40,011 nt of DNA from IMG/VR virus record IMGVR_UViG_3300021131_000017, positions 1-40,011 of that record; one strand, given 5' to 3'. The position numbers and the translations under genes are program-made. This document shows, in pieces, positions 1-40,011 of the stretch. The notes beneath the pieces were generated by a model. The model had not been told where the DNA came from. It saw nothing but the letters and a program-made list of their open reading frames with translations, and did no database searches. Position 1 is the stretch's first letter, and the number at the start of each line of letters is the position of its first letter. This DNA comes from a virus.

Positions 1-99
1 CCCCGTTGTCTGTTTACCCAGATTTGCCCTGAATATTTAACTGCGCCTGTATTGGAGAAACAAGTTGAACAACAAACTAACAGCAGAAGAAATTGAAGT
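1..99. repeat. 99-bp terminal direct repeat (left copy)
   Basis: These 99 bases are identical to 39913-40011. The reading frames at the right end continue into this copy: the small lipoprotein gene ending at 40008 has its 3' end duplicated here up to base 96. This is what an assembler writes when it closes a circular or circularly permuted molecule with a k-mer overlap. A genuine short terminal repeat is possible but less likely, because the repeat lies inside coding sequence of the lysis region. Confidence 0.95.
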
Positions 100-562
100 T
101 AGGATATGGGCCATCGTGGTCCTATCCATCACCGCCATTCTGTTCTTTATTGTTATAGCATTGCTTTATAGCGTTACTTTTGTAGTACAACCTATCAAAG
201 CAATGGCTCCGATAGACCAAGCCTATACAAAAATGCTGAACGATATAGTTCTTCTATTGGTGGGCGGTATTGGTGGCATTGTGGGCAAAAGGGTTGTCGG
301 TGGTGTTGCAGGGACTCTAGCAGGGGTTAAACAGGCCACCACGCCCATGATGGGACCAGGGTGCTACCAACCTATGGGTGTACCCCAAATGGGGGTAGGG
401 TATGGGGTAGGGTCCAGCCCTTTTGGTGCTATGCCAACATTCCAGAATCCTAAGTTTGATGAGTCTTGGACTCCTCCTCCACCACCCACCACACCGCCAA
501 GTTTGGAGCACGAAGAAGAGCGTGAGCGTATGGCAGTAGCAAGGGCAGAAGCAGATGTTTAG
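65..562 (+). CDS. Two-helix membrane protein of the lysis region (holin candidate)
   Basis: A 165-aa protein with a TTG start preceded by GGAG at 54-57. Two hydrophobic segments are visible, about residues 13-42 and 60-88, the second glycine-rich. A Met/Gly/Pro-rich tail follows, with a PPPPP run near residue 137 and a charged, Glu-rich C-terminus. It overlaps the upstream lipoprotein gene (end of the circular genome) and the Rz gene (8 bp). Its position just before Rz/Rz1/endolysin and its two membrane segments make it a holin or accessory lysis candidate, but the long soluble tail is unusual for a small holin. The membrane call is seen in the sequence; the holin role is inference. Confidence 0.7.
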   Translation: MNNKLTAEEIEVRIWAIVVLSITAILFFIVIALLYSVTFVVQPIKAMAPIDQAYTKMLNDIVLLLVGGIGGIVGKRVVGGVAGTLAGVKQATTPMMGPGCYQPMGVPQMGVGYGVGSSPFGAMPTFQNPKFDESWTPPPPPTTPPSLEHEEERERMAVARAEADV

Positions 563-1016
563 TTTTTTAAATCCTTGGGTTATCTTAGGCGCAATCTTTA
601 CTTTAATCGGAGTTTATTCTTATGGACATCATTCAGGTTATCAAGAGCGTGTTACTGAAGATCAAATTGAAATTGCAAGACTTAATGACGAAGCTCGCAC
701 CAAAGAACAAGCCCTAAATGAAAAGATAGGCAAAAACCAAATTGCGTTGAGAAAGGCAAAAGATGAACTCAAATCTAAACAGGCTAGTATTAACGCTAGG
801 ATTGATTCTGGCGAGTTGCACCTCCCCTCCAGTTGTGCCATACAAGCCCCCACAGATACCGCCTCTAGCGATGGAGGCCAAGGAAGCCAATCTGACAGAC
901 AGACTATTAAAGCTATTGTCCAACTCACAACAGAAGGAGACAAAGCCATCATCGAGCGAAACGCCTGTATCCAACAATACGAACAAGTAAGGGAAACCAT
1001 CAATGTTAAGCCCTGA
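555..1016 (+). CDS. Rz: Rz-like inner-membrane spanin
   Basis: A 153-aa protein with an N-terminal signal-anchor helix (about residues 5-25) followed by a long charged helical, coiled-coil-like stretch (about 30-85), the layout of Rz-type i-spanins. These sit in the inner membrane and, with Rz1, span the periplasm to fuse the membranes at the end of lysis. A separate lipoprotein gene (763-990) is embedded in the +1 frame of its second half, the classic Rz/Rz1 arrangement. It overlaps the upstream membrane gene by 8 bp and the endolysin gene by 14 bp. Spanins diverge quickly, so the call rests on topology and the nested partner. Confidence 0.85.
   Translation: MFSFLNPWVILGAIFTLIGVYSYGHHSGYQERVTEDQIEIARLNDEARTKEQALNEKIGKNQIALRKAKDELKSKQASINARIDSGELHLPSSCAIQAPTDTASSDGGQGSQSDRQTIKAIVQLTTEGDKAIIERNACIQQYEQVRETINVKP
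763..990 (+). CDS. Rz1: Rz1-like outer-membrane spanin lipoprotein, nested in Rz
   Basis: A 75-aa protein lying entirely inside the Rz gene in another frame. It has a lipoprotein signal peptide with lipobox LASC, predicted lipidated Cys at residue 19, followed by a proline-rich stretch (SPPVVPYKPPQIPP), as in Rz1 proteins. The mature protein would be anchored in the inner leaflet of the outer membrane and contact Rz across the periplasm. The presence of an o-spanin shows that the host has an outer membrane. The tail is Ser/Thr/Asn-rich and longer than in lambda Rz1. Confidence 0.85.
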   Translation: MNSNLNRLVLTLGLILASCTSPPVVPYKPPQIPPLAMEAKEANLTDRLLKLLSNSQQKETKPSSSETPVSNNTNK

Positions 1017-1590
1017 GAAACTACACGCCCTAGGGATTGGAGCCGAATGGTCTGAGCCTTTGACCACAACCTTTGTAAAGTTTGGTATGGTCACTCCTAA
1101 AGAACAAGCAGCCTTTATTGGACAATGTAGCCATGAAAGCAACCACTTCAAGGTCTTGGAAGAAAATCTTAACTACAGAGCCGAGACCCTTCAAAAGTTG
1201 TTCGGTCATAAATTCGGACCAGGTGAAGTCGAGCTTTACGCTAGACAACCCGCTAAGATCGCCAACAGAATTTATGCCAACAGAATGGGAAACCGTGACG
1301 AAGCATCAGGAGATGGTTACAGATTTCGAGGTAGGGGCGTTGTACAACTTACGGGGCATGATAACTACTGGCATTGTGGTCAAGCATTGGGTCAGGATTT
1401 TGTGATGAATCCAGACTTGGTGGCAAGCCCCATGTACGCTGCACTGTCAGCAGGATGGTTCTGGAAGACGCATGGATGCGGTGCTCTTGTAGATAATCCG
1501 CAACAGTTATGTAAAAGGATCAATGGTGGCTTAATTGGCCTTGATGATAGAATTAAGCAGACAGAACGTGCAGTTGCTGTCCTTTCGTGA
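1003..1590 (+). CDS. Endolysin, glycoside hydrolase family 19 (chitinase-like muramidase)
   Basis: A 195-aa peptidoglycan hydrolase of the GH19 fold. Residues 41-54 (QCSHESNHFKVLEE) contain the catalytic-type HES with Glu45. The GRGVVQLTGHDNY block near residues 109-121 is the conserved GH19 substrate-cleft motif, and the Trp-rich GWFW segment and a C-terminal helix complete the single domain. No signal peptide or cell-wall-binding domain is visible, so release probably needs the holin. It overlaps the Rz gene by 14 bp and is the last gene of the late unit; a strong terminator follows 19 bp downstream. Confidence 0.92.
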   Translation: MLSPEKLHALGIGAEWSEPLTTTFVKFGMVTPKEQAAFIGQCSHESNHFKVLEENLNYRAETLQKLFGHKFGPGEVELYARQPAKIANRIYANRMGNRDEASGDGYRFRGRGVVQLTGHDNYWHCGQALGQDFVMNPDLVASPMYAALSAGWFWKTHGCGALVDNPQQLCKRINGGLIGLDDRIKQTERAVAVLS

Positions 1591-1609
1591 TTCCTTGCAA
1601 AGAGGGTTT

Positions 1610-1642
1610 GGGGAGTAGGTTAAAACCTCTCCCCTTTTTTTT
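1610..1642 (+). terminator. Rho-independent terminator after the lysis cassette
   Basis: GGGGAG-T-AGGT / TAAA / ACCT-CTCCCC forms a 10-bp stem with a one-base bulge at 1610-1634 and is followed at once by eight T residues. It ends the late rightward unit. Confidence 0.92.
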
Positions 1643-1667
1643 CGTAAATGTGTCACATATGTTTACG
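1643..1667. promoter_or_regulatory. 25-bp imperfect inverted repeat, operator candidate
   Basis: CGTAAA (1643-1648) and TTTACG (1662-1667) are perfect inverted arms around TGTGTCACATATG, which itself contains TGTG-T-CACA. It sits between the lysis terminator and the acetyltransferase gene, where an operator or promoter for the 1679-3042 pair would be expected. No clear -35/-10 pair was found. Confidence 0.35.
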
Positions 1668-1678
1668 ACAATAACTTC

Positions 1679-2098
1679 ATGCAAATCAAGCAAATAGACA
1701 CATCTGTTAGTGGGAATGCTGAACTTCTGATTCGTTTACAGAAAGAGTGTTTGCCCTATGACAAAGTTTATGATGTTTCTTATGGCACTTGGTGGGTTGC
1801 TTATCAAGATTACCGTGCTATTGCTTTTGCAGGTCTTGTTCCTTCTAGTCGGTGGCTTGACACTGGTTACTTATGTCGTTCTGGGGTTATTGCTAAAGCC
1901 AGGGGACGGGGCGTTCAGAAGAGACTTATTAGAGTCCGTCAGACTTACGCTAAGAAGATGGGTTGGGCGTGGTTAATCACCGACACTTATCACAATCCAC
2001 CTTCATCTAATTCTTTAATTTCCTGCGGTTTTCGATTGTTTGAACCTAGTGCGCCTTGGGGAGCACGGGGGACTCTTTATTGGAGAAAGAAGCTATGA
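1679..2098 (+). CDS. GNAT-family N-acetyltransferase
   Basis: A 139-aa protein with the GNAT core. The acetyl-CoA-binding motif A is SGVIAKARGRGVQKRLI (about residues 69-85), with the R-x-x-G-x-G signature as ARGRGVQ. It is followed by the helix and the strand ending in SCGFRLFE, the usual motif B region. Acetyl-CoA-dependent acetylation of an amine is expected, but the substrate is unknown. No Shine-Dalgarno is obvious before the ATG. It overlaps the downstream phosphoesterase start by ATGA, so the two are translationally coupled. Small GNAT proteins are frequent in phages; another, more diverged, is at 13286. Confidence 0.8.
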   Translation: MQIKQIDTSVSGNAELLIRLQKECLPYDKVYDVSYGTWWVAYQDYRAIAFAGLVPSSRWLDTGYLCRSGVIAKARGRGVQKRLIRVRQTYAKKMGWAWLITDTYHNPPSSNSLISCGFRLFEPSAPWGARGTLYWRKKL

Positions 2099-3042
2099 TT
2101 CCTGACGAAGAATACATCATGTTATTGAATATGTATAAGAGTCCCTCCATTATGGCCAAGGAACTCAATATCGACATGAGAAGCATCTATAAACGCAGAA
2201 ACAAATTAGAAGAAAAATATAAGATAAAGATAGATTTTGATATCCATGTTAGACCCGACACTCCTGAGAAACCTAAAAGATATGATTTAGGTATTAGAAA
2301 TGGATCGGTTATTGTTTTTAGTGATGCTCACTTTTGGCCTGGCATCAGAACCACTGCTTATAACGGATTGATATGGGCAATACAAAACATCGATGATCTA
2401 AAGGCAGTTATCAATAATGGTGACGCATTTGATGGAGCAAGCATAAGTAGGTTTCCCAGGATTGGATGGGACAAAACTCCATCATTGATTCAGGAATTGA
2501 AAGCTTGTGAGCTTGCTCTTGCTGAAATAGAAGATGAAGCAAAACACGTCAATCACAACATCAGTCTCATATGGCCACTAGGAAACCATGATGCGAGGTT
2601 TGAGACCCGTTTGGCAGCCAATGCACCTCAATATGAGCACATCAAAGGATTCAGCCTAGCAGACCATTTTCCTGCATGGGTTCCTTGTTGGAGTGTGTGG
2701 TTGAATGAAAATGTCATTGTGAAACACCGCTGGAAGGGTGGTATCCACGCTACACACAACAATACTGTTAACTCAGGGGTATCGATGGTAACTGGTCATT
2801 TACATAGTCTGAAGGTTACCCCATTCGATGATTATAAAGGTACAAGGTTTGGTATCGATACTGGAACCCTAGCAGAGCCTAGTGGACCTCAGTTTGAGAA
2901 CTATCTTGAGCACTCCCCTACCAACTGGCGTTCAGGGTTTGTAGTGCTGACATTCAAGGATGGTGAGATGTTGTGGCCAGAAGTTGTCAGAGTATTTGAT
3001 AAAGACAAGATCGACTTCAGAGGCGAGGTCATCAAGGTGTGA
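2095..3042 (+). CDS. Calcineurin-like metallophosphoesterase with N-terminal helix-turn-helix
   Basis: The ATG at 2095 is chosen because of GGAG at 2082-2085 and the ATGA overlap; this gives 315 aa. All metallophosphoesterase motifs are present: D77-A-H79, G109-D110-x-x-D113, G163-N-H-D166, His211, and G234-H-L-H237, which bind two metal ions. Residues 1-45 resemble a small HTH (SPSIMAKELNIDMRSIYKRRNKLEEKY is about residues 16-42), suggesting DNA or RNA binding. The family includes nucleases and phosphodiesterases; phage versions are often called DNA repair exonucleases. The actual substrate is not determined by the sequence. It is the last gene before the hairpin at 3078-3102. Confidence 0.85.
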   Translation: MIPDEEYIMLLNMYKSPSIMAKELNIDMRSIYKRRNKLEEKYKIKIDFDIHVRPDTPEKPKRYDLGIRNGSVIVFSDAHFWPGIRTTAYNGLIWAIQNIDDLKAVINNGDAFDGASISRFPRIGWDKTPSLIQELKACELALAEIEDEAKHVNHNISLIWPLGNHDARFETRLAANAPQYEHIKGFSLADHFPAWVPCWSVWLNENVIVKHRWKGGIHATHNNTVNSGVSMVTGHLHSLKVTPFDDYKGTRFGIDTGTLAEPSGPQFENYLEHSPTNWRSGFVVLTFKDGEMLWPEVVRVFDKDKIDFRGEVIKV

Positions 3043-3077
3043 TCGGATGGATACACTTTGTGTAACCTTTCGGGTAT

Positions 3078-3102
3078 AAAAAAAGGGACTTAATGTCCCT
3101 TT
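3078..3102 (-). terminator. Hairpin terminator between convergent units
   Basis: AAAGGGAC / TTAAT / GTCCCTTT is an 8-bp perfect stem. On the minus strand it is followed by seven T residues (A7 at 3078-3084 on the plus strand), a good intrinsic terminator for the leftward early operon. On the plus strand only the stem-encoded TTT is present, so termination of the rightward unit would be weaker. Confidence 0.85.
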
Positions 3103-3120
3103 CTATGAAGCGGTAAGAGC

Positions 3121-3261
3121 TTATTCAGCGTCTTCTTCTTCATCATCTTCTACTTCCAAAGCAAGAAGTACTGCTTCAGAAACTTTTTCCAATGTTTCAA
3201 TATCACCAGTTTCAATGGTGATTGTTGTGTCCCAGTTTTCGATTGTGAATGTGTAAGTCAT
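3121..3261 (-). CDS. Small acidic protein, unknown function
   Basis: A 46-aa ORF read leftward from ATG at 3261 with AAGGAG six bases upstream. It begins MTYTFTIENWDTTITIETGD and ends in a strongly acidic tail (EVEDDEEEDAE). The N-terminal half looks like beta-strands, and the tail could mimic nucleic acid. It is the last gene of the leftward early operon, 20 bp before the terminator. The ideal ribosome-binding site and operon position support it as real. No family recognised. Confidence 0.7.
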   Translation of the reverse strand: MTYTFTIENWDTTITIETGDIETLEKVSEAVLLALEVEDDEEEDAE

Positions 3262-3283
3262 AGTGGCTCCTTGGTTAAAAACT

Positions 3284-3616
3284 TCATTGTGGCTCAGAAT
3301 TATGACAACAAGCTTTCATGACCCGTTGTAATTTTCCCGATTTACCAGGTCTTTTTTCCCCAGTATCGCAAACTAATTTCTTAGTCATTAATGCTTTATA
3401 CCTAGCAGTCACGCTTGGGTAGGGGAAGGAGTGCAGCTCGGCCATGACATCATCAGATATACATCCTTCAGGATGGCTTCTAATGACCTCATAGACGATT
3501 TTTTCCATGCTCTTGGTATCTACGGCATGGGCAGATGCTACAGAGGTTTCTACGGCCTCTTTGCGGTGCAGAAACTTTGGTAGGGTTCCGAATAAATCAA
3601 ACATGATTAGATTCAT
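3284..3616 (-). CDS. Winged-helix DNA-binding protein
   Basis: A 110-aa protein. Residues 37-105 look like a winged helix: MEKIVYEVIRSHPEG, CISDDVMAEL, a recognition-helix-like SVTARYKALMTKKLV, then a basic wing (DTGEKRPGKSGKLQRV). Similar 'SVT-R-LM-KKG' proteins are common in phage early regions as small regulators. Its start overlaps the HNH gene stop by ATGA, so it is translationally coupled. Met5 is an alternative start. Role as regulator is inferred from the fold only. Confidence 0.65.
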   Translation of the reverse strand: MNLIMFDLFGTLPKFLHRKEAVETSVASAHAVDTKSMEKIVYEVIRSHPEGCISDDVMAELHSFPYPSVTARYKALMTKKLVCDTGEKRPGKSGKLQRVMKACCHNSEPQ

Positions 3617-4086
3617 TCATAAATTGCTTTGTTAAATTTGTGCCAATTCTTATGGCATGGCTCACACAACCATCGTACTTCAAGTGGTTTTGTATAGTCA
3701 TCGTGGTGTCCTTGTATTCGTTTATCTGAATTGCATTGAGAACAGTTTTTTTGAGGTATCAATTTCCCATCTCTTATCGCATTTCCCGTTATTACACGGG
3801 CTGCATATTTCATTGGAAATTTCTTATGGTAATTTTGAATTCCTCTTTTTTTTGCTTCTTTACCAGCTTCTGTTTGAATATATTCTCTTCTAGCTTGAAC
3901 TCTATGAGGGAGCATCGCTCTTTTTTTGTCATACTCTCTGATCTTGTCCAAATTAGATTCACGATGTTTATGAACTCTAGTTTTTACGCATTCAATACAT
4001 TTGTTTAAATGTCCATCTGCCATTGCACTATGTTTATAAAAATCGTGAAGTTCTTTTTCTTTGTTACATTCTCGGCATACCTTCAT
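3613..4086 (-). CDS. HNH endonuclease with two zinc-finger-like Cys clusters
   Basis: A 157-aa protein with a perfect AAGGAGG five bases before the ATG. The N-terminus has CRECNKEK and CIECVK, a zinc-ribbon-like pair. The C-terminal half has CSQCNSDKRIQGHHDDYTKP (about 120-139) and WLCEPCHKNWHK (about 144-155), the HNH/beta-beta-alpha-metal signature with two CxxC pairs. The middle is very basic. Free-standing phage HNH proteins are homing nucleases or packaging nucleases; nothing here pairs it with the terminase. It has its own promoter-like -10 and inverted repeats upstream (4100-4133), so it may be a separately expressed insertion in the operon. Confidence 0.8.
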   Translation of the reverse strand: MKVCRECNKEKELHDFYKHSAMADGHLNKCIECVKTRVHKHRESNLDKIREYDKKRAMLPHRVQARREYIQTEAGKEAKKRGIQNYHKKFPMKYAARVITGNAIRDGKLIPQKNCSQCNSDKRIQGHHDDYTKPLEVRWLCEPCHKNWHKFNKAIYE

Positions 4087-4099
4087 AAAACCTCCTTAA

Positions 4100-4133
4100 A
4101 ATGGTACGCCAATTATATACCATTCTAGAATGG
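4100..4133 (-). promoter_or_regulatory. Inverted repeat, palindrome and TATAAT upstream of the HNH gene
   Basis: AATGGTA (4100-4106) and TACCATT (4118-4124) form a 7-bp inverted repeat with an 11-base loop. CCATTCTAGAATGG (4120-4133) is a perfect 14-bp palindrome overlapping the 3' end of the SSB-like gene. On the minus strand the loop contains TATAAT (4112-4117), a consensus -10, but no good -35. On the minus strand the hairpin is followed by TTTT then the SD, so a weak terminator/attenuator is also possible. Confidence 0.4.
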
Positions 4134-4397
4134 GATATCTGAGGAATCGTCTACTGGGGTGTTTCTGCGGGTAGGCTCATTGACCTGGCGGTCTTTGGGG
4201 TTGACCGACAATGACATGAACTTGGTTCCTTGTTTGCTGGTCTTGAGCCAGGCATTGATCCAGAACTCCTCCCCGTTGACATTGATCTGACCCTTGTAGT
4301 CAGGATGAGTCTCTGCTTCTTTCTTGTCGTTTTTGAACAACGAACCTCGGTTGGTGTTATCAAATTCTTTTGTGGGTTGTCTAGAGTAGGTTGCCAT
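4125..4397 (-). CDS. SSB-like single-stranded-DNA-binding protein
   Basis: A 90-aa protein with a compact beta-rich core (FDNTNRGSLFKND, then QINVNGEEFWINAWLKTS and FMSLSVNPKD), resembling small phage DUF736/OB-like proteins. It ends in an acidic tip, DDSSDIPF (residues 83-90). That tip closely matches the C-terminal DDIPF peptide by which bacterial SSB recruits RecQ, Exo I, PriA and others. It directly follows the ERF annealase gene with no gap and has AAGGAAA as RBS. ssDNA binding is inferred from the tail and the ERF neighbour, as the core match is weak. Confidence 0.65.
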   Translation of the reverse strand: MATYSRQPTKEFDNTNRGSLFKNDKKEAETHPDYKGQINVNGEEFWINAWLKTSKQGTKFMSLSVNPKDRQVNEPTRRNTPVDDSSDIPF

Positions 4398-5012
4398 TTA
4401 ATTTCCTTTAAGTGATTCGCCATGTTTCTTGAGAGCTGACCTAACTTTTGAGTCCAATAAACTCCAGAGGTAAGTCTTCTCCTCTGCATCGGTCACCCCG
4501 ATGTATTCTTCATATGCCCCTATAAGGTCATCAGAGGCCATGTGAGCAATAATTTCCATAGCGACATCTCTAAGTACCGTCATCTGCTTTTCGGTCACTA
4601 CGGACCCGTCTGTGGGTTTGTGCTTGGGTGCATCTTTGCCTGTGGTCATGTCTAAGGCATCATGCTCGACAATTTCAAGCGCACTTACCCACAAGTACCT
4701 CCGAATATAGGTTTCGACTGCACCCAGATTTTGGACGGAATGACAACCCTTGAGTGCTGCTTCCGACATGGGTGAGGTTATAGTGATCTGTTCTTCAGGA
4801 TTGTCTTCATTGATGATCCTAAGTTCAGCAATTTCTTGTCCATAAGATACGATTCCTATTAAACCGTGGCTAGCAAATATTTTGATGGCGGGAACAATGA
4901 AGTCACCCAGTTCAAAGTATGTGTAACCAGCAAATTTATTAAGCCCAGTTTTCTTAATCTCTGAACTATGGAAGTCTTGCCTGGCAAGGTTAAGTCTTTT
5001 ATAAACATTCAT
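4398..5012 (-). CDS. erf: ERF-family single-strand annealing protein
   Basis: A 204-aa protein. It has the ERF-family core: KKTGLNKFAGYTYFELGDF (about residues 20-38), SPMSEAALKGCHSVQNLGAV (about 80-99), then TYIRRYLWVSALEIVEHDALD, matching the TY-RRY signature of the Pfam ERF group. Such proteins form rings, anneal homologous ssDNA, and recombine or circularise phage DNA. The C-terminal part (from about 135) is helical and variable. Start ATG at 5012 overlaps the upstream stop by ATGA, with GGAG seven bases before. The SSB-like gene follows directly, a usual annealase partner. Confidence 0.85.
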   Translation of the reverse strand: MNVYKRLNLARQDFHSSEIKKTGLNKFAGYTYFELGDFIVPAIKIFASHGLIGIVSYGQEIAELRIINEDNPEEQITITSPMSEAALKGCHSVQNLGAVETYIRRYLWVSALEIVEHDALDMTTGKDAPKHKPTDGSVVTEKQMTVLRDVAMEIIAHMASDDLIGAYEEYIGVTDAEEKTYLWSLLDSKVRSALKKHGESLKGN

Positions 5013-5221
5013 GCTGCTACTCCAAATGCTATTCTGTATTCTTCTTCAATGATGTTGGCTTGTGTGGCCTCATCAAACTGCTTGAATGCAATGAAGTGGT
5101 CACTTCCACAACATCTGACATTGACAGTCTTGATCCTGATGCAGTACCCACAATAGAGATCATTTGCTGACTCTCTTTTGTATTGACTTGCAAAGTCTGT
5201 AAACATTCCCTTTACTTTCAT
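5009..5221 (-). CDS. Small cysteine-containing protein, unknown
   Basis: The start at 5221 is preferred (GGGGG just upstream), giving 70 aa. It contains CGYC near residue 24 and a CC pair near 37, a possible zinc-ribbon-like site, followed by a helical C-terminal half (ATQANIIEEEYRIAF). It precedes and overlaps the ERF gene. A longer reading from 5257 would add a hydrophobic leader and overlap the tiny membrane-peptide gene; this is judged less likely. No family recognised. Confidence 0.6.
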   Translation of the reverse strand: MKVKGMFTDFASQYKRESANDLYCGYCIRIKTVNVRCCGSDHFIAFKQFDEATQANIIEEEYRIAFGVAA

Positions 5222-5222
5222 A

Positions 5223-5297
5223 TTACCCCCATATAACAAAAACAATAATAGTAACAATTAAAACGATGATCCAAAAGTCTGCTTTAGATTTCATCAT
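5223..5297 (-). CDS. 24-aa single-span membrane peptide
   Basis: ATG ATG at 5297 opens a 24-aa ORF: a short charged start (MMKSKAD) and then one continuous hydrophobic helix (FWIIVLIVTIIVFVIWG) to the stop. It overlaps the end of the upstream 78-aa gene by 14 bp and stops two bases before the next ATG, so it fills what would otherwise be a gap in the operon. The clean membrane pattern and tight spacing support it. Function unknown. Confidence 0.55.
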   Translation of the reverse strand: MMKSKADFWIIVLIVTIIVFVIWG

Positions 5298-5520
5298 TGA
5301 TCACCCACATCAAGCGGATAGAACCTTGTTGAACGCCATCAGAAATCAAAATGTAAGTGTCTTTATACAAGTCCTTACAGTTTGGTTCATCGTCCCAAGT
5401 ATAGTCCAGATTCTCAATGCAATTAAGAACTGCTTCCATCATGGTATCGCCTTCACCCCAACCCACCGTCATGGCTTTGGAGTAAAGCGGTTCATATTTA
5501 GCTACGGTCTGAAACTTCAA
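5284..5520 (-). CDS. Hypothetical protein, 78 aa
   Basis: Begins at TTG 5520 with a strong AAGGAG seven bases upstream. It is a soluble acidic protein with several Trp residues (VGWGEGDTMMEAVLNCIENLDYTWDDEPNC), predicted mixed alpha/beta. It overlaps the upstream 61-aa gene by 23 bp. No family recognised. Confidence 0.65.
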   Translation of the reverse strand: MKFQTVAKYEPLYSKAMTVGWGEGDTMMEAVLNCIENLDYTWDDEPNCKDLYKDTYILISDGVQQGSIRLMWVINDEI

Positions 5521-5683
5521 TTGAAATCTCCTTGTTGATGTGTTTCTCTAATTCAATTGTCAGAATGGCCATTGCTTTACCAGACATGAGCTGAAGCTTT
5601 TGGACTTCTTCTGGTTTATAAGCATTAGCAAAAGACAATGCACGAAGTTGTTGTTCAATCAAAATCAAGTCAGATAATTTCAT
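5498..5683 (-). CDS. Hypothetical helical protein, 61 aa
   Basis: An almost wholly helical protein (MKLSDLILIEQQLRALSFAN, then PEEVQKLQLMSGKAMAILTIELEKHI). AAAGGA lies eight bases upstream. It overlaps its neighbours on both sides, as is typical of a tightly packed early operon. Unknown function. Confidence 0.65.
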   Translation of the reverse strand: MKLSDLILIEQQLRALSFANAYKPEEVQKLQLMSGKAMAILTIELEKHINKEISIEVSDRS

Positions 5684-5807
5684 TTTTTTTCCTTTGTAAT
5701 TCCAATATCAATTTGGCAAACAATTCCATCTCTTCATAAAACTGGCAAACAAACTCTTGATTTAATCCAGTAGTTTCTAAACAATCAATAATTTCATCTG
5801 TTGTCAT
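5670..5807 (-). CDS. Hypothetical protein, 45 aa
   Basis: A short leftward ORF from ATG 5807 with AGGGG six bases upstream. It encodes a helical acidic peptide (MTTDEIIDCLETTGLNQEF and so on) ending in a basic RKKNEII. It lies between the 58-aa and 61-aa genes and overlaps the latter by 14 bp. Unknown function. Confidence 0.6.
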   Translation of the reverse strand: MTTDEIIDCLETTGLNQEFVCQFYEEMELFAKLILELQRKKNEII

Positions 5808-5808
5808 A

Positions 5809-5985
5809 TCAACCCCTATCAAATAACATTTGGCTTAAATCTAAGTCGTAAGCAAGTTGCTCTAAGACTTCATCCTCAATCTCAGTACCATCAACATAGT
5901 TGCCTGATTCAATGTAAGTGTCTGATGTATCTCTCCAACTTCCACCTACTAAGACTAACGATCTGTAATCAATTTCTTTTTCCAT
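5809..5985 (-). CDS. Hypothetical acidic protein, first gene of the leftward early operon
   Basis: A 58-aa ORF from ATG 5985 with AAGGAGAT five bases upstream. It begins MEKEIDYRSLVLVGGSW and has an acidic helical second half (DGTEIEDEVLEQLAYDLDL). It is the first gene downstream of the leftward promoter at 6012-6041. First early genes of this kind often modify host functions, but no family is recognised here. Confidence 0.65.
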   Translation of the reverse strand: MEKEIDYRSLVLVGGSWRDTSDTYIESGNYVDGTEIEDEVLEQLAYDLDLSQMLFDRG

Positions 5986-6011
5986 CGTGATCTCCTTGTT
6001 AAGATGCCTTT

Positions 6012-6041
6012 ACTATACCTCAGTTCAATAAACCTATGCAA
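6012..6041 (-). promoter_or_regulatory. Leftward early promoter (PL-like)
   Basis: Read on the minus strand, TTGCAT (6041-6036), an 18-base spacer, and TATAGT (6017-6012) resemble a sigma-70 promoter. Transcription would start near 6005 and run into the 58-aa gene at 5985. It faces away from the regulator promoter at 6069-6097. Confidence 0.55.
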
Positions 6042-6065
6042 CCATTAACCCTATGGTCTACTATG
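6034..6065. promoter_or_regulatory. Operator-like repeats between divergent promoters
   Basis: CTATG occurs at 6034-6038, 6051-6055 and 6061-6065. CCATTAACCCTATGG (6042-6056) is an imperfect palindrome with CCAT/ATGG ends. These elements lie between and over the two divergent promoters, where the Cro-like protein would be expected to bind. Binding is inference. Confidence 0.4.
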
Positions 6066-6068
6066 TTA

Positions 6069-6097
6069 TTTACATTTATTAGAGTTTTGTGTATTAT
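6069..6097 (+). promoter_or_regulatory. Rightward early promoter giving a leaderless regulator mRNA
   Basis: TTTACA (6069-6074), exactly 17 bases, then TATTAT (6092-6097): a near-consensus sigma-70 promoter. The expected start point, 7-8 bases after the -10, falls on 6104-6105, the A of the regulator ATG. No Shine-Dalgarno precedes that ATG. Confidence 0.65.
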
Positions 6098-6104
6098 ACG
6101 CAAC

Positions 6105-6281
6105 ATGACTATTACAGAACTAAAACAGTTCGCCACACTGTATCAAGTGGCCAAAATCCTCAAGATTTCTCCTCCTGCGGTGTACAAGTGGGAGAAGAAA
6201 GAGCAAATCCCAGCACTGCGCCTTTACCAGTTAAAAGAATTAAGGCCCGAGTGGTTCAATCAGATCAAGAAGCATGGATAG
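6105..6281 (+). CDS. Cro-like helix-turn-helix regulator
   Basis: The ATG at 6105 gives a 58-aa protein. Residues 5-30 (ELKQFATLYQVAKILKISPPAVYKWE) form the helix-turn-helix typical of P22-type Cro and YdaS-like proteins: a degenerate first helix, 'VAKILKIS', turn, and 'PPAVYKWEKK' recognition helix. The rest (PALRLYQLKELRPEWF) matches the usual Cro C-terminal helix. It would bind the operators in 5986-6104 and balance the divergent early units. The translation start coincides with the predicted transcription start, so the mRNA appears leaderless. No CI partner is seen beside it. Confidence 0.82.
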   Translation: MTITELKQFATLYQVAKILKISPPAVYKWEKKEQIPALRLYQLKELRPEWFNQIKKHG

Positions 6282-6456
6282 GGACTCCAGGCATATGTAC
6301 TTGAGACATGAGCGTATATGGATACAAGAGTTTCAAGAGCAGCCAAACCCTTTTATTGCTTATCAATGGTGGATTTCAGAGGAACAAAGAAATAGAAGAA
6401 AAGTAATCACGGAATTTTTTGCAAAGGGAAAAGAAAATGGAAAAGAGTTGCTTTGA
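6274..6456 (+). CDS. Hypothetical protein, 60 aa
   Basis: Starts eight bases inside the regulator gene (ATGGATAG overlap). Basic and aromatic: several Trp/Tyr/Arg residues (RIWIQEFQEQPNPFIAYQWW), then a Lys-rich helix. An alternative ATG is at 6295. It overlaps the replication-protein gene by 20 bp. Unknown function. Confidence 0.5.
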   Translation: MDRDSRHMYLRHERIWIQEFQEQPNPFIAYQWWISEEQRNRRKVITEFFAKGKENGKELL

Positions 6457-6817
6457 ATTGTTTTGGGAAGTGTGGCCTAAAAGCCCGAGGAAGGCTTCTA
6501 AGTCGATTTGTGAGAAGAAATGGAAAGCCAAGGGGCTAGATAAGGATTGGAGACAGATACATAAGCACGTCACCTGGCTCAAAACCACGGATATGTGGCG
6601 AAAATCAGACGGTAATTTTATTCCTGCGCCATTGGTTTATTTAAATCAAGAAAGATGGGATGGGGCAGAGGTTCCAGAGATGGAGATTACAGTGACAGTA
6701 GGTTACAAAGACCCAGCCCTGAAAAAGATTGAAGAAGATAGAAAGATGTCGATTGAGATGCCAGAAGAGATAAGAAAAAAACTGGCAGAGTTAAAAAAGA
6801 AGTTAGTTTCTGTATAA
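6437..6817 (+). CDS. Phage replication protein, DnaT/O C-terminal-domain-like (helicase-loader candidate)
   Basis: Start ATG 6437 (AGGG upstream) gives 126 aa. The N-terminal motif FELFWEVWPKSPRKASKS matches the 'F--FW--YPrK' module found at the C-terminus of many phage replisome organisers and primosomal proteins. It is followed about 45 residues later by FIPAPLVYLNQERWDG, the companion 'P--YLn-erW' motif. The tail is a charged helix (about 95-125). Such modules contact or load the host DnaB-type helicase. Here the module stands alone, without the usual N-terminal DNA-binding domain. It is the only replication-initiation-like gene in the genome. Confidence 0.7.
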   Translation: MEKSCFELFWEVWPKSPRKASKSICEKKWKAKGLDKDWRQIHKHVTWLKTTDMWRKSDGNFIPAPLVYLNQERWDGAEVPEMEITVTVGYKDPALKKIEEDRKMSIEMPEEIRKKLAELKKKLVSV

Positions 6818-6925
6818 TTCAAATTGTTGTGGTCGCGCGCAATAGTATGAAGCCATTTAAGAAACCTTCTCTCCTGTACATAGTACGGGGCGCGACAGAG
6901 GAGGCTCCTTAAGTGGCTTTTTTTA
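6813..6925 (+). ncRNA. Structured RNA / attenuator-like terminator
   Basis: TATAAT (6813-6818) could start an RNA near 6825. AAGCCATTTAAG (6850-6861) pairs with CTTAAGTGGCTT (6908-6919) and is followed by T7, an intrinsic terminator. Inside it CCTTCTCT..TGT (6865-6877) pairs with ACAGAGGAGG (6895-6904). GTCGCGC (6832-6838) is perfectly complementary to GCGCGAC (6890-6896), a pairing that crosses the terminator helix and hence is mutually exclusive or a pseudoknot. GTAC-ATA-GTAC forms a small hairpin. It could be a free-standing ~100-nt RNA or a conditional terminator of the rightward early unit. Confidence 0.6.
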
Positions 6926-7185
6926 TTGTTCTTTCACAACTCGATGACCATGCGGTACGTCAGTGGTGGTCATTTAAAAAACCCTGTTACACGAGCAAAC
7001 CAAAGCAGGGAAGGTGGGCGAAGAATAGAGCCTGGTGGTAGGGAGAAATCCTATAAGTCTGTTCTGCTAGTGACGGCATGGCTCCATACAACGGATTCAA
7101 TCGTCAAAGTGAGCGTTTTACTGTTTCATTACGGTAAGGGCTTGCTTTGTTCAAACATTCACCACCAACGGGGTTGTAGAAGGCA
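6926..7185 (+). other. Non-coding leader with inverted repeats
   Basis: About 260 bases with no convincing gene. Inverted repeats include ATGACCA/TGGTCAT (near 6944-6973), CCCTG/CAGGG (near 6981-7010), TAGG/CCTA around 7039-7054 and CAAC-GGG-GTTG just before the next RBS. An 81-codon frame crosses it, but it lacks an RBS and protein-like composition. It may be a structured 5' leader of the gene at 7186 or part of a replication origin. Confidence 0.45.
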
Positions 7186-7404
7186 ATGAAAACTGTGGAT
7201 AACTTGCAAAATGTGTATAACTTTGAAATCACTAGAAATTGGTTAGATTCAATTAGTGATGAAAAAGGATTGACTGATGGTCAACAACATTTGTTAAACC
7301 ATTGGGCAAAAGGTGCTCCATATGTAGGGAAATTTATTCCGCTGCATATAGGGCAATTTTTAGAAAAATGCAAAGGCTATAGAGGAACTAATAATGAACT
7401 ATGA
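7186..7404 (+). CDS. Hypothetical protein, 72 aa
   Basis: A soluble protein with AAGG just upstream. It contains a helical core (WLDSISDEKGLTDGQQHLLNHWAKGAPYVGKF). Its first codons carry two DnaA-box-like sequences. It overlaps the next gene by 11 bp. No family recognised. Confidence 0.65.
   Translation: MKTVDNLQNVYNFEITRNWLDSISDEKGLTDGQQHLLNHWAKGAPYVGKFIPLHIGQFLEKCKGYRGTNNEL
7194..7220 (+). promoter_or_regulatory. Two tandem DnaA-box matches
   Basis: TGTGGATAA (7194-7202) is the complement of the perfect DnaA box TTATCCACA, and TGTGTATAA (7212-7220) matches TTATNCACA. They are in the same orientation, 18 bp apart, inside the larger direct repeat TGTGGATAACTT/TGTGTATAACTT. They overlap the start of a coding region, so chance through codon use is possible. 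Confidence 0.4.
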
Positions 7405-7606
7405 AGAAGCAAATCAAATATTGAACAATGTGAAGTATGGTTTATTCGAGCCTAGCTATAAGGTCACTCAAGCCCTCATCATTACTGGGGACTTGGATAC
7501 CGCTAGTAACCTCGAACATAAGCTGATCCAAACAGGATTCTTAGATGACACAGAACGAAACCTCATCAACCCACCTTGGACGGTTGGACCCTCAATTTCT
7601 TATTGA
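7394..7606 (+). CDS. Hypothetical protein, 70 aa
   Basis: Starts at ATG 7394 after GAGG within the previous gene. It has a helical N-terminal part (NYEEANQILNNVKYGLF, then VTQALIITGDLD and EHKLIQTGF). It overlaps the next frame by 62 bp, which is long for this genome; a natural frameshift joining the two was considered but is not needed. Unknown function. Confidence 0.6.
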   Translation: MNYEEANQILNNVKYGLFEPSYKVTQALIITGDLDTASNLEHKLIQTGFLDDTERNLINPPWTVGPSISY

Positions 7607-7745
7607 TCACTATGCAAGACTTGCACTTTTACCAGGATGGATTGACCACGCTAGATATCAAATAGATATCATGCAAAAGCATCCAACAGGAATGTATAAG
7701 GGCATCGGCAAAGCGGTAGCACAAAGGATAAAGGAATTGAAATGA
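7545..7745 (+). CDS. Hypothetical protein, 66 aa
   Basis: Read from ATG 7545 (AGGA seven bases upstream); an in-frame TTG near 7584 is an alternative start that would shorten the overlap with the previous gene. The second half, ARLALLPGWIDHARYQIDIMQKHP and the basic C-terminal helix, resembles small phage proteins of the DUF7696 kind, though the match is from memory and weak. It overlaps the next gene by ATGA. Confidence 0.55.
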   Translation: MTQNETSSTHLGRLDPQFLIDHYARLALLPGWIDHARYQIDIMQKHPTGMYKGIGKAVAQRIKELK

Positions 7746-8143
7746 CTAAAGACAAAGCATTACAATTTGCATTAGCGGCAATGAAAGAAATCATACATTG
7801 GTATGCAGTTCGGGATAGAAATGATGTTTTATTAAATTTTGTTGACCAAAATCCTGAAATACAAAAAATAATGAAAACAATTACCGCAGTTGAAGAAGCA
7901 CTAAAAACAAAAGATGAGCCTGTTGCGTGGGGCATGAAAAAAGATGGAGTTATCCTTGATGTAATCTGCCCTGCCGAACATGAGCGTGAAGAAGGTAGTT
8001 ATACAACACCTCTTTACACCACATTAAAACGCAGATGGTATGGGTTAAATTCTGATGACATGAAAGATGAAAGAACACATAACTTTGATTTTATTGATGG
8101 TGCTCTTTGGGCAGAAGCCATGCTGAAGGAACGCAACACATGA
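7742..8143 (+). CDS. Hypothetical protein, 133 aa
   Basis: Translationally coupled to both neighbours by ATGA overlaps. The N-terminal half is helical (KALQFALAAMKEIIHWYAVRD). The middle, EPVAWGMKKDGVILDVIC followed by YTTPLYT, matches a composite module often seen in phage early proteins ('EPVAW....PLYT') of unknown role. The C-terminus ends in a helix (GALWAEAMLKER). Function unknown. Confidence 0.65.
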   Translation: MTKDKALQFALAAMKEIIHWYAVRDRNDVLLNFVDQNPEIQKIMKTITAVEEALKTKDEPVAWGMKKDGVILDVICPAEHEREEGSYTTPLYTTLKRRWYGLNSDDMKDERTHNFDFIDGALWAEAMLKERNT

Positions 8144-8562
8144 CTTTTGTAGTGACATTTAAGATTCCTGGTAAACCTGAAGGAAAAGGTCGTCCCCGTT
8201 TTGCTAGGCGTGGTAAATTTGTAACAACTTATACAGATAATAAAACCAGAACTTATGAAAGCAAGATAAAAGACATTGCTATGGTCGCTATGGGTGCTTC
8301 TATGCCCTTAACGACCCCTTTGGAGGCATTTATCTACATTTCCTACCCCGTGCCAGCATCCTATTCAAAAGCACGCAAAGCAGATTGTTTAGCCAACACT
8401 GAAAGACCTACTAAGAAGCCTGACATCGACAATGTAGTCAAGGCGGTCTGCGACAGTATCAACGGGGTGGTTTATGTAGATGACACTCAGATTGTGGACT
8501 TACACGCTACTAAGGTTTATGGTGAACCTTATGTGGAGGTATTAATCAAGGAAATATCATGA
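8140..8562 (+). CDS. rusA: RusA-family Holliday-junction resolvase
   Basis: ATG 8140, overlapping the previous stop, gives 140 aa, the usual RusA size (about 120-140). The N-terminal strand FKIPGKPEGKGRPRF and the acidic catalytic centre are intact: KPDIDNVVKAVCDSING with D95 and D97, Lys101, then VYVDDTQIVD with D114/D115. RusA dimers cut Holliday and branched junctions with Mg2+, resolving phage recombination or replication intermediates before packaging. It fits the ERF/SSB recombination set in the opposite operon. Confidence 0.92.
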   Translation: MTFVVTFKIPGKPEGKGRPRFARRGKFVTTYTDNKTRTYESKIKDIAMVAMGASMPLTTPLEAFIYISYPVPASYSKARKADCLANTERPTKKPDIDNVVKAVCDSINGVVYVDDTQIVDLHATKVYGEPYVEVLIKEIS

Positions 8563-8660
8563 GTATTTTTTGGACTACGGTTATATTGTTCTTTTGGACG
8601 GCAGTATTGATCGCTGCTGCTTTGATTGTCTTTCTCGCTATAGAGTGCATCAATGATTGA
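8559..8660 (+). CDS. 33-aa single-span membrane peptide
   Basis: Begins at ATG 8559 overlapping the rusA stop, with AAGGAAA upstream. The peptide is nearly all hydrophobic (SIFWTTVILFFWTAVLIAAA) and ends AIECIND. It overlaps the next gene by 8 bp. Tight coupling on both sides argues for a real gene. Function unknown. Confidence 0.55.
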   Translation: MSIFWTTVILFFWTAVLIAAALIVFLAIECIND

Positions 8661-8886
8661 TTACGAAATACTAGATCAAATCCCTCAGAATAGAAAGCCT
8701 TGGTGGTATACAGGGGTCAGAAGTGAAAACTGGGGGGGTAAAAGAAAAGGGGCGGGTAGACCCAAGACTAAGTTTGGTCTGCAAGTGCTGATAAACCCCA
8801 ACCCTATTCAACTTAAATTACTCATAGAATATGGTGACGGTGACCTAGAAAAAGGTTTAATGAAATTGATCAATGAGAACTTCTAA
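8653..8886 (+). CDS. Small basic protein with AT-hook-like motif
   Basis: 77 aa. The centre GGKRKGAGRPKTK resembles an AT-hook (K/R-G-R-P), a minor-groove DNA-binding signature that is frequent in small phage proteins and small terminase N-termini. The C-terminal part (PIQLKLLIEYGDGDLEKGLMKLI) is helical. DNA binding is plausible but unproven. Confidence 0.6.
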   Translation: MIDYEILDQIPQNRKPWWYTGVRSENWGGKRKGAGRPKTKFGLQVLINPNPIQLKLLIEYGDGDLEKGLMKLINENF

Positions 8887-9074
8887 TGAGAAAAACAATG
8901 TGTCAAAGGTTTGCGATAGTAAAAAAGGGTGGGAAATTAGTAAAACCATTTTCTGATGAATCCCCTTATTTGTTATTTGGAAGAAGAATGGATGCACTGG
9001 CTTGTGTGATGTTAGAGCGACCAGGAACGCATCGAGTTGTTAAAGTCAAAGTCACAATAGAGGAATTACCATGA
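8886..9074 (+). CDS. Hypothetical basic protein, 62 aa
   Basis: TAATG overlap with the upstream gene. Beta-rich and basic (RFAIVKKGGKLVKPF and HRVVKVKVTIEEL). Internal Met5 is an alternative start. No family recognised. Confidence 0.55.
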   Translation: MRKTMCQRFAIVKKGGKLVKPFSDESPYLLFGRRMDALACVMLERPGTHRVVKVKVTIEELP

Positions 9075-9118
9075 CTAAAGGATGGAGAAAAAGAGGGGGT
9101 GGCCGTGGAAGAAATTGA
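9071..9118 (+). CDS. 15-aa Arg/Gly-rich peptide ORF, possible coupling leader
   Basis: ATG 9071 overlaps the previous stop by ATGA and has AGGA six bases upstream. The peptide MTKGWRKRGGGRGRN ends 20 bases inside the next gene, which starts at GTG 9099. It may be a real tiny gene or only a re-initiation bridge to the GTG start. Confidence 0.3.
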   Translation: MTKGWRKRGGGRGRN

Positions 9119-9431
9119 CCCTAACAAAGCCATTGAATACATTCAGCGTGAATCTAAGAACTATGCGGATGCATTGGCCCAGGCTAATTACTTAGAACGC
9201 TATCTAAAGACCAAAAAGGCAGAGCTTATGGGCGAGGAGTCTGGCTCACTGGGGGCTAAAGAAGCCTATGCCTATGCCCACAAGGACTATGTAGCCCTAT
9301 TAGAAGCCCTTAAAACCGCAGAAACAACAAAAGAACACCTCAGATATATGCTAGACGCTGCCAAGCTTAGAATTGAAGTGTGGCGAGTTTTGGAATATAA
9401 CCGTAGAGTCGAAATAAAGAATGGAATGTAG
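9099..9431 (+). CDS. Conserved phage helical protein, 110 aa
   Basis: GTG start (9099 or 9105) behind AGAGGGG. It is helical throughout, with two long amphipathic helices (AIEYIQRESKNYADALAQAN, and a C-terminal EHLRYMLDAAKLRIEVWRVLE). The pattern 'YLK..KA.LM.EE....A.EAYAYAH.DY..LL..L' recurs next to rusA in many phages. A coiled-coil structure is likely; function is unknown. Confidence 0.65.
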   Translation: MAVEEIDPNKAIEYIQRESKNYADALAQANYLERYLKTKKAELMGEESGSLGAKEAYAYAHKDYVALLEALKTAETTKEHLRYMLDAAKLRIEVWRVLEYNRRVEIKNGM

Positions 9432-9719
9432 ATGTACAGAAATCCCAAATTATTGCAACTTATGCGAGAATTGCCTTGTCAAATCTGCGGAATCCAAGAT
9501 GACACAATTGTGGGGGCGCACTCTAACCAACTCAGAGATGGGAAAGGTAGGGGGCTTAAAGCCCACGATTTCCGTATCGCTGCCCTTTGCTACCCGTGCC
9601 ACATGGCAATTGACCAGGGAAATAAACTAGACAAAGAGCAGAAGGTTGAATTATGGGAGATGGCCCACCGCAAAACCATCGGATACTTGTTTGAAAAAGA
9701 TTTAATTGAGGTGAAATGA
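9432..9719 (+). CDS. YbcO/DUF1364-like HNH nuclease-fold protein
   Basis: 95 aa from ATG 9432, adjacent to the previous stop. The metal-binding layout CQICG (residues 16-20), a central TIVGAHSNQL with an Ala-His pair, and ALCYPCHMAIDQG (about 51-63) matches the YbcO-type HNH family seen in lambdoid 'nin' regions beside Holliday-junction genes. A C-terminal helix follows. DNA cleavage at branched or ssDNA is suggested for this family but is not established here. Confidence 0.75.
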   Translation: MYRNPKLLQLMRELPCQICGIQDDTIVGAHSNQLRDGKGRGLKAHDFRIAALCYPCHMAIDQGNKLDKEQKVELWEMAHRKTIGYLFEKDLIEVK

Positions 9720-10075
9720 TGGACCCAATAGGCGAATTTTTACTGACGATGCTCCATGGGGTGACCAACGCCCACTTACTGCATTGGAAAGAAACAAATG
9801 GATTTAGACACCAAGTGTTGGGCAAGTTCTATGAATTGCTGGGGGAACTTACAGATGAGCTTGCTGAAGCAATGATGGGGGGCTATAACTTTGTGCCAGA
9901 GTTTCCTCAAACCTATTACCACCCAGCATCTACGGGCGAAGAGGAGGTTCTTGCACTGAAGGCATATGTTGAGCAAAATAGAGACAAACTGCCCCAAGAT
10001 AGCGCAATCCAAACCTTGGTGGATGCCATTCAAACCCAAATTGACCGCACTCTTTACTTGATTAGGAAGGATTAA
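9716..10075 (+). CDS. DUF5856-like ferritin-fold phage protein
   Basis: 119 aa, coupled by ATGA to the HNH gene. Helix 1 (LTMLHGVTNAHLLHWKETNG) and helix 2 (RHQVLGKFYELLGELTDELAEAM) have the 'LLHW..T..FRHQ.LG.FY......DELAE' pattern of phage DUF5856 proteins, which have a Dps/ferritin-like helical bundle. Helices 3-4 lie at about 75-118. A metal-binding or structural role is possible. Function not known. Confidence 0.6.
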   Translation: MMDPIGEFLLTMLHGVTNAHLLHWKETNGFRHQVLGKFYELLGELTDELAEAMMGGYNFVPEFPQTYYHPASTGEEEVLALKAYVEQNRDKLPQDSAIQTLVDAIQTQIDRTLYLIRKD

Positions 10076-10076
10076 C

Positions 10077-10235
10077 ATGAAACCTGGCTTGTACAGTAAT
10101 ATTCACAAAAAACAGGAACGGATAAAAAGAGAGAAGGCTGAAGGTAAACCTGTTGAGAAAATGAGAAAGCCTGGTTCAAAGGGTGCGCCTACTGCCAAAG
10201 CATTCGCCAACTCTGCAAAGACTGCTAAAAAATGA
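10077..10235 (+). CDS. Small very basic phage protein, 52 aa
   Basis: ATG 10077 lies two bases after the previous stop, with AGGAAGG upstream. The sequence starts MKPGLYSNIHKKQERIKREK and ends EKMRKPGSKGAPTAKAFANS..., a Lys/Arg-rich, Gly/Pro-containing pattern that recurs in many aquatic phages. Probably binds nucleic acid or is packaged. It overlaps the next gene by 4 bp. Confidence 0.65.
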   Translation: MKPGLYSNIHKKQERIKREKAEGKPVEKMRKPGSKGAPTAKAFANSAKTAKK

Positions 10236-10504
10236 AGAAGCACGATAAACCCATAGCCCATAAAACCACGGGAAAGGGCAAAACATATAACCCCACCGAT
10301 AAAGGTGCAGGAATGACCGCTAAAGGGCGTGCAGAATACAATAAAAAGAACGGCAGCCACTTAAAAGCACCAGCACCAAGCCCTAAGACTGCTAAAGATA
10401 AGGGCAGAAAGGCCAGTTTTTGCGCCAGAATGGAAGGCGTGGTAAGAAATGCCAAAGGTCCAGCAGAAAGGGCCAAAGCTTCTTTACGCAACTGGAAATG
10501 TTAA
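10232..10504 (+). CDS. DUF6321-like basic phage protein
   Basis: 90 aa. The pattern YNPTDKGAGMTAKGRAEYNKKNG...LKAP followed by GRKASFCARMEGV and a terminal LRNWKC is characteristic of the DUF6321 group in T4-like and marine phages. It is very basic, without membrane or signal segments. Function unknown; virion-associated or DNA-condensing roles have been guessed. It is the last gene of the rightward early unit. Confidence 0.7.
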   Translation: MKKHDKPIAHKTTGKGKTYNPTDKGAGMTAKGRAEYNKKNGSHLKAPAPSPKTAKDKGRKASFCARMEGVVRNAKGPAERAKASLRNWKC

Positions 10505-10772
10505 AGGGGGGTTAAATTTTTAAGGGGGGGTCTTTATTTGATGGGGGGCTAACTTGCAACAGAACCGAAAAATGACCCTCAAAACTTCCCCCTACTGCTT
10601 AAAAATTAAGCAAATATAAGTAAAAATCATTCAAATGCGTTAAAACCGCCTACAATCGTTTTTGATTCAAAATGATATGTAGGTATTAAATAGCAAAAAA
10701 AATGGCTCAAAAGCCTTATAAATAGGTTTAATAATGGTTTATATAGTTAGAGCAATATTAGAAAACAATAGG
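10505..10772. other. Non-coding AT-rich stretch with three evenly spaced G-runs and a long hairpin
   Basis: No gene seen. G6 (10506-10511), G7 (10524-10530) and G6 (10543-10548) are separated by exactly 12 bases each. GCTTA-AAAAT-TAAGC forms a hairpin near 10597-10611. CCTACA-ATCGTTTT and AAAATGAT-A-TGTAGG form a 14-bp imperfect hairpin near 10650-10684. It separates the convergent early unit and the leftward cassette; no T-tailed rightward terminator is evident. Confidence 0.6.
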
Positions 10773-10774
10773 CA

Positions 10775-10800
10775 AAAAAAAGCCCTCAATTAAGAGGGCA
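10775..10800 (-). terminator. Rho-independent terminator of the leftward cassette
   Basis: GAGGGC/GCCCTC six-bp stem (10783-10788 with 10795-10800), six-base loop, followed on the minus strand by eight T residues (A8 at 10775-10782). It lies just past the 51-aa gene. Confidence 0.88.
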
Positions 10801-10810
10801 AAGAGGGTTT

Positions 10811-10966
10811 TTAATAAATTAAGGGTTTAAATTGATCTAAGGGTAGTTTTATTGTTTTTTTATTTCCTCTGAATCGATGACAATAAATTGTATTACCTTC
10901 AATTTTCGTCACAATTAAAAGGTTTTCATCATTTGATTGAACCCCAATAGTTCCAATTTTTATCAT
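10811..10966 (-). CDS. Hypothetical basic protein, 51 aa
   Basis: ATG 10966 overlaps the previous gene's stop by ATGA. The sequence MIKIGTIGVQSNDENLLIVT, then KIEGNTIYCHRFRGNKKTIK looks like a small beta-barrel (KOW/SH3-like) protein, but no family is recognised. Last gene of the leftward cassette. Confidence 0.6.
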   Translation of the reverse strand: MIKIGTIGVQSNDENLLIVTKIEGNTIYCHRFRGNKKTIKLPLDQFKPLIY

Positions 10967-11214
10967 GAAGCCGCTTTCCTATACTCAATTGAATCAGTTA
11001 ATTGATCACAATGGGCCTCTAAGCAGCCAAGATCATCAAAAAAAGCTTCTAAGCTTTCCCTATTCAGTTCCCATAGAATGCCTTTAATATAGTTAAGCTT
11101 TTCTATTTCACTTAACTTATTCAATTCAAATAGCATCACGTCACTGATAGCGTTGATCATTGTTTTATCGTCAATGTTATCCATTAACTCATTTTGAAAA
11201 TCGTATTTATTCAT
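10963..11214 (-). CDS. Hypothetical acidic helical protein, 83 aa
   Basis: ATG 11214 with AAGG upstream, starting just after the DUF7227-like gene. It is helical and acidic (DDKTMINAISDVMLFELNKL, then ESLEAFFDDLGCLEAHCDQL). Coupled to the following gene by ATGA. Unknown function. Confidence 0.65.
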   Translation of the reverse strand: MNKYDFQNELMDNIDDKTMINAISDVMLFELNKLSEIEKLNYIKGILWELNRESLEAFFDDLGCLEAHCDQLTDSIEYRKAAS

Positions 11215-11216
11215 TT

Positions 11217-11981
11217 TTAAGCCTTTACAATTGAAATTACACGTTTTTTATGCCCTAGTGCGTGGTCAGCGATAACGATATCCTTTGCCGCCTTAGTAGT
11301 TCCAGCGCAAAGCATACAATTTTCACAAGTAATTTTTTTGCCGCTTTCGGCACTGGCGGGGCATGAAACTTCCCCCACTTGTTTATCAACCCCTACAGAT
11401 ACTCTAAAAACCCGCATACCATATAAATTTGCTTGAGCCGCTTCATCAATAGAATCGGCCGAAGCCATCACAAGCTTAGACCACTGAGCATGATCAAATG
11501 AAGGATTTAACCACTGATGCGAATAACCCACATGGCCAGCGGTGAATTGGGTTAATTGTTGCCATACGTCAATCGGTGCAGCGGCTCCATCCCCATAGGT
11601 TCCTATGCGAAGTTTTAAACCCGTCAAATACAATGCGACTTCACTAGGGGAAGCTTTTGTATAAGAACCCCTTTTATAAGCTTTATAAACAGAAGCCACA
11701 CTACGGCCCACATTAACGTAACATGGTGGTGCGCCAGTATAAGCGGCCAAGCTTGGCCTATGGATACAATGCCCACATATTGCAGCATCATCACCAGTTT
11801 TTAGTGCAATTACAGGGTTTACATCGCTTCTAATGATAAAGCTTTGCACCAGTGCGCCAGTTTTAGCGTTTTTAGATGCTGCTTTAATTTTATTAATGAT
11901 CACTACAATTGGTGAACCGTCTAATAGTGACGGGCCTTCGTAAACGATATAACCCAAAGCTTTTTTAGTAAACATTTTCAT
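11217..11981 (-). CDS. DUF7227-like cysteine-rich phage/plasmid protein
   Basis: ATG 11981 is chosen because AAAGGG lies eight bases upstream; this gives 254 aa. Recognisable blocks in order: VYEGPSLLDGSPIVVI, SKNAKTGALVQSFIIRSDVNP, CGHCIHRP with a later CYVNVG, LRIGTYGDGAAAPIDVW, GYSHQW, then CPASAESGKKITCENCMLC. These match a widespread phage and plasmid family (DUF7227; distantly like mycobacteriophage gp88). The two clusters of conserved Cys suggest a metal or Fe-S site. No biochemical function is established. It is the largest gene of an AT-rich leftward cassette flanked by repeat-rich non-coding DNA. Confidence 0.75.
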   Translation of the reverse strand: MKMFTKKALGYIVYEGPSLLDGSPIVVIINKIKAASKNAKTGALVQSFIIRSDVNPVIALKTGDDAAICGHCIHRPSLAAYTGAPPCYVNVGRSVASVYKAYKRGSYTKASPSEVALYLTGLKLRIGTYGDGAAAPIDVWQQLTQFTAGHVGYSHQWLNPSFDHAQWSKLVMASADSIDEAAQANLYGMRVFRVSVGVDKQVGEVSCPASAESGKKITCENCMLCAGTTKAAKDIVIADHALGHKKRVISIVKA

Positions 11982-11993
11982 TTTCAATACCCT

Positions 11994-12197
11994 TTATTTG
12001 TTCAATAATTTAATGCATAGAGCAACATATATCTCTCTCCCATTTTCTGTTAATGTTTCAGTGCTTAAAGAATGCCTGGGTTTGAAATAACGCATAATTT
12101 TGCACAATCTAGCGTATTCTCTAGACCATTGGCCAGAGTGACACTCTGAAAGTGCTAAATAATAAGCTTCTACAATGTCAAATCGATCAAAATACAT
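11994..12197 (-). CDS. Conserved small protein of the DUF7227 cassette, 67 aa
   Basis: ATG 12197 with AGGGG upstream. The sequence MYFDRFDIVEAYYLALSECH, SGQWSREYARLCKIMRYF, TLTENGREIYVAL resembles small proteins that travel with DUF7227 genes in phages and plasmids. Its end reads like a short winged-helix or helical domain. Function unknown. Confidence 0.65.
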   Translation of the reverse strand: MYFDRFDIVEAYYLALSECHSGQWSREYARLCKIMRYFKPRHSLSTETLTENGREIYVALCIKLLNK

Positions 12198-12199
12198 AA

Positions 12200-12364
12200 T
12201 TAAACCCCTTCCATTAATTGGTCATCTAGAATAGTGTCAAAAGCCTCAAAAGCATCTAAGAGCACATTTAATTGTGCTGGTGTGTGATTGTCCAAAAGCT
12301 TAGCATCTAATAGGTCCAAGGCCCGTTTAATGACCTTTAACTGGTTTTCTGTAATGGTATGCAT
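12200..12364 (-). CDS. Hypothetical helical protein, 54 aa
   Basis: Start at ATG 12364 is preferred (AAGGGG about seven bases upstream) over a longer reading from 12403. All-helical (NQLKVIKRALDLLDAKLLD, then LNVLLDAFEAFDTILDDQL), acidic end. Unknown function. Confidence 0.6.
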   Translation of the reverse strand: MHTITENQLKVIKRALDLLDAKLLDNHTPAQLNVLLDAFEAFDTILDDQLMEGV

Positions 12365-12374
12365 GATGAACCCC

Positions 12375-12452
12375 TTATAGTGTGAGAGTAAAACAGTAAG
12401 CAAAAAAGACCACTAGCATTAGAGTGATCAAACCATATATAAACTCTTTCAT
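12375..12452 (-). CDS. 25-aa single-span membrane peptide
   Basis: ATG 12452 has AGGAG eight bases upstream. The peptide MKEFIYGLITLMLVVFFAYC plus FTLTL is one hydrophobic helix with a charged start. It sits between the 44-aa and 54-aa genes with spacing of 2 and 10 bases. Function unknown. Confidence 0.55.
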   Translation of the reverse strand: MKEFIYGLITLMLVVFFAYCFTLTL

Positions 12453-12454
12453 AA

Positions 12455-12589
12455 TTAGCTCCTATAGTTTGACAATTTAGAATTGCACTCTTCAAGTGTT
12501 CCTACAAATAAAGGTTTTACACTTGATAGAACAAAACATGATCTAACAATGTGCTTGTTCTCAAAAACCGAAAAGATAATTTCATACAT
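12455..12589 (-). CDS. Hypothetical protein, 44 aa, first gene of the leftward cassette
   Basis: ATG 12589 with AGGGG six bases upstream. MYEIIFSVFENKHIVRSCFV, then VGTLEECNSKLSNYRS: a beta-beta-alpha pattern. Similar short proteins are found in plasmid-like cassettes. Function unknown. Confidence 0.55.
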   Translation of the reverse strand: MYEIIFSVFENKHIVRSCFVLSSVKPLFVGTLEECNSKLSNYRS

Positions 12590-12619
12590 ATTTAACCCCT
12601 TTAAATTGATGTTTTAATT

Positions 12620-12643
12620 GCACTAGGTTTAATTCCCTAGTGC
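12620..12643. promoter_or_regulatory. Perfect 8-bp inverted repeat upstream of the leftward cassette
   Basis: GCACTAGG - TTTAATTC - CCTAGTGC, 31 bases upstream of the first cassette start codon at 12589. It could be an operator over the cassette promoter or a hairpin in its 5' untranslated region. No T-run follows it on either strand, so it is not a terminator. Confidence 0.6.
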
Positions 12644-13258
12644 TTTAAATATAACGACTATTGTCGCAAAGTAACATAGGTATAAACCCTAATAAGATAC
12701 ATTTATTTTGAATATTTATTTCAATTGAAATAGGTGAATCGATAGTTATAACCTATTGTCGAATAGTTAACAGTTGAATAGTTTACAAAATCAAATACTT
12801 TTAACCCGTTAATAAACTGTTAGTAAATTGTGCATAAGTAAAGCACCAGCAAAACCCGTTAACCCTTAAACCATAGTAAACGAATTAGATCAAAAGATAA
12901 ACTATAAGCATAAAGGGAAAGCATAAGGGCTGCCGAATACATGGTGCATTGTCTTAAAACCAAAAACCCTTATAAATCAATAGCAGGGTTTGGAAAACAT
13001 AAAGAACCCTAGGATTGTATTAGTCAAATACTGTAGTGAATATATAAGAGCATTCAATTGGGTTCGGCCTTTACATGGCTATTTAACTACTATTAAACCT
13101 AAATCAAATCTAAACAATTGGTCCCCCTCTGTGAGAAAAACTCACACCCCATTCAGCTTATGCCAAAGGTAGGGGGGGGGAGGGGGGGTAGGACTGGAGA
13201 CCATCCAGGGAAGGGGGGCCCACTACCTAGTTCCCAAATTTTTTTTAAAAAGTTTTAG
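12644..13258. other. Long non-coding AT-rich, repeat-containing region (origin candidate)
   Basis: About 615 bases without a supported gene. Direct repeats: CTATTGTCGCAAAGTAACA (12658-12676) and CTATTGTCGAATAGTTAACA (12753-12772); GAATAGTTAACA then GAATAGTTTACA 15 bases on; two CCCGTTAA; AAGCATAAAGGG then AAAGCATAAGGG. TGTGCATAA (12829-12837) fits the DnaA box TTATNCACA. TGTGAG-AAAAA-CTCACA (13130-13146) is a hairpin. The repeat density, AT-richness and bounding G-runs suggest an origin or regulatory hub. Confidence 0.5.
13172..13218 (+). repeat. Poly-G tracts (G9, G7, G6)
   Basis: G9 (13172-13180), A, G7 (13182-13188), GGG at 13208-13210 and G6 (13213-13218). This is strongly unlike the surrounding AT-rich DNA and mirrors the G-runs at 10506-10548 on the other side of the leftward cassette. 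Could fold as a G-quadruplex; run lengths may carry sequencing error. Confidence 0.7.
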
Positions 13259-13264
13259 TATAAT
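13259..13264 (+). promoter_or_regulatory. -10 element for the late/structural unit
   Basis: A perfect TATAAT 22 bases before the ATG at 13286, with AGGAG at the expected RBS distance. Upstream is a run of T and A without a good -35 (TTCCCA is 22 bases away), so an activator or phage factor may be needed. Confidence 0.5.
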
Positions 13265-13285
13265 AAACCAACTAGGAGATGTAAT

Positions 13286-13783
13286 ATGAAATGGCAACTG
13301 GTTAATCCTATATACGATGTTGAGAGACTGATTACTAAGTTCAAGGGTTTCTATGGTTCCGAGTCTGGGGTACTGACATATGATGAGAACTTCTTGAGAA
13401 AGAATTTGACGGTGGCTGCTACTGTCCAACTGTTTGATAAAAGTAAGGAGTTCATTGCTTACGCAGAAGAAGATGGAAGGATACTGGGGGTCTGTTGGTT
13501 TGATCGGGGTGGGTATGCTTCCTATTCGACTAAGGAGATATCCAATAGCAAGTTCCACCATATTGACCTGACATTGTCCGTACGGCAAAGGATCAGGGTG
13601 TTGAATCAGATGATTGACCAACATCTCTTATGGGCCGATAATTGGGGCATTCCTGTTGTATGCAGTACCAGTATCCGTAAAAACTATGAGGGCTTTATGA
13701 GGGTGCATGAAAAGCGTGGGTTTACTGTCAACGGGTCATTTGCTTGGATCGATACCAAGGAAGGATTAAAGTGGATACGGTAA
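13286..13783 (+). CDS. GNAT-like acetyltransferase, first gene of the structural unit
   Basis: 165 aa with AGGAG eight bases upstream. The fold signature is GNAT-like but diverged: a beta-strand region (RILGVCWFDRGGYASYST), LSVRQRIRVLNQMIDQHLLWAD in the helix after motif A, and IPVVCSTSIRKNYEGFMRVHEKRGFTVNGS, the typical motif-B helix and 'RGF' strand. Related proteins precede the terminase genes in many aquatic podophages. The substrate is unknown. Confidence 0.65.
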   Translation: MKWQLVNPIYDVERLITKFKGFYGSESGVLTYDENFLRKNLTVAATVQLFDKSKEFIAYAEEDGRILGVCWFDRGGYASYSTKEISNSKFHHIDLTLSVRQRIRVLNQMIDQHLLWADNWGIPVVCSTSIRKNYEGFMRVHEKRGFTVNGSFAWIDTKEGLKWIR

Positions 13784-14133
13784 AAGAAACAAAGAAAGCG
13801 ATTGAACTGGCTACTGGTAAGCGTACTCCAAAGGCCAAGAGTGTGGTCAACAATGTGACCGAATATGGTGCATTGTTCAACCGACTGAATGAAGAAAGAT
13901 TGGCCAAGGGTCTGCCACCGCTAAAGACTGCTATGGAAGTTTTGATTGATGCCATGCAGTCTGATGAACTGGATATGAAAGACAAAGCCAGGATTGCTGA
14001 TAAATTAGCCCCCTTTGAATCCTCAAGAGCACCTATAATCTCCATAGAGCACGTTCAGAATGTCCAAAAGGATGAAGAAGAAGATGCTGAACAAGCTCTA
14101 GAAAACTTTCTTGAATCTCTTAAAAAGGTGTAA
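13771..14133 (+). CDS. Putative small terminase subunit
   Basis: Start GTG 13771 with AAGGA six bases upstream gives 120 aa, overlapping the acetyltransferase gene by 13 bp. It is largely helical: a basic N-terminus (ETKKAIELATGKRTPKAKS), a middle helix (LKTAMEVLIDAMQSDELDMK), and an acidic C-terminal tail (DEEEDAEQALENFLES) that could bind the large subunit. Size, charge distribution and place upstream of the large terminase fit a small terminase subunit, but there is no diagnostic motif, and the 62-aa gene just before TerL is a rival. Confidence 0.5.
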   Translation: MDTVKETKKAIELATGKRTPKAKSVVNNVTEYGALFNRLNEERLAKGLPPLKTAMEVLIDAMQSDELDMKDKARIADKLAPFESSRAPIISIEHVQNVQKDEEEDAEQALENFLESLKKV

Positions 14134-14134
14134 T

Positions 14135-14290
14135 ATGCCACTAACCTACGGAACATCCAAAAAAACCATGTCCAAGAATATCGCTACTGAGCGTAAGGCT
14201 GGTAAAGGTGAAAAACAAGCAGTGGCGATTGCCTATGCTGTTAAACGTGACGCTGAACATAAACGCAAAACCCGAAAGGAAAAGAAATGA
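14135..14290 (+). CDS. Small basic phage protein, 51 aa
   Basis: ATG 14135 directly after the previous stop, behind AAAAAGG. Sequence MPLTYGTSKKTMSKNIATER, then KAGKGEKQAVAIAYAVKRDA, and a Lys/Arg-rich tail. The pattern 'S-NI..E..AG....QAVAIA...KR' recurs in short phage proteins near packaging genes. Overlaps the next start by ATGA. Function unknown. Confidence 0.65.
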   Translation: MPLTYGTSKKTMSKNIATERKAGKGEKQAVAIAYAVKRDAEHKRKTRKEKK

Positions 14291-14598
14291 GTTATACATC
14301 TGGCAACAAAGCCCCCTCATTGATGCCCCAAGCCCCCAATCGTAAAGGCAACATCGGCAAAATGGAAGCTTCTCACTATAAAGGTGTGACTGCCGTTACT
14401 CGCCCCCAAGGTAACCTACAACAACCCTCTGGTAACCAAGGTGCTCCTGCTTACCAAAGAGCTTCTGACAACACTTCTTCTGGCGCAACTGCTGGTAGAA
14501 AACAAAAGGTCATGACCAGCAGACCTAAAGAGTTGTACGATGGTATGTGTCACAATGATGGTTACATGAACAGTGACCGTACTAACTATTTAAAGTGA
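14287..14598 (+). CDS. Hypothetical low-complexity protein, 103 aa
   Basis: Gly/Asn/Gln/Ser/Pro-rich and basic, apparently disordered until the C-terminal 25 residues (RPKELYDGMCHNDGYMNSDR). Coupled to the previous gene. Probably a minor virion or scaffolding accessory by location; no family recognised. Confidence 0.6.
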   Translation: MSYTSGNKAPSLMPQAPNRKGNIGKMEASHYKGVTAVTRPQGNLQQPSGNQGAPAYQRASDNTSSGATAGRKQKVMTSRPKELYDGMCHNDGYMNSDRTNYLK

Positions 14599-14605
14599 GG
14601 CCAAT

Positions 14606-14833
14606 ATGTCTGCATACGGAAGAGTCATCAGTGGTGGCAAGCAAATGTCTAAGGGCGTGACCAAAGCCATCAACGATAAGTTGGATACTTTTGCTGAAGG
14701 CAACGGTAGAGCAAAAACCATTGCGGAAGCGGTATGTGATGCCTATACAGTAAAGACACTGTCTAGCCAACATACCAACGATGTAAAACAATTTGGTAAA
14801 TTCACCAAACCCAGTGTACCTAAAAACGTCTAA
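14606..14833 (+). CDS. Hypothetical protein, 75 aa
   Basis: Basic at the start (SAYGRVISGGKQMSKGVTKA), then a helix (DKLDTFAEGNGRAKTIAEAV). Located between two packaging-region genes. Function unknown. Confidence 0.6.
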   Translation: MSAYGRVISGGKQMSKGVTKAINDKLDTFAEGNGRAKTIAEAVCDAYTVKTLSSQHTNDVKQFGKFTKPSVPKNV

Positions 14834-14845
14834 AAGGAATTGATA

Positions 14846-15487
14846 ATGGCTACTTTTGATATTGAGGCTTTAAAAGCCGACTTACCCACGGCTAAAGAAT
14901 TAGCTCAGTTTGTTTACGACAAAACGCAGATTGCCCTTGATCTGGTGGGTAAGCCTAAAGAAGAACAGTACCTGGTTGCTAAGAATGCACTAGAAGGTAA
15001 GAAAATACCTGCTGAGTTCTTAACAGATGAAAATCCCTACATTGACCGTAGAGAAATGATTCCTGTTGACGAACTTAAACCCGTCCCCCCAAGAAGCACC
15101 GACCTGCCCCCAGAATCATCAAGAATCCATTTCTTTGGTGCAACCAATATGCCCCATCCATTGGACCCACAATCCAATAGAAAAGTGCAGATCAACTTTT
15201 GGAAATACGACAATGGCATCATTACTTACCAAGTGGCAGGACCTGTTGAGCAAGTTGCAGAAGGTTCAAGAATTAATAAGTTCGGCCAAACCCAGCCTGA
15301 GAAATACACTTGGATCGATCCCCGTACAGAAGAGATTGTCCTCAGAAGACAAGACGGTTCTTTTACTGAAAAAGGCCGTGGTATCTATTCGTTCTGTATT
15401 GGTGAAAAGGGTGCAGGAATCTGGACACTGATCGACAAAGACATCATCTCATTTACTGAGAAGAACATTGCTAACCCTTGGGCTTAA
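14846..15487 (+). CDS. Conserved phage protein of the packaging region, 213 aa
   Basis: ATG 14846 behind AAGGAA. N-terminal helix-rich 60 residues (DIEALKADLPTAKELAQFVY), then a proline-rich link (LKPVPPRSTDLPPESS) and a beta-rich domain from about 90 to the end (HFFGATNMPHPLDPQSNRKV, KYTWIDPRTEEIVLRRQDGS). No family or motif recognised. The position just upstream of the terminase suggests a virion or packaging role. Confidence 0.65.
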   Translation: MATFDIEALKADLPTAKELAQFVYDKTQIALDLVGKPKEEQYLVAKNALEGKKIPAEFLTDENPYIDRREMIPVDELKPVPPRSTDLPPESSRIHFFGATNMPHPLDPQSNRKVQINFWKYDNGIITYQVAGPVEQVAEGSRINKFGQTQPEKYTWIDPRTEEIVLRRQDGSFTEKGRGIYSFCIGEKGAGIWTLIDKDIISFTEKNIANPWA

Positions 15488-15676
15488 ATGGACGATTACT
15501 CCAAAGTCTTCAGGCATAAACTTCCCTCCCAAACGGAGATTTGTGCCAGAAAAAGCCTAGAACTTCTAGAGAAAAATCTTAGGGGTGAACAAACTTTTAC
15601 CCCTGAAGAAATTTACTATCTAGCAAGCGCAGCAGAAATTCTTTTGGATATGTCCTCAAAGTATGGCGAAGAGTGA
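15488..15676 (+). CDS. Small helical protein preceding the large terminase, 62 aa
   Basis: Starts immediately after the upstream stop and overlaps the large terminase by 14 bp. Helical (EICARKSLELLEKNLRGEQT, then PEEIYYLASAAEILLDMSSK). The tight coupling to TerL makes it an alternative small-terminase candidate, though it is shorter than usual. Confidence 0.6.
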   Translation: MDDYSKVFRHKLPSQTEICARKSLELLEKNLRGEQTFTPEEIYYLASAAEILLDMSSKYGEE

Positions 15677-17255
15677 AGCCAGTGATTATGTACAACCCCT
15701 ATATAAAAATAGGGCGTTAAAGTATCTGATCCAGTTATCAGGCGGTAAAAAAGCAATCAAGCTGATGACTGATGAACAGAAACTGGCTATGAAGAATGCC
15801 AGGGACAAAATTGCATTTGATATGCAGTTCAATCAGCTCAAATGGTTTAAGCCCTTTGAATACCAAAAGAAGTTCTTTGCTACTGGCAAAACCCATACCC
15901 GTAGGGGAATGATTGCTGCCAACCGTTCTGGCAAAACCATTGCATCCACGTTTGAGACTGCCTACCATCTGACGGGCAGATACCCAAAATGGTGGAAAGG
16001 CAAAGTCTATGACCAACCCATCATTGCTATGTGTTCTGGTGAATCTTGGGAACAAGTTGCAAAAACGCTACAGTCCAAATTATTGGGTTGTGACGATATC
16101 AAGCAGGGTTATAAATTGGGGTCAGGATCAATCCCCAAGGATGCCATCGACTTTAAATCCTACCGAGCAGATGGGGCCAATGTGCTTTCGATTGAGATTT
16201 GGCACATCACGGGTGGGAAGTCAAAGCTTTACTTTTCTAACTACACCCAAGAAACAAGGCACTTGCAAGGCTATGAACTCGATCTTGTCGTACTTGATGA
16301 GCAACCTCCTGATGAAACCTTTTCCGAGTTGGTGGTGCGTACTGCTTCCCGAAATGGACAGGTCATATGTTCATTCACTCCACTCAAGGGTCTTACAGGA
16401 TTGGTCAGAAAGTTCTGGGACCAAACCGAAGGATATTGCCATGTAAGGGTAACTTGGGATGATGTACCTTATGTCAACGAATGGGATGAACCGTTTTTTA
16501 CCAAGGAAGAACGGGAGCAGTTGGCTAGAGACTTTATGCCCTGGGAAAGGGAATGTCGAATCAATGGTATTCCATTGGTAGGTCAGGGTGTGGTGTTCCC
16601 CATATTGGATTGGCCAACCTATAAGGCAACAGATATTAACCTGCGAGACGATGAAAGCCTGGAAAGATTGATCAGTTTTGACTTAGGAATTAAAAATGAC
16701 CCGACCGTTATTTCATTCTTTTTCCGTAATCCAGTTGAAGAGACAATTTACCTTCATCGGCAAATCAAAATCCCGACTGGGGAAACGCCAGATGAGTATG
16801 TTCATTACCTGCTTGACAAAGAGACTAGGGGCGTCCCGATTGCATTACCGCATGACGCAGCGACCGCTGGTCGGTACACTCTCACAGAACAAAGTGTTAG
16901 GGAAGTATTTGAAGATAACTACGGGCTTAACTGCATTGCGGGGGCGATCCTGAACCCAGTAAATGACCAAGGTAAAGTAACCAACCACAAAGCTTACGGA
17001 ATCAATATAATGCGTATGGGGTTCGAGAGAAAAACCTTGATGATTAATGAGAATTGCAGGGATTTTTTGGACGAATGCCGAAATTACGCTATCGATGCCC
17101 AAGGCAGATTTAGTGACCCAGATGACTGTATTGACTCCGCAAGGATTGGAATACTGGCACTGATCCAAGGTCATGGGGAATCTGTAGTCAGTCGAGCTAA
17201 TAACTTTGAAAAACGTAGGTTTGCCCCGATAGAGGGAAAGGTCCAAAGGATTTAA
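15663..17255 (+). CDS. terL: Terminase large subunit (packaging ATPase and nuclease)
   Basis: 530 aa, full length. The ATPase domain has Walker A AANRSGKT (85-92), a Walker B DLVVLDE (207-213, Asp212/Glu213), and motif III SFTP (237-240). The C-terminal RNase-H-like nuclease has SFDLGIKNDPTVI with Asp340, PHDAA with Asp398, and a further acidic cluster (DPDDCIDSARIG) near residue 490. It docks on the portal, pumps DNA into the procapsid and cuts the concatemer. The overall sequence fits the large terminases of podovirus-like phages. Portal follows after 1 bp. Confidence 0.95.
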   Translation: MAKSEASDYVQPLYKNRALKYLIQLSGGKKAIKLMTDEQKLAMKNARDKIAFDMQFNQLKWFKPFEYQKKFFATGKTHTRRGMIAANRSGKTIASTFETAYHLTGRYPKWWKGKVYDQPIIAMCSGESWEQVAKTLQSKLLGCDDIKQGYKLGSGSIPKDAIDFKSYRADGANVLSIEIWHITGGKSKLYFSNYTQETRHLQGYELDLVVLDEQPPDETFSELVVRTASRNGQVICSFTPLKGLTGLVRKFWDQTEGYCHVRVTWDDVPYVNEWDEPFFTKEEREQLARDFMPWERECRINGIPLVGQGVVFPILDWPTYKATDINLRDDESLERLISFDLGIKNDPTVISFFFRNPVEETIYLHRQIKIPTGETPDEYVHYLLDKETRGVPIALPHDAATAGRYTLTEQSVREVFEDNYGLNCIAGAILNPVNDQGKVTNHKAYGINIMRMGFERKTLMINENCRDFLDECRNYAIDAQGRFSDPDDCIDSARIGILALIQGHGESVVSRANNFEKRRFAPIEGKVQRI

Positions 17256-17256
17256 T

Positions 17257-19440
17257 ATGTTAGACAAACAAAACATAGTTATAGACAACCTAACAAGCCC
17301 AACTGGTCACCGTGGCATTGTTGAGCAAGTGGCCCACGAAGCCTATGTCAAAATGGTTGATTACCTGAGACTGACGCAATCCAAGAACACTTACAACCGA
17401 TTCACTGACTACCATTACCTACAAATCCCCGTATCCAATTCCACAGAACCCGTCCGTGGTATTGATTACATTGCTCCTATCGTTACACCTGGCATTGATT
17501 ACGCTACTGCCGTGATCACCAAGTGCTTGATGCCTGATGGCCAAGTTAACTTTGAATTCAATCGTTTTACTGAAGACGATGCAATTGGTGCTAAACAATC
17601 CACCGACATGGTGAAATATTTCATTAACGATAAGAACGATGCTTATGCCATTATTAGGGATTGGGCACAAGATGCGCTTCTTCATAAGAATGGTATTGTG
17701 ATGGTCATGCCCATTCGTGAGTCCATCACGATGTATAAAGAAGTCGAGGGCACACGGGATCAACTCAGGGCTTTTGAGATTCAAGCTGCCGATTCTGGAC
17801 TGACTACAAAGCGTCAAAACATGAGGCGAGTAGATGTCAATCTTCAAGGCGCAATGGCCGAGATGATGAATCCTCCACAAGAGGAAGAACAAGGCGAGGG
17901 TCCAGAATCCCAAGGCGAAGAGTTGAATGAAGCTTTAAAGAACAACTATATCTACAAAGCCAAATACAAACTCACTGGTTACTCTACCAACATCAAGATC
18001 AAGCACGTTGCCCAACATTACTTTGTTTGTAACCCTACCGTTCCCAAGATTGCTGACCAAGACTTTGTGGGCTTTTATGACCCCATGACCATCCATGAAG
18101 CCAAGGTAATGTATCCTTACATTGACCTTGAGAAGTTTGCTGACCACGCTGCCTACGGACCAGCAGGTGCTTATCAAGCAGGTGCATTAGAGAACGATCT
18201 TGCCTTACACGCTAGAGACTCTACCCCAGTGCCAGGTCAAGGTGTGATTGCATCCCAAGGTGCTGACCGTTATTCTAGAGTGGTCATGTTGACTACGGTA
18301 TGGCTTAGAAAAGACATTGATGGTGATGGCGAGGAAGAAATTGTCGAACTTTGCTATTCAGGGTCATATGTTTTGTATGCCAAGGAAGTTGATTTTATTC
18401 CTTTGGCCAACATGAACCCCAAACCTTTGGTGGGTAACTTCTTTGGTTATTCATTGGGTGAGCGTCTAGTTCCCATGCAGGAATACGCTACATCTGTTCG
18501 CAGAGCAGAGTTGGCTTTTGCCCTGCAAGCATCTACCCCCAGAATCGGTGTTAATCCAGAATTTTTGGATGCCGAGGAAATTCAGCGTGGCGTGTCGGCC
18601 ATGTTTATCTTAGACCGCAAGTTTGATCCTAATAAACACGTTTGGGAACCACAACCGCTTCAAGGTAACTTGGGCTATGTCCAATCGTCTATGGAACGAT
18701 TTGATAGCGAGAAGATGGCCATGATTGGCATGACTTCACCTGGGGACACATTGAACCCAGAAGTAATGAAGGATGGCAATTCAGGATTCAAGCTTCAGAC
18801 TGCTATGGGTCCCAACCAATTGATTCAAGATGAGATGGTTAAGAATTGCGCCATTGCCCTTAAAGATGTGGTGTATTTGGTTTGGAAAACCATGATTCAG
18901 TATTCTGATGACTACAACATCCAACAATTGGCTCACGCTTGTTCAGAAAATGCTGGTGGTTTCTTGGATGCGATGGCAGTTGAGAATTACCAATTCATTG
19001 ACCGCAAGATGATCAGTCTTGATTTGGCTTTAGGTTTTATGTCTGAAGAAAATAGACTGACTCGCCAACAACTCATTACCGCTGCCCAACAACAGTTTGG
19101 CCAAGCCATGATGATGGTCCCACCCCAGTTGCCCGAGATGTTTACTAAACTTAGGTTACCCTATGAAGATACATTAAGGTCTTTGGGTGTCAAGCATATA
19201 GATGCTTATCTACCCACATTGGATGAGTGGACAAAGATTGGTCAGTTCAAGTCTCAGCAACCACCATCTGCACAAGATGAGGAAATGAAGGCCAAGACTC
19301 AGGCTCAATTGGCCAAGGCGCAAGAGACAATGGCCAATACTGCATTCATCAAGAAGAAGACAGATGACATTGACACTGACAATATGTTCGAGGCATTGGC
19401 AGCGTCTAGGGACAAGTTAAGAGCCGTTCAAGTTGACTAA
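17257..19440 (+). CDS. Portal protein (P22-like size class)
   Basis: 727 aa directly after TerL, the size of P22-type portals. The clip/wing organisation is suggested by long helices, a mid-protein acidic insertion (NPPQEEEQGEGPESQGEELN, about residues 206-225), a calcium-binding-like DIDGDGEEEIVEL near 350, and an extended C-terminal helix rich in Gln/Ala (about 615-700), which could form the barrel extending into the capsid. It makes the dodecameric DNA gate. Assignment rests on size, position and helix pattern. Confidence 0.88.
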   Translation: MLDKQNIVIDNLTSPTGHRGIVEQVAHEAYVKMVDYLRLTQSKNTYNRFTDYHYLQIPVSNSTEPVRGIDYIAPIVTPGIDYATAVITKCLMPDGQVNFEFNRFTEDDAIGAKQSTDMVKYFINDKNDAYAIIRDWAQDALLHKNGIVMVMPIRESITMYKEVEGTRDQLRAFEIQAADSGLTTKRQNMRRVDVNLQGAMAEMMNPPQEEEQGEGPESQGEELNEALKNNYIYKAKYKLTGYSTNIKIKHVAQHYFVCNPTVPKIADQDFVGFYDPMTIHEAKVMYPYIDLEKFADHAAYGPAGAYQAGALENDLALHARDSTPVPGQGVIASQGADRYSRVVMLTTVWLRKDIDGDGEEEIVELCYSGSYVLYAKEVDFIPLANMNPKPLVGNFFGYSLGERLVPMQEYATSVRRAELAFALQASTPRIGVNPEFLDAEEIQRGVSAMFILDRKFDPNKHVWEPQPLQGNLGYVQSSMERFDSEKMAMIGMTSPGDTLNPEVMKDGNSGFKLQTAMGPNQLIQDEMVKNCAIALKDVVYLVWKTMIQYSDDYNIQQLAHACSENAGGFLDAMAVENYQFIDRKMISLDLALGFMSEENRLTRQQLITAAQQQFGQAMMMVPPQLPEMFTKLRLPYEDTLRSLGVKHIDAYLPTLDEWTKIGQFKSQQPPSAQDEEMKAKTQAQLAKAQETMANTAFIKKKTDDIDTDNMFEALAASRDKLRAVQVD

Positions 19441-19448
19441 GGAGCAAA

Positions 19449-19772
19449 ATGAAAAGTTTATTGGGAAATATCACTGAGTACTTTAATAAGCGAACAAAGC
19501 ACAAAGACTTAAAAAGTGACCAAGTTGAAAAACAAGTCAGGTTTATAGAAAACGGGGAGATTGCTTCCCGTCTTTTAAAAAACACCGATTTTGCTTTGAT
19601 GTTCAATCTGTACAGATTTAGTTTGATGGAGAGAATGGAGGATGCAAAAACTGATTTAGATAGAATTCGTGATGCCCACTATATTAGTGGTGCTCGGGAT
19701 TTTATAGACTTCATTGAATTGACCGTATACTTATCGGTTAACGCCCAGGCGAATATCGATAAAAAGAATTAA
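19449..19772 (+). CDS. Hypothetical helical protein between portal and scaffold, 107 aa
   Basis: GGAG precedes ATG 19449. Helical and charged (ITEYFNKRTKHKDLKSDQVE, then FNLYRFSLMERMEDAKTDLD). A small helical protein is often found here in podovirus-like genomes; role unknown. Confidence 0.6.
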   Translation: MKSLLGNITEYFNKRTKHKDLKSDQVEKQVRFIENGEIASRLLKNTDFALMFNLYRFSLMERMEDAKTDLDRIRDAHYISGARDFIDFIELTVYLSVNAQANIDKKN

Positions 19773-19798
19773 CATTTTTTATAGAATAGGATAAACTT

Positions 19799-20911
19799 AT
19801 GGAAAACGTGACCTCAACCGAGACCGTTACCCAACAAACTGGTGACCCCGTGGCTACCATAGCTGACATGATTGCCGCCAACAGGCGAAACAATCCCCAG
19901 CCCGATGGCAGTACACCGCCTCCAGGTGGACAAGTAGAGGAGTCATCCCCTACCCCACAGGCGCAACCTGAAGATGGAAGCGAACCTGAAGAAAGCGTAA
20001 GTGAGACTGAAGAGCCAGTAGAAGGAGAAGAAGAAGTAGAGTCCTCCGAAGGAGATAACTCTATTGTCAATTTCTTTGAATTTGCTGATGAGAATCCTGA
20101 TTTAAAGTTCAAAATACCCAACAAGAATGCCGAAGGTGGATTTGTTGAGTTAACTGCAAAGAAGGCTGCCACGCTTTTAGGTCAAACAAGTGCTTTGGAT
20201 GAAAATTCTCGCAAACTTAAAGCTGAAAAAGCCGAGTTTGAAGAGTTTGAAGCGAAACGTAGGGCTGAACTAGACGGTTTGCAAATTGGTTTGGAGTTGA
20301 CGATAGTTCCTCAGTTGCAAGAAGTGGCTGATGAACTGGTAACCCTTCAACAATACAACCAGACTTGGAAGCAAATCCTTGAAAACGCCACTGATCCTGT
20401 ATCTCAATCTGAAGCTCAAGCAGCGATTGCTCAGAACCAGAAGTTGATACAAGAGAAGTCGCAGTTTATCCAAACGAATCGTCCTAAAGTTGAACAGTTT
20501 TATAGGCAAAGAAGTCAGTTTGTTCAGCAACAACTTGAACAAGCAAGACAAGGCTTCAGCGATAAAGAACTGTCTAACAAGGCACTCTATTCCGAATTAA
20601 GGGAAAAGATTGCCAAGGATTGGAAAGGTGCTAATTTGTCGATTGTTCCTGGAATACCAAATATTGATTTGATTTCTAGTGACGAACATTTATTAGCTTT
20701 GGTGAGAGACGGACTCAAATTCCGTGAAGGACCCAAGGTTAAGAATGCAGGAGGTTCATTGGCTGCGGCTGGTAAACAAACTGCTAAAGGTAAGACAAGT
20801 ATGCCTGATCCAACTGAAGACCTCCAAGAACGGGCTAAAAAAGGCGATAAGAATGCGGCTAGGGACCTTTTAGCAACCATGCTTGCGTCAAACAAACAAA
20901 GACGTAAGTAA
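19799..20911 (+). CDS. Capsid scaffolding protein
   Basis: 370 aa directly upstream of the capsid gene. Composition is that of a scaffold: an acidic disordered N-terminus (PEDGSEPEESVSETEEPVEG, about residues 59-80), a long coiled coil (about 130-260, Gln/Glu-rich), and a basic C-terminus (KKGDKNAARDLLATMLASNK, KQRRK), as in P22-like scaffolds that contact the coat by a basic helix. A -10-like TATAGAAT lies just before it (19781-19788). It should be absent from mature virions. Confidence 0.85.
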   Translation: MENVTSTETVTQQTGDPVATIADMIAANRRNNPQPDGSTPPPGGQVEESSPTPQAQPEDGSEPEESVSETEEPVEGEEEVESSEGDNSIVNFFEFADENPDLKFKIPNKNAEGGFVELTAKKAATLLGQTSALDENSRKLKAEKAEFEEFEAKRRAELDGLQIGLELTIVPQLQEVADELVTLQQYNQTWKQILENATDPVSQSEAQAAIAQNQKLIQEKSQFIQTNRPKVEQFYRQRSQFVQQQLEQARQGFSDKELSNKALYSELREKIAKDWKGANLSIVPGIPNIDLISSDEHLLALVRDGLKFREGPKVKNAGGSLAAAGKQTAKGKTSMPDPTEDLQERAKKGDKNAARDLLATMLASNKQRRK

Positions 20912-20929
20912 CTTTAGGAGTATTTAAAC

Positions 20930-22096
20930 ATGGCAACGATTACATCAACATCCCTTGGTAATGGTAACGGTTCGTACACGACCGATATCGTTGTTAAGGA
21001 CTTAGACTTAACAGTATCTAACTACGTTAAAGACAGAACGCCTGTGACCAACATGGCTATGTCTAAGAAACGTAAAATCAATTCAACTTTGCACATTTGG
21101 CCTAATGACTATTTCCGTCAGCCAGCCTTGAATGCTAAGTTGGAAGGCGCATCAGTAACTGCTGGTTCCGCTGCTGACAACACCCGTGCTAACTGCGGTA
21201 ACTACACACAGATTTTCACAACTGTGATTGGTGCTACAGGTACTGCCCGTGCCGTTGAGCAAGCTGGTGGTGATCCCCAAGCATATCAAGAAGTCAAGCA
21301 ATTGACTGAGATCATGTTTGATGTGGAACTCCAAATGGTTCGTGCAGACGGTGCTTCTATCAAGTACGCTGGTCAAGCTGGTACACAACCTAGCGGTTCT
21401 TCTGGTGTTAACTCTGGCCGTAGATTCGGTTCATTGTTTGCATTTGCAGGAACTCGTTCTGGCAATGCCACAAGCGGTACTGATGTGTTGAACCTCGCTA
21501 CTTCTGACAGCAATGACGTAACTAGCGGCATCAGCACAAATCAACCTTTCAACGGTACATTGGCAAACGCTGGTTTGGGTTATTTCACCTTCTCTTCAGG
21601 TGTAACAACTCAACAGTTCAGCCCCTTCTTGTACAAGCAATTGGTTACAACTGCTGAACAACGCTTCAACGCAAAAATCACTAACATGATTGTTCCCACT
21701 TCAATGAGAACACATATTTCTGATACATTGCCTACAAGCCGTTCTATCAACAGATTTAACCCTGCTGACAAGGGCGACACCATCGGTACATACGAAGGTG
21801 ACTTCAACTACACATACCAGATCGATGACGATTGGATCATGGACCAAACAGGTTCTGACAATACATCCGTATTGTTCTTGAATCCTGATGTAGTTCAGTG
21901 GGGTTCACTCCGTGAGCTTGGCCCAAATAACGAAGTGTTCTCAAACGCTGACGCTTCTTTGGACCAGTACATCATGGAAGGTACATTGATTGTTCGTAAT
22001 CCTGCTGGTGTTGCTGTTTTGGCAGCGATCTCCCCAACAGGTGCGTCAGTTTCTGCACCCCGTGCTTCTACAAAAGTTCAGCGTTATTTGGCATAA
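20930..22096 (+). CDS. Major capsid protein, DUF5309/SU10-like HK97 fold
   Basis: 388 aa with AGGAG eight bases upstream. The blocks TLHIWPNDYF (about 52-61), NYTQIFTTVIGATGTARAVE (about 90-109) and LTEIMFDVELQMVRADGASI (about 125-144) match the DUF5309 capsid group typified by phage SU10. The second half has a Ser/Thr/Asn-rich insertion (about 150-215) and an HK97-like tail ending VRNPAGVAVLAAI. Expected to be the most abundant virion protein. Confidence 0.88.
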   Translation: MATITSTSLGNGNGSYTTDIVVKDLDLTVSNYVKDRTPVTNMAMSKKRKINSTLHIWPNDYFRQPALNAKLEGASVTAGSAADNTRANCGNYTQIFTTVIGATGTARAVEQAGGDPQAYQEVKQLTEIMFDVELQMVRADGASIKYAGQAGTQPSGSSGVNSGRRFGSLFAFAGTRSGNATSGTDVLNLATSDSNDVTSGISTNQPFNGTLANAGLGYFTFSSGVTTQQFSPFLYKQLVTTAEQRFNAKITNMIVPTSMRTHISDTLPTSRSINRFNPADKGDTIGTYEGDFNYTYQIDDDWIMDQTGSDNTSVLFLNPDVVQWGSLRELGPNNEVFSNADASLDQYIMEGTLIVRNPAGVAVLAAISPTGASVSAPRASTKVQRYLA

Positions 22097-22106
22097 GCCA
22101 TTTTCT

Positions 22107-22132
22107 GAAGGAGGTCCTCACGGGCCTTCTTT
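22107..22132 (+). terminator. Weak hairpin after the capsid gene
   Basis: GAAGG (22107-22111) pairs with CCTTC (22125-22129), with CC/GG pairs inside, followed by TTT. It may trim or attenuate transcripts downstream of the highly expressed capsid gene. Confidence 0.35.
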
Positions 22133-22148
22133 GGAAAGGAGTTAATGC

Positions 22149-22646
22149 ATGGAAAAGTATGAATCAGATCAAGTAAATGAAGATTACTATTTAAAAGGTA
22201 ATCTTGAGGCTGGGGTTGACGGGGTTTTCCGTCAAAACGACAAGCTTTTTAATGAAGTTAAATCTGGGACTTGGTCTCAAACATTCAAAACTCCCAATCT
22301 AGATTACAAAGTCGGTGCGGTTGATGGCGAGCGTTATGTGCAATACACGCAACATAATGTGGAAGCAATCAAGGCAGACTGTAAGCAAAAGCGTGAGTTT
22401 TATGCTATCCACGGGACGGACAATCCATTCTTTGCTGGAACATTCCATGCAATGGAACTGCCCAAGTGTTTTGCACACGAAATCAGCTCAAAATGGTTCA
22501 ATAACCGCCCTTGGGAATTGATCAAAAAAGAGAAAAAAGACAAGATTCTTTTCTACGCTATTGTGAACGAATATTACTCAGATTTTGTTTGTCACCCTAG
22601 CGGAAAGATACCATTACCGTATAATCCTGCTATACCGACACGATAA
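22149..22646 (+). CDS. Hypothetical protein after the capsid gene, 165 aa
   Basis: AAGGAG lies seven bases before ATG 22149. Soluble, with several Tyr/Trp/Phe and a histidine-containing middle (TQHNVEAIKADCKQKREFYA, IHGTDNPFFAGTFHAMELPK). A head accessory or completion role is suggested only by position between capsid and connector. Confidence 0.6.
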   Translation: MEKYESDQVNEDYYLKGNLEAGVDGVFRQNDKLFNEVKSGTWSQTFKTPNLDYKVGAVDGERYVQYTQHNVEAIKADCKQKREFYAIHGTDNPFFAGTFHAMELPKCFAHEISSKWFNNRPWELIKKEKKDKILFYAIVNEYYSDFVCHPSGKIPLPYNPAIPTR

Positions 22647-22654
22647 GGACTTCT

Positions 22655-23644
22655 ATGGCTCAATTCATCCAATCTGCCAATACTTTAGTTAGCCGTGTTG
22701 CATCTTGGGTCGGAGCCATTGCCAACTCTACAGGCGTTAACGCTACCTCTTACACATCTTCTACTGGGGTAATTGCTACTGCATCGTCTTTGGTCGGTAC
22801 AGTTAATGTTGGTGACTTCATTGGATACAACCCTACCTACCCTTTTACGGTTGTGACGGCAATTACTTCATCGACAATTACTGTCAACGATCCTGACTTG
22901 ATTTGGAGTGGTGCTACATATCCCGTGGCAATTCTTAAACTGCCCACACAATCGGTTTTAGAGATTCAGAACTCTATTCAATTGGCAGAACTCAAGATGA
23001 GAACAGTTGAATTACCTGCTTTGCGGTCAAATCCTTATGACCCAACAAATCCTGATTATGTGACCACCAACGCACAAGGATTGGCTCCTATTCCTGCCGA
23101 CATGAATTGGCCTATTTTGTTTTTCCAACAAACACCTAATTCTGACACGCCTCCAGGCTCTGCTGCTGCCGCAATGGGTCCTTGGATTATTTATGACCGT
23201 GTTGGTGACCGTGAGATTATTCGTAGACGCATGATTGATCAGTTGTATGTCAAACCTTTTGGCGTACCAAGGGTGATTCGTGCATCATTCTCAGAAGTCG
23301 GTCCTAATTATGTATTTACGCCTAATCCTGGTGCAAATGTACAGATTCTTGCTTACTATCAAAAAACATTCCCATTCTTGTTCAGCCCCACATCTGATTC
23401 ATTGAATCCTATTGTGCAAAACAATGCGGTGTTGGCTACATTCCCTGAAGGTTACCTTTATGGTACTTTGGAAGCTTATTACGACAAGAATAAAAATATT
23501 TCTGAAGCCGAAAAGTGGAGAGCAAGATTTGAAGAGGCTTATGGCTTGATAGAAGACCAGAACTTCAAAGATAAATGGAGAGGTGGAGACCAACATCTCA
23601 CATCAGAATTCCAACCAAGAGATTACAGATATAGCTTTCGCTAG
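22655..23644 (+). CDS. Putative head-tail connector/adaptor
   Basis: 329 aa. The N-terminal about 100 residues are beta-rich (Thr/Ser/Val). The C-terminal helical end, PEGYLYGTLEAYYDKNKNIS then AEKWRARFEEAYGLIEDQNF, is the 'P-.L..G.L.-A........A..W...F...l' pattern of podovirus and siphovirus adaptor proteins that assemble below the portal. Its place right before the fibre gene fits. The N-terminal domain is atypical and could be exposed at the neck. Confidence 0.65.
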   Translation: MAQFIQSANTLVSRVASWVGAIANSTGVNATSYTSSTGVIATASSLVGTVNVGDFIGYNPTYPFTVVTAITSSTITVNDPDLIWSGATYPVAILKLPTQSVLEIQNSIQLAELKMRTVELPALRSNPYDPTNPDYVTTNAQGLAPIPADMNWPILFFQQTPNSDTPPGSAAAAMGPWIIYDRVGDREIIRRRMIDQLYVKPFGVPRVIRASFSEVGPNYVFTPNPGANVQILAYYQKTFPFLFSPTSDSLNPIVQNNAVLATFPEGYLYGTLEAYYDKNKNISEAEKWRARFEEAYGLIEDQNFKDKWRGGDQHLTSEFQPRDYRYSFR

Positions 23645-23653
23645 GAGATATAA

Positions 23654-26600
23654 ATGGCAACAGGTGGGTTATATGGCTCAAGTCTTAGCGGTAATCTTAT
23701 TGCTCAACCAGGCACGGAGTCTGTTGGACTTTATGGTAATTCTGTGCCTTATGGTGGCACTTACTTTGAATGGTTTATTTTCAAGGAAAGTGCGACTGCT
23801 CCTGCCACGCCCACGGGTGGCTCATGGAACTTTACTACAAATGTAGGCGTGCCTCCTACTGGATGGTCAACAACGCCTCCAGCAACGCCTAGCAATACTG
23901 TATGGGCATCAATTGCGTTTGTTAATAGCAAGATTGGCTCGACATTTACTTGGTCAACTCCTGCCACATGGGTTCAGCAAGGTATTTCAGGATACTCAGG
24001 TGCTTCAGGTATATCTGGTTATTCGGGTTATAGCGGTATTTCTGGCTTTTCAGGCATTAGTGGCTATTCAGGCAAGTCTGGTTATTCTGGAAGCGGTATC
24101 TCTGGTTATTCAGGATACTCTGGATATTCTGGTTCAGGTATTTCAGGTTATAGCGGATATTCTGGTAGTGGCGTATCTGGATACTCTGGATTTTCTGGAG
24201 CAAGTGGATTTTCAGGTATAAGCGGATACTCAGGTTCTGGTATTTCTGGTTACTCTGGATACTCTGGAAGTGGCATTTCTGGATATAGTGGATATTCTGG
24301 AAGCGGAATTTCTGGCTATTCTGGATTTTCGGGTACAAGTGGGTATTCTGGATTTAGTGGAACATCTGGTTATTCTGGTTCAGGTGTAAGTGGATATTCT
24401 GGCTATTCAGGTTACTCAGGTATTTCTGGTTACAGTGGCACAAATGGTTCTGGATCAGGTTCAGTAACATCTGTTGCAATGACTGTTCCTACATTCATGT
24501 CGGTAACGGGTTCTCCTATAACGACAAGTGGAACTTTGGCATTATCCGCAACAACATCAGGCGCAAATTCTATTGTTTTGCGTGATGCGAACCAAAACAT
24601 CAGCGCAAATTCTATTACTGAAGGTTTTAGTAATGTTGCTGCCGCAGGAACAACAACAGTTCTTACGGTCAGCTCAGTACCTAATTTTGTTGTAACTGGT
24701 TCTGGTGGACAGACATATCAATTGCCTGATGCGACCACTTTGGCAAATGGAACAAATTACACATTCAACAACAATCAAAGTTCTGGAACAATTGTTGTGA
24801 AGAATAACTCTGGCACAACAATTACTACGGTTCAATCTGGTGCTTTTATAGAAGTTATTTTGTTGTCTAACGCAACCGCAGCAGGTTCTTGGGATACACA
24901 TACTTTTGCGCCTTCCAATGTATCTTGGTCAACCAATACATTAGATTATCCAGGATCAATCACTTCAGCAACATGGAATGGAAGTACTGTTGCTACTAAT
25001 CGTGGTGGTACTGGATTAACTTCATTTACTGCAAATGGAGTAGTGTATGCGTCTAGTACAAGTGCTTTGGCTACTGGTTCAGGATTAACTTTTAATGGAA
25101 CAACATTTAGCACAACCAATGATGCGTCTATTAACGGGGTAACTGTTGGTAAGGGTGGTGGTAATCAATCTTCAAGTACAGCTTTAGGTGTCGGTACTTT
25201 ATCTGCAGATACTGGAGGTTTTTCTGTTGCTGTTGGTTATCAAGCACTAAATCTTGCTTCTGGTGGATATTCAACTGCTGTAGGCTATCAAGCTGGTGTA
25301 GCAAAAACAAGTGGCGCAGGAATTGATGCTTTTGGTTTTCAATCTTTATCAACAAATACTACGGGCGCATTAAATGTTGGTTTTGGAACTTATTCTTTAA
25401 AATCAAATTTAAGTGGTTCTAATAACACAGCTATTGGTCGAGAAGCACTCTATTCAAACTACACAGCATCTAACAACACTGCTGTGGGTTATCAGGCGGG
25501 GTATAGTAATACTACTGGTACAGATTTAGTTGCTTTAGGTTACAGAGCTGGTTATACAAATAGCACAGGAAACCAAAATACTGCGCTAGGAAACAATTCA
25601 CTTCAAAACAACTCTACTGGCTTTGCTTTAACTGCTGTTGGTTATTCTGCTTTAATTCTTAATACTGGTTCAAACAATACTTCTATTGGCGCATATTCTA
25701 TGCAATCCAATACCAGTGGTGCGCAAAATACGGCTGTAGGTCGTGAAGCTTTGCAAGGCAACACTTTAGCATCTGGCAATACTGCTACAGGTTATCAATC
25801 GTTATACAGCAATTCAAATGCTAATAACAATACTGCTTTTGGATACCAATCAGCTTATTCAAATGTTTCAGGAAGTTACATAACTGCGTTTGGATATAAA
25901 GCAGCTTATGCATACAATTCAACAACAACAATTTGTGCTGTTGGTTTTCAAGCTCTAGCTTCAAATACAACTGGAGCAGACAATACTGCAGTTGGAACTT
26001 ATAACGCATTAGGTGCAAACACAACTGGATCAAACAATGTTGCAGTTGGTCGTGAAGCTCTTCAAGCCAACACCACGGCATCTAACAATGTGGCAGTAGG
26101 TTATCAAGCAGGATATAGTAATACTACAGGGGGAGTGACTGCTGTTGGTTATCAAGCAGCCAAAAATAATAGTACAGGAACAGGAATAACCGCTATTGGT
26201 TATAATTCTTTACTAAATACAACTAACAATTATTCTACTGCTGTTGGATTGCAATCTGGTCAAGCAAATACCACTGGCACAATAACAGCAATTGGTGTAA
26301 ACGCATTAACATCAAATACAACTGGAGCATATAACGTAGCAGTTGGAACTTTAGATGGTGCTGGTAATGGTGCTTTAGCAGCTAATACCACTGGTGGAAG
26401 CAACACCGCAGTTGGTAGCGGTGCTTTAGCTTTAAACACCACAGCATCTAATAACACCGCAGTAGGATACCAAGCTGGGTATAGTAATCAAACAGGAACA
26501 TACTCAACTTATTTAGGCTACCAATCTGGATACAGTTTAACTGGAACAAATAACACTTTCGGTGGTGCTTTTGCAGGTGCAAATCTTACAACTGGAACTT

Positions 26601-27985
26601 ACAATACTGGTTGGGGTCATGGGACTATAAATAATTCTGGTGCCTCTACTGGAAGCGGAAGTTACAACTCAGCTTTAGGCTACGAAGCATTAAACTATTT
26701 AAGCACAGGCTCTTATAATGCCGCAGTTGGTTATCAAGCACTTAAATTCAATACCACAGCATCTAGTAACACAGCCGTTGGGTATCAGGCTGGATATAGC
26801 AATACCACAGGTGCAAATAATGTTGTTGTTGGAAAGGCTTCACTCTATACAAATTCTACTGGCGGTGGTTTAACTGCCATCGGTAACCAAGTATTACAAA
26901 CAAACACCGCATCGGATAACACAGCAATGGGTTATAACACGATGAATAACAACACCACTGGCACAATGAATACTGCTATTGGTGGTGGTCAATTTGGTGT
27001 TCTTGGTGGTTCACTATCTAGCAACACAAGTGGTTCTTACAATACAGCATTAGGACATTTGTCACTTTACTCCAACACCACAGCCTCTAACAACACTGCT
27101 GTAGGTTATCAGGCTTTATATAACGCTACCACTGCTAATTCTAATACAGCATTAGGTTATCAAGCTGGTTATTCACCAACAACTGGATATGCAAATACAT
27201 TTATAGGTAAAGCATCTGGATTTTCTACAACCACAGGTTCTTGTAATACATTAGTAGGATTTGGTTCTGGAAGCACAATAACCACAGGAAATGGAAATAC
27301 TTGTATAGGTGGCGCTTTCAATACTACTGGAGCTGGTTCAGCAATAACAACTGGTTCATACAACACAATTATTGGTGGCTACACAGGCAATCAAAATGGC
27401 TTAGACATCCGCACCTCTAATGGATATATTGTTTTAAGTGATGATTATGGTAATCCTAGAGGAGTATTTGAAAATAATGGTAATTTTTTAATAGGACAAA
27501 CAAGTAGAGGTTTAAGAAATTCAAATTCTTTTGATTTTGATATATCAGATGCTTCTGGTTACTTTAACCATGTAAGCGGAACATCATCAGGCTCTGCTTT
27601 TATATATTTTGGATATAACGGCTCTTCTATTGGTTCAATTACACAAAATGGCACAACAGGCGTTCTTTACAACTTAACATCTGACTATCGCCTTAAAAAC
27701 AATCCAGTACCCGTAACAGGTGCAAAAGAATTTATTATGGCTTTGCAACCTAAGTCATGGGATTGGTGGGATGGGTCAGGTAAAGGCGTAGGATTTATTG
27801 CCCACGAATTTATGGAAGTTGCCAAATACTCTGGTCATGGCGAAAAAGATGCTGTTGATGCAGAAGGCAAACCAGTTTATCAAGCTATTCAACCATCAAG
27901 TTCAGAAGTTATGGCAAATCTTGTCGCATTAGTACAAGAACTTACCGCAAAAATACAAACCCTTGAAACTAAACTAGGAGCATAA
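23654..27985 (+). CDS. Giant tail fibre: collagen-like stalk, YadA-like head repeats and S74 chaperone
   Basis: 1443 aa. Residues 1-109 form a likely virion-attachment domain sharing a module with the 562-aa fibre gene. Residues 110-270 are G-X-S triplets (GYS, GIS, GFS) broken regularly by an extra GS pair. About 270-490 is beta-rich. About 495-1240 are many 14-residue YadA/Hep-type repeats (NTAVGYQA, NTTGSNNTAIG), which form left-handed trimeric beta-rolls in bacterial adhesins. The end, residues 1343-1443, is a Peptidase_S74 intramolecular chaperone: SDYRLK with the catalytic Ser1343, GFIAHE, and a final coiled-coil helix (ALVQELTAKIQTLETKL). Autocleavage before Ser1343 is predicted after trimer folding. 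Confidence 0.92.
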   Translation: MATGGLYGSSLSGNLIAQPGTESVGLYGNSVPYGGTYFEWFIFKESATAPATPTGGSWNFTTNVGVPPTGWSTTPPATPSNTVWASIAFVNSKIGSTFTWSTPATWVQQGISGYSGASGISGYSGYSGISGFSGISGYSGKSGYSGSGISGYSGYSGYSGSGISGYSGYSGSGVSGYSGFSGASGFSGISGYSGSGISGYSGYSGSGISGYSGYSGSGISGYSGFSGTSGYSGFSGTSGYSGSGVSGYSGYSGYSGISGYSGTNGSGSGSVTSVAMTVPTFMSVTGSPITTSGTLALSATTSGANSIVLRDANQNISANSITEGFSNVAAAGTTTVLTVSSVPNFVVTGSGGQTYQLPDATTLANGTNYTFNNNQSSGTIVVKNNSGTTITTVQSGAFIEVILLSNATAAGSWDTHTFAPSNVSWSTNTLDYPGSITSATWNGSTVATNRGGTGLTSFTANGVVYASSTSALATGSGLTFNGTTFSTTNDASINGVTVGKGGGNQSSSTALGVGTLSADTGGFSVAVGYQALNLASGGYSTAVGYQAGVAKTSGAGIDAFGFQSLSTNTTGALNVGFGTYSLKSNLSGSNNTAIGREALYSNYTASNNTAVGYQAGYSNTTGTDLVALGYRAGYTNSTGNQNTALGNNSLQNNSTGFALTAVGYSALILNTGSNNTSIGAYSMQSNTSGAQNTAVGREALQGNTLASGNTATGYQSLYSNSNANNNTAFGYQSAYSNVSGSYITAFGYKAAYAYNSTTTICAVGFQALASNTTGADNTAVGTYNALGANTTGSNNVAVGREALQANTTASNNVAVGYQAGYSNTTGGVTAVGYQAAKNNSTGTGITAIGYNSLLNTTNNYSTAVGLQSGQANTTGTITAIGVNALTSNTTGAYNVAVGTLDGAGNGALAANTTGGSNTAVGSGALALNTTASNNTAVGYQAGYSNQTGTYSTYLGYQSGYSLTGTNNTFGGAFAGANLTTGTYNTGWGHGTINNSGASTGSGSYNSALGYEALNYLSTGSYNAAVGYQALKFNTTASSNTAVGYQAGYSNTTGANNVVVGKASLYTNSTGGGLTAIGNQVLQTNTASDNTAMGYNTMNNNTTGTMNTAIGGGQFGVLGGSLSSNTSGSYNTALGHLSLYSNTTASNNTAVGYQALYNATTANSNTALGYQAGYSPTTGYANTFIGKASGFSTTTGSCNTLVGFGSGSTITTGNGNTCIGGAFNTTGAGSAITTGSYNTIIGGYTGNQNGLDIRTSNGYIVLSDDYGNPRGVFENNGNFLIGQTSRGLRNSNSFDFDISDASGYFNHVSGTSSGSAFIYFGYNGSSIGSITQNGTTGVLYNLTSDYRLKNNPVPVTGAKEFIMALQPKSWDWWDGSGKGVGFIAHEFMEVAKYSGHGEKDAVDAEGKPVYQAIQPSSSEVMANLVALVQELTAKIQTLETKLGA
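23981..24464 (+). repeat. Degenerate tandem repeats encoding G-X-S stalk
   Basis: About 480 bases of repeated nine-base units encoding Gly-aromatic/aliphatic-Ser triplets. Synonymous changes are frequent (TCA/TCT/AGC/AGT for Ser), so the repeats are related but not identical. They can recombine to change stalk length. Confidence 0.9.
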
Positions 27986-27986
27986 A

Positions 27987-28313
27987 ATGTCAACAACTTA
28001 CACGACAACCATAAAAACCATGTACACAGTCCCCAACCCAACGGGATATGTTGTCAATGTCGTTTTTAAAGTAGAAGGTACTGATGGTACGCATACTGCT
28101 GAAATATATGGCAATATCCAGTTCACACCAGAGCAAAATGAGCAAGGATTTATTCCTTATTCACAATTGACTCAAGCAGAGGTATTAAATTGGATTAACG
28201 AAGCAACCAATAACCAACAGAATTATTACGATAACATCAACGGACAAATTCAGTCCATGATTACACCTCCAGTTTCACCTTCAGCACAAACATTACCTTG
28301 GGCAACTAACTAA
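27987..28313 (+). CDS. Small fibre-associated protein, 108 aa
   Basis: Follows the fibre by one base. Beta-rich N-terminus (TYTTTIKTMYTVPNPTGYVV, NVVFKVEGTDGTHTAEIYGN), then a short helix (TQAEVLNWINEATNNQQNYY) and a Pro-rich end. Such proteins accompany tail fibres in aquatic phages (DUF7936-like) and may be fibre accessories or chaperones. Function is not proven. Confidence 0.65.
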   Translation: MSTTYTTTIKTMYTVPNPTGYVVNVVFKVEGTDGTHTAEIYGNIQFTPEQNEQGFIPYSQLTQAEVLNWINEATNNQQNYYDNINGQIQSMITPPVSPSAQTLPWATN

Positions 28314-28324
28314 AAGGAACTTTA

Positions 28325-28468
28325 ATGGAAAAAATTACTTTGACAACACAATTGATTAACGGAATATTGCAATACTTGGCAACCAGACCTTACCAAGAAG
28401 TTGCAGGATTGATTCAAGCAATTGAAAAAGAAGCTCAAGCACAACAGGAAGCCCCCAAAGACATTTAA
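28325..28468 (+). CDS. Small helical protein, 47 aa
   Basis: ATG 28325 with AAAGGAA upstream. MEKITLTTQLINGILQYLAT, then RPYQEVAGLIQAIEKEAQAQ, two amphipathic helices. Lies in the fibre cluster between two genes with short spacing, so likely real. Unknown role. Confidence 0.65.
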   Translation: MEKITLTTQLINGILQYLATRPYQEVAGLIQAIEKEAQAQQEAPKDI

Positions 28469-28479
28469 ATAGGACTAAC

Positions 28480-29166
28480 ATGGAATTGCATTGGTTAAGT
28501 GAAAGAAGTGCAGAAGCACAAGAACTGTATAACGAAGTCATTGTTACCAACTGTTACGGATTAACAGAAGAAATCTGTAAAGACCGTGAGTTTATAGATA
28601 TAGGCGCAAATATGGGGATGTTCTCTATATTTGCATCTAGTCTAGGAGCAAGCAAGGTTATAGCAGTAGAACCCGTATCTTCTACGGTTGAAATGCTCAA
28701 AGACAATATTGAGCAATCAAAATTAGACATTTCTGTTTTACAGAACATTGTTTCTGATGTTGGGGGTGAAATGGTCAAGATTGGGCTACAACCCAAGTCT
28801 GGCCACAATAGCGTCTACAGTCCCAGCGACAGTTTTGAGAAAGTCAAAACCATCACCCTCAAAGACTTGCTAGACATGACCACTAGCGACAATGTCTTTT
28901 TAAAGATCGATTGCGAGGGTGGCGAATACGACATTCTGCTGAATGCCGACAATCTAGACAGAGTCACCACGGTGGCCATTGAAATCCACGCTGATCTCCA
29001 CCCCAACTTCCACGGTGCTTGGCATATCCATGAGGTTTTAACTAAGTTTGGGTTCAAGCCTGTCGTCCAGAATCAAATGAAGTCATGGCGGTACGATGCT
29101 TTTGGCCAGCCATTTGACATCAAAAACCTCCCTGTTTCTGAAGAGATATGGGTGAGACATGGATAG
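28480..29166 (+). CDS. FkbM-family SAM-dependent methyltransferase
   Basis: 228 aa. The SAM-binding loop EFIDIGANMGMFSIFA (about 37-52) and VIAVEPVSST (about 60-69) are intact. The FkbM signature LKIDCEGGEYDIL (141-153) contains the conserved Asp and Glu. FkbM enzymes usually O-methylate sugars. It overlaps the glycosyltransferase by 8 bp, so the two are made together, just downstream of the fibre. Substrate: a glycan on the virion or on the host surface; which one cannot be told from sequence. Confidence 0.9.
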   Translation: MELHWLSERSAEAQELYNEVIVTNCYGLTEEICKDREFIDIGANMGMFSIFASSLGASKVIAVEPVSSTVEMLKDNIEQSKLDISVLQNIVSDVGGEMVKIGLQPKSGHNSVYSPSDSFEKVKTITLKDLLDMTTSDNVFLKIDCEGGEYDILLNADNLDRVTTVAIEIHADLHPNFHGAWHIHEVLTKFGFKPVVQNQMKSWRYDAFGQPFDIKNLPVSEEIWVRHG

Positions 29167-30130
29167 TATTCTCTGCTCCATCGGAACCAGAGGCCGATAC
29201 GACACTACCCTACCTCTGGCATTGGCTGCCATCATCAATCAAACCAGAATCCCCGATAAAGTCGTTATCTTTGATGACAACGACAATCCAAGGGATGTCC
29301 GTGAGGAATTGATCTATAAGAATCTATTTCAGATGATGGACTTAAAGAACATCGAATGGGAATGGGTTTTTGCTCAAAGACACGGCACCCACTGGAATCA
29401 CCAAGCTGCCAACATCATGGGCTACAAATGGGTTTGGAGAATGGACGATGATTGCATCCCAGAACCCAATGTCCTCAGAACCTTGTTAAGCTATGCTATA
29501 CGCAAGGACGCAGGAGCCGTTGGAGGTTCTATCCTTACCCCACCCCTCACATTTGAGAATACTCGGTCTACAGGGCGTATAGAAGACATTAACAACGAAC
29601 CCAACGCCCAATGGAAAGTCATCCAAAAGGAGCAAGAAGTCGAGCACCTTCATTGTTCTTTTGTCTACCGTGCTGGGGTTTATGACTACAACATAGGTTT
29701 ATCTAGGGTTGCCCACCGAGAAGAAACCTTGTTCAGCTATGGTTTACATCAGAAGGGCTACAAACTTTATGTGATTCCTGATGCGATTACTTGGCACTTG
29801 AAAAACCCAGAAGGTGGTATTCGGTCAGAAACTGATGAGTCACTTTACTTACATGATGAGCAAATCTTTGCAAATTTCATGCAATACCGTGACCATACCA
29901 TAGTGGTATTGAACTGCGGTTTAGGAGATCACATTGTTTTCTCTAAGATATTGCTTGAAATCAAGAAACCTTTGGTATTCAGTTGCTATCCTGACATTGT
30001 GCCTGGTCATGCCATTGCCCATGCCGAACGTGGATTTGGCAGTATTGACCAATGGAATATCTATTTGAAAATGTCCCAATGGGAATGGAAGGGTTCGCTA
30101 GAGGACGCTTTCAGAAAGTTGTACTTATGA
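29159..30130 (+). CDS. GT2-like glycosyltransferase fused to the N-terminal half of a GT9-like domain
   Basis: 323 aa. Residues 1-235 form a GT-A fold: MDSILCSIGTRGRYDTTLPL start, donor-site Asp40 region (VIFDDND), and the DxD motif RMDDDC (94-99) for metal and nucleotide-sugar binding. After about residue 240 a second domain begins: TIVVLNCGLGDHIVFSKILL, the 'GLGD' start motif of GT9/heptosyltransferase-like Rossmann domains. It ends after about 80 residues with a stop overlapping the next gene, which looks like the matching C-terminal half. Overlaps the FkbM gene. Confidence 0.8.
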   Translation: MDSILCSIGTRGRYDTTLPLALAAIINQTRIPDKVVIFDDNDNPRDVREELIYKNLFQMMDLKNIEWEWVFAQRHGTHWNHQAANIMGYKWVWRMDDDCIPEPNVLRTLLSYAIRKDAGAVGGSILTPPLTFENTRSTGRIEDINNEPNAQWKVIQKEQEVEHLHCSFVYRAGVYDYNIGLSRVAHREETLFSYGLHQKGYKLYVIPDAITWHLKNPEGGIRSETDESLYLHDEQIFANFMQYRDHTIVVLNCGLGDHIVFSKILLEIKKPLVFSCYPDIVPGHAIAHAERGFGSIDQWNIYLKMSQWEWKGSLEDAFRKLYL

Positions 30131-30564
30131 TCATCATCAGCCCTTACTCAAAAGCCCTTAGAAACGGCAAAGAAAATCCTAAGAACTATCCCTATTGGCC
30201 AGAAGTCTTAAAAGACATCAAAGAACCTTGCGTTCAGATTGGCATTACTGGTGAAAAACAATTGTGTGAAGATTTCAGAACAGACTTGAGTTTTGATGAA
30301 CTTAGGTTACTCCTCAAGGAATGTCGCACTTGGATCAGTTGTGATTCGTTCTTTCAGCACTTTGCTTGGAAAGAAGGTAAGCCTGGGATTGTCATCTTCT
30401 CCCGTTCTGACCCATTGATCTTTGGCCACCCAGAAAATGTCAACCTTCTTAAAAGCAGGGATTTGCTGACTCCTTACCAATTTATCACTTGGGAAGAGCA
30501 AGAATATGTCAAAGAGGCGTTTATTGAGCCTAGCGAGGTCATAAAAGCGTTGGAATTATTCTAG
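30127..30564 (+). CDS. C-terminal half of a GT9-like glycosyltransferase (separate gene)
   Basis: ATG 30127 overlaps the previous stop as ATGA, giving 145 aa. MIIISPYSKALRNGKENPKN opens a second Rossmann half (the usual P-x-S-x-x-x-R-N pattern), QIGITGEKQLC is a central strand-loop, and CRTWISCDSFFQHFAWKEGK plus VIFSRSDPLIFGHPEN match the donor-binding region of GT9 proteins. Together with the end of the previous protein it would rebuild a complete GT9-like fold. A longer reading from 30052 would overlap by 79 bp and is not preferred. Confidence 0.65.
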   Translation: MIIISPYSKALRNGKENPKNYPYWPEVLKDIKEPCVQIGITGEKQLCEDFRTDLSFDELRLLLKECRTWISCDSFFQHFAWKEGKPGIVIFSRSDPLIFGHPENVNLLKSRDLLTPYQFITWEEQEYVKEAFIEPSEVIKALELF

Positions 30565-30577
30565 AACTTGGTAAAAT
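30550..30577 (+). promoter_or_regulatory. Promoter candidate before the tail hub gene
   Basis: TTGGAA (30550-30555), 16 bases, TAAAAT (30572-30577). The sequence GGTAAAATTTG recurs at 34252-34262 before another late gene. Predicted start near 30584, 27 bases before ATG 30611, which has no good Shine-Dalgarno. Confidence 0.4.
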
Positions 30578-30610
30578 TTGGTTGATGCTCAACTTCTATC
30601 CTTAAACACC

Positions 30611-32278
30611 ATGAGCGACTATACCTCCCTAAAAACGCCCTTCTCCAACATGAGCTTCACGCCCGATGTGCCGAGCAACGCATTGGGTCCCAATGAATAT
30701 AACTCAGGGTTAAACATTGAAGCTGATGTTAGAGGAATCAAGAAGGTTTTTGGCGAATACGATATAGCAACCGCAATACCCAACCTGCCCATCTACATGG
30801 ATGGAGGATTCAGATCAGAAACCAGTTGGGTCTACATTATTGCCACTAGAGACTCATCTAACTTTGGCAGATGGTACATGGTGACGGCTACGGGCATATC
30901 CAACATCACCCCAGGCGTGGGAGCCAATCCATCGGTGTATTTAACTGGATACACAGAGAACATTAACATTACTACATCATGGGTAGGTAATGTATTCTTT
31001 ATTAACGATGGCATCAACGCTCCCATGTACTTCAGGCCAACGCAAACAGAAATCTATTTCTATGATGCTGCACCCGACAATTATGTGTGGAACTATGAAG
31101 CATCTTCTACCCCTGCGGTAACTAAGGTCACTGCTACCTTTGTCAGAAACTATTGCTCACCTAATGTTGGCAATATCCTGATTGCAGGAAACCTTACAAA
31201 GACTTACGCTTCTGGGCAAATCATTAATTATCCCACAACGGTGCGTTGGTCTCAACAGTTTGCCAATACGGGTGTTCCTGCTAACTGGACTCCAACATTG
31301 TCTAATGTGGCCAATGAGGTGGAGATTCCTGTTCGTGGACCAATCATTGATGGATTCTTCTTAGGTGGCAATTTCTATGTCTGTTCTTATTGGGATACTG
31401 TTGTTTTTGCTCCTATTGCTTATCAATCTTCTTATGCTCCTATTTTTGGTATACGTTTGTTTAACCAAGGCAGAGGGCTATTCAACAATAATTGTTGGTC
31501 CAATACGGATGCCAATGTTTATGGCGTTGATGCTAGGGATATCTGGGTATTCGATGGTTCTAACTTTAATCCATTGGGTAATCAGCGTGTAAGGGATTAT
31601 TTCTTTGCCAACTTAAATACTAATTTAGATGCAAACGGGCAACCCTACGCAGACCGTATGTTCATGGTCAATAATACACAAAAGAACCAAATAGAAATTT
31701 ATTACCCAGACAAAAATAGCACATCATGGTGCAACAAGATGTTGTCATGGAGATACGACATTCAAGTCTGGAATGCCCCTAAAGACATTCAATACGCCTG
31801 TATGGGGTGCGAGGGACCCAGATGGATAGATGCATCAACTGATTACTTTAATTTGGCCTCTAGAGCCGTTGTTTACGCAAAAGGTGGCGTAGCAAGTCAA
31901 AAGTTAGTGGAGACTTCAATTGGGAATTCTTTTAGTGGAAATACTATTCCTGTACTTTTTGAGCGTACTAATGTTGCTTTGGTTAGCACTGATGGTCCAG
32001 TACCTTTTTCCTCCAAAGTCTACATTCACAGATTGATGCCTGAAATATCAGGGTCTGGAACGATCAACATCACGGTCGGAGGAGCTAACTCTACCGCCCA
32101 AACTGCCACCTACGGAGCGACAGGAACTGTTTCCATTGTGACCGATAACCCTTGGGTGACTACGCAACAGAACACATTCAGAACGATAGCGATCAAGGTT
32201 GAGTCCAATGACGCTACTAACACCTTTAATTTGACTGCCATGAACTGGCAAGCCACCGTCACTGAGGATGCTTACTAA
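30611..32278 (+). CDS. Tail hub/nozzle-like protein, 555 aa
   Basis: Start ATG 30611 preferred; a TTG at 30578 would add 11 residues. The protein is beta-rich throughout, with many Tyr/Trp/Asn (GGNFYVCSYWDTVVFAPIAY, WVFDGSNFNPLGNQRVRDYF), like the propeller-type nozzle and stabilisation proteins (P22 gp10 class) that seal the podovirus tail. Conserved related proteins occur in aquatic podophages. It shares a TAATG overlap with the next fibre gene. Exact position in the tail is inference. Confidence 0.6.
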   Translation: MSDYTSLKTPFSNMSFTPDVPSNALGPNEYNSGLNIEADVRGIKKVFGEYDIATAIPNLPIYMDGGFRSETSWVYIIATRDSSNFGRWYMVTATGISNITPGVGANPSVYLTGYTENINITTSWVGNVFFINDGINAPMYFRPTQTEIYFYDAAPDNYVWNYEASSTPAVTKVTATFVRNYCSPNVGNILIAGNLTKTYASGQIINYPTTVRWSQQFANTGVPANWTPTLSNVANEVEIPVRGPIIDGFFLGGNFYVCSYWDTVVFAPIAYQSSYAPIFGIRLFNQGRGLFNNNCWSNTDANVYGVDARDIWVFDGSNFNPLGNQRVRDYFFANLNTNLDANGQPYADRMFMVNNTQKNQIEIYYPDKNSTSWCNKMLSWRYDIQVWNAPKDIQYACMGCEGPRWIDASTDYFNLASRAVVYAKGGVASQKLVETSIGNSFSGNTIPVLFERTNVALVSTDGPVPFSSKVYIHRLMPEISGSGTINITVGGANSTAQTATYGATGTVSIVTDNPWVTTQQNTFRTIAIKVESNDATNTFNLTAMNWQATVTEDAY

Positions 32279-33966
32279 TGCCTTTCTCACTGACCTCCAA
32301 TCCGAGTCTGACCGAGATATCAGATGCCATCAATTATTTGCTAAATAATTTTGGGTCTAATGTTTCCATCGATTTACAGACAGGAATTATTGCAGGTCCG
32401 TCAGGCAGAATATCCAACCTCTACAAATACATCTCCATCAAGTACGCAACATCGTACGATGGAACGGTGGGGTTCAGCAATGTACCTACAAATGCCACAT
32501 ACTACGGTATAAGAAACTCCAATAGCTCAACAGAATCCACCAACCCTGCTGACTACATTTGGTACAAAACCACGGGCTTTGGGACTACCAACTTTCTTTG
32601 GTACATTGTTGCTGGCGGTCGTCAGATTGACTTTTATTTGTCTGCCACTTCCCCAGGCATTTACTATGTCAAAGACCCTGGCACGGCCATTGACATTGAC
32701 ATTGTCACAACCACAAGCACACAGAATGTAGCTATTCCTGCTATATACCAATGGACATCGGGAAGTGCTCCTGCAAGACCCTCGACCACCTCTACCTATA
32801 CTTGGGCTACCGCATCTTATTCTGCGCCTTCTGGATGGACTACAACGCCTTCTACAAACAGTACGCCAGGATATGTCCAGTGGGCTATCTTTGTGCCGAT
32901 CACCGCCAACTCCAACACGGCAACCTCAACCATTGATTGGACCAATACTGCTTACCCAATTGTCCAATTCAGTTCAAATGGTAATACTGGCGCAACTGGT
33001 GGCAATGGATTAAGCGCATTAACCGCCTATCTCCAACAGTCTCAATCAAGTGCTGCACCATCGACTCCTGCTAACACCACGGGACCAACTGCCCCATCAG
33101 GATGGAGTTTGTCTGCACCAACATCGGTCACGGTGGGCAATGTTGTTTACTATACCTTTGGTCAATACAATTCGACATCTTCTACATTGAATGGCGTTCC
33201 TGCTGGACAAACACAATGGGGTGTTCCTACTGCTGCATCTATTTTCCAAGACATTCGGTCAGACAATTGGAACGGATCGACTCCACCAACGCCTGGCACG
33301 CCTAGCACCTATGGAACTACTGGATACTACATTTCTCGTAGCGGTGGCAATATGTGGCTCAATAGTGTTTATGGCCGAGGTACTGCTCAGTTTGATGGCA
33401 CAAATTCTGCTACTGGTGGCTATAGTGCTGCCATTCTTGCTAACTCAAGTTACGGCCAAAATGTAGGGGTTGAAGGATATACCAATAATACATTTTTAAC
33501 TTCTGGTGCTTTAAGGGCTTACAACAATAGCGGAAGTACTGGAAACGCTATTTACGGCTACCAAAATGGTTCTGGCGTTGGTGTTCTTGGTCAAACCGCT
33601 TCTGGCACTGGAGTAAAAGGCACTGGCACTACAGGCGTTACAGGAACTGGAACCCGTGGTGTAAATGGTGGCGGAAGCTCTGGAGACTATGGAGTCTATG
33701 GAATTAATACCTCTGGCGGTACTGCTATCTTTGCTGATGGATACTATGGAACCAATAACAGTACTTTGGTAACCAATTTGTATGCTGATTTGGCTAAAAC
33801 ATTGGTAGGAACTGGCGGTGCTAATCAACTTAGGTTTGTTAGTGGAACATCTACAGGAACATCAGCCGCCACATTTTCAGGATTAAAGCCTGGTGGCGCA
33901 TCCACTAATGTATGGATAACCATGCAGATTGACGCAACAACAATTTACATTCCAGTTTGGACATAA
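32278..33966 (+). CDS. Second tail fibre/appendage protein, 562 aa
   Basis: TAATG overlap with the hub gene. Residues 1-60 may attach to the virion. About 150-240 is a fibre module (YQWTSGSAPARPST, SGWTTTPSTNSTPG, WAIFVPI) homologous in pattern to the N-terminus of the 1443-aa fibre. A short collagen-like GNTGATGGNG follows, then a second module copy around 260-330. The 420-510 region has Gly/Thr-rich 'GVxGxTxSGTGVKGTGTTGV' repeats typical of trimeric fibre shafts, and a beta-rich tip ends WITMQIDATTIYIPVWT. No chaperone domain is visible. Confidence 0.8.
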   Translation: MPFSLTSNPSLTEISDAINYLLNNFGSNVSIDLQTGIIAGPSGRISNLYKYISIKYATSYDGTVGFSNVPTNATYYGIRNSNSSTESTNPADYIWYKTTGFGTTNFLWYIVAGGRQIDFYLSATSPGIYYVKDPGTAIDIDIVTTTSTQNVAIPAIYQWTSGSAPARPSTTSTYTWATASYSAPSGWTTTPSTNSTPGYVQWAIFVPITANSNTATSTIDWTNTAYPIVQFSSNGNTGATGGNGLSALTAYLQQSQSSAAPSTPANTTGPTAPSGWSLSAPTSVTVGNVVYYTFGQYNSTSSTLNGVPAGQTQWGVPTAASIFQDIRSDNWNGSTPPTPGTPSTYGTTGYYISRSGGNMWLNSVYGRGTAQFDGTNSATGGYSAAILANSSYGQNVGVEGYTNNTFLTSGALRAYNNSGSTGNAIYGYQNGSGVGVLGQTASGTGVKGTGTTGVTGTGTRGVNGGGSSGDYGVYGINTSGGTAIFADGYYGTNNSTLVTNLYADLAKTLVGTGGANQLRFVSGTSTGTSAATFSGLKPGGASTNVWITMQIDATTIYIPVWT

Positions 33967-33967
33967 C

Positions 33968-34240
33968 ATGAGAACTACGATTATTCCTCAAGCTACAGTT
34001 ACTGAAGACATTAGCCTGATTGATGAAGCACCAGGACTGCAAGTCAGGTTTTTGGTGGGCAAAAGGGAATCAAATGGTAACTGGGTTGTGCCTCAACAAT
34101 TTGAAACATTTATTGTTGCTGGTGAACAATATGCAGAACTTAATGGACCGCCCCAATCTTGGTGTCCAGATAAGCCAACGGGTACATATAGAAACGAAGA
34201 TTTATGGCATTATGTTGACTTACAAAGGAATAGCATTTAA
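33968..34240 (+). CDS. Hypothetical fibre-cluster protein, 90 aa
   Basis: ATG 33968 directly after the fibre stop. Beta-rich N-terminus (TTIIPQATVTEDISLIDEAP), then NGNWVVPQQFETFIVAGEQY and a short conserved-looking WCPDKPTGTYRNEDLWHYV. Possibly a tail tip or fibre accessory. Unknown. Confidence 0.6.
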   Translation: MRTTIIPQATVTEDISLIDEAPGLQVRFLVGKRESNGNWVVPQQFETFIVAGEQYAELNGPPQSWCPDKPTGTYRNEDLWHYVDLQRNSI

Positions 34241-34276
34241 TCATAAACATCGGTAAAATTTGCCAAAAGGATTAAT

Positions 34277-34516
34277 ATGGGTGTTCCAATACAAAATCAA
34301 GCTCAAAGCTCAATGGGTACGCAACCTACGTTGCCAATGCAACCTACGTTGTCTACGGGTAATCAAAGCAATCCACCTAATTCATACCCTATCCAACAGA
34401 GCCAACAAATGCCTGATTTGCCTATGGGCAAAGGGAACACAACTAATTCAGCGACATCAGGGCAACCGCAAATGGGAATGCCAAATAACAACCCTAATAG
34501 TGGGTACGGAGGTTAA
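34277..34516 (+). CDS. Gln/Asn/Pro-rich disordered protein, 79 aa
   Basis: Low complexity (MGVPIQNQAQSSMGTQPTLP), about half of it Gln, Asn, Ser, Pro and Gly. AAAGGA precedes it. Contains a direct repeat GCAACCTACGTTG twice at DNA level. It opens the group of ejection-protein-like genes. Function unknown. Confidence 0.6.
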   Translation: MGVPIQNQAQSSMGTQPTLPMQPTLSTGNQSNPPNSYPIQQSQQMPDLPMGKGNTTNSATSGQPQMGMPNNNPNSGYGG

Positions 34517-34518
34517 TC

Positions 34519-35250
34519 ATGGGTATTAATTTAGGCGGTGGTTCTTCTTCTGGCTCGACTCAAGCCGTTGTCACTCCAGAGCAAACAAAGCAAAATCAGT
34601 TAACCAACCAATTGTTGGAAACCCTTGTTCCTACCTATCAAGGTGCTGTTTCAGGTGCTGGACAAGCTTTAGAAATGTCTAAAGGCAATATTCTCAAAGC
34701 CTCAGAACAAGGTTTGAATACAGCATTAACCACTTCTAATGCTTTAAATGCAGGTGGTTTAGGTGCTTTATATAACTCTAAAAATACATTAGAAAATGTA
34801 ATTTCTCCTGATTACATCAAGAATCAATTGGCTGCCGCCACGCAACCCATTCAAGAGCAAACCAGAGATTTACAAAACTTACAAAATGCTCAATATGGTG
34901 GCGCAGGTAACTTAGGTTCTTCTAGGGCTGCTTTGGCTGATAGAAACTTATCTTCATTAAACCAACAACGCCAAAACCAAGCGGTAGCAGGTGCAATTGC
35001 CAACATCACTGGTCAACAAATTGGTGCTGCTTCTGGCTTGGGTCAGATGGGTGCTCAAGCGATACAAGGTGCTCAAGGTGCTAATCAGGCTGCCCTTGGT
35101 TTTGCAGGTGCTCCACAGACCGCTTACCAGCAATATGCCCAAACAGTATTTGGAGTGCCAGGCGGTGCTTCACAAGGTAATTTTGGTGGCACGCAAGGTC
35201 AAACTTCATCAAGCAAAGGCTTTGGTGGTTCAAGCAAGTTGGGTGGTTAA
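34519..35250 (+). CDS. Putative ejection (internal virion) protein, 243 aa
   Basis: Gly/Ser-rich head (GINLGGGSSSGSTQ), then long amphipathic helices (QNQLTNQLLETLVPTYQGAV, QTRDLQNLQNAQYGGAG, IQGAQGANQAALGFAGAP) and a Gly/Ser-rich tail. The size, Ala/Gln-rich helices and order before two ~500-aa helical genes resemble the P22 gp7-gp20-gp16 set, which is carried in the head and injected with DNA. GGAGG is upstream. Homology to P22 is not visible; the role is inferred from pattern and position. Confidence 0.6.
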   Translation: MGINLGGGSSSGSTQAVVTPEQTKQNQLTNQLLETLVPTYQGAVSGAGQALEMSKGNILKASEQGLNTALTTSNALNAGGLGALYNSKNTLENVISPDYIKNQLAAATQPIQEQTRDLQNLQNAQYGGAGNLGSSRAALADRNLSSLNQQRQNQAVAGAIANITGQQIGAASGLGQMGAQAIQGAQGANQAALGFAGAPQTAYQQYAQTVFGVPGGASQGNFGGTQGQTSSSKGFGGSSKLGG

Positions 35251-35252
35251 AA

Positions 35253-35549
35253 ATGCCTGTACAACAATTTAACTATGGTCAGAACTATGGTGATTGGCGC
35301 AGTTATGCTGGATACACCGACAAAGATACGGGTCAATATAACTTTGGTGTTGATCCTAATAAAAATGTAGCTCCAACACCTGTTGCTCCTCCAACACCTA
35401 CTGACAATACTATGGGTGTTCCTGCACAACCTACAATGGGTGTAGCACCTAAAAAGGTTGGCATGGGAATGAGTCCTGCTGATTATTCTTTTGGCGGTAC
35501 AAGCAATGATTTATTAAATGCCGTAAACAAGCATTTATTTGGAGAATGA
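35253..35549 (+). CDS. Small Pro/Gly-rich protein, 98 aa
   Basis: Tyr/Gly-rich start (VQQFNYGQNYGDWRSYAGYT), Pro/Thr-rich middle, and a short helix at the end (SNDLLNAVNKHLFGE). Tightly packed between ejection-like genes. Probably a minor virion protein. Confidence 0.6.
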   Translation: MPVQQFNYGQNYGDWRSYAGYTDKDTGQYNFGVDPNKNVAPTPVAPPTPTDNTMGVPAQPTMGVAPKKVGMGMSPADYSFGGTSNDLLNAVNKHLFGE

Positions 35550-35550
35550 T

Positions 35551-37107
35551 ATGCCTGATGATGTAATCGAACAAGGTCAAGGTTTAAAAATAGCACCTAC
35601 CAGTTTAGGTTGGGGTTCAAATTCTGCCCTTGATAAATTAAATGCAGATGCGGAAGTTGCACATCAAGCTCAATTTGCGCCTATTGCAAAAACTGTTATG
35701 CAGTCTATGCAACCTGATGCCACACCAGAAATTAGAAAACAATCAGCAGATGCAATCAAAAACTTTGCTACATCAGATGAATTCAGATGGACTGATCTTT
35801 TAAGCGCAAAGAATCTTGGCGATGTTGTCAAAGCTTTTAATGGTGGTAGCGACAAAACAAAGATTGCTTATGATGCCAATGGTAATCAATATTTGAAAAT
35901 ATTTAACCAAAGAACAACGGCAGACAATCCTTTGGGTGAACTTAGAAGAGTTATGAGCCTTGATGGCAAAAAGGTTTATTCACCAGATGAATTACAAAAG
36001 ATTGGCCCAATCGTAACAACTGAAGAAGTACCTGTTACACAACAACCATTTTTCATGGCTAACCAAGTTGCAGCCAAAGATGTTGCACAAACTCAAGCCA
36101 AAGATTGGTTGCAAAAACAAATTGGCGGTTCTTATGCTTTAAAGAATTCTGTAGCAATCCGTGATGCTGCCGCAGAAAACAAGCAAATTACAAAAGAATT
36201 ATTGCCCTATAGCATTAATCCTCACACCAGAGAATTATTGGCAAAAGCCAATGAAATCAGAACTGGCTCATCTGCAAGCACCCAAAGTGCAACAGAAAAG
36301 TTAAATAAACTTGCTACTGGCAAAGGTACTAAATCAGATTGGGAAGAGCTTAAAAAGCTTACTGGTGGCGTTACTATGGGCCTTAACTACAATGAGGCCA
36401 AAGGCTTAACCAATGGTTCTGGTGAATCTGCTACCCGTGAAGATATTGATTCAGCCATGAATTCATTGCAAAGAAGTGCAAGTTCTGATGTTGCAATCAC
36501 ATCAAGAAAGCAAGACTTGCTCGAAGCAGCTCAATTGTTAGCGGCACAAGGCAAAATTCAAAACATCGATGCCATCCAAAGATATATTAACAATCAATAT
36601 ATTATTGGCAAAGCCATGAATCAAATTGAAGAAAATGGTGGAATTGGTGTTGCACAACCCAATCTTCCATATGCTCAAGGCGATAGCTTTTCTTTGGCAC
36701 ATACCAAAGCAGTTCTTGATGAAGCTTATGCTGATTTAGCTGAACAATATGGTAATAAAGTATTTCAGACAAAACAAAGATATGGCAATTTAACACCAGG
36801 CATTGGAACTGTTGAAAGTGAATTGGCTATTGATCCTACTATTGTTGGTCGAAAGCGATCTGCCCGTGATGAAATTGCTAAGTTTTTAGTTGAAAACAAA
36901 GATATTCTTGAGGGCATCAATAAGCAAGGTGTTAATAAAGAATTAATGCAAGCTCCATCACAAGCCAAAGCACCGCCAGAGCAAAAGGTTGAGGTGCAAC
37001 CAGTGATTGCAGGGTCAAAGCCACCTGAGAAAACGACAGAAAAGACCAAAGAATCTAAACCCAAATTAGATTTGAATCTATTAATTCCTATTAAGAGGAA
37101 GCAATAA
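35551..37107 (+). CDS. Putative ejection (internal virion) protein, 518 aa
   Basis: Start ATG 35551 behind GGAGA. It is a long, mainly helical protein rich in Ala, Gln and Lys, with no signal or clear membrane segment until a Pro/Lys-rich tail (KPPEKTTEKTKESKPKLDLN). Helices such as SARDEIAKFLVENKDILEGI and the even coverage fit P22 gp20-like injected proteins. It directly precedes the 544-aa partner. No catalytic motif (for example lytic transglycosylase) is visible. Confidence 0.55.
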   Translation: MPDDVIEQGQGLKIAPTSLGWGSNSALDKLNADAEVAHQAQFAPIAKTVMQSMQPDATPEIRKQSADAIKNFATSDEFRWTDLLSAKNLGDVVKAFNGGSDKTKIAYDANGNQYLKIFNQRTTADNPLGELRRVMSLDGKKVYSPDELQKIGPIVTTEEVPVTQQPFFMANQVAAKDVAQTQAKDWLQKQIGGSYALKNSVAIRDAAAENKQITKELLPYSINPHTRELLAKANEIRTGSSASTQSATEKLNKLATGKGTKSDWEELKKLTGGVTMGLNYNEAKGLTNGSGESATREDIDSAMNSLQRSASSDVAITSRKQDLLEAAQLLAAQGKIQNIDAIQRYINNQYIIGKAMNQIEENGGIGVAQPNLPYAQGDSFSLAHTKAVLDEAYADLAEQYGNKVFQTKQRYGNLTPGIGTVESELAIDPTIVGRKRSARDEIAKFLVENKDILEGINKQGVNKELMQAPSQAKAPPEQKVEVQPVIAGSKPPEKTTEKTKESKPKLDLNLLIPIKRKQ

Positions 37108-37108
37108 C

Positions 37109-38743
37109 ATGGATGACAAACAACGCCAAGAAGAATTGCAGACTCAAATTGAATCTGCCATGCAAAATGGGGCTAAATTAAATGAGATTATTGATCATCT
37201 ATCTTCTTCTGAAGACCCTCTTCACCAACAATTCGCAAAACGACTTAGAGGAAATGAGTCTCAAGACCAAACGTACAAAATGCAACCGATTCCGACTGAT
37301 GGATTAAACACGCCATTAGTTAACACTGCTCAATCAGGAGCAAACACATTTGCCAATTTACCTGTTGAACAACAAATTGGTTATGGCTTGCTTGGTGTTG
37401 GTGGCTTGGGTGCTTTAGGTTTGGCAGGATATGCTGGGAAAGAATTAATCAGAAATAAAATTTCCAAAGCAAATGAAAATCCAGAATTCAAAAGACAAAA
37501 TGATATTGCCGAGCGAAACATATTATTAAAAGAACAAGAATTGCAACAAGGCAATAATGCCACATCTATTGAACAAGCAAAAATTGAAGTCGAGAAAGCT
37601 AAAGCTGAAAGAATTCGTGAGCAAATTCGTAGAGAAGATGAATTGCATCAGCAAAAGATTCTAAATTTGGCAAAGTCAACTAACAAAACAACAACACCAG
37701 TAAGCACTGAAGTTGATCCTATGACAAGGCCTGATATTTTGCAATCGTCAGGTTACACAGGATTGCAAGAAATAGAAAAGAAACAAGGTGTATTTAAAGA
37801 AAATCAAGGAGATATTTTAGAAACGGCTTTAAAAAGCGAAAACAATGCTGCTTTAAATCAAAACAAAGAACCACCTTTTCCGCACCTTTTATCTAAAGAA
37901 GCACAAGCACGACTTGCTGAACAACAATCAGCAGGAATAACTGCGGATACATCTCCACCAGAAGCAGAAACACTGATGGAAACAAAACAAGCAGCGTTAG
38001 ATTCTAATGAAAAAGCTACAGGATCGACTAAAGTAGAACCTAAAGCTCCGTTGCCTACACAAATTCCTGCCAACAATCCAGGTATTGCGCCAAAGACTAT
38101 TGCTGATATTCAACAACAAGAAAAGTTAAGTCCTTTGTTTCAAAAGCATTTGTTGCAACAACAAGAGTTACTTAAAAACAATACTCAATTTAATGATGCA
38201 TTACAAAAAGCTTACCTAAGTGGCAAGATTCAACCAGATGAATTCTTTGTGCCTGGCTTGGGTAATATGGACAATAATGTATTCAATACGCTTGGTCCAG
38301 AAGGAAGAAGACAAGCTCTTGAATACAAAGGAATGACTGCATATGGCAAACAAGGTGGCGTTGAATACAATGATCTTGTAAGCAAAAATATCAACGATTA
38401 TGCTGAAAGCCTTAGAAAAGAAATTCCAGTTGATTTAACAACTAGAGAATCCAGAATTGCTCAAGGCTTACCTCATGAAAAAAATTATGGGCCACTTGGT
38501 AAAGCGGTTAAAGTTGGTGGTATTGCAGGATTAGCTATGCTTGGTACACAACTGGCTAACGCTAAAACACCACAAGCCAAAAGAGAAGCCATGAGAAATC
38601 TAGGTGAGGCTATATTACCGCCCTCAATGACTGCAACAGAAGCAGGAGCACCTACACTGCCACCCAATGCTTACTCAGAATCTAGAAAACTTGGTAGCCC
38701 ATTTAGACAACAACTAATGGGCGTTGCTCCACCAGCGAGGTAA
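37109..38743 (+). CDS. Putative ejection protein with membrane segments, 544 aa
   Basis: A hydrophobic Gly-rich segment (about residues 89-112, IGYGLLGVGGLGALGLAGYA) and another near 470-480 (VGGIAGLAMLGTQLANA) are separated by a long coiled-coil-like stretch (about 125-190, Glu/Lys/Gln-rich) and an unstructured Pro/Thr-rich region. The topology suits a P22 gp16-like protein that enters the host membrane on ejection. Position supports this; sequence homology was not recognised. Confidence 0.55.
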   Translation: MDDKQRQEELQTQIESAMQNGAKLNEIIDHLSSSEDPLHQQFAKRLRGNESQDQTYKMQPIPTDGLNTPLVNTAQSGANTFANLPVEQQIGYGLLGVGGLGALGLAGYAGKELIRNKISKANENPEFKRQNDIAERNILLKEQELQQGNNATSIEQAKIEVEKAKAERIREQIRREDELHQQKILNLAKSTNKTTTPVSTEVDPMTRPDILQSSGYTGLQEIEKKQGVFKENQGDILETALKSENNAALNQNKEPPFPHLLSKEAQARLAEQQSAGITADTSPPEAETLMETKQAALDSNEKATGSTKVEPKAPLPTQIPANNPGIAPKTIADIQQQEKLSPLFQKHLLQQQELLKNNTQFNDALQKAYLSGKIQPDEFFVPGLGNMDNNVFNTLGPEGRRQALEYKGMTAYGKQGGVEYNDLVSKNINDYAESLRKEIPVDLTTRESRIAQGLPHEKNYGPLGKAVKVGGIAGLAMLGTQLANAKTPQAKREAMRNLGEAILPPSMTATEAGAPTLPPNAYSESRKLGSPFRQQLMGVAPPAR

Positions 38744-38745
38744 TC

Positions 38746-38973
38746 ATGGATGAGAAAATCACCCACGAACAAATCTATGCTCGCCTTTGTGCGGTAGAGA
38801 CCAAGGTCGATCAGATCGACAACAACACCAAATCCCTTGTAGAAGGCTTTAATGCGGTTCAGGGAGCGTTTAAAGTGTTGGGTTGGATAGCATATGTTGC
38901 CAAGCCTATTATTTGGATTGTGGGTGTTTTAACGGCTTTGTCGTTTCTTACTGATTACTTTAAGGGTAAATAG
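38746..38973 (+). CDS. Small membrane protein, XhlA/holin-like
   Basis: 75 aa. An N-terminal coiled-coil region (ITHEQIYARLCAVETKVDQI, DNNTKSLVEG) is followed by a C-terminal hydrophobic segment (VLGWIAYVAKPIIWIVGVLT, ALSFL) and a Lys end. This is the XhlA/haemolysin-type layout found in holin cassettes. It starts the lysis-related tail of the late unit. Holin function is probable but another candidate exists at 65-562. Confidence 0.65.
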   Translation: MDEKITHEQIYARLCAVETKVDQIDNNTKSLVEGFNAVQGAFKVLGWIAYVAKPIIWIVGVLTALSFLTDYFKGK

Positions 38974-38975
38974 AA

Positions 38976-39689
38976 ATTGATCCGTTTACCCTTGTCGCTT
39001 TGGCTTCATCAGCATTTAAGCTGGTCAAAGAATCTTGTGAAATGTATAAGGAGGGGCGACAGTTTGTTGTCGATGCAAAGAAGGAACTTGATGGAGTAGT
39101 CAAAGATGTCAAAGGTATCCAAAAGGATGCCAAAGGCGTTTGGGGTTTTTTGACGGGTCTTTTTGGGGGTGTTAAAGAAGAAAATCAACAAAATATTGTT
39201 GAAAAGCCCGTTAAGAAGGTAAAACAGAAGGCTCCTGAGTTTGATGAGAACCAAATTTATGCACAAGTTGCGGACGCATTGACCAAGTTCTTTCATGCTT
39301 ACAATGGTTTGCAAGCTTACAAAATGGAACAAGAAGCTAGTGCTTTGACGGTAGGAGATGAAGAGGGTCAGGACATTGCAATTAAGTTAGTAATCGCTGA
39401 CTTACAGATGGAAAAGTTAAATGAGGAGATGAGGGAATACATGGTCTACCATGTTCCACAGGAAATGAAAAATTTGTATAGCCGAGTCAATGACATGATT
39501 GGACACATTGCCAACAAGCAGCAGTTAGCTAGGAAAGAGAAACTAGACGCAAAAAGGAAGTTGGAATGGCAACGAAGACAGGTTATAGACCGCCTGAGAA
39601 ACAGGGTTATGGTGGCCATAGCAACCAGCCTGGTGATCCTGTGGGCGTGGCTAATGATACTGACAATGATTCCTTCTACATCATCGTGA
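38976..39689 (+). CDS. Membrane-anchored helical protein, probable ATT start, 237 aa
   Basis: The nearest conventional start is TTG 39000 (229 aa), without an RBS. The frame is open from 38970, and ATT 38976 would start IDPFTLVALASSAFKLVKES, matching the usual 'MDPFxxxALAS' opening of related phage proteins, with AAGGG nine bases upstream. The body is helical (KKELDGVVKDVKGIQKDAKG; a long charged helix at about 160-205) and ends in one membrane helix (VMVAIATSLVILWAWLMILT). It overlaps the next gene by 124 bp in another frame. Function unknown; a virion or lysis-timing role is likely by position. Confidence 0.65.
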   Translation: MDPFTLVALASSAFKLVKESCEMYKEGRQFVVDAKKELDGVVKDVKGIQKDAKGVWGFLTGLFGGVKEENQQNIVEKPVKKVKQKAPEFDENQIYAQVADALTKFFHAYNGLQAYKMEQEASALTVGDEEGQDIAIKLVIADLQMEKLNEEMREYMVYHVPQEMKNLYSRVNDMIGHIANKQQLARKEKLDAKRKLEWQRRQVIDRLRNRVMVAIATSLVILWAWLMILTMIPSTSS

Positions 39690-39808
39690 TCATTGCGTTA
39701 TTGGCGTTGATTATGTTTATCATGCCAGTGTTGATGTGGATGTACATGGATATACGCCAATCAGAAATCAAGGTTGAAAAGTTGATTAAGAAACTGGAAG
39801 AAAAATGA
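39566..39808 (+). CDS. Single-span membrane protein overlapping its neighbour, 80 aa
   Basis: Starts at ATG 39566 behind AGGAAG, deep inside the previous gene. The soluble N-terminus (ATKTGYRPPEKQGYGGHSNQ) is followed by a clear membrane helix (FYIIVIIALLALIMFIMPVL, MWMYM) and a Lys-rich C-terminal helix (SEIKVEKLIKKLEEK). Both frames of the 124-base overlap encode credible protein. May belong to the lysis set (holin or antiholin). Confidence 0.65.
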   Translation: MATKTGYRPPEKQGYGGHSNQPGDPVGVANDTDNDSFYIIVIIALLALIMFIMPVLMWMYMDIRQSEIKVEKLIKKLEEK

Positions 39809-40008
39809 AACGCTTGATATGCTTACTTTTCCTGCTTTTGTGTTCATGTTCTGATCAATATAGATACAAATGCCAAGATTTTGATCACTTTCAAGACCCT
39901 GAGTGTCAAAAACCCCGTTGTCTGTTTACCCAGATTTGCCCTGAATATTTAACTGCGCCTGTATTGGAGAAACAAGTTGAACAACAAACTAACAGCAGAA
40001 GAAATTGA
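39805..40008 (+). CDS. Small Cys-rich lipoprotein
   Basis: 67 aa starting with ATGA overlap. A signal-like stretch MKRLICLLFLLLCSCSDQ has a lipobox-like LLCSC, predicted lipid site Cys15. The mature part has four further Cys (KCQDFDHFQDPECQKPRCLF, TQIC), possibly two disulfides, in the periplasm. It ends in the terminal repeat and overlaps the TTG start of the 165-aa membrane gene (32 bp after circularisation). Small lipoproteins in such lysis or late clusters may be spanin-like or exclusion factors. Confidence 0.65.
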   Translation: MKRLICLLFLLLCSCSDQYRYKCQDFDHFQDPECQKPRCLFTQICPEYLTAPVLEKQVEQQTNSRRN

Positions 40009-40011
40009 AGT
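39913..40011. repeat. 99-bp terminal direct repeat (right copy)
   Basis: Exact copy of 1-99. Joining the two copies gives a circle of 39,912 bp in which the lysis cassette is continuous. Confidence 0.95.

Follow-up and report, generated by a model that had tools for sequence, protein, structure and literature searches.

The locus described here raises the question of how the folding of a collagen-like rod can persist without proline or hydroxyproline, to which glycosylation is one proposed answer. The window, i.e., the whole stretch of DNA that was analysed, comprises the 40,011 bases of the viral record IMGVR_UViG_3300021131_000017 (positions 1-40,011), and since a 99-bp direct repeat is common to both of its ends the genome is probably complete. 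A gene of 1443 residues taking up about 11% of the genome had been predicted in it, and the open frame indeed accounts for 10.8% of the sequence. It lies downstream of a terminase-portal-capsid-adaptor block, part of which shares 74% DNA identity with Podoviridae sp. ctfne034 (Manatee Spring), the annotated phage closest to this one. The product is a modular tail fibre composed of an N-terminus, a collagen-like stalk, a linker, a repeat head and an S74 domain (Table 1), and the sequence thereby confirmed the architecture of stalk, head and chaperone put forward in the original prediction. The N-terminal module is probably the end that attaches to the virion, while no Pfam family matched the linker. 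Among IMG/VR relatives these modules are swapped: a given N-terminal or linker module may be combined with a Gly-X-Ser (GXS) stalk in one fibre, a classical GPTGPT stalk in another and none in a third.

Table 1. Features of the fibre locus and of the genes that flank it
Feature	Coordinates	Strand	Evidence
Adaptor gene	22655-23644		Pfam SU10_adaptor match
Tail fibre gene, 1443 aa	23654-27985	+	PHROG tail and virion matches
N-terminal module, residues 1-108, common to fibres with differing stalks	23654-23977	+	Similarity of relatives to residues 1-103, architectures
Collagen-like GXS stalk lacking proline, 47 triplets over residues 110-266, interrupted by 7 internal GS (G1G) breaks	23981-24451	+	
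Conserved linker module, residues 271-490, common to many fibres	24464-25123	+	
Head, residues ~499-1240, built of ~43 17-residue repeats, predicted beta-solenoid	25148-27373	+	
Neck ahead of chaperone, residues 1241-1342	27374-27679	+	Sequence; low model confidence
S74 intramolecular chaperone, residues 1343-1443, with Ser1343 just after the predicted cut and Lys1348 five positions further	27680-27982	+	
FkbM-type methyltransferase, first cassette gene, 8-nt overlap with GT2 gene	28480-29166	+	
GT2 glycosyltransferase, C-terminal tail resembling GT9 N-half, DDD motif invariant	29159-30130	+	
C-half of GT9-type glycosyltransferase, start in ATGA overlap with GT2 stop	30127-30564	+	

The S74 chaperone of this fibre is an ordinary member of its family. 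The domain and its SDYRLK site, both foreseen in the original prediction, were recovered at residues 1343-1390 (PF13884, 32.4 bits versus a cut-off of 22), and all 12 phage and bacterial relatives that were aligned keep Ser1343 and Lys1348. A Foldseek search with the chaperone model retrieved 3gw6, the T5 fibre chaperone and MyRF with probabilities of 0.9-1.0. Self-cleavage of the fibre is predicted before Ser1343.

The stalk is the unusual part of the protein. Glycine occupies every third position along a long stretch of 47 triplets, each of the seven breaks being one residue short, and these triplets are 23 GYS, 11 GIS, 5 GFS, 2 GAS, 2 GVS, 2 GTS, 1 GKS and 1 GTN. Tyrosine, isoleucine and phenylalanine had been noticed in place of proline at the X position, which agrees with these counts, and as the stalk contains no proline at all, the X and Y positions rich in proline or hydroxyproline that are expected of a collagen were not found. 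The Pfam Collagen model scored 54.6 bits on the stalk, a match driven by composition. A GS break every 8-14 residues had also been proposed; the internal breaks, at residues 146, 160, 171, 194, 205, 216 and 242, proved less regular, with spacings of 14, 11, 23, 11, 11 and 26 residues after a first unbroken block of 36. Chance or fresh DNA slippage was considered as the source of the breaks and rejected, because the glycine and serine codons vary freely along the stalk. A loose 33-bp tandem period persists in the stalk DNA. The stalk may form a triple helix.

This stalk belongs to a class. A search of IMG/VR with a degenerate pattern returned more than 120 GYS-type stretches among the matches listed, and in 287 distinct stalks the X position is occupied by tyrosine (43%), isoleucine (20%) and phenylalanine (13%) and the Y position by serine (93%), proline amounting to 0.5% of both positions. 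Register breaks are present in 211 of the 287 and they are stereotyped: an aromatic-X triplet precedes 519 of 541 scorable breaks (shuffle mean 59%, maximum 65%) and an Ile/Val/Thr triplet comes after 462 of them (shuffle mean 30%, maximum 36%), although these counts are inflated by kinship among the stalks. When counted per locus, 52 of 75 loci obeyed the rule at 75% or more of their breaks. Breaks less than two triplets apart are nearly absent (7 versus ~94 expected, counts subject to the same inflation). Proline-free G-[Tyr/Ile/Phe]-Ser stalks with such breaks constitute a class in environmental phages. A strict GXS pattern, able to recover roughly one in two viral GXS loci, matched only one of 694 bacterial genomes, and this lone match lay at the end of a contig and was a simple DNA repeat, so that we discarded the GXS stalk as a cellular feature. 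Searching cultured phages with the stalk sequence gave no match, for which the low-complexity masking of BLAST is probably responsible.

The head had been described as some 750 residues of NTAVGYQA-type repeats of the kind found in trimeric autotransporter adhesins (TAA), which had been taken to suggest exchange with host adhesins or mimicry of a surface layer. The repeats are there, with an autocorrelation peak at a lag of 17 residues (identity 0.33, whereas 200 shuffled versions reached at most 0.157), but the kinship with YadA was not supported, the period of the YadA head repeat being 14. Some observations do speak for a YadA-type trimeric beta-roll exchanged with host adhesins, namely the likeness of the motifs (NTAVG versus SVAIG), weak matches to YadA_head within the head and the fact that the repeats are shared with bacterial genomes. 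However, the best of those matches (PF05658, 13.6 bits) stays below the curated cut-off of 25, Pfam revealed no TAA anchor or stalk domain in the fibre, whose C-terminus is S74, and the cellular relatives tested consist of a signal peptide, repeats and S74 with no TAA domain. We thus rejected a YadA origin and consider exchange with, or descent from, such adhesins highly improbable; mimicry of an S-layer found no support either. In fact, the repeats are a widespread family already catalogued in PHROGs (phrog_23837, E 1.5e-90), and they occur in roseophage, pelagiphage, cyanophage and other phages as well as in giant-virus proteins. A search for this family, proposed at the outset for candidate host genomes, found it in 72 bacterial loci, mostly of Bacteroidota; in many of these proteins the N-terminus resembles a signal peptide and the C-terminus is S74.

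Structure prediction may point in the same direction. An AlphaFold2 monomer model of residues 575-945 is a solenoid with a strand every 17 residues (pLDDT 85, pTM 0.82), and the top VIA hits to it, all right-handed beta-helices, are Vag8 (7akv; Z 19.5, 285 aligned, rmsd 3.1), phage Andhra (8egr; Z 17.6, 349 aligned, rmsd 3.7) and the phage Pam1 tailspike (Z 16.8). Foldseek retrieved no match to this model at E<=0.001, and TAA folds are not in the two VIA lists, an absence that does not exclude them. Provisionally, and on a monomer model, the head would be a beta-solenoid closest to the right-handed beta-helices of tailspike type, instead of a YadA beta-roll.

The most informative feature of the locus, absent from the original prediction, is a sugar-modifying cassette downstream of the fibre gene. 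Its GT2 protein matches PF00535 with 36.2 bits (cut-off 23.3), and the acidic residues D96-D98 are invariant in 11 phages. The half-length GT9 gene scores 18.7 bits with PF01075, under the cut-off of 22; in the L195 relative GT2 and GT9 are fused in one gene, which reaches 31.7 bits. The order of the genes is conserved: of 55 distinct loci, 51 show an 8-nt overlap between GT2 and the gene ahead of it, which is nearly always a methyltransferase (Methyltransf_11/12/23/25 in 42 loci, FkbM in 11). Only generic matches to this GT2 family were found in 274 proteobacterial genomes (at most 30 bits, versus 300-611 bits in phages).

The cassette and the stalk are linked in both directions and across phage types, and this linkage separates GXS from the other collagen-like stalks of the same fibre family. 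GT2 homologs are present in 41 of 95 GXS phage loci and in none of 84 other phage loci; by stalk class, they were detected in 41 of 97 loci with GXS stalks, 0 of 27 with Thr-type GXT stalks, 0 of 14 with classical stalks of Pro/Thr/Gln/Ala type and 0 of 41 with no stalk. When at least 2 kb of downstream sequence was available, 30 of 48 GXS loci were positive. Searches of whole records added 13 positives among 36 further GXS records, versus none among 36 controls. By contig, GT2 is found in 50 of 87 GXS contigs (including L164, which carries a GXS stalk) versus none of 83 with Thr-type, classical or no stalk (Fisher, ~1e-19); most of the loci are fragments and related phages were counted more than once, which inflates these counts. 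The reverse test started from the GT2 and was restricted to the closest 80 of 568 GT2 loci. Among these, a GXS stalk was found in all 31 loci with at least 4 kb of upstream sequence, which represent 15 of 15 nucleotide clusters, while in five loci without a stalk (3-4 kb upstream) the sequence ends short of the distance at which the stalk lies in our genome.

These data bear on the main rival explanation, according to which the cassette modifies the host surface polysaccharide, so as to mask receptors or exclude superinfection, and accompanies the tail-fibre genes as part of a host-recognition island. The heptosyltransferases of LPS synthesis belong to the GT9 family, as would suit such a role. 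Furthermore, the host-recognition clusters of pelagimyophages contain glycosyltransferases that were interpreted there as host-surface modifiers (PMC7029224). However, the linkage follows the chemistry of the stalk and not the type of fibre or head, as seen in the GXT and classical classes, and within the closest GT2 loci the GXS stalk recurs in every cluster, in phages unrelated to one another. For these reasons we regard host-surface modification as unlikely.

A shared host or habitat could also tie stalk and cassette together, which counts against a functional explanation. Both would then be passengers, functionally uncoupled, inherited together within a single pool of freshwater phage genes or a single group of hosts; in fact, nearly all cases are environmental contigs, the sole cultured one infects a Methylophilaceae bacterium, and kinship inflates the counts. 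Nevertheless, presence or absence of the cassette follows the stalk within the lineage of this very fibre (GT2 in 6 of 9 GXS loci versus 0 of 50 non-GXS loci), and it is missing where the same N-terminal or linker modules are joined to another kind of stalk. The linkage spans 15 DNA clusters among the closest 80 GT2 loci, and the GT2-positive GXS records include phages of 120-192 kb. It is also independent of phage lineage, as seen in the Methylophilaceae phage P19250A, the only cultured phage with this GT2 (61% identity), which encodes tape-measure and J proteins whereas our genome does not. In P19250A the methyltransferase, GT2 and half-GT9 genes are arranged and overlap as they do here, and the gene directly before them encodes 1201 aa, with 278 triplets in GXS stalks. 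Co-inheritance without function thus appears quite improbable.

The association is not absolute. Eighteen GXS records of at least 15 kb have no detectable GT2, so either the cassette is not obligatory or other enzymes serve there. Replacement by other glycosyltransferase families was examined and set aside, since unrelated glycosyltransferases were not clearly enriched beside GT2-negative GXS stalks (5 of 108 versus 3 of 90 ORFs). Stalk composition differs little between phages with and without the glycosyltransferase. Break frequency was also discarded as a mark of its presence (Mann-Whitney p=0.93).

As enzymes that could add two or more sugars as well as a methyl group are tied to a single stalk chemistry, the stalk is best taken as their substrate. 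We propose that the fibre, probably a trimer, would have its N-terminal module on the virion, followed by a triple-helical GXS stalk and a beta-solenoid head, and that the S74 chaperone would trimerise the C-terminus and then cut itself off before Ser1343. The operon encoding the methyltransferase, GT2 with the N-half of GT9 and the GT9 C-half would glycosylate the stalk, most likely on its Y-position serines or X-position tyrosines, methylation capping the glycan. In a collagen-like rod devoid of proline and hydroxyproline, this glycan could take over the stabilising role of these residues and also give protection. We consider this explanation of fibre and cassette as a whole to be, on balance, probable. 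A more far-reaching reading, in which a phage-specific proline-free triple helix of Gly-aromatic/beta-branched-Ser triplets with programmed one-residue breaks is folded or stabilised by its own dedicated glycosylation-methylation operon, stalk and enzymes being passed among unrelated phages as a unit, is plausible but falls somewhat short of an even chance. As the operon is tied to one nearly proline-free stalk class and to no other type sampled, the question of how such rods fold becomes testable in a cultured phage and its host. If the proposal is true, this would be a module for glycosylation of virion fibres and a source of enzymes for stable proline-free collagen-like materials, and the usual reading of glycosyltransferases near phage fibre genes as host-surface modifiers would change.

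Several known systems resemble parts of this fibre. Its chaperone shares the predicted fold and the Ser-x4-Lys motif with those of 3gw6, the T5 L-shaped fibre (4uw8) and MyRF ICA (7dc3). The trimeric autotransporter adhesins YadA, BadA and BpaC also have short V-G-containing head repeats on a stalk, but the fibre differs from them in the repeat period, the sub-threshold YadA_head score, the missing anchor and the C-terminal S74. The exosporium protein BclA is a glycosylated prokaryotic collagen-like protein, although it is a bacterial spore protein with classical triplets and not a phage fibre (PMC8968730). Among phage fibres, EPclA and EPclB from E. coli O157:H7 prophages are related examples, trimeric fibres with a Gly-X-Y stalk between globular modules, and some fibres of this type also have a register interruption; however, their stalks have proline in nearly half of the X positions and many charged residues (PMC3368898), whereas ours lacks proline, has Tyr/Ile/Phe at X and serine at Y, is interrupted by several G1G breaks and is linked to a glycosyltransferase cassette. 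The string GYSGYSG was not found in the literature searched, whose coverage was incomplete, and relative to that literature the new element is the stalk class together with its cassette. A precedent for the proposed chemistry is mimivirus, whose collagens are also low in proline and bear sugars, and whose L230 is a viral enzyme that glycosylates a virus-encoded collagen-like protein, as we infer here; L230 hydroxylates and glucosylates lysine (PMC9614988), of which our stalk has one.

Environmental phages also carry a sister class of stalks with Thr at the Y position of the triplets (GYT/GIT). We sampled this class at L140, L148, L157, L169, L185 and 22 further loci, and the GT2 cassette (methyltransferase, GT2 and half-GT9 genes) was found in none of these Thr-type loci (0/27). 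GXS proteins of very large size were observed at L219, L176 and L206, with one stalk in L176 reaching 311 triplets. Homologs of the small DUF7936 gene that follows the fibre gene were present in 6 of the 95 phage loci with a GXS stalk and in 2 of the 84 loci without it; some fibres lacking this stalk also adjoin them.

Coordinates of the DUF7936 gene and of the L219 stalk protein
Feature	Location	Strand	Remarks
Small DUF7936 gene	window 27987-28313		immediately after fibre gene
GXS protein, 2714-aa frame	L219:4096-12238	-	two stalks, 209 and 188 triplets

Proteins with the 17-residue repeat and S74 are common in Bacteroidota (bacterial loci L067-L137), where their starts are often signal-peptide-like; one of these proteins (L108) matched a type IX sorting domain slightly below the cut-off. 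Several 17-residue repeat genes (identity ≤55%) were also seen on short contigs of the Sphingomonadaceae MAG WB4_6_108 (L066, L097, L113), which may be misbinned phage contigs.

The window genome, with an exact direct terminal repeat of 99 bp at 1-99 and 39913-40011, is probably a complete one showing circular permutation or terminal redundancy. Within it, a GT9 domain seems to be split over two overlapping genes (29159-30564), the N-half being fused onto GT2 and the C-half forming a separate gene; L195 has GT2 and GT9 within one frame.

What the first reader, a model, noticed from the sequence alone, without database searches (positions are those of the whole stretch)
28480..30564. Methyltransferase and glycosyltransferase cassette next to the Ser-rich fibre: possible virion glycosylation system
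FkbM methyltransferase, a GT2-like enzyme and a split GT9-like enzyme form a tightly overlapping three-gene unit embedded in the structural operon directly after the fibre and its two accessories. Late expression with structural genes, and a serine/threonine-rich 1443-aa neighbour, suggest that the virion (fibre stalk or capsid) is decorated with an O-methylated glycan, rather than that host LPS is altered as in lysogenic conversion, where such genes are expressed from the prophage.
Basis: inference. Interest (0 to 1): 0.75.

Follow-up and report, generated by a model that had tools for sequence, protein, structure and literature searches.

The report
Sugar-adding cassette for phage fibre stalks
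Next to its tail-fibre gene this freshwater phage carries a methyltransferase and glycosyltransferase gene set that, in three unrelated kinds of phage, appears with fibres whose stalk is a Gly-X-Ser repeat and not with Gly-X-Thr stalks, so these phages probably coat their own fibre stalk with methylated sugars.

Summary
The three overlapping genes are real: an FkbM methyltransferase (28480-29166); a GT2-like enzyme (29159-30130) whose C-terminal tail looks like the first half of a GT9 enzyme; and the second half of the GT9 (30127-30564, ATGA overlap, not 30052). The split is no sequencing error: it recurs in over 120 loci, and one relative has the unsplit fusion. ORF3 folds like GT9 heptosyltransferases; the top PDB hit is TibC, which heptosylates serines of a repeat protein.

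Gly-X-Ser stalk and cassette occurred together in 25 genomes, neither in 103, one alone in none: 6 independent switches on trees, all concordant (sign test 0.03). Cassette-free relatives have Pro-rich Gly-X-Thr stalks or none. Of 13 fibre-tip families in cassette phages, 11 also occur without the cassette, so it follows the stalk, not the receptor-binding tip. The association is one-way: Gly-X-Ser stalks without it exist elsewhere.

Best reading: O-glycosylation, with methylation, of the stalk's serines. No glycan has been shown. A new variant of phage virion glycosylation.

The parts
23654..27985 (+). Fibre protein, 1443 aa: N-terminal attachment region, Gly-X-Ser stalk, NTAVG-type repeats, C-terminal S74 chaperone; proposed substrate
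   Evidence: PF13884 S74 and PF01391 collagen matches; PHROG virion structural, tail spike and tail fibre families; composition
23981..24439 (+). Gly-X-Ser stalk (fibre residues about 110-262), 46 triplets, no proline; proposed glycan acceptor region
   Evidence: covaries with the cassette
27987..28313 (+). DUF7936 protein, accessory gene between fibre and cassette; also present in the cassette-free relative
   Evidence: PF25590 E 3e-17; L201 16064-16390 lies at the same place
28325..28468 (+). 47-aa ORF; in the cassette-free relative MW202484 its counterpart is followed after 3 bp by the structural gene, which marks the empty site
28480..29166 (+). ORF1, FkbM-family methyltransferase
   Evidence: TIGR01444 86.6 bits over cut-off 37.7; PF05050 over cut-off
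29159..30130 (+). ORF2, GT2 glycosyltransferase (DDD at residues 96-98, HREET at 186-190) with a C-terminal extension
   Evidence: PF00535 over cut-off; invariant D96 D97 D98; AlphaFold pLDDT 92.7, GT-A hits
29897..30127 (+). C-terminal extension of ORF2 (residues 247-323) with invariant GxGDH motif: probable N-terminal half of a GT9 enzyme
   Evidence: invariant G254 G256 D257 H258; strand-loop-helix in the model; collinear but not significant match to the N-half of a full GT9; fused to the C-half in L398
30127..30564 (+). ORF3, C-terminal half of GT9 (donor-binding side), starts at the ATGA overlap
30578..32278 (+). Virion structural protein that follows the cassette; directly follows the 47-aa ORF in the cassette-free relative
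   Evidence: phrog_3287 E 3e-27

Best explanation
The cassette is a phage-encoded protein-glycosylation module that modifies the phage's own fibre. During late infection the GT2 enzyme and a GT9-type (ADP-heptosyltransferase-like) enzyme, built from the C-terminal tail of ORF2 and the separate ORF3, attach host-derived sugars to serines of the Gly-X-Ser stalk, and the FkbM enzyme O-methylates the glycan. Shown: gene content, conserved split, GT9 fold of ORF3, and strict covariation with Gly-X-Ser stalks across three phage backbones independent of the fibre tip. Inferred: that the stalk serines are the acceptors (about 0.6); that the GT9 makes the protein-sugar bond with ADP-heptose as TibC does (about 0.3); that the two halves assemble (about 0.7); and that the glycan stiffens or protects a proline-free stalk (about 0.4).
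For: Backbone-first searches: MCP-anchored podoviruses 8 with both, 52 with neither; P19250A-like siphoviruses 10 and 33, Fisher 5e-10 before any correction for kinship; T4-like myoviruses 7 and 18; no genome with only one. Six independent contrasts (2+3+1), all concordant. Cassette-first: 21 of 21 GT2 clusters with at least 6 kb of upstream sequence have a Gly-X-Ser stalk. Cassette stalks have Tyr/Ile/Phe at X and 80-99% Ser at Y; cassette-free relatives have Pro at X and Thr at Y. 11 of 13 tip families of cassette phages also occur in cassette-free phages. ORF3's best fold match is TibC, which O-heptosylates serines of a repeat protein (PMC4358343). Methyltransferase and further GT2 genes sit at the same place in relatives.
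Against: No glycan has been seen. Gly-X-Ser stalks also occur without this cassette: 35 of 38 other records lack the GT2 family, and one T4-like lineage has mixed Gly-X-Ser/Thr/Gln stalks without it, so the stalk does not always need it. Six contrasts is a small number. One cassette locus with 5.8 kb upstream shows no Gly-X-Ser stalk (L116). The N-half assignment of the ORF2 tail is not significant by profile comparison.
Confidence: 0.7

Rival explanations
1. The enzymes alter the host's surface glycan (O-antigen or LPS core), blocking re-adsorption or superinfection, and travel with the fibre gene because both concern host recognition.
For: This is how GTs in aquatic phage host-recognition clusters are usually read (PMC7029224); FkbM has similarity to RfbT, an O-antigen methyltransferase; GT9 enzymes classically build LPS core.
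Against: The cassette follows the chemistry of the stalk and not the receptor-binding tip: 11 of 13 tip families occur with and without it. Closely related podoviruses with Gly-X-Thr stalks never have it. A host-surface enzyme has no reason to prefer Ser over Thr in a fibre repeat.
Confidence: 0.15
2. The cassette glycosylates another virion protein or another fibre region (for example the NTAVG repeats, a minor tail protein or the capsid), and the Gly-X-Ser stalk is only linked to it.
For: Known mycobacteriophage glycosylation includes the capsid (PMC12363180). Neighbouring fibre regions are also Ser/Thr-rich.
Against: The same cassette serves podo-, sipho- and myoviruses whose other virion proteins are unrelated; the shared element is the Gly-X-Ser repeat. 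The MCP is 85-88% identical between cassette and cassette-free podoviruses.
Confidence: 0.1
3. The cassette modifies phage DNA (base glycosylation).
For: Proposed in the literature for freshwater phage GTs (PMC10202952).
Against: No base-hypermodification gene was recognised among the 29 window proteins scanned, and a DNA role would not track a fibre stalk.
Confidence: 0.01

Closest known systems
Mycobacteriophage virion glycosylation (Che8 gp110, Corndog gp38, Myrna)
   Same: Phage-encoded glycosyltransferases decorate the phage's own virion proteins (Freeman et al. 2023 as described in PMC12363180).
   Different: There capsid and other virion proteins were shown to be modified; here the proposed target is a Gly-X-Ser fibre stalk, the enzymes are GT2 plus a split GT9 with a methyltransferase, and nothing has been shown biochemically.
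Bacterial autotransporter heptosyltransferases (TibC, AAH)
   Same: GT9 fold; the best structural match of ORF3; TibC hyperglycosylates serines in a repeat-containing surface protein (PMC4358343).
   Different: TibC is one 390-residue chain with N-terminal beta-barrel, iron finger and dodecamer; here GT9 is split over two genes, half of it fused to GT2, without those elements.
Methylophilaceae phage P19250A (KX815270)
   Same: Same methyltransferase, GT2 and GT9C unit downstream of a Gly-X-Ser fibre; all three genes annotated hypothetical.
   Different: Siphovirus; its methyltransferase is of the Methyltransf_25/23 kind and not FkbM.
Collagen-like glycoproteins: Bacillus BclA, mimivirus collagen with L230
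   Same: A Gly-X-Y repeat protein modified by dedicated glycosyltransferases; the BclA glycan ends in a 2-O-methyl sugar (PMC6222408; PMC9614988; PMC8968730).
   Different: BclA is a spore protein with proline-rich repeats; L230 modifies hydroxylysine. Here Ser fills Y and proline is absent from the window's stalk.

Membership tests
FkbM methyltransferase (TIGR01444) | Score over the curated cut-off | tested here: met
   86.6 bits, cut-off 37.7
GT2 glycosyltransferase (PF00535) | Score over cut-off, GT-A fold, acidic DXD-type motif | tested here: met
   36.2 bits, cut-off 23.3; GT-A PDB hits; D96-D98 invariant
GT9 glycosyltransferase (PF01075) | Score over the curated cut-off | tested here: not met
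   ORF3 18.7 bits, cut-off 22; by fold and profile it is GT9-like
GT9 glycosyltransferase (PF01075) | Complete two-domain GT-B enzyme | tested here: inconclusive
   C-half clear; N-half in the ORF2 tail supported by motif and order only, profile match not significant; fused in L398
Bacterial autotransporter heptosyltransferase (TibC family) | Single chain with N-terminal beta-barrel and iron-finger insertion | tested here: not met
   ORF3 has 145 residues; ORF2 tail about 75; neither leaves room for these elements (features from PMC4358343)
Bacterial autotransporter heptosyltransferase (TibC family) | Transfer of heptose to protein serine | not testable with these tools
   Needs enzyme assay or glycopeptide mass spectrometry
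Phage virion glycosylation system | Phage-encoded GT genetically tied to a virion protein | tested here: met
   25 with both, 103 with neither, 0 discordant over three backbones
Phage virion glycosylation system | Glycan present on a virion protein | not testable with these tools
   No mass spectrometry or staining available
Collagen-like protein (PF01391) | Gly-X-Y triplet repeat | tested here: met
   PF01391 41.8 bits over cut-off; 46 Gly-X-Ser triplets, with short interruptions
Collagen-like protein (PF01391) | Proline-rich X position, as usual in bacterial collagens | tested here: not met
   No Pro in residues 112-265; usual values 19-31% at X (PMC8968730)

The most novel reading that the evidence does not exclude
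A mobile glycosylation module dedicated to one substrate repeat: a two-chain GT9 (N-half fused to GT2, C-half separate) hyperglycosylates Gly-X-Ser shafts of podo-, sipho- and myovirus fibres, replacing proline as the means of stabilising a collagen-like rod, with interchangeable methyltransferases that cap the glycan.
Probability: 0.35. Interest if true: 0.88.

Novelty: new variant of a known kind. Interest (0 to 1): 0.72.

Why it matters
Glycosyltransferases in environmental phages are usually read as host-surface modifiers or DNA protectors (PMC7029224, PMC10202952). Here the comparative data point to the virion itself and name the protein, the repeat and the residue, so a glycoproteomics experiment on an existing isolate (P19250A) can decide it. 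If true, it gives phages a widespread way to build or shield long proline-free fibre rods, a genetically tied enzyme-substrate pair for modifying repeat proteins, and an unusual split glycosyltransferase.

Tried and rejected
Sequencing error or programmed frameshift at the GT2/ORF3 junction: rejected. The junction is nearly always ATGA, -1 frame, in over 120 loci, no slippery heptamer was seen by eye at the window junction, and in some lineages a whole methyltransferase gene lies between the halves. ORF3 start at 30052: rejected. Folding the natural fusion L398 with split rows: MAFFT put the ORF3 rows on the wrong domain, so the two window proteins were folded separately. GT2 profile against PDB sequences: no hit. 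Host assignment: only three MAG contigs, in bins of Opitutae, Mucilaginibacter and Nitrosotalea, unreliable. Stalk-first search as a control shows that the link is one-way. Counting unrelated backbones by shared genes chained most loci into one component and was not used. Promoter and terminator scan: not above shuffles. Literature searches gave no paper on glycosylated collagen-like phage fibres. Third structure search left unused.

Full report
WHAT IS THERE. The window is a 40,011-base virus record of a podovirus: terminase, portal, major capsid protein related to LUZ24-like phages, SU10-type adaptor, then the fibre. Behind the 1443-aa fibre, a DUF7936 protein and a 47-aa ORF lie three overlapping + strand genes. 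ORF1 is an FkbM methyltransferase. ORF2 is a GT2 enzyme with a C-terminal extension. ORF3 matches the second half of GT9 heptosyltransferases.

THE SPLIT. The first-stage reader saw a split GT9. The junction reads TTATGATC: the stop of ORF2 overlaps an ATG that starts ORF3 at 30127. In over 120 relatives, down to 55% identity, the frame relation is kept, the overlap is nearly always ATGA, and most have an in-frame stop shortly upstream, so the listed start at 30052 is an accident. In one lineage a 162-aa Methyltransf_11-like gene lies between ORF2 and ORF3; in L398 both parts form one 504-aa protein. So the split is old, functional and compatible with two chains. In ORF3 K19, D73 and H78 are invariant and align with WaaC K192, D261 and H266 (their importance in WaaC is from general knowledge). 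In ORF2 the motif GLGDH (D257) is invariant and has the strand-loop-helix of a GT-B N-domain, but a profile match to a complete GT9 is not significant, whereas ORF3 matches it with probability 98.4. AlphaFold models are confident (mean pLDDT 92.7 and 96.1). ORF3's top 29 PDB hits are all GT9, the first being TibC; ORF2's are GT-A enzymes of the GT2/GT27 kind.

THE TEST. To avoid circularity, relatives were collected with genes that are neither stalk nor cassette. (1) Podovirus MCP, together with relatives fetched by the fibre N-terminus: 8 genomes with Gly-X-Ser stalk and cassette (one, 32284_000936, has the cassette at the other end of its contig), 52 with neither, none discordant; two changes of each trait, both concordant. 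The fibre-N-terminus set alone gives the same picture. (2) P19250A-like siphoviruses, anchored on a 1099-aa protein annotated as host specificity protein J: 10 and 33, none discordant, three concordant changes, including L443, which lacks both inside a Gly-X-Ser clade, and L450, whose sisters L455/L480 have another Gly-X-Y stalk and no cassette. Three further Gly-X-Ser contigs end before the place where the cassette is expected. (3) T4-like myoviruses, anchored on the Ad2 neck protein: 7 and 18, one change. Together 25 with both, 103 with neither, 0 discordant; 6 independent contrasts, all concordant (two-sided sign test 2 x 1/64 = 0.03, my arithmetic). In the cassette-first set, all 21 GT2 clusters with at least 6 kb of upstream sequence have the stalk.

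WHICH FEATURE IT FOLLOWS. The cassette-free podovirus MW202484 has the same fibre N-terminus but a GPTGPTGAT stalk, and the counterpart of the 47-aa ORF is followed after 3 bp by the structural gene: the empty site. In the cassette-linked stalks measured, X is mostly Tyr/Ile/Phe (Thr-rich in L168) and Y is 80-99% Ser; cassette-free ones have Pro at X and Thr at Y, the usual bacterial collagen chemistry (PMC8968730). Of 13 tip families in cassette phages, 11 also occur in cassette-free phages. The link is therefore to the stalk, not to receptor choice, which is the main argument against host-surface modification.

LIMITS. The link is one-way: 35 of 38 other records with Gly-X-Ser stalks lack this GT2 family; some carry other GT2s, many are fragments, and one T4-like lineage has mixed Ser/Thr/Gln stalks. 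One cassette locus with 5.8 kb upstream shows only Gly-rich repeats (L116). Independent contrasts are few, and each search kept only the best 80 relatives. Nothing here shows a glycan, a sugar or an attachment site.

MECHANISM. Most likely, late in infection, cytosolic enzymes modify nascent fibre serines with host nucleotide sugars; no sugar-nucleotide gene was recognised among the window proteins scanned. TibC, which heptosylates serines of a repeat adhesin (PMC4358343), is the closest working analogue, but membership in its family fails. The first gene of the cassette in relatives is usually a methyltransferase of varying family, often joined to a further GT2, so methylation recurs while its chemistry varies. 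The function of the glycan is inference: stabilising a proline-free rod, protease shielding, or hiding the fibre.

NOVELTY. Virion glycosylation by phage enzymes is known in mycobacteriophages, and glycosylated collagen-like proteins in BclA and mimivirus. I found no report of this cassette, of its tie to Gly-X-Ser stalks, or of the split GT9; P19250A's copies are annotated hypothetical. Hence a new variant of a known kind.

Noticed in passing
L398:16076-17587 (- strand): Unsplit GT2+GT9 fusion protein (504 aa) on the strand opposite to a Gly-X-Ser stalk; the natural reference for the split enzyme.
   Followed up: partly
L357, L362, L372, L382, L385: A T4-like lineage with several very long Gly-X-Ser/Thr/Gln stalk genes next to the terminase but no GT2/GT9 cassette found; whether these stalks are modified by other enzymes is open.
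   Followed up: partly
L407:14202-15668 and L426:11388-13424: Single genes upstream of ORF2 that fuse a further GT2 to one or two methyltransferase domains, so some cassettes encode a longer glycan pathway.
   Followed up: partly
L116:75-4210: Cassette locus without a Gly-X-Ser stalk in 5.8 kb upstream; it has poly-Gly-rich repeat ORFs instead, a possible different acceptor.
   Followed up: no
L201:7955-9004 (MW202484.1): The deposited record annotates a minus-strand hypothetical protein over the major capsid gene, which lies on the plus strand.
   Followed up: no
L432 (JAHEYD010000010.1): A phage contig with stalk and cassette is binned in an archaeal MAG (Nitrosotalea); probably a misbinned virus.
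   Followed up: no
window 30578-30612: The structural gene listed from TTG 30578 probably starts at the ATG at about 30612 (MSDYTSLKTPF), as its homologue in MW202484 does.
   Followed up: no
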